DNA from: Bacteroidota bacterium
Lineage (GTDB): Bacteria; Bacteroidota; Bacteroidia; Bacteroidales; UBA4417
Direction: 5' to 3'
DNA length: 35,491 nucleotides
Assembly: GCA_013376995.1 (NCBI GenBank)
Contig: JACAAZ010000031.1
Coordinates: 1 to 35,491, forward strand
The notes below the pieces were generated by a model, which did not search any database, had not been told where the DNA came from, and saw nothing but the letters and a program-made list of their open reading frames with translations. The position numbers and the translations under genes were made by a program. Below, piece by piece: positions 1 to 35,491 of the stretch. Numbering within the stretch: the first letter of the stretch is position 1; every line of letters begins with the position of its first letter.

Positions 1-360
<360 letters not shown>

Positions 361-444
361 AGTTGATCTTAAATGTCTCAAGAAATATTCTACTCTTTTC
401 AATTGAAAAGGGATATTCGCTACTGTGTGATTGACTTCAGTTTT

Positions 445-453
445 TCAAAGAAC
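445..453 (-). promoter_or_regulatory. boxA-like antitermination motif in rRNA leader
   Basis: GTTCTTTGA on the minus strand, in the rRNA leader after P1. It resembles the core of boxA (TGCTCTTTAACA), where NusB/NusE load onto rRNA transcripts. A near copy lies after P2 (615-623) and another ahead of tRNA-Asp (35438-35446). Inferred from similarity and position. Confidence 0.55.
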
Positions 454-553
454 GTTTGACTTATATGTTGCCGTTACCGGCTTAGTCATTCAAATTGCTT
501 TCAATCTTCCTTATTCAGTGGCCCGTTTTGGAACCGCTTCTTGAATTGGGACT

Positions 554-585
554 GCAAAGGTAAACTTCTTTTTTAATCCCGCAAC
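554..585 (-). promoter_or_regulatory. rRNA promoter P1 (proximal)
   Basis: The minus strand reads GTTG, 20 nt, TACCTTTG, matching the Bacteroidota -33/-7 consensus (TTTG, about 20 nt, TAnnTTTG). The predicted start lies near 547, leaving a leader of about 190 nt before 16S. Confidence 0.8.
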
Positions 586-614
586 ATTTTTTTAAAAAAA
601 ATGCTAACAATTTT

Positions 615-623
615 TTAAAGAAC
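615..623 (-). promoter_or_regulatory. boxA-like motif after rRNA P2
   Basis: GTTCTTTAA on the minus strand, about 25 nt downstream of the P2 -7 element. It is identical to the motif ahead of tRNA-Asp at the other end of the window, which supports a role on stable-RNA transcripts. Confidence 0.5.
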
Positions 624-647
624 GATTGTGTGTTTCAAATTGGGCTG

Positions 648-679
648 CAAAGGTAAAACGATGTTTTTAATTGACCAAA
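648..679 (-). promoter_or_regulatory. rRNA promoter P2 (distal)
   Basis: The minus strand reads TTTG, 20 nt, TACCTTTG, a full match to the Bacteroidota consensus with the same spacing and the same -7 octamer as P1, 94 nt downstream. Confidence 0.85.
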
Positions 680-906
680 TAATTCTGAAAAAAAATTGAG
701 ATTTATTTAAGCCTCTAATTTACAGTGTTTTTGGAGATGATCTTCTGAACATCCCGCTGTTCCTGACTTGCAAACCTTCAATGAACTTGTGCTGTAAAGC
801 GGGTGCAAAAGTATAAATTAATTTCATAGTTCCTACACTTTATTTAAAAAAAATATAAAAAAAGTTATTAGGGTTTGATAAACAGTGATTTGCAATCTGA
901 ATATTT

Positions 907-938
907 TTTAGCACCGCAATCATAATCTCGTATTTTTG
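907..938 (+). promoter_or_regulatory. promoter for the outer-membrane protein gene
   Basis: TATTTTTG (931-938) is an exact TAnnTTTG -7 box. TTTA lies 20 nt upstream at the -33 position, one mismatch. Expected transcription start is near 945, about 30 nt before the ATG at 976. Confidence 0.55.
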
Positions 939-975
939 TAGTTATTACTAATATTACTACCAATAAACCCATTCT

Positions 976-1557
976 ATGCACCTTACTTCCGATTTTTTCA
1001 ATTCTAAAGCTATCTGGTTGTCTGTCATTATTATAATGGCTTTTTCCGGACTTAAAGCCCAGGATCCTATTAATTTTAACGATAAACCTAAATTCTCCCT
1101 TAAAGACCATTTATTCTACGGGGGGAATCTGGGTTTACAGTTCGGTAATGTGACAATGGTTGACGTTTCACCTATGATTGGATATAAATTCAACCCCAAA
1201 TTCGGCATTGGATTCAGTCCTACCTATAAATATTATGGCTACAAAAACTATTACAGTGATAACTCAGACCTTAAAACCAATGTTTTTGGTGCAAGTATAT
1301 TTGGCCGGTATGTGATCTGGCAAAATGTTTTTGCTCATGCAGAATACGAATATCTTACCTATAAAACCAAGGATGACCAGTACCCTAGCATGAATTTACG
1401 AAGGGATTTTCAATCCGTCCTTGTTGGAGGTGGATACAGGGAAGCCATCTCCCAAAATGCATTTATGTACTTGCTTATCCTGATGAACCTGAATGAAACT
1501 ATCGATTCACCTTACTCAAATCCTGTTATTCGGGCCGGGTTCAGTATCGGATTTTAA
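976..1557 (+). CDS. putative outer-membrane beta-barrel protein
   Basis: A 193-residue protein of unknown specific function. A hydrophobic segment (about residues 13-22) followed by LKA-Q looks like a Sec signal peptide cleaved near residue 29. The mature part is rich in aromatic residues and Gly, with alternating short strands and turns, and ends in a hydrophobic/aromatic strand finishing in Phe (GFSIGF), as outer-membrane barrels recognised by BamA do. It fits the small OmpW/OMP_b-brl-like porin families common in Bacteroidota; the exact family cannot be named. It is transcribed alone, from a promoter at 907-938 to a hairpin terminator at 1588-1629. The start at 976 is about 30 nt after the predicted transcription start. 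Confidence 0.75.
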   Translation: MHLTSDFFNSKAIWLSVIIIMAFSGLKAQDPINFNDKPKFSLKDHLFYGGNLGLQFGNVTMVDVSPMIGYKFNPKFGIGFSPTYKYYGYKNYYSDNSDLKTNVFGASIFGRYVIWQNVFAHAEYEYLTYKTKDDQYPSMNLRRDFQSVLVGGGYREAISQNAFMYLLILMNLNETIDSPYSNPVIRAGFSIGF

Positions 1558-1587
1558 AAGTTCCTCTGTTATATATATTGTATATGC

Positions 1588-1629
1588 TAAATAAAAAGCC
1601 CCAATCAGCGATATGGGGCTTTTTATTTA
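1588..1629. terminator. bidirectional terminator between convergent genes
   Basis: A perfect 15-bp inverted repeat (left arm 1588-1602, right arm 1615-1629) with a 12-nt loop. The GCCCC/GGGGC core is flanked by A and T runs, so it can end transcription of both the plus-strand barrel gene and the minus-strand pepD. Confidence 0.88.
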
Positions 1630-1689
1630 ATGTTCTGATAATATTGGTAAAATATATATCAAGTGGATGCTCTGCATGTCCTGGGGCGT

Positions 1690-3153
1690 TTAATTGCCTT
1701 CGGGTATATTTCTGAGTACTTCCAGTGTGAGATCCCAAAACTTCCTTACAGTTGAAATAAGCAGACGTTCATCAGGCGAATGTGCTCCTTTAATGGTTGG
1801 GCCAAAGGAAATCATATCCATATCCGGATAGCACTCTCCAATCAATCCGCATTCAAGGCCAGCATGAATGGCCAGCACCTTTGGCTCGGTAGTAAAGAGC
1901 TTCTTATATGCTTCTCGTGTAATTTCAAGAACCTTGGATTTTGGATTAGGTGTCCATCCGGGATATCCGTCACTATGCACAATTTTGCCTCCGGCAAGCC
2001 TGAAAACACTTGCTACCATGCTCACAACATCATCTTTTCCACTCTCAGAGGAACTCCTCTGACTGGTTCCAATGATGATCTGTTTATCCGTGAACTTAAT
2101 GGAAGCAAGATTTGTAGATGTCTCAACGAAATTGGGGATATCTGCCGACATTGCTATGACTCCGTGTGGGCAAGCATAGATTGCATTAAGAAGCTTTTCC
2201 TGTGATGAAAGATCCATTACAAAGGATGGCATCTCCGCAGTCTGGTAACTAACTAGCAGATCCGGTTCGGTTGTCTTAAATTCAGCCTTTACTGTAAGGT
2301 TATATTCTTTCACATATTTGATGAAGTCCTGCTGGAAACGTTTAGGAACCATCACCGTTGCAAAGGCCTCCCGGGATATCGCATTCCGAAGATTCCCTCC
2401 TTCAAAGGACGAAATTCTCATTTCAAATTTATTCCCTGAATTCCATAGCAAGCGGTTGAGGATCTTATTGGCATTCCCCAATCCTTTATTGATATCATCT
2501 CCGGAATGGCCACCCTTAAGCCCTGTTACTTTAATCTGGAAACTGCTGCAGTCATAATTTACAGGGACTTTGGAATAACTGAAAGTTATTGTAGTGTCTT
2601 TTCCACCTGCACAACCAATGAATAATTCACCCTCATCTTCAGAATCAAGATTTAGCAATATCCTTCCTTTTAAAAACTCAGGTTTAAGACCATATGCTCC
2701 GGTTAATCCGGTTTCTTCATCAACTGTGAACAAGAATTCGAGGGGACCATGTATAATTGTATTATCCTCCATAATTGCAAGCTGAGCAGCAATACCAATA
2801 CCATCATCAGCTCCAAGTGTAGTGCCGGTTGCTTTGATCCATTCCCCGTCAAGACGTGGAACTATAGGATCCTTGTCAAAATCATGATAAACATCGGAAT
2901 TCTTCTCACAGACCATATCAATATGGCTCTGAAGAACTACTATAGCGAGATTTTCTTTTCCCATGGATGCCGGTTTCCGAACCAGGATATTGCCAGTTTC
3001 ATCCGTCAGGCATTCAAGGTTAAGCTTTTCTGCCACTTGTATAATATAAGCGGCAATAAGTTGTTCTTTTTTTGATGGTCGGGGGATCTTACAGATCTCT
3101 TCAAAATAGTTCCATACCAGCTCAGGGTAGAGCCCATTAAATGTCTTGCTCAT
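1690..3153 (-). CDS. pepD: Xaa-His dipeptidase (beta-alanyl-histidine dipeptidase, PepD, M20C)
   Basis: A cytoplasmic di-zinc M20 metallopeptidase that splits Xaa-His dipeptides such as carnosine. With the start at 3153 it has 487 residues, close to E. coli PepD (485). Metal ligands and catalytic residues are visible: SHIDM (H77, D79), LGADD (D116), DEETG (E146/E147), the LDSEDEG segment (about D170), and HAGLECG near the C-terminus. An in-frame ATG nine codons upstream (3180) exists, but a TATATTTG -7 box at 3178-3185 puts the transcription start near 3171, inside that extension, so 3153 is preferred. It ends convergent with the barrel gene at a shared terminator and has no clear operon partner. 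Confidence 0.93.
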   Translation of the reverse strand: MSKTFNGLYPELVWNYFEEICKIPRPSKKEQLIAAYIIQVAEKLNLECLTDETGNILVRKPASMGKENLAIVVLQSHIDMVCEKNSDVYHDFDKDPIVPRLDGEWIKATGTTLGADDGIGIAAQLAIMEDNTIIHGPLEFLFTVDEETGLTGAYGLKPEFLKGRILLNLDSEDEGELFIGCAGGKDTTITFSYSKVPVNYDCSSFQIKVTGLKGGHSGDDINKGLGNANKILNRLLWNSGNKFEMRISSFEGGNLRNAISREAFATVMVPKRFQQDFIKYVKEYNLTVKAEFKTTEPDLLVSYQTAEMPSFVMDLSSQEKLLNAIYACPHGVIAMSADIPNFVETSTNLASIKFTDKQIIIGTSQRSSSESGKDDVVSMVASVFRLAGGKIVHSDGYPGWTPNPKSKVLEITREAYKKLFTTEPKVLAIHAGLECGLIGECYPDMDMISFGPTIKGAHSPDERLLISTVRKFWDLTLEVLRNIPEGN

Positions 3154-3177
3154 AACAGGTCTTATATGATAATCGCA

Positions 3178-3185
3178 CAAATATA
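3178..3185 (-). promoter_or_regulatory. -7 element for pepD
   Basis: TATATTTG on the minus strand matches TAnnTTTG exactly, 25-32 nt ahead of the chosen ATG. No convincing TTTG is seen at the -33 position. Confidence 0.45.
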
Positions 3186-3304
3186 TGCGAATAATAATAA
3201 GAATTGTTGACCTTCAGGAAAAGTTTTTATATAGAAGAAATTGAATTTGATGGGTAGAATTACACCATATAGCAAGTCAGGCTAAAGGACAGTTTCTGAA
3301 AAAA

Positions 3305-3961
3305 TCAGGAATCCAGTTCTTTTAGGTTCATGATGGCTTCAAGCGGATTTTGGGCTGCAAAAACTGAATTACCTGCAACAAGCACATCAACTCCTGATTG
3401 AACTAGTTTCCTTGCATTGTTAAGGTCAACCCCTCCATCGACTTCAATGAGTGTGTTTGACTTGCATTGCTGAATCATTTCTTTGAGTTCAACGATCTTT
3501 TTGTAGGAGTTTTCAATGAATTTTTGTCCGCCATAACCAGGGTTAACAGTCATGACAAGTACTAAATCCAGGTCATTAAGAACTTCTTTCAGCAAATTGA
3601 CTGCCGTATGCGGGTTAATTGCTACCCCGGCCTTTATGCCCAATTCCTTAATAGCCTGGATTGATCGGTGGACATGAATTGAGGCTTCATAATGAAAACT
3701 GATGAGGTCGGCACCTGCATTTTTGAACTCCTGGAAATAACGTTCCGGCTGAACTATCATAAGGTGAACATCCAGAGGCTTGGTCGAGAGTTTCTTTATG
3801 GTTTTGATTATATGAAATCCAAAAGAGATGTTGGGAACAAACACACCATCCATTACATCAACATGTATCCAGTCGGCATCGCTTTGGTTTAGCATTTGGA
3901 TTTCTTGTCCCAGCTTGCCAAAATCAGCTGTCAGGATGGATGGGGCTAACAGGTGTTTCAT
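3305..3961 (-). CDS. rpe: ribulose-phosphate 3-epimerase
   Basis: Interconverts D-ribulose 5-phosphate and D-xylulose 5-phosphate in the pentose phosphate pathway. The 218 residues match the usual length of this TIM barrel. Family motifs are present in order: LAPSILTADFGKLG at the N-terminus, the HVDVMDGVFVPN metal/catalytic segment, DVHLMI, the VNPGYGGQKF phosphate-gripping loop, and EVDGGV with VAGNSVF at the C-terminal phosphate site. It lies downstream of rpoD, but a terminator (4009-4034) and a -7 box (TACCTTTG, 4002-4009) separate them, so it probably has its own promoter. Confidence 0.96.
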   Translation of the reverse strand: MKHLLAPSILTADFGKLGQEIQMLNQSDADWIHVDVMDGVFVPNISFGFHIIKTIKKLSTKPLDVHLMIVQPERYFQEFKNAGADLISFHYEASIHVHRSIQAIKELGIKAGVAINPHTAVNLLKEVLNDLDLVLVMTVNPGYGGQKFIENSYKKIVELKEMIQQCKSNTLIEVDGGVDLNNARKLVQSGVDVLVAGNSVFAAQNPLEAIMNLKELDS

Positions 3962-4001
3962 GAGGTGAAAATCTGATCAGTATAATTCGAATCTTATAAA
4001 A

Positions 4002-4009
4002 CAAAGGTA
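4002..4009 (-). promoter_or_regulatory. -7 element for rpe
   Basis: TACCTTTG on the minus strand, the same octamer as in both rRNA promoters, about 40 nt ahead of the rpe ATG. No good -33 box is seen; that region is occupied by the rpoD terminator hairpin. Confidence 0.5.
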
Positions 4010-4034
4010 AAAAAAAGAGCGGATGATGATCCGC
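4009..4034 (-). terminator. terminator of rpoD
   Basis: Hairpin GCGGAT-4 nt-ATCCGC (4019-4034), followed on the minus strand by a run of T (A run at 4009-4016). It starts 10 nt after the rpoD stop codon. Confidence 0.8.
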
Positions 4035-4043
4035 CCTTAATTT

Positions 4044-4907
4044 TTAACCGAGATAGGTCTTCAGGATTTTAGAACGGGAGGTGTGTTTCAGTCTCCGGAT
4101 TGCTTTTTCTTTAATTTGTCTTACCCTTTCACGGGTGAGGTCAAATTTTTCTCCGATTTCTTCCAGGGTCAGCGGATGACTGCCATTAAGGCCAAAATAC
4201 AATTTGATAACATCTGCTTCACGTGGAGTAAGGGTGCTGATAGCGCGGTCAATCTCCTTGCGAAGTGATTCATAAAGGAGACCAGTTTCCGGTGTTGGGC
4301 CGTCATCACTCCGGAGAACATCATACATGGTATTGTCTTCATCTTGCACCAACGGGGCATCCATAGAAACATGGCGGCCTGAATTGCGCATGGATTCCTT
4401 TACTTCATTTTCGCTGATCTCGAGTAAACCGGCTATTTCGTCGCTGTTAGGTTCACGTTCGTATTGTTGTTCCAACTTGGCATATGCCTTATTGATCTTG
4501 TTTATGGCTCCGATCTTATTCAGGGGAAGCCTGACAATACGCGACTGTTCTGCTAATGCCTGGAGAATGGACTGACGGATCCACCATACTGCATAGGAAA
4601 TGAATTTGAAACCGCGGGTTTCATCAAACCGCTGGGCGGCTTTGATCAGTCCAAGATTTCCCTCATTAATAAGATCAGGGAGGCTGAGACCCTGGTTCTG
4701 GTATTGCTTTGAAACGGAAACAACGAAACGAAGATTCGCTTTTGTAAGTTTTTCGAGAGCAGCACGGTCACCCTGCTTAATACGCTGGGCAAGCCTTACT
4801 TCTTCTTCAGCGGTAATGAGCTCTACTTTTCCAATTTCCTGCAGATACTTGTCTAGAGATGCAGTTTCACGGTTAGTGACCTGCTTGGTGATTTTGAGTT
4901 GCCTCAT
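4044..4907 (-). CDS. rpoD: primary sigma factor, short Bacteroidota type
   Basis: Principal sigma-70 subunit directing RNA polymerase to housekeeping promoters. At 287 residues it is far shorter than E. coli RpoD (613): region 1.1 and the non-conserved insert are absent, as is typical of Bacteroidota. Region 1.2 starts near residue 15 ([10 protein letters not shown]). Region 2 carries the core-binding [12 protein letters not shown] and [18 protein letters not shown] segments, with [15 protein letters not shown] for -10 recognition. Region 3 follows. Region 4.2 ends with the LTLEEIG...[18 protein letters not shown] helix-turn-helix. This factor would recognise the TTTG/TAnnTTTG promoters found across the window. 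It is flanked by terminators on both sides; no consensus promoter was spotted in the short upstream gap. Confidence 0.96.
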
Positions 4908-4973
4908 AATTTTATATTGGGTTGATGGCGTTGATGTTTACGAAAAAATGGAGGGTGAGGTTTCAAAAAAGGC

Positions 4974-5020
4974 AAAAAAAAGAGCTTTTATGTTTAACAT
5001 AAGTTAAAACACAAAAGCTC
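4974..5020 (-). terminator. terminator of pnp
   Basis: A long imperfect hairpin between pnp and rpoD: GAGCTTTT at 4982-4989 pairs with AAAAGCTC at 5013-5020. The stem continues inward through TGTTT-AAC with one mismatch and one bulge. A T run follows on the minus strand (A run at 4974-4981). Confidence 0.85.
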
Positions 5021-5026
5021 AATTAA

Positions 5027-7180
5027 TTACTGATTGCCTGTGGATCCGCCCGGTTCATCCTGGGCTGGACGGGGAAGTAAAACTTTACGGGATAATTTCA
5101 ATTTTCCGGTTTTACTGTCAACCTCTATCAGTTTAACATCAATCTTATCACCAACCTTCAGCACAGATTCAACATCCTTCAGGCGGCGCCATTCAATTTC
5201 CGAAATATGAAGCAATCCGTCTTTACCTGGTAAAATTTCTACAAAGGCACCAAAAGTAGTGATTGTTTTCACTGTTCCGTTGTATACTTCACCTACTTCA
5301 GGTATTGCAACAATTCCCTTGATGCGGGCTTTCACTGCATCGATGGAATCCTTGTTATTTGAAACAATGTCAATGATTCCGAATTCACCAACTTCTTCGA
5401 TAACGATGGTAGAACCGGTTTCACGCTGCATTTCCTGTATCACTTTTCCACCAGGGCCTATAACGGCTCCAATAAATTCACGCGGAATGGTGATCTTGAC
5501 AATACGTGGTACATGTGGCTTGTAATCTTCACGGGGAGTGGTAATGGTCTTGGCCAGTTCTCCCAGTATATGAATACGTCCGCGGCGAGCCTGGTCAAGG
5601 GCCTCCCTGAGTATTTCGAACGAAAGTCCATCAACCTTGATATCCATCTGGCAGGCTGTGATACCATCGCTGGTGCCGGTTACCTTGAAATCCATGTCAC
5701 CCAGGTGATCTTCATCGCCGAGGATGTCAGAGAGAATAGCATATTTTTTGGTTTTGCTGTCAGTAATCAAACCCATAGCAATCCCGGAAACAGGTTTGCG
5801 GAGTTTTACACCGGCATCCATAAGTGCGAGTGTTCCGGCACAAACGGTAGCCATAGATGATGATCCGTTTGACTCGAGGATATCGGAAACGATACGAACG
5901 GTATAGGGATTATCTTCCTTGCTTGGCATCATACCTTTAAGTGCGCGCAATGCAAGGTTTCCATGCCCGATTTCGCGGCGGCCGGTTCCTGTTATACGTT
6001 TTACCTCACCTGTTGAGAAAGGAGGAAAGTTATAATGAAGAATGAAGTCGATTTTTTCTTCGATCATTGCTCCGTCAATCATTTGTTCGTCAAGTTTGGT
6101 TCCCAGGGTAACCGTTGTGAGTGATTGTGTTTCACCGCGGGTGAATATTGCCGAACCATGTGCCATTGGCAGGTAATCAACTTCCGACCAGATCGGGCGG
6201 ATCTCATCCAGCTTACGGCCATCGAGGCGGCGACGGGCATCCAGGACCATGTTGCGCATGGCCTCCTTTTCCACGTCATGGTAATACCTGCTGATAAGGG
6301 GAGCTTTTGCAGCCTGGTCTTCTTCTGACAGGGTAGCTTTAAATTCTTCCTTAATGGCTTCAAATGCCTCGCTTCTTGCATGTTTTGGTTGCCCTGACAT
6401 GGCTACAGCCAGGATCTTGTCATAGGTAAACTCCCTTATAGTTGTACGAAGTTCATCGTCATTCTTCTCATGGCAATACTCGCGCTTTGGACTTGATTTT
6501 TCAACAATAGCAGCCAGTTCTTCAACGGCCTTGCACTGTATTTTGATATGGTCGTGAGCAAAACTGATCGCATCGATCATATCCTGTTCAGAAACTTCTT
6601 TCATTTCGCCTTCAACCATCACGATATCTTTAGCAGATGCAGCGACGATAAGGTCGATATCAGCAGATGCGATATCACTGGTATTTGGATTGATGATAAA
6701 TTTTCCGTCAACACGAACTACACGTGATTCGGAAATTGGGCCGTTGAAGGGAATGTTGCTAACGGCAAGTGCGCTCGAAGCTGCCAGGCAGGCAAGAGCA
6801 TCAGGCAGTACCTGTGCATCAGCGGAGATCAAAGTAATGATCACCTGTACTTCAGCATGAAAATCATCTGGGAACAATGGACGCAGGGCGCGGTCCACCA
6901 ATCGGGATATTAAAATTTCGTGGTCCGATGGACGGGCTTCCCTTTTGAAGAAGCCACCCGGGAAACGGCCTGCTGCTGCATATTTTTCCCTGTATTCAAC
7001 GGACAATGGCATAAAATCAACATTTTCGGCGGCTTCTTTTTTTGCCACCACAGTAGCGAGAAGCATAGTGTCGCCCATGCGGACAACCACTGATCCATCT
7101 GCCTGCTTGGCGAGTTTGCCGGTTTCTATGGAAACTACGCGGCCATCGCCAATGTCGAAGGTTTTTACAATTCCTTCCAT
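5027..7180 (-). CDS. pnp: polynucleotide phosphorylase (PNPase)
   Basis: A phosphate-dependent 3'-to-5' exoribonuclease and part of the RNA degradation machinery. The 717 residues match the usual bacterial length of about 700-720. There are two RNase PH-like halves joined by a helical linker. The second half holds [32 protein letters not shown] and [11 protein letters not shown] (D489 and D495 align with the Mg2+ ligands D486 and D492 of E. coli PNPase). A KH domain follows (about 558-620, [12 protein letters not shown]), then an S1 domain (about 628-697, [15 protein letters not shown]). It lies downstream of rpsO as in many bacteria, but an rpsO terminator lies between them. The leader contains a composite inverted repeat (7238-7272). 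Confidence 0.98.
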
Positions 7181-7237
7181 AATTAATTACCTCTTTCTTT
7201 CTTTAATAAGACATATAATGCTGTTTACGGATACACC

Positions 7238-7272
7238 GGAAGTTAGTTGACAGCACAACAAAACAAACTTCC
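7238..7272 (-). promoter_or_regulatory. inverted repeat in the pnp upstream region
   Basis: GGAAGTT (7238-7244) and AACTTCC (7266-7272) are perfect complements, with a nested GTTG/CAAC pair between them. It lies 58-92 nt upstream of the pnp start. It could be a leader hairpin, as used for PNPase autoregulation in E. coli via RNase III, or an operator. No function can be read from sequence alone. Confidence 0.4.
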
Positions 7273-7287
7273 TGTTCAGGTTAATAC

Positions 7288-7316
7288 AAAAAAAGGCAAT
7301 TGAAAAATTGCCTTTC
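7288..7316 (-). terminator. terminator of rpsO
   Basis: A perfect 10-bp stem (7292-7301 with 7307-7316) and a 5-nt loop, followed on the minus strand by a T run (A run at 7288-7294). It begins 30 nt after the rpsO stop codon. Confidence 0.85.
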
Positions 7317-7345
7317 CTTGAATATATTGTAATTGCTCAATATCG

Positions 7346-7615
7346 TTACTTACGGATGCTGAGTTTGCTGATAATCGCACGGTAACGTTCAATTTCTTTC
7401 TTCTTCAGATAATCCAGCAGCTTACGACGTTTACCAACAAGCCTGACCAAAGAACGTTGGGTAGCAAGATCCTTCTTGTTGATTTTAAGGTGCTCGGTAA
7501 GGTGCTTGATACGATAGGTAAAGAGCGCGATCTGACCTTCTGCTGAACCAGTGTCAGCATCGGATGCGCCGTTTTCCTTGAAAATATCCTTCTTGATTTC
7601 AGGCGTTAAATACAT
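7346..7615 (-). CDS. rpsO: 30S ribosomal protein S15
   Basis: A small-subunit protein that binds the central domain of 16S rRNA and nucleates platform assembly. The 89 residues match the standard length. The conserved DTGSAEGQIALFTYRI (about residues 21-36), HLKINKKDL and the RSLVRLVGKRRKLLDYL RNA-binding segment are all present. It has its own promoter (-7 at 7661-7668) and terminator (7288-7316), and precedes pnp in the same direction, a widespread bacterial order. Confidence 0.98.
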   Translation of the reverse strand: MYLTPEIKKDIFKENGASDADTGSAEGQIALFTYRIKHLTEHLKINKKDLATQRSLVRLVGKRRKLLDYLKKKEIERYRAIISKLSIRK

Positions 7616-7660
7616 ATGTGTAAGACTGTTAGTTTACTTGGGATTTCAATTTTCGGGCTG

Positions 7661-7668
7661 CAAAATTA
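7661..7668 (-). promoter_or_regulatory. -7 element for rpsO
   Basis: TAATTTTG on the minus strand matches TAnnTTTG. The predicted start near 7654 gives a leader of about 40 nt. The -33 position reads CTTT, a poor match. A second TACTTTTG (7742-7749) lies further upstream and may be an additional start. Confidence 0.5.
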
Positions 7669-7941
7669 GTACTTTTCAGGTAAAGAAAAAAGTTTTCCTC
7701 AATTTTTTTACATGATCATCGTAAATGCATGTATTACAGCACAAAAGTAAATAAAAAACCAAAACAGAAGATGTTAAATTATTGCCTTTTCTTTAACAAA
7801 ACACATTAAATGATGTAACTTTAGACAAAAAGGTATTCTGAGCATCGAATAATTGAGAAGCGATATGTCTTGTTTAATGAAAAATATAATTGGTTAAACA
7901 AATTGTTTATTTTATTTGTTTCTATCTTATCTAAAGTATCC
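7669..7941. other. divergent intergenic region between rpsO and crtI
   Basis: AT-rich and without a credible gene. On the plus strand TAACTTTA (7816-7823), with TTTA 20 nt upstream, is a two-mismatch promoter candidate for the carotenoid operon. No operator-like palindrome was recognised. An in-frame ATG at 7870 would add 24 residues to CrtI, ahead of its FAD-binding motif. Confidence 0.4.
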
Positions 7942-9429
7942 ATGAAAAAATTAAACGTCTTAATAATTGGAGCCGGTTTTTCCGGGTTAGCATCTGCGGC
8001 CCTTCTTGCTAAGGAAGGACACCAGGTGAAAGTCCTTGAGAAAAACGCATTAGCAGGAGGAAGAGCCGGTATCCTGAAATCGGATGGATTTGTTTTCGAT
8101 ACTGGTCCAAGCTGGTATTGGATGCCAGATGTATTTGAACGCTATTTTGCGCAATTTGGCAAAACACCTTCTGATTACTATCATCTTGAACGTCTTGATC
8201 CATCGTATCGATTTTATTTCGGAGAAGGTGAGATCGTTGATGTGCCTGCATCTTTTAAGGATGTTGAAGATCTGTTCAATTCAATTGAAAAGGGAAGCGG
8301 GGCACGTCTAAACAAATTCCTGGCTGAGGCAGAATTCAAGTACAAGGTAGCTATGGACAAGTTTGTCTACAAACCAGGGCTGTCAGTTACCGAGTTTCTA
8401 CAACCTGAGTTATTGGGATCCGTTTTCCGGCTCAATTTATTCAGTTCTTTCGAAAAGCACATTAAGAAATACTTCAGGAGCCCCAGGATCAGGCAAATGC
8501 TTGAATTTCCAATATTATTCCTTGGCGGGACTGCACAGAATACCCCTGCCCTCTATAGCCTGATGAACTATGGTGATATTAAACTGGGTACCTGGTACCC
8601 TAAGGGTGGAATGTATAAGGTTGTTGAAGGGATGGTTCAGTTGGCTGAATCAATGGGAGTGGAGTTCATCTATAATTCACCGGTTAGTAGTATTGAGGTT
8701 GAAAATGGAAAGGTAAGCAGTGTAACGGCGGGAGGAATATCTCATTCTTGTGATATTTTGGTTGCTTCTGCTGATTATCATCATGTTGAACAGGATTTAC
8801 TACCTGCAGCATATCGTGAGTATTCACAGGGCTATTGGGATAAGCGGGTGCTATCGCCATCTTCACTCATTTATTTTATGGGGATCGATACCCCTTTGGA
8901 TGGGATGCTGCATCACACCCTGTTTTTTGATGAGGACCTGGATGAACATGCTAGAAAAATTTATACTGACCCATCCTGGCCAGAAAAGCCTTCCATTTAT
9001 TTCAGTTGTGCTTCCAAAACAGATGACAGTGTTGCCCCAAAAGGTATGGATAACCTTTTTGCTTTGATTCCAATAGCTCCGGGACTTGAAGACAACGCAG
9101 AAATCAGGGCACATTATTTTGAACTGATACTGAACAGGATCAAACTGATGACTGGCCAGGATATCAGTAATAATGTGAGTTACCTGAAAAGTTATGCTTT
9201 AAAGGAATTTAAGGAAGACTTCAATGCCTATAAGGGAAATGCCTATGGGTTGGCCAATACCTTGATGCAGACTGCATTTCTCAAACCTAAAATGATGAAC
9301 AGAAAACTCGGGAACCTTTTTTATGCGGGACAATTAACCGTTCCCGGGCCAGGGGTGCCTCCCGCATTGATTTCTGGTCAAATAGTAGCCGAAACAATTA
9401 AGCAGAGGATCAGGAACAAAAAACTTTAA
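7942..9429 (+). CDS. crtI: phytoene desaturase (CrtI family)
   Basis: A FAD-dependent, membrane-associated desaturase that introduces double bonds into phytoene on the way to lycopene. The dinucleotide-binding fold opens directly at the N-terminus (LIIGAGFSGLASAALLAKEG, then the LEKNALAGGRAG motif), and the C-terminus has the family signature FYAGQLTVPGPGVPPALISG. The start is set at 7942 (495 residues), because an upstream in-frame ATG at 7870 would place 24 unusual hydrophobic residues ahead of the Rossmann motif. First gene of the carotenoid operon; crtB starts 10 nt after its stop. Whether it makes lycopene or a different desaturation level cannot be told from sequence, but the cyclase downstream suggests lycopene. 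Confidence 0.93.
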   Translation: MKKLNVLIIGAGFSGLASAALLAKEGHQVKVLEKNALAGGRAGILKSDGFVFDTGPSWYWMPDVFERYFAQFGKTPSDYYHLERLDPSYRFYFGEGEIVDVPASFKDVEDLFNSIEKGSGARLNKFLAEAEFKYKVAMDKFVYKPGLSVTEFLQPELLGSVFRLNLFSSFEKHIKKYFRSPRIRQMLEFPILFLGGTAQNTPALYSLMNYGDIKLGTWYPKGGMYKVVEGMVQLAESMGVEFIYNSPVSSIEVENGKVSSVTAGGISHSCDILVASADYHHVEQDLLPAAYREYSQGYWDKRVLSPSSLIYFMGIDTPLDGMLHHTLFFDEDLDEHARKIYTDPSWPEKPSIYFSCASKTDDSVAPKGMDNLFALIPIAPGLEDNAEIRAHYFELILNRIKLMTGQDISNNVSYLKSYALKEFKEDFNAYKGNAYGLANTLMQTAFLKPKMMNRKLGNLFYAGQLTVPGPGVPPALISGQIVAETIKQRIRNKKL

Positions 9430-9439
9430 TCCTATAACC

Positions 9440-10324
9440 ATGACAGCAATAGCGCTTCCAATAAATATTGATTCCAACGCAAAACCTATGAAGGAATTGT
9501 TCGATATGATCTCCCGGAAATCCAGTAAAATGACGACTGTTACCTACAGTACTTCATTTTCACTTGGTATTCGCTTCTTTAGCAAGCGATTTCATGATCC
9601 AATTTATGGGATTTATGGTTTTGTCAGGTTTGGCGACGAGATCGTCGATTCTTTTCACGGGTATGATAAGGAAAAGCTGCTCAGCCGCTTTGAATCGGAT
9701 ACCTATGCTGCTATTGATGAAAAAATAAGCCTGAATCCAATCCTTAATAATTTCCAGTATGTTGTAAATACCTATAATATTGAAAGGGAACTGATAGAAC
9801 TCTTCCTGAAGAGCATGCGAATGGACCTGGACAAGGTGAAATATGACAGGAGAAGGTACGAGGAATACATACTTGGCTCGGCTGAGGTAGTAGGATTAAT
9901 GTGTTTGAGAGTTTTTACGGAAGGGAATAACAAAAACTATAATGATCTAAAGGAATCGGCCATGCAATTGGGTGCCGCTTTCCAGAAAGTAAACTTCCTC
10001 CGCGATCTGAACGCAGATGTTAAAGGACTTGGACGATCTTATTTCCCAGGTCTTGACATGAGTCATTTCGATGAAAAAAGTAAGAAGGCAATTGAGCTGG
10101 AGATTGAAAATGATTTCGCTAATGGCCTTCAAGGTATACGCAAATTACCGAAAGGAGCTCGCTTTGGTGTTTATGTAGCCTATTGTTATTTTCTAGCCCT
10201 GCTGAGGAAAATAGAAAAAACACCAGCTGAAAGAGTCATTACAAAAAGAATTCGGATTTCAAACGGCAAGAAATACTTACTGCTGGTGACCTCATATTCG
10301 AAACACTTGCTAAATAGCATATGA
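9440..10324 (+). CDS. crtB: phytoene synthase
   Basis: Condenses two geranylgeranyl diphosphates into phytoene, the first committed carotenoid step. The 294 residues are typical. Both Asp-rich Mg2+-diphosphate motifs of the squalene/phytoene synthase family are present: DEIVD in FVRFGDEIVDSF (about residues 65-75) and RDLNAD in NFLRDLNADVKGLGRSYFP (about 185-203). The stop overlaps the start of the next gene by 4 nt (ATGA), indicating translational coupling. No GGPP synthase (crtE) lies in the window, so the substrate must come from a locus elsewhere. Confidence 0.94.
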   Translation: MTAIALPINIDSNAKPMKELFDMISRKSSKMTTVTYSTSFSLGIRFFSKRFHDPIYGIYGFVRFGDEIVDSFHGYDKEKLLSRFESDTYAAIDEKISLNPILNNFQYVVNTYNIERELIELFLKSMRMDLDKVKYDRRRYEEYILGSAEVVGLMCLRVFTEGNNKNYNDLKESAMQLGAAFQKVNFLRDLNADVKGLGRSYFPGLDMSHFDEKSKKAIELEIENDFANGLQGIRKLPKGARFGVYVAYCYFLALLRKIEKTPAERVITKRIRISNGKKYLLLVTSYSKHLLNSI

Positions 10325-10869
10325 AGAATTACCTGTTTTGTACTCTCTTGTTTCTTGTATTTTTTGCCGGATACCAGGATGTGTATGCGCAGCAATCCCT
10401 TGTTGACAAAGTACGGGTGCAGTTCTTTTCAATGAAAGCCAACAAAGATGGCGCTCTTAACCTTTATTTCCGGTTAAAGCCCATGGACCTTACTGCAAAT
10501 TCCATATTGCTTGCCTACAGGGGAGCAGCTTCTGCCGCTTCAGCCGGTTCTGTTGGTGGAGTATATAAGAAGCTTGAATACTTTTCGAACGGTAAGAAAG
10601 AAATTGAACTGGCTGTACATAAAAGCCCAGATGACCCCGAGATCAGGTTTCTAAGGTTGGCTACGCAACTCAATGCACCCTCCTTCCTGGGGTATCATTC
10701 GAATATAGAGGAGGATAAAAATCATATAATCAGTTCTTTGGCTAAATTGAAGGGCAATGATCCAAATGCGTACCTTTACAGAAATATTTCGGCTTTTCTT
10801 CTGGATAATAAGTTATTGAATGCAGTGGAGAAGCTTAAGATCTCGCAATTTCTGAAAGAACAGGTTTAA
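10321..10869 (+). CDS. secreted protein of unknown function in carotenoid operon
   Basis: A 182-residue protein with a hydrophobic N-terminal signal peptide and a likely cleavage after YAQ or VYA (about residues 23-25). The mature part is mostly helical, with the stretches AYRGAASAASAG and PDDPEIRFLRLATQLNAPSFLGY. This pattern feels like a Bacteroidota-wide uncharacterised family, but I cannot assign a function. It overlaps crtB by 4 nt and is directly abutted by idi, so it is embedded in the operon and presumably co-expressed. An exported protein between two cytoplasmic isoprenoid enzymes is unexpected. Confidence 0.85.
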   Translation: MKNYLFCTLLFLVFFAGYQDVYAQQSLVDKVRVQFFSMKANKDGALNLYFRLKPMDLTANSILLAYRGAASAASAGSVGGVYKKLEYFSNGKKEIELAVHKSPDDPEIRFLRLATQLNAPSFLGYHSNIEEDKNHIISSLAKLKGNDPNAYLYRNISAFLLDNKLLNAVEKLKISQFLKEQV

Positions 10870-11403
10870 ATGATGACAGAGGAAGAAAAAGTGGTATTGG
10901 TAGATGAGAATGATCATACTATCGGGGAGATGGAGAAAATGGCTGCCCACCGGAGTGGCGCCCTTCACAGGGCAGTTTCAATTTTGGTTTTTAATAACAG
11001 GAATGAATTGATGCTGCAGCAAAGAGCGCTTTCAAAGTATCATTCACCAGGATTATGGACTAATACATGTTGCAGTCATCCACATCCGGGTGAACCGACT
11101 CCCCAGGCAGCACACCGGAGGTTGAAGGAAGAGATGGGTTTTGAATGCCAGCTGAATAAGGTCTTTGACTTCACCTATAAAGCAGAATTTGAAAATGGCC
11201 TCACAGAACATGAATTTGATCATGTCTATGTGGGTTACTATGATCGGGACCCTGTTTTAAACCCTGATGAAGCTGAAGCTTTCAAATGGATGTCTGTAAG
11301 GAGTATTCTCCAGGATATGAGAGCCCAACAGGAAAAATACACTGTGTGGTTTCACCTTATTATGCAGAAAATTGAAGAGAAAATGCCTGAACTTGTCGTT
11401 TAG
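10870..11403 (+). CDS. idi: isopentenyl-diphosphate delta-isomerase, type I
   Basis: Interconverts IPP and DMAPP, supplying the starter for prenyl chains. It is a 177-residue Nudix-fold enzyme. The catalytic Cys lies in TNTCCSHP (C67), the Nudix-like helix is RRLKEEMGF, and the metal/acid residues are in LTEHEFDHV (E113, E115), matching the E. coli type I enzyme. The start abuts the previous stop directly (TAA then ATGATG), so initiation may be at either ATG. It probably raises isoprenoid flux into the carotenoid pathway. Confidence 0.96.
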   Translation: MMTEEEKVVLVDENDHTIGEMEKMAAHRSGALHRAVSILVFNNRNELMLQQRALSKYHSPGLWTNTCCSHPHPGEPTPQAAHRRLKEEMGFECQLNKVFDFTYKAEFENGLTEHEFDHVYVGYYDRDPVLNPDEAEAFKWMSVRSILQDMRAQQEKYTVWFHLIMQKIEEKMPELVV

Positions 11404-11432
11404 TTAGCTGTTTTAGTTAAAATACATAAGAT

Positions 11433-11885
11433 ATGAATCTGATATTCAATATAGTGTTAGTCATTGCAGCTTTCCTTTTCATGGAATTTGTTGCCTGGTT
11501 TACACACAAATTCGTAATGCACGGATTCTTATGGGTGCTTCATAAAGATCACCATATCCGTGATGGAAGGAAAGTTGAATGGAACGATGTATTTGCCATC
11601 ATGTTCGCCTTACCGAGTATTTTGCTTATCTATTTCGGCGTTATGCGCCCGGATAATATCATGTTGAGCATTGGAATTGGAATAGCCCTTTATGGTTTCT
11701 CCTATTTTATGTTTCACGATATATATGTTCATCAGCGCATTAAAATCCTGTCAGGCTTCAGCAACCGGTACCTGAGGGCAACAGTAAAAGCCCACAAGGA
11801 GCATCATAATCCTAAAGCTCATTATAATTTCGGCTTCCTTATCGCTCCTTTCAAATATTACAGGGAAGAATTCCATTCAAAATAA
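11433..11885 (+). CDS. crtZ: beta-carotene 3-hydroxylase (CrtZ type)
   Basis: A membrane di-iron hydroxylase that adds 3-OH groups to the beta rings, giving beta-cryptoxanthin and zeaxanthin. The 150 residues contain the histidine clusters of the family: HKFVMHG, HKDHH, FHDIYVHQR and HKEHHNP, between hydrophobic segments (about residues 1-20 and 50-90). It follows idi by 29 nt and precedes the cyclase by 23 nt. No ketolase (crtW) is present, so zeaxanthin rather than astaxanthin is the likely end product of this cluster. Confidence 0.93.
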   Translation: MNLIFNIVLVIAAFLFMEFVAWFTHKFVMHGFLWVLHKDHHIRDGRKVEWNDVFAIMFALPSILLIYFGVMRPDNIMLSIGIGIALYGFSYFMFHDIYVHQRIKILSGFSNRYLRATVKAHKEHHNPKAHYNFGFLIAPFKYYREEFHSK

Positions 11886-11908
11886 TCCGTTTTTGCAGAC
11901 CTATCCTG

Positions 11909-12613
11909 ATGGACCGCTGGCTCTACCTTATTATTGACCTTGGCGCTATCTCCATTCCATTATTGGCAAGTTTTCACAAACGCCTTAGGTTTGACAGGCA
12001 GTTTGTCAATCTCCTTCCCGCACTATTGCTTACTATGCTTGTGTTTATCCCCTGGGATATGGCAAAAACCCATTTTCGGATTTGGGGGTTTAATCCAAGG
12101 TATATTACCGGCTTTTACATCGGAAACCTGCCTGTTGAAGAATGGCTATTCTTTTTAGTAATTCCTTATGCATGCATTTTTACCTATCATGCGCTGAATG
12201 TGCTTATATCCAAAGAGGTAATAGGGAAATCGGCTTTTCTTGTTTCTGAATTTCTGGCTGCCACTCTGATATTAACAGGACTCATCTACATTACCCATAT
12301 TTATACTTCTGTAACATTCATATTTACCGGAATTTTCTTGCTTATCCATAGTTTATACCTAAAGAAGGATTACCTGGGGCGGTTCTTTTTAATGTACCTG
12401 GTTACACTGATCCCATTTTTTATAGTAGATGGATTGCTTACCGGGTCATGGATCCCTGAAGAAGTTGTATTTTACAGTCAGCAACATATTATTGGAATAC
12501 GACTTGGGACAATACCCGTTGAGGATATGATCTATGGAATGCTGATGTTGCTGATGAACCTGACCTGGTTTGAATATTTCCGTTTAAAGAAATCAAAAGC
12601 GCAAACTGCCTAA
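11909..12613 (+). CDS. crtY: lycopene beta-cyclase, CrtYc-CrtYd fusion type
   Basis: An integral membrane cyclase closing the ends of lycopene into beta rings. The 234 residues form about six to seven hydrophobic helices. The sequence shows two tandem halves, each with the family's PxE(E/D) motif: NLPVEEWLFF near residue 75 and TIPVEDMIYG near residue 200. This is the fused CrtYcd arrangement, in contrast to the split CrtYc + CrtYd of actinobacteria and the flavoprotein CrtY of proteobacteria. Last gene of the carotenoid operon. Its TAA shares bases with the TAG of the opposing channel gene (12610-12613). Confidence 0.9.
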   Translation: MDRWLYLIIDLGAISIPLLASFHKRLRFDRQFVNLLPALLLTMLVFIPWDMAKTHFRIWGFNPRYITGFYIGNLPVEEWLFFLVIPYACIFTYHALNVLISKEVIGKSAFLVSEFLAATLILTGLIYITHIYTSVTFIFTGIFLLIHSLYLKKDYLGRFFLMYLVTLIPFFIVDGLLTGSWIPEEVVFYSQQHIIGIRLGTIPVEDMIYGMLMLLMNLTWFEYFRLKKSKAQTA

Positions 12614-13905
12614 TTCGCAGGGGATATGTCATTTCTTTCCCAATAGGCAATATTGGTCTGGCGCAGGTCCTCACCTGTGGGGCTCTGGAATAACCTGAGC
12701 TCAAATTGCGGTACAATGGCGAGGATATGGTCGAAAATATCTGATTGAACCTTCTCGAATTTTATAAATCCCGTTTCCTGGATAAAAGCATAGACCTCAA
12801 TAGGAATTCCTGAAGATGTTGGTTGTAGTTGTCGCACCAGTTGGTCACTGTCGTTGTGAACCATTGGATGATGCAACAGGTATTCTTCTAGGTAAGCCCT
12901 GAAAACCCCAATATTGGTTTGCCGACGGCCATTTACAGGTACTGAATTGTCAATCTTGTTTTCCTTATTATACTGTTCCAGTTCCTTCTGGGTTGCATCA
13001 ATATATTCGCTGATCAGGCTTATTTTCCTGAAGTTTTCGAGCATTTCGCTTGTACAGAATTTAACACTCGACATATCGATATTGATGGAACGCTTGATGC
13101 GCCTTACGCCTGATTCCTTCATTCCCCTGAAGTTCTGAAAAGATTCTGAAACTAGGGCATAGGTTGGAAGCGTTGTAATTGTATTATCGAAATTCTGAAC
13201 TTTCACCGTTGTTAATGATATTTCAAGAACGGTTCCATCTGCTCCGAATTTGGACATGTTGATCCAATCACCTTGTCTTACCATATCGTTGGCAGATAGC
13301 TGAATTCCTCCTACGAACCCCAGGATGGGATCCTTGAATATAAGCAGCAGCACAGCTGAAAAAGCACCTAAGCCTCCAAGCATGTATAGAGGAGACTGAT
13401 TGAAAAGATAAGACATGATCAATAATGATGCGATAGTGATCATTACGATTTTCCCTACCTGTATGTACCCTTTAATCGGGTGATATTTAGCATAATCACT
13501 TTTTTGATAAACCTCGTAAATGGCATTAAAGAAAGAATTTATGACCAGGAGGAATATCAGGATAATATAAATGTTGGTTAACTTCAAGGCAATCAAAGTA
13601 GTGCCGGGAGTAAACTCACTTAAGGTTGCAGGAATCGTCTGGTAAACCAGGATGCCGGGAATAAGAAATGCCATCCGGTTAAAGACTTTCTTTTCAAGTA
13701 ATACATCATCCCAAATGCTTTTCGTTTTAACTGCAATCTTCTTGATAACCCTGACTATGATCAGTTTTGCGAGGTAATAAAGGGCTACACCAATAATGAG
13801 TACAAGAAGGAAATCAGTAATGCCTGAAATAGTAACAGCATTTGAATTACTCATTCCAATCCTGATTAGCCAATCGCGGATAAAATCTGATAAATTAGTA
13901 AACAT
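12610..13905 (-). CDS. mechanosensitive channel, MscS family (YbdG-like)
   Basis: An inner-membrane channel thought to open under membrane tension and release solutes on hypo-osmotic shock. It has 431 residues, near the length of E. coli YbdG (415). About four to five membrane segments occupy residues 25-190. The pore-lining TM3-like stretch is GGLGAFSAVLLLIFKDPILGFVGGIQL (in parts). The MscS beta domain follows (GDWINM...GTVLEISLTTVKVQNFDNTITTLPTYALVS) with a C-terminal alpha/beta domain and a YbdG-like insertion around residues 285-345. Fourth gene of the envelope operon, 33 nt after the SUI1 gene. Confidence 0.93.
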   Translation of the reverse strand: MFTNLSDFIRDWLIRIGMSNSNAVTISGITDFLLVLIIGVALYYLAKLIIVRVIKKIAVKTKSIWDDVLLEKKVFNRMAFLIPGILVYQTIPATLSEFTPGTTLIALKLTNIYIILIFLLVINSFFNAIYEVYQKSDYAKYHPIKGYIQVGKIVMITIASLLIMSYLFNQSPLYMLGGLGAFSAVLLLIFKDPILGFVGGIQLSANDMVRQGDWINMSKFGADGTVLEISLTTVKVQNFDNTITTLPTYALVSESFQNFRGMKESGVRRIKRSINIDMSSVKFCTSEMLENFRKISLISEYIDATQKELEQYNKENKIDNSVPVNGRRQTNIGVFRAYLEEYLLHHPMVHNDSDQLVRQLQPTSSGIPIEVYAFIQETGFIKFEKVQSDIFDHILAIVPQFELRLFQSPTGEDLRQTNIAYWERNDISPAN

Positions 13906-13938
13906 GCTATGGTTTTTAATGTCTTAAGATACAATTAA

Positions 13939-14277
13939 TTATCCTCCAGCGAGTTTTACTTTGTATCCAGCCTGGACTAAATATGCAAGCACTTTCTGGC
14001 GATTGTCTCCCTGGACATGGATTTCGCCATCCTTAGCGCTTCCGCCTGTGCCGCACCTTGATTTTAAAAGTTTGCCAAGCGTTTCCAGGTCAGCAGTTGT
14101 CCCAATAAATCCTGTTATCAAAGTGACTTGTTTTCCGCCTCGTTGTTTCTTATCAAGTTGCACTCTCAGATTTTGTTGCTGAGGAGGAAGTGTTGATACT
14201 TCCTGAACTTCCTTTTCAAAGTGGAAATCAGGATTGGTTGAATAGACAATTCCACCTTTCTGATTCTTGTTTGACAT
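13939..14277 (-). CDS. SUI1/eIF1-like translation factor (YciH family)
   Basis: A 112-residue homologue of eukaryotic eIF1; the E. coli relative YciH influences initiation fidelity. The SUI1 core is visible at about residues 35-110: VQLDKKQRGGKQVTLITGF, LKSRCGTGGSAKDGEIHVQGD and the C-terminal LVQAGYKVKLAGG. The N-terminal 35 residues are a low-complexity tail. It lies 49 nt after the lipid kinase and 33 nt before the channel gene in the same direction, so it is probably cotranscribed with envelope genes, although no functional tie is obvious. Confidence 0.94.
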   Translation of the reverse strand: MSNKNQKGGIVYSTNPDFHFEKEVQEVSTLPPQQQNLRVQLDKKQRGGKQVTLITGFIGTTADLETLGKLLKSRCGTGGSAKDGEIHVQGDNRQKVLAYLVQAGYKVKLAGG

Positions 14278-14326
14278 GGTTGGTAAATTAGATGCTTAAT
14301 TCTTTTGGGTTCTCCGGAGTTGTTTT

Positions 14327-15223
14327 TTAGTCTTTTACAATTACTCGGAGTGACAGCGGATTGATCTTGAGCTTCATGTCCTGCTCAATAGTTACTGCTT
14401 CTCCATCTATATTAACCTGTGAACCGCCAGATCTCCTGATTTCGACTTCTTTAGCTTTGAAGTACTCTGCATAGCCTGTCTTGCCGACTGTGCCAACGAA
14501 AACACGGGGAGCAATGAAAAAGACTTTGAAGAAGGATGGTTTTGTTACAACGCAAACATCAAGCCACCCATCATCAATCCTGGCCTGTGGAGCTATGCGG
14601 GAGCGAAAGCCGAACTGGTCGCTATTGGCGAAAGAAATGAAAAGAGCATTCTTGTTATATATTTTGCCATCAAGAACCATTTCGTAATCAACAGGCTGGT
14701 AGTTCTTGAATTCCTGTATGATGATCCGCATATAGGAGAACAACCCTCTGACTCCTGAAGATGCAAATTTCTCAGCAACCATTGCATCGAATCCAATTCC
14801 TGCAATACTTGTAAAGAGCCGGCTATTGTTAATGGATATTGTATCGATTAACTTTGAATTACCTTTATTGATCACTCTCAGAGCGGATATCAGATTCATG
14901 GGGATTTTCAGGTGGTGAGCCAGCCCATTTCCAGACCCGGTGGGTAAGATTCCCATTACTGTGCCTGTATTAACCAAAGCACTGGCTACTTCATTTATGG
15001 TTCCGTCACCACCAACGGCAACAATGGTGGGGATACCGTTCTTGACAGCTTCATTCGCTATCTCTGTAGCATGTGATACATATTGGGTAAACTGAATTTC
15101 AGGCATGTAACGCTCTGAATCCAGGTAATGCCCTGCCAAAAGGCGAATGAACAACTTGCTCTTAATTGTTATCCCTGCCTTGGGGTTGACAATAAATAAA
15201 ATATTTGCCTTCCTGGGTTCCAT
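14327..15223 (-). CDS. diacylglycerol kinase-family lipid kinase (DgkB/YegS-like)
   Basis: Predicted to phosphorylate diacylglycerol or a similar lipid at the membrane, using ATP. The 298 residues match the DagK_cat family. Motifs: IVNPKAG at the N-terminus, VAVGGDGTINEVASALVNTG (nucleotide-binding GGDGT), MGILPTGSGNGLAHHL, and the C-terminal sandwich domain with INIDGEA-type residues (VNIDGEAV). It starts 2 nt after the stop of the phosphoglycerol transferase gene. In Firmicutes, DgkB recycles the diacylglycerol released by LtaS, which makes the pairing functionally meaningful. The substrate is an inference. Confidence 0.92.
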   Translation of the reverse strand: MEPRKANILFIVNPKAGITIKSKLFIRLLAGHYLDSERYMPEIQFTQYVSHATEIANEAVKNGIPTIVAVGGDGTINEVASALVNTGTVMGILPTGSGNGLAHHLKIPMNLISALRVINKGNSKLIDTISINNSRLFTSIAGIGFDAMVAEKFASSGVRGLFSYMRIIIQEFKNYQPVDYEMVLDGKIYNKNALFISFANSDQFGFRSRIAPQARIDDGWLDVCVVTKPSFFKVFFIAPRVFVGTVGKTGYAEYFKAKEVEIRRSGGSQVNIDGEAVTIEQDMKLKINPLSLRVIVKD

Positions 15224-15225
15224 AC

Positions 15226-17184
15226 TTATTTAACTGTCAGCCTGTTTTCAATCATTCTGGTATTATACTGCTGTTTGATCGCTTTCAGGAATTGCAGCAT
15301 GGTTTGAGCAGTTTCTTTTTCAGTTAATTCAATTGGATGGGTCAAAAGTGGATCATCCTTGTAATTATAGAGGGCTAATTTATCAAATCCATTCCATTGA
15401 AGAGCATAATTGCCGGAAATCAATTGATAACTATTGCTTATCATCGACAGATCAAACCTGGTGGCTTCCTGCCTGAAGATGGATTGTCCAAAGCAAATGA
15501 ATGACTTATTATATCCCAGGTAATCAAGGATGCTCGGCATTATATCAATTTGCTGCATGACCTGTTCTGAGTTTCCTTTTAAATCACTGCCGGGTTGAAA
15601 GAAAAGGATTGGAATACGGTATTGCCCGACACGCGTCTTGTAAACTGCCAGATCTGCTTCAGAAGTATGATCTGCAGTTATAACAAATAATGTGTTTGAG
15701 TACCAGGGCATTTTGCAGGCCTTGGCAAAAAACTGGCTTAGGGCATAATCTGTATACATAATGGCTTCCTGAATGGCCAGCTTGCCTTTTCTGAACTTCC
15801 CCTTATATTTTTCAGGTATTCTGTAAGGATGATGTGAGGACAGGGTGAAAATTGCGCTTATAAAAGGTTGAGGCTTCCTGTTGAGTTCCGTGGCAAAATA
15901 ATTCAGGTAAGGTTCATCCCATATTCCCCATTCTCCGTCATAGTCCTTATCATTATCGTAGTCATTTCTCCCATAATACTTATCAAATCCTGCAGACTGG
16001 GTAAAGCTGTCAAAACCCATGGTTCCATTGCTTCCTCCGTGAAAAAATGAAGAGTTGTATCCTTCAGGCTTAAGCAGGCTAGCCAGGCTGTTTATCTTGT
16101 TTCCCGAGTACATAGAAGTGATAAAATCCTGGTTCATCCATGTTGGAAGTCCGCTTAGGACTGCTGGTATACCTTCGATGGATCTTTTCCCATCAGAAAA
16201 ACCATTAAAGCTGGCGCTGTACTGGGATAAACTATCAAGAAAAGGTGTAAAACCAGTTTGCTTCCCATTTTGAAGGTCCTTGTTCAGAAATCCAATATGC
16301 TCACGCGAAAAGCTCTCCAGGATTACTATGACAATATTGAGCTTGTTCATTGGCCTGGTATTTCCAAGGCTGTCGTGCTGAGCATAGTTGCGATCTACCC
16401 TGAAGTATTTTTCGAGTTCCTGCTCTGATTTGAAATAGTTCACTTTCTCAAGTCCATGCTGATCCAGGGTTCTCATAATAGTGAATGAGGAATTCAAGAT
16501 CAGGGGAGTGTTCTGGGCATCAGCATACTCGCTGGCTGTGAGGATGCCAATTGGTTTCAGTTGCATGCCACCTCTCATGCCGAGTATGGTTAGACTGGCA
16601 ATGATCAAAGCTAGAATGAACTGGCCTCCAAAGTACCAGGCTTTTCCTTGAACCTGGCTTGACACAGCAATTCGTATTCGTTTTGTTAACCAGATCAACA
16701 CAAAGATGCAAAGGATCCAGATCACGAACATATACCAAAAATCATGAACAAACTGGAACATTATGTTTTTTTCGGTTCCAACCTTCAGGTATGAAAAAAT
16801 ATCTCCCGTCATCCTCTTCATTGTAAATGGGAAGTATTTAACATCTACAAAGTTGGGCACCAGCAGTAAGCCGTTTGAGAAACAATATAGTATATCAACG
16901 CCAACCTGGAAGGTGTGTACTTGCCGAAATCGAAAGGGTATAGTGAGCAGAAGGATTACTAAAACGTTTGCATAAAAAACTGCTGAAATGTCGAATCTAA
17001 GGCCGGAAATGAAATACTTGAAAAGCATGGAAGTGTTAACTCCCGGGAAAAGGGTCTCATTGAAAAAATAAAGCAGGAGTCGGCTTACAGACAATAGGAT
17101 AATTGCAGGCAACAATCGCAGGAGCAGTGAAATCTGCGGGTTTCCGAGGTATATGGTTTTAGTAGTTGGGCTATTGAGAATCAT
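15226..17184 (-). CDS. LtaS/OpgB-like phosphoglycerol transferase (sulfatase fold)
   Basis: A membrane-anchored enzyme of the alkaline phosphatase superfamily, expected to transfer glycerophosphate (or a related head group) from phospholipid to an envelope glycan, releasing diacylglycerol. The 652 residues comprise an N-terminal domain with about five membrane helices (residues 20-205) and a periplasmic sulfatase domain (about 280-600). Metal and catalytic residues are visible: IVILESFS (E290), the nucleophile region GKRSIEG (Ser335, where Gram-positive LtaS has Thr), FTLSSHHPY and FVITADHTSEAD. First gene of a four-gene operon with a DAG kinase. The acceptor is unknown; Bacteroidota lack classical lipoteichoic acid. 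Confidence 0.92.
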   Translation of the reverse strand: MILNSPTTKTIYLGNPQISLLLRLLPAIILLSVSRLLLYFFNETLFPGVNTSMLFKYFISGLRFDISAVFYANVLVILLLTIPFRFRQVHTFQVGVDILYCFSNGLLLVPNFVDVKYFPFTMKRMTGDIFSYLKVGTEKNIMFQFVHDFWYMFVIWILCIFVLIWLTKRIRIAVSSQVQGKAWYFGGQFILALIIASLTILGMRGGMQLKPIGILTASEYADAQNTPLILNSSFTIMRTLDQHGLEKVNYFKSEQELEKYFRVDRNYAQHDSLGNTRPMNKLNIVIVILESFSREHIGFLNKDLQNGKQTGFTPFLDSLSQYSASFNGFSDGKRSIEGIPAVLSGLPTWMNQDFITSMYSGNKINSLASLLKPEGYNSSFFHGGSNGTMGFDSFTQSAGFDKYYGRNDYDNDKDYDGEWGIWDEPYLNYFATELNRKPQPFISAIFTLSSHHPYRIPEKYKGKFRKGKLAIQEAIMYTDYALSQFFAKACKMPWYSNTLFVITADHTSEADLAVYKTRVGQYRIPILFFQPGSDLKGNSEQVMQQIDIMPSILDYLGYNKSFICFGQSIFRQEATRFDLSMISNSYQLISGNYALQWNGFDKLALYNYKDDPLLTHPIELTEKETAQTMLQFLKAIKQQYNTRMIENRLTVK

Positions 17185-17320
17185 TTGTTGCTGATCGTTT
17201 TGAAAAGTAGTTGATCAGATATCTTAAGAGGTTTCATGCTTGCCGGCAAAGGTGAACAATTATAGGGGTAGCAACCAGCTAAAAATCCGGATTTTACTTT
17301 CAGGTACTTAAAACCGGAAT
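17185..17320 (-). promoter_or_regulatory. gap upstream of the envelope operon
   Basis: Holds a possible -7 box CACCTTTG (17247-17254, first base off consensus) with GTTG 17 nt upstream, a weak promoter candidate for the phosphoglycerol transferase operon. The right part is a putative terminator for the DUF5011 gene. Confidence 0.35.
17281..17318 (-). terminator. putative terminator of DUF5011 lipoprotein gene
   Basis: TCCGGTTTTA-like arms (17286-17296 and 17309-17318) pair with one bulge, and a run of five T follows on the minus strand (17281-17285). It starts 3 nt after the stop codon. Weaker than the other hairpins in the window. Confidence 0.5.
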
Positions 17321-17638
17321 CTATTTAAAATATTTGATAATTACCTGCCGGGTTACTTCATCGGCTTTGTTTCCATCTTTGTCAGTTACATTATATCTGA
17401 CAGTATAGTTGCCAACTGTGCTTGTGTCGACATTGCTGGTTGTCAGTATTTTAGATGTAAGATCTCCATCTTCACTATCATGTGCTGTGGCACCGGCATC
17501 TATATAAGGGTATCCCACTCCAGAATTCGTCGGATTATTTCCTAACAATGTAATAACGGGAATACTGCCTTTATCTTTTTTGCATGCAAAAAGGATAATG
17601 CAAAAAAGGATCAGATTTGTTATGATAATTTTTTTCAT
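17321..17638 (-). CDS. small lipoprotein with DUF5011/Ig-like domain
   Basis: With the start at 17638 the protein has 105 residues: a lipoprotein signal (hydrophobic stretch, then IILFAC with lipidated Cys19), a short charged linker (KKDKG) and one beta-sandwich domain. The domain has the DUF5011 signature: GVGYPYIDAGATAHDSEDGDLTSKI (in parts), VDTSTVGNYTVRYNVTDKDGNKA and a terminal VIIKYF strand. It is probably a surface or periplasmic adhesion/scaffold module; the specific role is unknown. A more upstream ATG (17647) is in frame, but the TAATTTTG -7 box at 17662-17669 leaves a very short leader either way. Such domains normally occur as repeats in large proteins; a single stand-alone copy is unusual. 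Confidence 0.82.
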   Translation of the reverse strand: MKKIIITNLILFCIILFACKKDKGSIPVITLLGNNPTNSGVGYPYIDAGATAHDSEDGDLTSKILTTSNVDTSTVGNYTVRYNVTDKDGNKADEVTRQVIIKYFK

Positions 17639-17661
17639 GATAGCCATGATTTATGGAGATG

Positions 17662-17669
17662 CAAAATTA
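17662..17669 (-). promoter_or_regulatory. -7 element for DUF5011 lipoprotein gene
   Basis: TAATTTTG on the minus strand, immediately after the T run of the preceding gene's terminator hairpin. The -33 position falls inside that hairpin and is a poor match. Confidence 0.45.
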
Positions 17670-17698
17670 AAAAAAGAGGTGCGTAATGCACCTCTTTT
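17670..17698 (-). terminator. terminator of 291-residue lipoprotein gene
   Basis: A perfect 11-bp stem (17672-17682 with 17688-17698) and 5-nt loop, followed on the minus strand by T residues (17668-17675). The hairpin starts 21 nt after the stop codon. Confidence 0.85.
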
Positions 17699-17719
17699 CA
17701 GCTGAATTCAGCAATATGA

Positions 17720-18595
17720 TTACTTCTGGATTTTGACTTCTATTTTAATGGATCTGTCAGCTCCGGTTGTTCCGTTGATTTCGAGAACCTTGAACAAGCC
17801 CTTTTTGCTTGGATTTGATGAAGTAGAGGCTGTCTGGAATGCAATGATATCACCAACATTCAATTGATTAACGTGAGTATCGGTGAGTCCGCTTACTGCA
17901 TTTCCTATAACAGTGCCATTAGTAATTGTTGTCCAGTCAACACCACTGGTGAGCTTAAGTAAAGTAGCATTCTTTGGATTCCAGGTATCACATTCGGCAA
18001 ATGCAGGTACGGCCAGTAACTGGGCGTCAGAAATAGCAACAATTGAGGCCATGTTTGTTGAACCATAGTAGTAAACCATATCAGCCTTTTCAGGGTTTGT
18101 ACGGGCTTCTGAAAGTTTCAACACAGAATTATCGGCGGTTGAGTAAAAACTGCCGTTGTCAGGGTTCAGCTGACCACCCAGCAAAACAGCTGTGTAAGAA
18201 TTAATAGGAGCTTCCGTTGTAACAGTCAGGTTCAGGTCAGCAGTTTGGCCATCTTTGTCAGTTATTGTGAAAGTGAGTCTTGATTCACCTGCATCAGGGA
18301 ATTCAAAAGAATAATCCTGGTTGAATGAATCTGATGAGAAGGTGGTATCAACTACAGTTATTGGCGTATTATTAGATGTAGCAACAATTTTGAACCTCTC
18401 CAATTTTGAACTTCCATTAGTGGCAGTTATTCCAAATTTAAGGGTGGAACCTGCATCTACAGTAACATCAGAAGAAGTATATGCGCTTCCTCCTTTAAAA
18501 TTTATAGTTGGAGGGGTCTTGTCTTTTGTGCACGAAGTAAGGAAGGTAAAGCCGGCAAAGATTAAAGTAACAATGATCAGATGAGTCTTTTTCAT
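17720..18595 (-). CDS. lipoprotein of unknown function with N-terminal Ig-like region
   Basis: 291 residues. A lipoprotein signal ends in FLTSC (Cys22), followed by TKDKTPP. Residues about 30-130 look like an Ig-like/cadherin-type beta sandwich (DAGSTLKFGITATNGSSKLERF, then DAGESRLTFTITDKDGQTADLNL). The C-terminal half (140-290) contains YYYGSTNMASIVAISD and DTHVNQLNVGDIIAFQT and does not match a family I know by name, though similar lipoproteins are common in Bacteroidota. It has a near-consensus promoter (18655-18685) and its own terminator, so it is an independent unit and probably well expressed. Confidence 0.85.
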   Translation of the reverse strand: MKKTHLIIVTLIFAGFTFLTSCTKDKTPPTINFKGGSAYTSSDVTVDAGSTLKFGITATNGSSKLERFKIVATSNNTPITVVDTTFSSDSFNQDYSFEFPDAGESRLTFTITDKDGQTADLNLTVTTEAPINSYTAVLLGGQLNPDNGSFYSTADNSVLKLSEARTNPEKADMVYYYGSTNMASIVAISDAQLLAVPAFAECDTWNPKNATLLKLTSGVDWTTITNGTVIGNAVSGLTDTHVNQLNVGDIIAFQTASTSSNPSKKGLFKVLEINGTTGADRSIKIEVKIQK

Positions 18596-18654
18596 GTTAA
18601 TAGTTTTTAGTTATGAAAAGAATTAGTTGAAATTTGCTTGTTTGAAAAACGCTG

Positions 18655-18685
18655 CAAAATTATGAATGATCCGGCAATTATCAAA
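18655..18685 (-). promoter_or_regulatory. promoter of 291-residue lipoprotein gene
   Basis: TTTG (18682-18685), 19 nt, TAATTTTG (18655-18662) on the minus strand, a full consensus match about 60-90 nt ahead of the ATG. Confidence 0.8.
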
Positions 18686-18813
18686 ATTTGTGCCAATAAT
18701 TCAATTTCTTTACGAAAATGGCTGCAGAACAGGAAGAGCTCGGAAATAAAGATATTAACTAATTAAGTGTTAACAAAAAAACAACAAAATCTATTGAAGT
18801 AATGACAAAATAC

Positions 18814-18845
18814 TTGCTTTGGTCTTTTAAATTAATATATTTTTG
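18814..18845 (+). promoter_or_regulatory. promoter of 54-residue lipoprotein gene
   Basis: TTG (18814-18816), 21 nt, TATTTTTG (18838-18845). The predicted start near 18852 leaves about 27 nt before the ATG at 18879. It is arranged divergently from the 18655-18685 promoter. Confidence 0.7.
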
Positions 18846-18878
18846 CAACAAAATTAACCACCTTAAAACAAACAACAC

Positions 18879-19043
18879 ATGAAAAAACTGTTATTCTTAC
18901 TTGCAATTGCCGGCATGATTTCGATGGTTGCCTGCAAATCAAAAGAAAACAAAACTGACGCTACTACTGACACAACTGCAGTAAAACAGGCTCCTGTTGA
19001 TACAGCTGCAGCCCATGTTGCTGACACAACGAAAGCTAAGTAA
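18879..19043 (+). CDS. 54-residue small lipoprotein
   Basis: A short gene between a clear promoter and a clear terminator. The protein begins MKKLLFLLAIAG, has a lipobox MVAC with Cys19, and a mature tail of only 35 residues, Thr/Ala/Asp/Lys-rich with two TDTT/VDTA-like repeats (DATTDTTAVKQAPVDTAAAHVADTT in parts). It has no fold and no Trp, Tyr or Phe after the signal. It resembles the very small Thr/Pro/Ala-rich lipoproteins seen in Bacteroidota. Function unknown; possibilities include an outer-membrane spacer or a stress-related lipopeptide. Confidence 0.82.
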   Translation: MKKLLFLLAIAGMISMVACKSKENKTDATTDTTAVKQAPVDTAAAHVADTTKAK

Positions 19044-19080
19044 TTCCATATCCAGTTAAGCTGGTTAAATTAAAATCTTT

Positions 19081-19108
19081 AGGAAGCCATTGGCTTCCTT
19101 TTTTTTTA
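19081..19108 (+). terminator. terminator of the small lipoprotein gene
   Basis: A perfect 8-bp stem AGGAAGCC/GGCTTCCT with a 3-nt loop (19081-19099), followed by a run of T to 19108. Confidence 0.9.
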
Positions 19109-19136
19109 ATGAATTTTGGCAAAAATGAATTCTAAG

Positions 19137-19184
19137 AAAAATACGTATAAACGTTTGGTAGATTCTTTATCAAACGTATTTTTG
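19137..19184 (+). promoter_or_regulatory. citrate lyase operon promoter within nested inverted repeats
   Basis: TTTG (19154-19157), 19 nt, TATTTTTG (19177-19184) is a full consensus promoter. It is overlaid by two inverted repeats: ACGTTTG/CAAACGT (19151-19157 and 19171-19177) and AAAAATACGT/ACGTATTTTT (19137-19146 and 19174-19183). The -33 box and the start of the -7 box lie inside the repeat arms, as expected for an operator where a dimeric repressor would block polymerase. The regulator is unknown. Confidence 0.75.
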
Positions 19185-19247
19185 CTTGTTGACTAAACTA
19201 ATTAATCACAAATAAAATTTGAATTCAATTAATTAATAATTAGGGCT

Positions 19248-20483
19248 ATGGAATTCGTATCAGACAAAATTGCAGCCATTGGAAACAAGGGAAAAGGCAT
19301 TCGATCCGACTGCTTCATCACTATGGAATTGACTGAAGGGGAAGGAATACAGCTGGAATTAGTCAGTAAGGTACAAAGCATGTTTGGTGAAGATATCCGA
19401 AATCTCATATTCCAGATTCTCGATTTCTTTGAGGTGAAGAATGCCAGGATACTTGTTGAAGATAGCGGAGCATTATCACTTGTACTTGCCGCGAGACTTG
19501 AAGCAGCTATAAAAGTATTGAAACCTGTAGATAAGGATTTTCTTTTACCATTGATTCCTGAAAACCTCTACAATACAGCCAGTGACAGAAACCGTTTTTC
19601 AAGGCTTTATCTTCCAGGTAATACGCCAAGTCTGTCAATTAATGCAGGAATACACAAACCCGATGGTATCATCCTGGACCTGGAAGATGCTGTTGCTCCT
19701 TCCAAAAAATATGAAGCCAGGTTTCTTGTCAGGAATAGCCTGAGAGGAATAGATTTTTATGGTGCTGAAAGGATGGTCAGGATTAACCAGGTTCCGCAAG
19801 GTCTTGAAGACCTTGAATTTGTTGTGCCTCACAACGTCAATCTCATTCTGCTACCCAAATGCGAAAGTGCAGACCAGGTTAATCAGGTAAATTCCAGGAT
19901 AGCCGCCATCAAAGCTAAAACCAGGGACAGCCAGCCAATATGGATTATGCCTATAATAGAAAGTGCCCTGGGCGTTTTAAAGGCGTTTGAAATTGCCCTC
20001 AGTGAAAATGTTGTCGCTATGGCTATCGGATTGGAAGACTATACAGCAGATCTTGGAACCCGCAGAACTCAGGATGGGAATGAATCCTTTTTTGCAAGAA
20101 GTATGGTTGTAAATGCATGCAAAGCTGCTGGTATCCAGGCTATTGATTCTGTGTTCAGCGATGTAGCTGATATGGAAGCACTCAAGCAAAATGTCATTCG
20201 TTCCAAGGCGCTTGGATTTGATGGCATGGGCTGCATTCACCCCCGCCAGATTAAAGTTATCCATGACAATTTCGCTCCTGATCATGATGAAATTGAAAAA
20301 GCCAAAAAGATTGTCAACGCCTTTATAATTGCAACTGAAAAAGGGCTGGGAGTGGTGTCGCTTGGAACCAAGATGATTGATCCTCCTGTTGTAAAACGTG
20401 CACAAAAGGTAATTGATCTGGCGGTAACCATGAACAAACTAAAGTCTGATTGGAGGGAGGAATTCCTCTCTGAGGTAAAATAA
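19248..20483 (+). CDS. citDE: citrate lyase acyl carrier (CitD) fused to beta subunit (CitE)
   Basis: A fusion of two citrate lyase subunits, 411 residues. Residues about 1-92 match CitD, the acyl carrier: GIRSDCFITMEL aligns Ser20 with the Ser14 of E. coli CitD that carries the phosphoribosyl-dephospho-CoA arm, followed by VSKVQSMFGEDIRNLI and EDSGALSLVLAARLEAA. Residues about 112-411 are CitE, which cleaves citryl-thioester to acetyl-thioester and oxaloacetate: RLYLPGNTP, ILDLEDAVAPSKKYEAR, VRIN, LLPKCES, IESALGVL, GLEDYTADLGTRRT and GCIHPRQI. CitD and CitE are usually separate genes. It is followed by citF after a 72-nt gap. No citC, citX or citG is seen. A citramalate lyase is the main alternative. 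Confidence 0.9.
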   Translation: MEFVSDKIAAIGNKGKGIRSDCFITMELTEGEGIQLELVSKVQSMFGEDIRNLIFQILDFFEVKNARILVEDSGALSLVLAARLEAAIKVLKPVDKDFLLPLIPENLYNTASDRNRFSRLYLPGNTPSLSINAGIHKPDGIILDLEDAVAPSKKYEARFLVRNSLRGIDFYGAERMVRINQVPQGLEDLEFVVPHNVNLILLPKCESADQVNQVNSRIAAIKAKTRDSQPIWIMPIIESALGVLKAFEIALSENVVAMAIGLEDYTADLGTRRTQDGNESFFARSMVVNACKAAGIQAIDSVFSDVADMEALKQNVIRSKALGFDGMGCIHPRQIKVIHDNFAPDHDEIEKAKKIVNAFIIATEKGLGVVSLGTKMIDPPVVKRAQKVIDLAVTMNKLKSDWREEFLSEVK

Positions 20484-20555
20484 TTGACTGGCATTCATTT
20501 TCGGTATCAACGCTTTGCCAGCTAAAAACATCATTAAAATTAATACTTTCTGATT

Positions 20556-22118
20556 ATGTCAAAATATGATAAGTTAACCACGAACGCTGTTGGGAGAACT
20601 GTTCCCCAGGTTGTTAATGGTAAGGATGCTACACCATTCCTGGGTGTTGGTAAATTCCGCCCGACAGGACGAAAATTTGCCCCCAGGATCTCTACCCTGG
20701 CTGATTATCCTGAAGACGGAAACAAGGTTGTCCCTGGTTTGAAGGAAGCCCTTATACGTTCGGGCTTAAGCGATGGAATGGTCATTTCAACGCATCACCA
20801 TTTTCGTAATGGTGACCTGGTTGCAATTCAGATTTTTGATATTGCTGCAGAACTCGGCATCAAAGGGCTTACCTGGGTGCCTTCAGCTTCTTTTGAATGT
20901 CATGCGCCATTGATCAAATACCTCGAAGATGGGACTATCCATCATATCGAAGGAAGTATGAACGGTGCATTGGGAAGGTTCACCTCGGAAGGTGGGATGC
21001 AGGGTTTAGGCATACTCCGCTCGCATGGTGGCCGCTACCAAGCTATTCAGGATGGTGATGTGCAAATTGATATAGCTGTTATTGCTGCGCCAACAGCCGA
21101 TCCTTTCGGTAATGCTACTGGTGACAGGGGACCTGCTGCCTGCGGATTGTTGGGATTTGCACTTGCTGATTCGCAATATGCAGATAAGGTGATTGTTGTG
21201 ACTGATAACCTGGTTCCTTTTCCTTGTGTTCCCTGGCAGATCCACGGTAATTATGTTGATTTTGTTGTGGTATTGGATAAAATAGGAATCCCTGAAAAAA
21301 TCATTTCTGGAACCACTGAGATTACAAAAAGCCCGGATCGATTGTTACTGGCCGAAATGACAGCACAGTTCTGTGATGAAGCCGGCATCATCCGGGATGG
21401 TTTCTCATTCCAGGCGGGAGCTGGCGGAACCGCTTTGAGTATTGGGATCTACTTTGCAGAAATGTGCAGGCAGCGCGGAATGAAAGCCAGGTTTGCCAGG
21501 GGTGGCTCCAATAAGTACCTGGTAAAAATGCTGGAAGAAGGCTTAGTTGATTATATCCTCGATGGACAGACTTTTGACCTCGAAGGTGTGCGTTCAATGC
21601 GTGAAAATCCGGGGCATTTGAATACAAGCCCTTTTACCAGCTATAATTATCACGGGAAAGGCAACTTTGCACAATTTGTAGATGTAGTTATATTAGGAGC
21701 AACGGAGGTTGATGTGAATTTTAATGCCAATGTCGTTACCCATAGCGATGGATATCTTTTGCATGGAATTGGCGGTTGGATGAATTGCCTGTTATCGAAA
21801 TGTGTTATTCTCCCTGTTCCGCTTTTCCGCGACCGCATGCCTGTTATCCTGGACGATGTAACTACAATTTGCGGCCCCGGTGAATTAATTGATGTAATAG
21901 TTACTGAAAGGGGAATTGCCATAAATCCTCTCCGAACTGACCTGATTGAAAAAATGAAAGGGAGCAACCTCCCGATAAAAACAATTCAGCAGCTTAAGGC
22001 TGAAGCTGAAAAGATCTGTGGAAAACCGTCAAAGCCAAGAGTTACTGATGAAGTTGTAGCGGTAATTAAATGGGTCGATGGAACTGTTATCGATTCGGTT
22101 TTCAGGATTGATAAATGA
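20556..22118 (+). CDS. citF: citrate lyase alpha subunit (citrate:acetyl-ACP transferase)
   Basis: Exchanges acetate for citrate on the acyl carrier thioester, a family I-like CoA-transferase reaction. The 520 residues are close to other CitF proteins (about 510). Conserved segments: GMVISTHHHFRNGD near residue 75, HIEGSMNGALGRFTSEGGM, FQAGAGGTALSIG, GGSNKYLVKMLEEGLVDYILDGQTFDLEG, and the C-terminal GPGELIDVIVTERGIAINP. Together with the upstream CitDE fusion it forms a two-gene set encoding all three catalytic functions. The 72-nt gap contains a CTGGC/GCCAG inverted repeat but no clear promoter. A strong terminator follows at 22149. An equivalent citramalate lyase role is possible. Confidence 0.93.
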   Translation: MSKYDKLTTNAVGRTVPQVVNGKDATPFLGVGKFRPTGRKFAPRISTLADYPEDGNKVVPGLKEALIRSGLSDGMVISTHHHFRNGDLVAIQIFDIAAELGIKGLTWVPSASFECHAPLIKYLEDGTIHHIEGSMNGALGRFTSEGGMQGLGILRSHGGRYQAIQDGDVQIDIAVIAAPTADPFGNATGDRGPAACGLLGFALADSQYADKVIVVTDNLVPFPCVPWQIHGNYVDFVVVLDKIGIPEKIISGTTEITKSPDRLLLAEMTAQFCDEAGIIRDGFSFQAGAGGTALSIGIYFAEMCRQRGMKARFARGGSNKYLVKMLEEGLVDYILDGQTFDLEGVRSMRENPGHLNTSPFTSYNYHGKGNFAQFVDVVILGATEVDVNFNANVVTHSDGYLLHGIGGWMNCLLSKCVILPVPLFRDRMPVILDDVTTICGPGELIDVIVTERGIAINPLRTDLIEKMKGSNLPIKTIQQLKAEAEKICGKPSKPRVTDEVVAVIKWVDGTVIDSVFRIDK

Positions 22119-22148
22119 TCGATTGAAAAATATTGCCAAACAAGCCTT

Positions 22149-22182
22149 GAGAGCCGGAGATTTTCTGGCTCTCTCTTTTTTT
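22149..22182 (+). terminator. terminator of the citrate lyase operon
   Basis: The stem GAGAGCC/GGCTCTC (22149-22155 with 22167-22173) extends inward with wobble pairs and is followed by a T-rich run to 22182, 31 nt after the citF stop. Confidence 0.88.
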
Positions 22183-22534
22183 GACACTTTGAATGAGAGA
22201 TAGTTAAGCTGGTTAGCAATCCGTATGAATAGGACAATTTATAATTTCAAAATGCAAATTTGAAATGTCAAAATTCATATCTCAATTGGTATCTATAGTA
22301 AAGTATTTCTCGTAGAAATATAAGCAGGGCTGATGCTTCTCATCTACTGAAACAGAATTGTATATTTCCTAATGGTTGTATTCGATAAATTCTTCTATTC
22401 CACGAAGAAAGGGAAGTCTTGTTCTTCAATACAACTGGCCATCCTATCCAAATGATTGAAAATTTGTTTTTTTCTCTATATCTTTATAACAATTTAGTTT
22501 GATCTTTCGTTGTTTTTCATAAGTTTCAGTTTCA
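22183..22534. other. intergenic region between citF and the acetyltransferase
   Basis: 350 AT-rich bases without a credible gene. There is a small inverted repeat ATTTCAAA/TTTGAAAT (22244-22251 with 22259-22266). TATCTTTA (22479-22486), with ATTG 20 nt upstream, is a one- to two-mismatch promoter candidate for the downstream gene. A short minus-strand frame at 22344-22442 faintly resembles the N-terminus of a tyrosine recombinase but has a stop inside it; it was not called. Confidence 0.45.
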
Positions 22535-23083
22535 ATGGATTATCCTGACAGTCGCCCGACTATCAAAACAGAAAGATTGCTTCTTCGTCCCCTGCAAATC
22601 AGCGATGGATGGGATGTAAGGAGAATGGCAGGGAACAGCAAAGTAGCGGTGAATACACTTTATATGCCTTTTCCTTATCCCGAAGAAGTCGCTGAAGAAT
22701 GGATCAGTACCCATGCCACTGAGTTTTTCGAAAAAAAGCAACTCATCCTCGGGATAGCACTGAAAAGTTCTAAGGAACTGTTAGGCTGTATCGGATTAAC
22801 TATGAAAACGGATATTGAAAATGCGGAGTTGGGATATTGGATTGGTGAGCCTTACTGGAACCAGGGATATGCTACCGAAGCTGCGAGGGCCATTATTGAT
22901 TTTGGATTTCAATCACTTGGATTACATAAAATTTATGCAAATTACTTTTCGAACAATGCAGCATCCGGCCGGGTTATGGAAAAGATAGGAATGGTGCAGG
23001 AAGGTTACCTCCGGCAGCATGTCCGTCATTGGGGAGAATATAAAGATCTGTATGTTTTTGGTATAGTGAAGCCTGCTATATAA
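22535..23083 (+). CDS. GNAT N-acetyltransferase, RimJ/RimL type
   Basis: A 182-residue acetyl-CoA-dependent acetyltransferase of the RimJ/RimL subgroup that modifies protein N-termini or small amines. Motifs: TERLLLRPLQISDGWDVRRM at the N-terminus, ELGYWIGEPYWNQGYATEAARAIIDFGF (acetyl-CoA-binding Q/R-x-x-G-x-A in the form NQGYATEA), LHKIYANYFSNNAASGRVMEKIGMVQEG and a C-terminal KDLYVFGI strand. The substrate cannot be deduced. The large A2M gene starts 42 nt after its stop, so they may share a transcript, although no functional link is evident. Confidence 0.93.
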   Translation: MDYPDSRPTIKTERLLLRPLQISDGWDVRRMAGNSKVAVNTLYMPFPYPEEVAEEWISTHATEFFEKKQLILGIALKSSKELLGCIGLTMKTDIENAELGYWIGEPYWNQGYATEAARAIIDFGFQSLGLHKIYANYFSNNAASGRVMEKIGMVQEGYLRQHVRHWGEYKDLYVFGIVKPAI

Positions 23084-23125
23084 TTTGATCCTTTTTGTTT
23101 CACAGTTTCTTAATTCAGGAATGCC

Positions 23126-26100
23126 ATGTTCAAGAATTTCTGTTACCTGCTTGCTATTGCCGTTGTTTTAACCTCCTGCAGCGGTAATACAGTCCGCATT
23201 AAAAGGACCAATTTTAAAGATGAGGTTCAGAGAGCCCAAAATCTTGTATTTACATTTAACAAGGAACTGGTCAGGGATTCAGGGAAAATGAATAAGTGGG
23301 ATACCTCTGCTTATTTCAGGTTTGAACCCAATATCCCAGGGAAATTCATGTGGACAGCAAAAAATGAGCTGACATTTTCGCCATCAAGCTTAATGGCTCC
23401 CTCATCGAGTTTTAAGGCTTTCCCAGCGAAATCCCTGCTTAAATTCTCTAACCCCGATTATTCAGTTACAACCGAACCTGTCCTGTTTCATACTCCTTAC
23501 CTCGCCTTTATTGGAATCAACAGCTATTGGGCCTTGAGTGACGACCCGGCTGCAAAAGTTGAGGTCCGCTTACAGCTCAATTTCAATTGCCCTGTTTCGC
23601 CTGCAAAACTTAAAACCTTGCTAAGCATTCAGATTGAAGGGAAAGATGTTCCTTTTCGATTATTGACTCTGGAAGATAATGAAACCGTTGAACTTGCAAT
23701 TACATATGATATCGCTTCTCCTGATCAGACTGCAGACGGGAAAGTGATAATTGCTAAAGGAATGAAGTGTGCCGGGGGAAATACTCCGTCTGAAGAAGAT
23801 ATCGAGCAAGGTTTTTCTATTCCTTCAAAGGATGAGTTGCAGGTTTCTGAAATCGTGACCGGGTTTGATAAGGGTAAAGGCGTAATCAGCATTTACACTA
23901 CACAGCCTGTTATTTCCGAAGGCTTATCCGGTTTGGTGTCAACTGATCCTAAGGTGGATTTTGAAATTGAATTATTACCGAATGGTTTCAGCCTTAAGGG
24001 GGATTTTAAAGAAAACCAGGCATATTCAGTAAGGGTTGCCCCGGCGTTAAAAAGTGTTTTTGGACGTGAACTGGGTCAGGAATATGTTGAAACGGTAGCA
24101 TTTGGTACTCTTGAACCCTATATCGGGTTCTTAGAAAAAAATTCCACCTATTTGTCTTCAAAGGGCAATCGTAACCTCGCAGTTAGTATTATCAATATCC
24201 CAACGGTTAAAGTATCAGTATTCAAGATTTTCGAAAATAATATCCAGCATTATATGCGTCAGGGTAAGAGCTGGGATTATGTAATGGAGAATGATGAGTA
24301 TTATGACATCAACGGTTACCCGTTTGACGAGAATAATGGAAAACCCATCATGAGCAAAGTGGTCCCCACCCGATCCCTTCCAAAATCGGGGAATAGCTAT
24401 CTGCTTAATCTTGACCTGGATGAGTTGCAATTCAACGATGCATATAAGGGGATTTATCTTGTGAAGGTGGAATCAACTGAGAAGAGGTGGTTGCAGGATG
24501 TGCAGTTGCTTTCATTGAGCGACCTGGGAATGGTTGTTAAGGAAGGAACCAGCGATGTAATGGTATTTGTTAATTCACTGCGGGATGCTGAGCCTGTAAA
24601 AGGAGCCAGGGTTGAATTTGTTAGCACAAACAATCAGAAGGTTTATTCAGCAGTATCTGATAATAAAGGTGTAGCAGTATTCAGGAATGTTGCCCAGGCT
24701 GCTCCGGGATTCAAATTGGGGATGATTACTGCCAGATTTGATAATGACTTCAATTTCCTGCTCTTCAATAATACCAGGATTGAGACTTCACGTTTTGATG
24801 TTGGTGGGAAACATACAAATGACCTTGATTATGATGTATTTATTTATGGAGACCGCAACCTTTACCGGCCAGGGGATTCTGTTCACCTGAATTGTATAGT
24901 CAGGACGCTGGATTGGCAAACTGTGCGCGATATACCTGTTAAAATCAAACTCATCTCCCCGGGTGGCAAGGAATTCCTTGCCCAGCGCAAAATGCTGAAT
25001 AGTTCAGGTGCTGTGGAATCATCCTTTTATATTCCACGACAGGCTATGACTGGAACTTATACAATGGAAGTGCTGTCAGCTAACGACCTGCTTCTTTCCA
25101 CCAGGAGGATTTCTGTGGAAGAATTTGTTCCTGACAGGATTAAGGTTAAAGTCAATACAGAAAAAACCTACTATTTGCCAGGAGAATCAATTAAAACAGC
25201 TGTTCAAGCGGATAATCTGTTTGGTACGCCGGCTGCGGGACGAAAAGTTGAGTCAGAATTGCGACTCGCTCGCAAAAATATTCAGCCAGCAGGATTTGGA
25301 GATTACGATTTCAGTATTCATTCTGAAAATATGCCTGTATTAACGAGTATCGTTCAACAAGGACAAACTGATGATAAAGGTACTTCAGCGCTAAGCCTTC
25401 AGATTCCTCAATACAAAGATATCGGGCTTGTTCAGGGATCTGTATTTACAACAGTCTTTGATGAAACCGGAAGGCCTGTTAACAGGATCAATGTTATTGA
25501 GATACCTACTCAAAACGTATTTTGTGGAATAAGACATTTTGATAACTGGATATCTACCAGGAAGCCGTTAAATCTTAAGTTTTCAGCAGTGGGATCAAAT
25601 GGAAAAGTCTTGCCTGCTGCGGTTGCTAGGATTCGGATTACCTATTTCCGTTATGAAACAGTAATAGAAAAGGGCTATAATCGATACGACTATGTTTCTC
25701 AACGCAAGGAAACCGTTATGCTGTCGAAGGATATTTCAATGCATTCAAATGGATTTGATTTGCCTTTCACACCACCCCGCTCCGGTGAATATGAGGTGAG
25801 GATAATGTCACCGGGCAGTGATAATTATGTTTCGGCTACATTCTATGCCTATGGGTGGGGGGATACTGATTATACCTCTTTTGAAGTGAGCCGGGAAGGA
25901 GAGATAGCTATTAGCAGTGATAAACCCAACTATAAGCCGGGGGAGAAAGCAAAGATCTTGTTAAAAGCACCCTTTGACGGCCGACTGCTTGTCACATTGG
26001 AGCAAAACAATGTGTTGGATTACAAGTATCTCACTCTTCAAAACAAATCAGCCAGCTTTGATTTGGATATTAAGCAGGGACAGCTTCCCAATGTTTACAT

Positions 26101-28531
26101 CTCTGCAACAGCTTTCAGAAAGACATCTGATGCATTTATGCCACTTACTGTTGCGCATGGAATATATTCCGTCAAGGTGGATGATCCTTCATTAAGAATG
26201 AGCGTCAGTATCGATGCTCCCGAGAAATCACGGTCGAACATAAAACAGAGTGTTACTGTCCACACAATACCCAATGCTGAAGTTACAATCGCCGTGGTTG
26301 ATGAGGGCATATTGCAGGTCACCGATTTCAAGTCACCGGATCCCTACAATTGGTTCTACCAGAAACGAGCACTTGAGGTGAACTCCTACGATATATATGC
26401 GCAATTGTACCCTGAAATGCATGCAGGTTCCAGCGTTGCCGGGGGAGAAGGATTCGACCTTTCGAAGCGGATAAATCCGTTAACAGGTCAGCGGGTAAAG
26501 TTGATCTCGAAATGGAGCGGAATCCTGCGATCAAATTCATCCGGAAACTGCACCTATTCATTTGCTATTCCTGAGTTTTCCGGTGCACTAAGGGTGATGG
26601 CTGTCACCTATAAAGACAAGAAATTCGGGTCATCGGAGAAGATGATCAAGGTTGCTGATCCCGTGGTGATTAGCATGGCATTACCAAGGTTTCTTAGCCC
26701 TGGTGATAAGGCAGCTGTGACAGTTAACCTGACAAATACGACACCTAAAGATGCCTCCAGCATTTGCCAGGTCAGTACAGAGGGTCCTGTAATGTTCCTG
26801 GGAAGTAAATCACAAACATGCACTCTAAAAGCAGGTTCAGAGCAGGCTGTTCACTTCGATCTAATAGCTGCCAATGCTGTAGGAAATGCCAGGGTTTCCG
26901 TGTTGGTCAGCTCAATGGGCCAGTCATTCCGGCAAGAGATCACTCTACCGGTCCGTCCTCCATCAGGACTTGCTTTCATTACAGGTTCCGGTGCTGTAAC
27001 TGCAGGGTCCACCAGGACTTTTAAGGTTTCAAATGAGTTAATCCCATTGGGAGCTACATCTACGCTTGTTCTGAGCAAATCGCCGGCTGGACGGTTCATG
27101 CGTAACCTGAATGAGTTGGTAAGGTATCCTTATGGCTGCCTTGAACAAACAGTATCCGCAGCATTTCCCCAGATTTATTTCAAGGATATGATAGCTCTTA
27201 TGAAAGATAACAAGGAGTTCAGTGGCAATATTTATGAGAATCCTGACCATAACGTACAGCAGGCAATTCTTAAGGCTGAATCCATGCAACTTTACAATGG
27301 AGGATTTTCGTTATGGGAAAACGGGGGGAGCGCGCAGTGGTGGGCTTCAGCATATGCTACCCAGTTCTTGTTCGAGGCAGAAAAGGCGGGGTTTGAAGTT
27401 GACAGGAAGGTTCTGAATTCTGCTTTCCAATTTCTTGAACAGAAAGTGAAGGAAAGGGAAACAGATACCTGGTTTTATTATGAGAATAATGTTAGAAAAT
27501 CACGGATCGTTCCGAAACCTGAAATTTTCTACTCCCTGTATGTCCTTGCCTTGGCTGACAGGCCATCAATAGCTTCCATGAATTTTTACAGGTCGCAGGC
27601 AGGTAGCCTTACCCCGGAGAGCCGGTATTTATTGGCGTCGTCATACATGCTTGCTGGTGACAGGAAGAATTTTCTTGCATTATTACCCAGGAGTTTTGGT
27701 AATGAAAAAGCCGAGCCTGTGTTTGGAGGGTATATGGGTTCCTATCTCAGAGACCAGGCAATTGCATTAAACGCACTGCTAGAGGCTGATCCGAATAATC
27801 CCCAGGTTGGGGAATTAATGAGGCAGGTAACTGAAGGCGTTTCAGTGACAAACGCCTGTTATTCAACACAGGAAGATGCATTTGCATTATTGGCTGTTGG
27901 AAAGCAGGCAAGGAGAGCCAATGCTTCAAACCTGACAGCGCAGGTGCTAGTTGATGGAAAATCAACTGGCACTTATTCCAATGCTGACTGTAAGTTTAAG
28001 AATGACCTTTTAGGTAAAACCTTATCAATTTCGCCAAAGGGAAACGGAATATTGTATTATTCATATGAGCTGTCAGGATTGCGGGCCAAGGTGGCAACCG
28101 GTTCAGAAGATAGCTATCTTAAGGTCAGGAAACGTTATCTTGACAGGAATGGGAAGGAATATCCTTCAAACTCCTTTAAGATTAATGACCTTGTTGTGGT
28201 TGAGATAGCTGCTGAGGCACCAACTGGTAAAACAGTTGAGAATGTTGCAGTTACCGACTTATTACCAGCCTGTTTTGAAATCGAGAATTCAAGGTTGGTT
28301 GCTGAGAGGGAAATGTCCTGGATGAAAAAGCATGTTGTCCCAGAGTATACGGATATCCGGGATGACCGGATCAGTTTCTTTTCTTCCTTAACCGGCTCTG
28401 TTAGCTACTTCTATTATACGGTGAGGGTGGTTAGCAAAGGAACTTATACGCTTGGCCCTGTGAGTGCAGATGCAATGTACAATGGAAGTTATCACTCATA
28501 TTCCGGAAGTCGAACCATAACAGTTCAATAG
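23126..28531 (+). CDS. thioester-containing alpha-2-macroglobulin family lipoprotein
   Basis: An 1801-residue bacterial A2M, thought to trap foreign proteases in the periplasm. The N-terminus is a lipoprotein signal with lipobox LTSC (Cys18). Multiple macroglobulin-like beta domains occupy residues about 20-1000, with family landmarks such as DRNLYRPGDSVHLNCIVR, VEEFVPDRIKV and the VDEGILQVTDFKSPDP segment. The TED region contains the thioester CLEQ (Cys1338-Gln1341, in YPYGCLEQTVS), followed by an alpha-helical toroid with WASAYATQFLFEAEKAG. The C-terminus is a receptor-like beta domain. It is longer than E. coli YfhM (about 1650). The penicillin-binding protein pbpC that usually follows such genes is absent here; a terminator comes directly after the stop. 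Confidence 0.94.
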   Translation: MFKNFCYLLAIAVVLTSCSGNTVRIKRTNFKDEVQRAQNLVFTFNKELVRDSGKMNKWDTSAYFRFEPNIPGKFMWTAKNELTFSPSSLMAPSSSFKAFPAKSLLKFSNPDYSVTTEPVLFHTPYLAFIGINSYWALSDDPAAKVEVRLQLNFNCPVSPAKLKTLLSIQIEGKDVPFRLLTLEDNETVELAITYDIASPDQTADGKVIIAKGMKCAGGNTPSEEDIEQGFSIPSKDELQVSEIVTGFDKGKGVISIYTTQPVISEGLSGLVSTDPKVDFEIELLPNGFSLKGDFKENQAYSVRVAPALKSVFGRELGQEYVETVAFGTLEPYIGFLEKNSTYLSSKGNRNLAVSIINIPTVKVSVFKIFENNIQHYMRQGKSWDYVMENDEYYDINGYPFDENNGKPIMSKVVPTRSLPKSGNSYLLNLDLDELQFNDAYKGIYLVKVESTEKRWLQDVQLLSLSDLGMVVKEGTSDVMVFVNSLRDAEPVKGARVEFVSTNNQKVYSAVSDNKGVAVFRNVAQAAPGFKLGMITARFDNDFNFLLFNNTRIETSRFDVGGKHTNDLDYDVFIYGDRNLYRPGDSVHLNCIVRTLDWQTVRDIPVKIKLISPGGKEFLAQRKMLNSSGAVESSFYIPRQAMTGTYTMEVLSANDLLLSTRRISVEEFVPDRIKVKVNTEKTYYLPGESIKTAVQADNLFGTPAAGRKVESELRLARKNIQPAGFGDYDFSIHSENMPVLTSIVQQGQTDDKGTSALSLQIPQYKDIGLVQGSVFTTVFDETGRPVNRINVIEIPTQNVFCGIRHFDNWISTRKPLNLKFSAVGSNGKVLPAAVARIRITYFRYETVIEKGYNRYDYVSQRKETVMLSKDISMHSNGFDLPFTPPRSGEYEVRIMSPGSDNYVSATFYAYGWGDTDYTSFEVSREGEIAISSDKPNYKPGEKAKILLKAPFDGRLLVTLEQNNVLDYKYLTLQNKSASFDLDIKQGQLPNVYISATAFRKTSDAFMPLTVAHGIYSVKVDDPSLRMSVSIDAPEKSRSNIKQSVTVHTIPNAEVTIAVVDEGILQVTDFKSPDPYNWFYQKRALEVNSYDIYAQLYPEMHAGSSVAGGEGFDLSKRINPLTGQRVKLISKWSGILRSNSSGNCTYSFAIPEFSGALRVMAVTYKDKKFGSSEKMIKVADPVVISMALPRFLSPGDKAAVTVNLTNTTPKDASSICQVSTEGPVMFLGSKSQTCTLKAGSEQAVHFDLIAANAVGNARVSVLVSSMGQSFRQEITLPVRPPSGLAFITGSGAVTAGSTRTFKVSNELIPLGATSTLVLSKSPAGRFMRNLNELVRYPYGCLEQTVSAAFPQIYFKDMIALMKDNKEFSGNIYENPDHNVQQAILKAESMQLYNGGFSLWENGGSAQWWASAYATQFLFEAEKAGFEVDRKVLNSAFQFLEQKVKERETDTWFYYENNVRKSRIVPKPEIFYSLYVLALADRPSIASMNFYRSQAGSLTPESRYLLASSYMLAGDRKNFLALLPRSFGNEKAEPVFGGYMGSYLRDQAIALNALLEADPNNPQVGELMRQVTEGVSVTNACYSTQEDAFALLAVGKQARRANASNLTAQVLVDGKSTGTYSNADCKFKNDLLGKTLSISPKGNGILYYSYELSGLRAKVATGSEDSYLKVRKRYLDRNGKEYPSNSFKINDLVVVEIAAEAPTGKTVENVAVTDLLPACFEIENSRLVAEREMSWMKKHVVPEYTDIRDDRISFFSSLTGSVSYFYYTVRVVSKGTYTLGPVSADAMYNGSYHSYSGSRTITVQ

Positions 28532-28534
28532 AGA

Positions 28535-28571
28535 TAAAAAAAGCCCTGTAGCTGATACGGGGCTTTTTTTT
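28535..28571. terminator. bidirectional terminator between A2M and rubrerythrin genes
   Basis: A GCCCTGTA/TACGGGGC stem with one G-U pair, flanked by A and T runs, lies between convergent genes and can serve both. Confidence 0.85.
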
Positions 28572-28581
28572 AATTGAATGA

Positions 28582-29082
28582 TCAGAAAGGCCAGAATTGG
28601 TTGTCAAACCAAATGTCTTCCTTAAGCTGTTCATTCAACTCATGAAGGATTTTGTGATGACCGCTTTCCCATTCTGCAAGCCATTGGTACAATTCTTTTT
28701 CATTTGGATCGTCCGATTCTGCAGCACGTTTCGAGTAAACTTCGACAGCACGGGTTTCAAAATCCATAGCAGCAGAAATAGCAGCAGCCTCAAAGCTGGC
28801 AGCAGAGATTTGTTTCACAATGGCACTATTCATGATTTCGTGCGAAACATCATCATTTCCAACTGATTTATCCGGTTTTAGAAATGAATGTTCTTTGATA
28901 TAATGGCTGAATTGAACTGAGAGGAATTCTACATGGGCTTTCTCCTCTTCTGCCATTATTGTGAATATTTTTTTGGCTTCAGGACTTTGGGTTTGCTCTG
29001 CCATCTTTTCGTAGAAAGCTTTCCCTCTTTTTTCCATCAGGATCGCTGTTTTCAGGATCTCCAATGCTTTAGTATTCTCCAT
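28582..29082 (-). CDS. rubrerythrin-like ferritin-fold diiron protein
   Basis: A 166-residue four-helix diiron protein, probably reducing peroxide or handling iron under oxidative stress. Two E-x-x-H motifs are visible: EEEKAH (E47, H50) and EWESGH (E139, H142), with likely partner ligands E17 and E109. The C-terminal rubredoxin domain of classic rubrerythrins is absent, so it must receive electrons from another donor or serve a different role. The start at 29082 (MENTKALEIL) is preferred over an upstream ATG at 29154, because a TATCTTTG -7 box lies at 29119-29126, inside that extension, and the family begins at the helix. Confidence 0.88.
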   Translation of the reverse strand: MENTKALEILKTAILMEKRGKAFYEKMAEQTQSPEAKKIFTIMAEEEKAHVEFLSVQFSHYIKEHSFLKPDKSVGNDDVSHEIMNSAIVKQISAASFEAAAISAAMDFETRAVEVYSKRAAESDDPNEKELYQWLAEWESGHHKILHELNEQLKEDIWFDNQFWPF

Positions 29083-29118
29083 ATATCTTGTTTTGAATGA
29101 GTTGTAAAACCTATCATG

Positions 29119-29126
29119 CAAAGATA
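29119..29126 (-). promoter_or_regulatory. -7 element for rubrerythrin-like gene
   Basis: TATCTTTG on the minus strand matches TAnnTTTG, about 35-45 nt ahead of the ATG. No TTTG lies at the expected -33 spacing; two TTTG copies are at 7 and 25 nt. Confidence 0.5.
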
Positions 29127-29202
29127 CTTTTTTCAAACAGAAAAATGGTTTCAAACGCTATTTTTCCTGAAATTCTTGTTCTTCTGCAAGCCAAAAAAAT
29201 GG

Positions 29203-29210
29203 TAAGTTTG
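29203..29210 (+). promoter_or_regulatory. -7 element for the cell-wall salvage operon
   Basis: TAAGTTTG matches TAnnTTTG. The predicted start near 29217 leaves a leader of about 14 nt carrying AGAGGA ahead of the TTG codon at 29231. The nearest TTG for a -33 box is 24 nt upstream, longer than ideal. Confidence 0.5.
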
Positions 29211-29230
29211 TAAAACAGAGGATTTATACA

Positions 29231-30694
29231 TTGGCATTCAATAAAAACACTAGTACGTTGGAAAAGGATCATATAGAATCATTAAGGAAGTTGTTTAGTA
29301 ACTGGTCTGGAGAACAGGGAATTGAGGTCAATGAGTTACCTGCAGCCGGTTCATATAGACAGTACTACAGGATCAACGGGCAGAACAAAAATGCTATAGG
29401 TGTATTTAGTCCTGATAAACAGGAGAATAAAGCCTTTCTGGGCTTCACAAAGCATTTTAGTTCCTGCGGATTAGCAGTTCCTGACATTTACGCAGTGGAT
29501 GAATCCTCCGATTGTTATCTTCTCAGTGACCTTGGGGACTTATCATTGCTTCAAAAATTGGAAGAAGGTCGAAAGAATGGAAGACCGGATGCTGTTACCA
29601 TCGACCTATACAAAGCTGTAATCAAAGAATTGCCGCGTTTCCAGGTAGAAGCTTCAGCCGGGCTTAATTACAACCTTTGTTATCCGGTAAAGGAGTTTGA
29701 TGCGCGAAGTATGCGTTGGGATCTGAATTATTTCAAGTACTATTTTCTGAGACTGTTGAAAATACCATTTAATGAACATGCCCTTGAAAATGACTTTGAT
29801 CGGCTTATTCTTTATTTATTGAAAGCCGGTACCTCATTCTTTATGTACCGTGATTTCCAGGCCCGTAATATCCTTATCCATCAAGGGAAACCATGGTTTA
29901 TTGATTACCAGGGAGGTAGAAGAGGCCCATTGCAGTATGACCTGGCATCCCTTTTATTCCAGGTAAAAGCAGATTTGCCATTTGATTTGAGGGAAGAAAT
30001 GCTGAATGAGTACCTGGATTGCCTCTCAAAATATCACAAGGTTGACAGGGCTGCTTTCATTAGCTCCTATTATGGTTTTGTTCTCATCAGGCTTTTACAG
30101 GTAATGGGTGCATACGGATTCAGGGGCTATTTTGAACGCAGGGCTCATTTCCTCCAAAGTATTCCTTATGCTATTGAAAATGTAAAATGGTGGCTTGATA
30201 ATATTCAACTGGAACCTCAGTTGCCTGAGCTGATGAAAGCTTTGAGGGTCATTGCTGTCACAGATGTACGGACACCTTTCGCGAGTATCGAACAGGGCCT
30301 TACTGTGTCCGTAAATAGTTTCGCCTATAAAAATGGAGCTCCAATCGATTACTCCGGTAATGGCGGAGGTTTCGTTTTCGATTGCCGGGCTTTGCCAAAC
30401 CCGGGAAGGTATGAGCATTTTAAATCATTTACCGGAAAGGATTCCTTGGTGCGGCAGTTCCTGGATAGAGAGCCACTTGTTGATAAATTCCTTGCGAATG
30501 TCTATAAATTGGTGGATCAGTCTGTTCTTGAATACCAGAGAAGAGGATTTTCAAGCTTGCAGGTTAACTTTGGATGTACTGGTGGCCAGCATCGATCAGT
30601 GTTCTGTGCGGAGAAATTAGCCAAATACCTTGAAGAAAAATATTCATTGGAAGTTAAACTCTACCATACTGAACTGGATAAGCAATGGTTGTAG
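29231..30694 (+). CDS. AmgK-like sugar kinase fused to RapZ C-terminal domain
   Basis: A 487-residue fusion. Residues about 25-330 form an aminoglycoside-phosphotransferase-fold kinase closest in motif to AmgK (anomeric MurNAc/GlcNAc kinase): YRDFQARN (D208, N213), FIDYQGG (D225) and GPLQYDLASL. Residues about 357-487 match the RapZ C-terminal domain: FDCRALPNPGR (384-), FTGKDSLVRQFLDR and GCTGGQHRS (448-456). That domain binds glucosamine-6-phosphate in E. coli RapZ. The RapZ N-terminal P-loop domain is missing. It starts with TTG (29231), preceded by AGAGGA; a second TTG at 29258 is possible. It heads an operon with a MurU-like enzyme. The sugar substrate and sensor role are inferred. Confidence 0.87.
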   Translation: MAFNKNTSTLEKDHIESLRKLFSNWSGEQGIEVNELPAAGSYRQYYRINGQNKNAIGVFSPDKQENKAFLGFTKHFSSCGLAVPDIYAVDESSDCYLLSDLGDLSLLQKLEEGRKNGRPDAVTIDLYKAVIKELPRFQVEASAGLNYNLCYPVKEFDARSMRWDLNYFKYYFLRLLKIPFNEHALENDFDRLILYLLKAGTSFFMYRDFQARNILIHQGKPWFIDYQGGRRGPLQYDLASLLFQVKADLPFDLREEMLNEYLDCLSKYHKVDRAAFISSYYGFVLIRLLQVMGAYGFRGYFERRAHFLQSIPYAIENVKWWLDNIQLEPQLPELMKALRVIAVTDVRTPFASIEQGLTVSVNSFAYKNGAPIDYSGNGGGFVFDCRALPNPGRYEHFKSFTGKDSLVRQFLDREPLVDKFLANVYKLVDQSVLEYQRRGFSSLQVNFGCTGGQHRSVFCAEKLAKYLEEKYSLEVKLYHTELDKQWL

Positions 30695-30723
30695 ATGTTT
30701 TGGTACTGTAAACCCCCGCTTGA

Positions 30724-31089
30724 TTGGAAAATATTGATATAGAGCTATATAAGACCCGACCGGAGATCATCAGGCAAACTGTTCTGCAGGTAGTCAAGGA
30801 TTTTTCCATGTTCGGGATCGATGTTTCTTTTACCGGGAATACGGAAATGGCTTACAACGAATTGTTTTTTCAGTTGTCAAATCATATTCAGCGGCTCCTG
30901 GAAAATGATTTTGGCAAATTGTCTGCCTTGCTCTACCAGGTTGATATCAGTGAGCGTAAGATATTTGATTCAATTGCCGACCATCCGGAATATACCCATG
31001 CTGAAGTTTTAACCGAATTGGTCATACACAGGGAACTCAAAAAAGTGCTCATCAGGAATTATTTTAAAAATCAAAAATCCGGTCAATGA
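30724..31089 (+). CDS. unknown 121-residue protein inside wall-salvage operon
   Basis: I do not recognise this protein. It is acidic to neutral, without signal peptide or membrane segment, and looks mostly alpha-helical (EMAYNELFFQLSNHIQRLLE, EVLTELVIHRELKKVLIRNYFK). The start codon is TTG at 30724; no ATG occurs before the Phe-Gly segment at about residue 29, so the TTG is required to keep the ORF coherent with the 30-nt gap from the kinase fusion. The stop overlaps the MurU-like gene by 4 nt (ATGA), indicating coupled translation. Its position between the kinase and the nucleotidyltransferase suggests a partner or regulator of one of them. Confidence 0.8.
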   Translation: MENIDIELYKTRPEIIRQTVLQVVKDFSMFGIDVSFTGNTEMAYNELFFQLSNHIQRLLENDFGKLSALLYQVDISERKIFDSIADHPEYTHAEVLTELVIHRELKKVLIRNYFKNQKSGQ

Positions 31090-31823
31090 AGGCAATGATC
31101 TTTGCAGCAGGACTTGGTACGCGGTTAAAACCCTATACCGAGAATCTTCCCAAGGCTTTGGTCCCTGTTGCCGGAAAACCGATGATTGAACATGTAATCC
31201 TGCGATTAAAACAATTTGGTATCGAGGAAATAATTGTTAATGTTCACCATTTTGCTGACCAGGTTATTGATTTTCTGGAACAAAACAAGAATTTCGGTAT
31301 AGGGATAGAAATATCGAATGAGTCAGGCCAACTGCTTGAAACAGGCGGAGGCCTGTGGAAGGCATCCTGGTTTTTCAATGACGGGGCTCCTTTCCTTGTT
31401 CATAATGTAGATATTTTCAGTGAGATTGACCTGGCTGAAATGCTTGTTTATCATAGACATCATGAAGCATTGGCCAGTTTAGCTGTAAGCAGCCGGGAAA
31501 CATCCCGTTATTTCCTGTTTGATAGTACATTTCGACTTTATGGATGGGAGAATATTGCTAAGATGGAGCAGATGCTTATTGGAATGTCGAGGGATGAGCT
31601 TACAAGAATGGCATTCAGTGGTATACAAATTCTCGACCCACGCATTTTTAGTTTACTCAATAAAAAAGGCAGATTCAGCCTGGTGGATGTTTACCTGGAA
31701 CTTGCCGGTGCGAATAAAATATTGGGATTTCCACACGACCCGAATACCTGGGTTGATATGGGAAAACCAGCAGATATACTGAAGGCTGAAACCATGATTA
31801 ATCAATCTTTCAGTGCTGACTGA
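31086..31823 (+). CDS. MurU-like sugar-1-phosphate nucleotidyltransferase
   Basis: A 245-residue nucleotidyltransferase that would form a UDP-sugar from a sugar 1-phosphate and UTP. The signature AAGLGTRLKPYTENLPKAL is at residues 7-25 (G-x-G-T-R and the PK catalytic Lys), with VHNVDIF as the metal-binding Asp motif, ETGGGLWKA and the C-terminal WVDMGKP. Its size fits MurU (about 220-250) and it lacks the left-handed beta-helix of GlmU. Paired with the AmgK-like kinase it gives the two steps of the MurNAc recycling bypass known from Pseudomonas (UDP-MurNAc without passing through GlcNAc-6-phosphate). A mannose or glucose 1-phosphate substrate is the alternative. Confidence 0.9.
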   Translation: MKAMIFAAGLGTRLKPYTENLPKALVPVAGKPMIEHVILRLKQFGIEEIIVNVHHFADQVIDFLEQNKNFGIGIEISNESGQLLETGGGLWKASWFFNDGAPFLVHNVDIFSEIDLAEMLVYHRHHEALASLAVSSRETSRYFLFDSTFRLYGWENIAKMEQMLIGMSRDELTRMAFSGIQILDPRIFSLLNKKGRFSLVDVYLELAGANKILGFPHDPNTWVDMGKPADILKAETMINQSFSAD

Positions 31824-31881
31824 TTGATCATGATTTTTAAAAGGAATTACCCTCAGGTTACTTATCGAAAAGCGTTTAATA

Positions 31882-32325
31882 ATGACAACCAGATTTTTGA
31901 CAGAAACAAGTGGATTGATCAGGTTTTTGATAGGATCGACAATTATAATATTACTCGGTTTGATTTGTTATCTGATCTTTATGGTTGGTATACTAAATGC
32001 CGAGACAATTATTATAGGGGTTGTTGCCGGATCGGTAATTTTATTATTGCTCTGGATCAGGTTTGGGACTTACTATCAGTTGTTTAAAGATAAATTGGTT
32101 GCAGCTTCAGGACCTTTTGTATGGAACATCAAAATACGTGATATAGAATATATTAGGTTAAATCAAAGCACTTTTGGCGGAACATATAAAGCAACCCTGT
32201 CATTGAATGGCATGGAGATTCGGTATGGCAGAAACCGTTCATTACTTATTTCACCTAGGCAACAAGAACGATTTATTAATAAATTGAAAGAGTTGAATTC
32301 AAGGATTGAAATTAAAGAGAGATAA
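31882..32325 (+). CDS. membrane protein with bacterial PH-like domain
   Basis: A 147-residue protein with two predicted membrane helices (about residues 14-35 and 40-60), then a cytoplasmic beta domain: YQLFKDKLVAASGPFVWNIKIRDIEYIRL, ATLSLNGMEIRYGRNRSLLISPRQQERFINKL (in parts). This layout matches small PH-domain membrane proteins of the YdbT/SunI type. Function unknown. It starts 58 nt after the MurU-like gene and reads in the same direction, so it may be the last gene of that operon. A different overlapping frame starting at 31824 lacks recognisable features. Confidence 0.85.
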   Translation: MTTRFLTETSGLIRFLIGSTIIILLGLICYLIFMVGILNAETIIIGVVAGSVILLLLWIRFGTYYQLFKDKLVAASGPFVWNIKIRDIEYIRLNQSTFGGTYKATLSLNGMEIRYGRNRSLLISPRQQERFINKLKELNSRIEIKER

Positions 32326-32443
32326 TCGGTCGTCAGCATGCCAAACCAACCATCAGGCACACGGGAATGATCTTTAGTTAACGCAAAAATTACCATTTCA
32401 ATTATCCCGATCTAATCTTCACAAATTCCAGAATACGATATTC

Positions 32444-35329
32444 ATGCAGTCCTTCCTTGAAAAATTAGCGAGTCATCTATTAACTGAAGGTGGAGAAGAT
32501 TTCAGCAGGTTTTGCATTGTATTTCCAAATCGAAGAGCTGGATTGTTTCTTAAGCAATATTTGTCAAGGTTGATATCTAAACCCTTGTGGCTGCCTGAAA
32601 TAGTTGCACTTGAGGATTTTGTCATCCTGAAATCCCGTTTGTCAATTCCCGACCAGCTGACACTCCTGGTAAAACTCTACAGGGTTCATCAATCCATAGA
32701 AGGTTTTAAAGCAAAACCATTTACTGAGTTCATTTCGTGGGGTAACATACTTTTGGCCGATTTTGACGAAATTGATCAGTACCTGGTTGATGGTGAGGCT
32801 GTTTATGAATACCTGGATGAAATTAAGGCCATGAACCTCTGGAATCCGGATGGATCTCCGCTGACTGATTTTGAAAGAAAATACCTGCTATTTTATAATT
32901 CTTTATCGACTATTTATAGCCAATTCAGAAAGGAACTTCTTGAAGCAAAGCAGGGTTATTTTGGCCTGGCATTCTCACAGCTGATAGAAAACCTGGATGC
33001 TGAGTCATTCGGCGAATGGGATAAGATTGTGTTTGCCGGGTTCAATGCCCTGACCATTGCTGAGGAGAAATTGATTTCTGAATTGATTTCAAAGGGGAAA
33101 GGGGAGGTCTATTGGGATGTGGATGAATATTATCTGACTGATGCGAGGCAGGAAGCCGGGAGGTTTCTGAGGAACTATCTTAAAGATAAGAAGTTCGGAG
33201 AGATGAAGTGGATAGGCAATTCATTGAAAACCAATCAAAAGGACATAACAATTGTCGGGGTTCCGGGGAATATCGGGCAAGCTAAAGTTGCCGGGCAGAT
33301 AACCTCTGAGTTGATTAAGAACATTGATCCGTCTGAAATTGCAATTGTTCTTGTGGATGAAGGACTTATGCTTCCTGTGCTCAATTCAGTGCCATCAGAA
33401 TTGGAGCACTTCAATGTCACTATGGGTTTTCCAATTAAGCTTACTCCAGTATTCAGCCTTTTCGATTCTATATTCAAGCTTTTCCTGCATGGACAGAAAG
33501 CAGGCCAAAAAAGCGGTAGTGGAACAAGGGAAGAAGTCACGAATATGCGCTTTCATTATAAGGATATTAAGCGATTTATTGATCATCCTTATATGGAAGA
33601 AATTTCTGCTAAGGCCATTGAGAGAAGTGGAATTTTGAACAAGGAAGGCAGGGTTTTCTTTTCACCGGAAGAATTGAGGCAGATTATCAATGATGACACA
33701 TTACCTCTTTCAGTTATATTGAAGGAACTGATCATGGGAAATGAGTTAAAGCCACGATCCATGCTGACTTTAATGGCTGAACTCATAAACTTCTACAGAA
33801 TATTGTTTCTTGAAAGGGAATCCAGGGGTGATTCCTCTCACAGCGTTGATCTGGAGTATCTTTATACATACTCAATCCTTATTGAGAAACTTGAATCCAT
33901 AATTGAGGAGACTGATCTTGTAGCAGATCTTGAAACATTTCATGAAATTTATACATCCCAGGTGTCAGGAACGCGGCTCCCTTTCTATGGCGAGCCACTC
34001 AAGGGATTACAGTTGATGGGTATGTTGGAAACGCGTACTCTCGATTTCCGGAATATTATTATGCTTTCGGTTAATGAAGGATTGTTGCCCAAAGGGAAAC
34101 ATCAGAATACTTTTTTAACTGATGAACTGAGACGGGAGTTCGGATTGCAGCGTTACAACGAGCGCAATGCGGTATTTGGATATCACTTTTACAGGTTACT
34201 GCAAAGGTCAGATAATATATACCTGCTTTATAATACAGAGGGGAATGAGTTCGGGGGAGGGGAAAAAAGCCGGTTTATCACCCAGATTATGTACGAGCTG
34301 CCATTGTATAATCCTGGAATCCATATTAAGGAGACCATATTTTCAATAGCTCCTTCTGGAAACCCTGATCTGCCGGTACAAATAAATAAGAATGATGAAA
34401 CGCTGAAAAAGATTCTGGCCATTGCTGAGAAAGGGTTTTCACCTACAGCAATTGGCAGATATTTAGCTTGCAGCCTTCAATTTTATTTTGCCCAGGTTCT
34501 GGGGATGAAGGAACCTGACCTCCTGGAAGAATCCATTGATGCAGCTGCGATGGGGGAGATCATTCATGAGGTACTGCATAAAGTGTATTTGAAGTTTGAG
34601 GGCAGTGAATTGGTTAAGGATAATCTCGATAAAATGTATCAATTGGCTGAGACCAGTGTGAGAGATGAGTTTCTTGCCAGATATTCACTTCCAGAACTTG
34701 AATCAGGAAAAAACCTGTTAATTCTCAAAGTGGCCCAGAACATGGTAAAGCAATTCCTGAAAGCAGAGGGCCAATTCATTGAAAAGCTGCCAGCTGGCAA
34801 ACAGAAGATCAAAATCCTTTGCCTCGAGCAATCGTTGGAGTCAAGTATACCCATAGCTGATCAGCGAACGGGTGAGATGTTTAATGTGAGGATAAAGGGA
34901 ACAGCTGACCGGATTGACCTGGTTGATGGAACTATCCGTATCATTGACTATAAGACCGGCCTTGTAAAGATGCAGGAAGTAAAGATTAATTCAATTGATG
35001 AGTTACTCAAACATGATAACCCTGCAAAACTGGTGCAACTTTTAACATACGCATGGCTGTACAGGTGTTCTAAGGATACGGCCCCTATATCATCGGTTAA
35101 GTTGATATCAGGGATAATTTCAATGAGGCTTTCCTCTCGATATCTAATCAATGCTACGATTGGGAAGATTGAAGAGATTGACGATCAGGTACTTTTGACA
35201 TTTGAATCATTGCTTGGCAGGATTATTTCAGATATTGTTGATTCCGAAAAGCCGTTTGTTCAGACTGATAACCTGGATGTTTGTAAAAACTGTGCATACC
35301 AATCTATCTGTAACCGAACGATTAATTGA
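32444..35329 (+). CDS. addB: AddB-like PD-(D/E)XK nuclease with iron-sulfur cluster
   Basis: A 961-residue protein with the layout of the AddB subunit of the AddAB helicase-nuclease, which processes double-strand breaks for RecA loading. The N-terminus has a UvrD-like, inactivated helicase start (CIVFPNRRAGLFLKQYL, near residue 27). The C-terminal nuclease has the GTADRIDL Asp (D822) and IDYKTG (D835, K837). Four cysteines form the iron staple: C676 (LACSLQF), then C947, C950 and C956 (CKNCAYQSIC), with the same C-x2-C-x5-C spacing as in B. subtilis AddB. No addA (UvrD-type helicase) follows in the window; a tRNA lies 120 nt downstream. Symbol given by similarity. Confidence 0.85.
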   Translation: MQSFLEKLASHLLTEGGEDFSRFCIVFPNRRAGLFLKQYLSRLISKPLWLPEIVALEDFVILKSRLSIPDQLTLLVKLYRVHQSIEGFKAKPFTEFISWGNILLADFDEIDQYLVDGEAVYEYLDEIKAMNLWNPDGSPLTDFERKYLLFYNSLSTIYSQFRKELLEAKQGYFGLAFSQLIENLDAESFGEWDKIVFAGFNALTIAEEKLISELISKGKGEVYWDVDEYYLTDARQEAGRFLRNYLKDKKFGEMKWIGNSLKTNQKDITIVGVPGNIGQAKVAGQITSELIKNIDPSEIAIVLVDEGLMLPVLNSVPSELEHFNVTMGFPIKLTPVFSLFDSIFKLFLHGQKAGQKSGSGTREEVTNMRFHYKDIKRFIDHPYMEEISAKAIERSGILNKEGRVFFSPEELRQIINDDTLPLSVILKELIMGNELKPRSMLTLMAELINFYRILFLERESRGDSSHSVDLEYLYTYSILIEKLESIIEETDLVADLETFHEIYTSQVSGTRLPFYGEPLKGLQLMGMLETRTLDFRNIIMLSVNEGLLPKGKHQNTFLTDELRREFGLQRYNERNAVFGYHFYRLLQRSDNIYLLYNTEGNEFGGGEKSRFITQIMYELPLYNPGIHIKETIFSIAPSGNPDLPVQINKNDETLKKILAIAEKGFSPTAIGRYLACSLQFYFAQVLGMKEPDLLEESIDAAAMGEIIHEVLHKVYLKFEGSELVKDNLDKMYQLAETSVRDEFLARYSLPELESGKNLLILKVAQNMVKQFLKAEGQFIEKLPAGKQKIKILCLEQSLESSIPIADQRTGEMFNVRIKGTADRIDLVDGTIRIIDYKTGLVKMQEVKINSIDELLKHDNPAKLVQLLTYAWLYRCSKDTAPISSVKLISGIISMRLSSRYLINATIGKIEEIDDQVLLTFESLLGRIISDIVDSEKPFVQTDNLDVCKNCAYQSICNRTIN

Positions 35330-35388
35330 TTGATAATAAATTGATTGGAAATCCTTTTCGGGAAATTCTAATAAATCGGGAAAAAAAT

Positions 35389-35418
35389 TTTGGGAGTTAT
35401 AGATTTGTATTATCTTTG
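35389..35418 (+). promoter_or_regulatory. promoter for tRNA-Asp
   Basis: TTTG (35389-35392), 18 nt, TATCTTTG (35411-35418), a full consensus match with slightly short spacing. The predicted start near 35425 precedes a boxA-like GTTCTTTAA (35438-35446) and the tRNA at 35453. Confidence 0.75.
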
Positions 35419-35437
35419 CAATCCTCTTAGGGGGAAA

Positions 35438-35446
35438 GTTCTTTAA
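35438..35446 (+). promoter_or_regulatory. boxA-like motif ahead of tRNA-Asp
   Basis: GTTCTTTAA, identical to the motif following rRNA promoter P2. It lies between the promoter and the tRNA. Confidence 0.45.
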
Positions 35447-35452
35447 AATATT

Positions 35453-35491
35453 GGTTCGGTAGTTCAGTTGGTTAGAATACGTGCCTGTCAT
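35453..35491 (+). tRNA. tRNA-Asp (anticodon GTC), 5' half
   Basis: The sequence opens with GGTTCGGTAG acceptor and D-stem bases, the D-loop AGTTGGTTA, and reaches the anticodon loop C-T-GTC-A-T at the window edge, matching bacterial tRNA-Asp position by position. The 3' half lies outside. A stable-RNA-type promoter and boxA-like motif directly upstream suggest it begins a tRNA transcript. Confidence 0.92.

Follow-up and report, generated by a model that had tools for sequence, protein, structure and literature searches.

The closest described relative of one half of the protein considered here is RapZ of Escherichia coli (b3205), whose isolated C-domain is reported to bind GlcN6P with a KD of 10 nM by SPR and to form dimers (PMC7073468); papers on RapZ liken its fold to phosphofructokinase. 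A loop of this domain is described as holding malonate or sulphate through the backbone of T248 and G249 and the side chains of H252 and R253 (PMC5737377). According to a further report, the C247A and C247S exchanges each abolish RapZ activity, as does loss of His190, and the density in crystals with GlcN6P likely represents a transformed product, with the authors proposing a possible catalytic function for the -SH group (PMC9841335). The Bacillus subtilis homologue YvcJ reportedly has NTPase and phosphatase activity (PMC7525490), and HpaP, which is cited together with RapZ homologues, is credited with ATPase and phosphatase activity in the title of the paper on it (PMC7525490, PMC7073468). 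The other half of the protein resembles AmgK, a MurNAc/GlcNAc anomeric kinase of the APH-type fold whose gene adjoins that of MurU. Between AnmK and the anomeric kinase stands a step that is described as being carried out by the HAD enzyme MupP (PMC5371407).

Architecture and neighborhood of the fusion

The window, that is, the whole 35,491-nucleotide stretch of a Bacteroidota genome that we analysed (contig JACAAZ010000031.1), carries on its forward strand a gene for a 487 aa protein (29231..30694; the TTG start is the choice of the ORF caller) that combines an AmgK-like kinase with a RapZ C-domain. Both halves lie in one ORF and score above their Pfam cut-offs, as an earlier note made from the sequence had read them: APH PF01636 at aa 42-262 with 41.1 bits (cut-off 23.2) and the RapZ C-domain PF22740 at aa 358-482 with 117.6 bits (cut-off 27). 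The fusion is real and far beyond chance, because 75 relatives with 47-68% identity to it align over both halves. The RapZ N-terminal half, which that note had reported missing from the protein, is absent more widely, with the P-loop domain PF03668 finding no match in the source genome, where the fusion holds the only RapZ C-domain. In one scan, both halves were present in 80/80 loci kept, spread over several phyla; the neighborhood search that had been suggested for Bacteroidota thus finds the fusion there but also outside that phylum. Among 198 Bacteroidota genomes, all 24 with a RapZ_C domain match the fusion query, with the domain and the kinase being separate genes in four of them and on different contigs in one of these. 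Among the open-access papers searched, a set with few preprints or subscription articles, we found none naming both RapZ and AmgK.

The kinase part (29276..30259, forward, about aa 16-343) displays the APH hallmarks in the motifs that had been singled out before. The catalytic loop YRDFQARN (29846..29869, aa 206-213) contributes R207, D208, R212 and N213, and FIDYQGG (29897..29917, aa 223-229) the metal-binding D225, all invariant in the 76 aligned proteins. Its nearest solved relative is 3csv, both by sequence and by Foldseek. The best-scoring named family is AmgK (NCBIfam NF045759 and NF045698), but the equivalog cut-offs are missed by a wide margin (68.9 of 550; 59.4 of 500). The fusion kinases further differ from AmgK in carrying the extra C-domain, and their Y/F-R-D-F-Q catalytic loop is distinct from the H-R-D loop of the stand-alone kinases we fetched.

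Downstream on the same strand lie a 121-aa ORF of no known family (30724..31089), which has relatives in the same position in 8 fetched loci, and a 245-aa MurU-like sugar-1-phosphate nucleotidyltransferase (31086..31823). The latter is likewise best matched by MurU models while remaining below their curated cut-offs (NF045761, 137 bits of 250; 114.5 of 370 for a second model); among solved structures, 4y7t, annotated as "Nucleotidyl transferase", matches it best. The pairing of an AmgK-type kinase with a MurU-type enzyme is supported; the small ORF between the two genes is a detail in which the locus differs from the earlier note. A MurU-like gene adjoins the fusion in 78/99 fetched single-ORF loci and the separate genes in 3/3 split-gene loci (window copy excluded from both counts), recalling the arrangement of AmgK. 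Since both kinase and partner score under the AmgK/MurU cut-offs, their substrates may differ from those of the named enzymes. An Rfam scan of the window detected no riboswitch near the operon; the only match in the window is a piece of 16S rRNA at positions 1-359.

The anion loop and pocket of the C-domain

The RapZ C-domain (30302..30676, forward, aa 358-482) yields a model that matches the E. coli RapZ structures and retains the fold and the C-x5-R-S loop of that protein. It nevertheless scores below the cut-off of the RapZ equivalog NF003828 (108.3 of 244), and in a tree the fusion C-domains form a clade of their own, in which 50 rows separate from 7 canonical rows with 100/100 support in a rough bootstrap. 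The GNGGG stretch (30356..30370, aa 376-380), in which G378-G380 are invariant in 76 proteins, is part of a 5-residue insertion not present in the canonical RapZ proteins aligned. FDCRALPNP is present from aa 383, and the NPG at aa 390-392 (30398..30406) places a glycine at the position of the E. coli pocket residue His190, and this holds in 103/103 fusion-family C-domains, the window copy included. T248, G249, H252 and R253, which together with His190 make up the published five-residue pocket, are all retained on alignment with E. coli RapZ.

The conserved pocket residues belong to GCTGGQHRS (30572..30598, aa 448-456), in which C449 corresponds to E. coli C247 and R455 to R253. C449, T450, G451, G452, H454, R455 and S456 are invariant in 76/76 aligned fusions, as are D373, D384 and D404, candidates for a general acid by sequence alone. 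The loop sits between a strand and a helix. The earlier note had taken this motif as a sensor signature; its C-x5-R-S pattern suggests a catalytic role as an alternative to sensing. C-x5-R is described as the phosphatase P-loop signature, in which the cysteine acts as nucleophile while the arginine and backbone amides hold the phosphate (PMC7589817). The likeness to the cysteine-based phosphatases (PTP/DUSP) is at most one of loop chemistry. Foldseek with the C-domain model returned no phosphatase among the 50 matches listed of 186, and all 16 with E<=0.001 were RapZ; a profile search of the PDB with the C-domain and a Pfam scan of 76 C-domains likewise gave no phosphatase match. Hence, we do not claim PTP membership.

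We tentatively propose, at what we judge a little short of an even chance, that the fusion is a bifunctional salvage enzyme, with an AmgK-type kinase joined to a cysteine-dependent MurNAc-6-phosphate phosphatase, and not primarily a sensor. MurNAc-6-phosphate made by AnmK would lose its 6-phosphate at the C-terminal half, with C449 as the putative nucleophile and the loop amides and R455 holding the phosphate. The free MurNAc would then pass to the N-terminal anomeric kinase, which would make MurNAc-1-phosphate and perhaps also GlcNAc-1-phosphate. From MurNAc-1-phosphate the MurU-type neighbor would form UDP-MurNAc. The C-domain would thereby fill the step performed by MupP in Pseudomonas, to which it is unrelated in sequence and mechanism. 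We count in favor of this proposal the invariance of C449 and R455, the RapZ C247 mutants, the activities of the homologues, and the genomic pattern described below. Conversely, GlcN6P binding by E. coli RapZ has a regulatory role, so the loop may only bind; the step could also fall to some other phosphatase.

Salvage genes in two phyla

The source genome encodes an AnmK that passes its equivalog cut-off, from a gene adjoining murF, and no MurQ was found in it, the setting of the anabolic salvage route, in line with the salvage role that the earlier note had suggested. Six HAD_2 proteins occur in the source genome, to which the MupP search was confined, and none passes NF009696 (best 42.1 bits, cut-off 359). 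MurQ was scored as present at a best E-value of 1e-30 or better, a cut-off of our own, because weaker matches are cross-matches through the shared SIS domain. Among the 198 Bacteroidota genomes, all 8 with AnmK and without MurQ, drawn from 6 families, carry RapZ_C and the kinase, while MurQ is present in 119/119 of those with AnmK and without RapZ_C (Fisher 1e-8, kinship ignored). AnmK occurs in 17/24 RapZ_C genomes against 0/43 kinase-only genomes, although the latter are hardly independent since 42 come from one family and one from another. The plain co-occurrence of AnmK and RapZ_C is weak (17/24 against 119/174 other Bacteroidota genomes); 9/24 RapZ_C genomes have both AnmK and MurQ, and of the 7/24 lacking AnmK, 6 also lack MurQ.

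For a second phylum, that of a fusion-bearing genome recorded as Acidobacteria bacterium, we had predicted beforehand that genomes with AnmK and without MurQ would carry the fusion, which failed completely (0/43). The prediction that those with AnmK and without the fusion would have MurQ also failed (only 25/68). MurQ is present in 5/5 fusion genomes of this phylum. So is AnmK, as opposed to 8/68 of the stand-alone kinase genomes listed (at least 68 exist), a post hoc contrast in favor of the proposal. The failed first prediction, the MurQ of these fusion genomes, the Bacteroidota carriers without AnmK and the lack of a phosphatase fold among the listed structural matches argue against a phosphatase.

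Sensor, scaffold, or enzyme

The earlier note held that the C-domain senses GlcN6P, or by extension a related amino-sugar phosphate, and tunes the attached salvage kinase without any RNA. We consider this rather unlikely, though not negligible. GlcN6P binding by the isolated E. coli domain, the four retained pocket residues together with K170, and the constant company of the kinase in Bacteroidota all suit it. Judged by the refuting condition of that note the pocket is mixed, however: His190, essential in E. coli, is gone throughout the family and the GGG insertion falls close to the pocket region in sequence. The linker (30260..30301, forward, about aa 344-357) speaks on both sides. Its length, 22 residues in 58/76 aligned fusions, would fit a coupled pair and affords no argument for loose tethering; its residues are weakly conserved, with a mean of 0.33 where the two domains average 0.65 and 0.67, and the model, with an overall pTM of 0.70, drops below a confidence of 50 at aa 349-354. 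Obligate gating of the kinase in cis is unlikely because of this poor conservation and low confidence and because the halves are encoded separately in 4/24 genomes. A pure sensor would also leave unexplained the requirement for the -SH group and the AnmK pattern.

A phosphatase acting on another amino-sugar phosphate, such as GlcNAc-6-P or GlcN6P, with UDP-GlcNAc and not UDP-MurNAc as pathway product, appears distinctly unlikely. It would accord with the sub-threshold scores of kinase and partner, the reported GlcN6P preference of E. coli RapZ (PMC7073468) and the RapZ_C genomes without either AnmK or MurQ, yet AmgK and MurU are the best-scoring named models and the Bacteroidota pattern points to MurNAc-6-P. 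The reported dimerization of RapZ C-domains raises the prospect of a dimerizing or scaffolding module without ligand chemistry that holds kinase and partner together, as does the occurrence of the domain on a separate gene, but such a module would leave the invariance of C449, H454 and R455 without a reason, and we deem it improbable. Two gut Bacteroidales records, from Parabacteroides distasonis and Bacteroides finegoldii, name the kinase fusion "RNase adapter RapZ" while lacking the RapZ N-domain. Despite this label and the retention of K170 and R211, an RNA-binding regulator of glmS akin to RapZ is largely excluded and scarcely credible: K251 is replaced by Gln, R238 by Phe and K194 by His, and the RNA-binding region is reportedly limited to Enterobacteriaceae (PMC7073468). 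We reject an RNA adaptor since the N-domain is missing from the source genome and the basic C-terminal tail is absent on alignment with E. coli RapZ.

Returning to the phosphatase proposal, its broader form would hold RapZ C-domains in general to be unrecognised cysteine-dependent amino-sugar-phosphate phosphatases. In Bacteroidota and other phyla the domain of the fusion would then supply the MurNAc-6-phosphate phosphatase that is missing, and the E. coli GlcN6P sensor would be a retooled enzyme; we regard this as possible but doubtful. The authors of the RapZ work call its primordial role open (PMC7073468), and RapZ would, if the phosphatase reading is true, gain an ancestral function, and the inactivation of the E. 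coli protein by C247S would be explained. Even if that reading fails, the annotation is corrected for a kinase fusion filed as "RNase adapter RapZ". The kinase half probably helps recycle cell-wall sugar, and the RapZ piece may be a phosphate-removing enzyme for the missing recycling step instead of a simple metabolite sensor—if so, it would connect AnmK with the anomeric kinase in bacteria without MurQ, where a link has been lacking.

The fusion gene and its relatives

The gene at 29231-30694 (+) codes for a 487-aa protein in which a Pfam APH kinase domain (residues 42-262) is followed by a RapZ C-domain (358-482), confirming the claim of the earlier note that an AmgK-like kinase and the C-terminal part of RapZ are united in one protein. 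The top-scoring NCBIfam models, neither of which reaches its curated cut-off, are RapZ, restricted to the second half, and AmgK, which covers the first part. Sequence comparison pairs the C-domain with structures of E. coli RapZ and the kinase half with 3csv, a putative aminoglycoside phosphotransferase; Foldseek agrees in both cases. The MurU-like enzyme proposed downstream (31086-31823, +) likewise has MurU as its best NCBIfam model, though with a score below the cut-off. The intervening ORF (30724-31089, +) specifies a hypothetical 121-aa protein without a match in Pfam and NCBIfam scans, whose relatives, 52-66% identical, occupy the same position in eight fetched Bacteroidales-type loci. 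A salvage context is likely for this operon. It is flanked upstream, on the opposite strand, by a gene for a rubrerythrin-like protein (28582-29154, -), with relatives upstream in 11 other fetched loci, and is followed by one whose 961-aa product contains a PD-(D/E)XK nuclease domain and weakly resembles AddB-type proteins (32444-35329, +), also found downstream in 12 others; a bacterial 16S rRNA gene fragment lies at the window edge (1-359, -).

Scanning one genome per species recovered at least 589 stretches encoding a relative, of which a subset was checked for both halves. The kept set comprises 80 loci, all matching over both halves; among the taxa in their titles are Bacteroidota, Neomarinimicrobiota, Ignavibacteria, Calditrichia, KSB1, Acidobacteria and Elusimicrobia. 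The neighborhood search suggested earlier for Bacteroidota finds the fusion recurring there and in other phyla too, usually with a MurU-like gene downstream. Among 109 fetched loci (L002-L110), both domains occur in one ORF in 99 and in adjacent genes in three, with seven coding for the kinase only; a MurU-like gene follows closely in 78/99, 3/3 and 6/7 of these, respectively. The remaining 21 single-ORF loci include four that end too soon, one with the gene further off and 16 with none within the fetched DNA. The fusions of Parabacteroides distasonis (L129:5992-7422) and Bacteroides finegoldii (L130:5992-7422), 476 aa each and with a nucleotidyltransferase gene downstream, carry the annotation "RNase adapter RapZ" in named records; they score 105.6 and 105.8 against the NCBI RapZ model, both below its cut-off of 244, and Pfam calls a kinase domain in the former. 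The stand-alone AmgK-like kinases of family f17 (L106-L110), which the MurU-like gene usually overlaps, show the catalytic loop H-R-D-F/Y-H-S-R-N, whereas the fusions show Y/F-R-D-F-Q, the catalytic-loop His being replaced in the fusion clade; this His is also changed in two kinase-only loci (L103 and L105).

A distinct RapZ C-domain and its putative anion pocket

In 14 control genomes, RapZ C-domain and N-domain matches coincide in the same six genomes. A second, separate C-domain gene is present in 6/20 fusion-bearing genomes, and all six are genes for complete RapZ, P-loop N-domain included; the window genome has the C-domain solely as the fusion and gives no RapZ N-domain match, in agreement with the reported lack of the RapZ N-terminal half. 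A tree of 57 C-domains (46 fused, from every second fused locus, four split or alone and seven canonical) separates canonical RapZ from all others at 100/100 support, with a bootstrap that had not settled, and places the split C-domains inside the fused clade. The seven canonical versions, aligned or printed, lack a 5-residue GGG-containing insertion of the fused clade. At the position of E. coli His190 they have His (5/7) or Tyr (2/7), in contrast to the Gly of all 103 members of the family, window copy included.

The E. coli RapZ pocket formed by H190, T248, G249, H252 and R253 is described as binding malonate or sulphate (PMC5737377) and has been put forward as the place where GlcN6P binds (PMC9841335). 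For the idea that the C-domain senses GlcN6P and tunes the attached kinase without a small RNA, the alignment gives a mixed result: four of these five residues (T248, G249, H252 and R253) are retained, and H190 is replaced by Gly. The pocket loop of the fusion reads C-x5-R-S, invariant in all 76 aligned fusions. In cysteine-based phosphatases, C-x5-R is described as the signature loop (PMC7589817), to which we infer that the RapZ-type loop is linked. Catalysis would fit three published points: C247A and C247S each abolish E. coli RapZ activity, for which the authors propose a catalytic -SH (PMC9841335); GlcN6P is described as looking chemically changed in RapZ crystals (PMC9841335); and YvcJ is reported as a phosphatase, in a passage that does not place the activity in the C-domain specifically (PMC7525490). 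The same C247 mutants are also described as deficient in RNA binding (PMC9841335), a simpler cause of their inactivity than lost catalysis.

In the structure model of the whole fusion, confidence is high inside the domains (mean pLDDT 90.1), lower for the protein overall (pTM 0.70) and low at residues 349-354. The linker shows poor conservation of its residues; 58/76 aligned fusions have one of 22 residues. Three genomes (G012, G095 and G031) code for kinase and C-domain in neighboring but distinct ORFs, G180 has them on different contigs, and another genome, G009, has the kinase with neither the RapZ C-domain nor AnmK. Both the phosphatase and the sensor readings allow such cases; obligate gating in cis is at odds with them.

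A proposed MurNAc-6-P step in fusion-bearing genomes

In Pseudomonas, without MurQ, MupP is described as dephosphorylating MurNAc-6-P, after which AmgK and MurU use the product (PMC5371407). The window genome codes for an AnmK above the NCBIfam cut-off; MurQ was not found in it (best E 7e-8), and none of its six HAD_2 proteins is MupP. Its AnmK gene (L119, G000:C18:31000-36500) directly adjoins murF and has the same orientation, an arrangement that may hint at a link between recycling and the synthesis of UDP-MurNAc-peptide. Across 198 Bacteroidota genomes, the RapZ C-domain occurs in 24, always with the kinase, the kinase without it in 43, and AnmK in 136. All eight genomes with AnmK and no MurQ (families f1, f3, f4, f15, f33 and f40) possess the C-domain, and all 119 AnmK-bearing genomes devoid of it have MurQ. 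AnmK accompanies 17/24 C-domain genomes versus 0/43 kinase-only genomes, 42 of which belong to one family. The C-domain occurs without AnmK in G019, G031, G116, G124, G140, G156 and G188, five from f16 and two from f34.

In the phylum of G205 (the source of locus L025, titled Acidobacteria bacterium), the fusion is found in 5/199 genomes, each with AnmK and MurQ, and in 0/43 genomes with AnmK and no MurQ, contradicting a prediction written beforehand. Among the matches listed for this sample, most are stand-alone kinases or canonical RapZ; therefore, the MurNAc-6-P route there would have to differ or draw on other phosphatases. AnmK is present in all five fusion genomes versus 8/68 with a stand-alone kinase among the matches listed, a contrast seen post hoc.

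The fusion itself stands confirmed. A putative GlcN6P-type sensor ranks second among its interpretations and appears rather unlikely. Ranked first is a bifunctional phosphatase-kinase, which we hold tentatively because the prediction failed and no phosphatase fold is among the 50 listed of 186 Foldseek matches of the C-domain: in this possible enzyme, the C-domain would fill the MupP step, converting the MurNAc-6-P made by AnmK to MurNAc.
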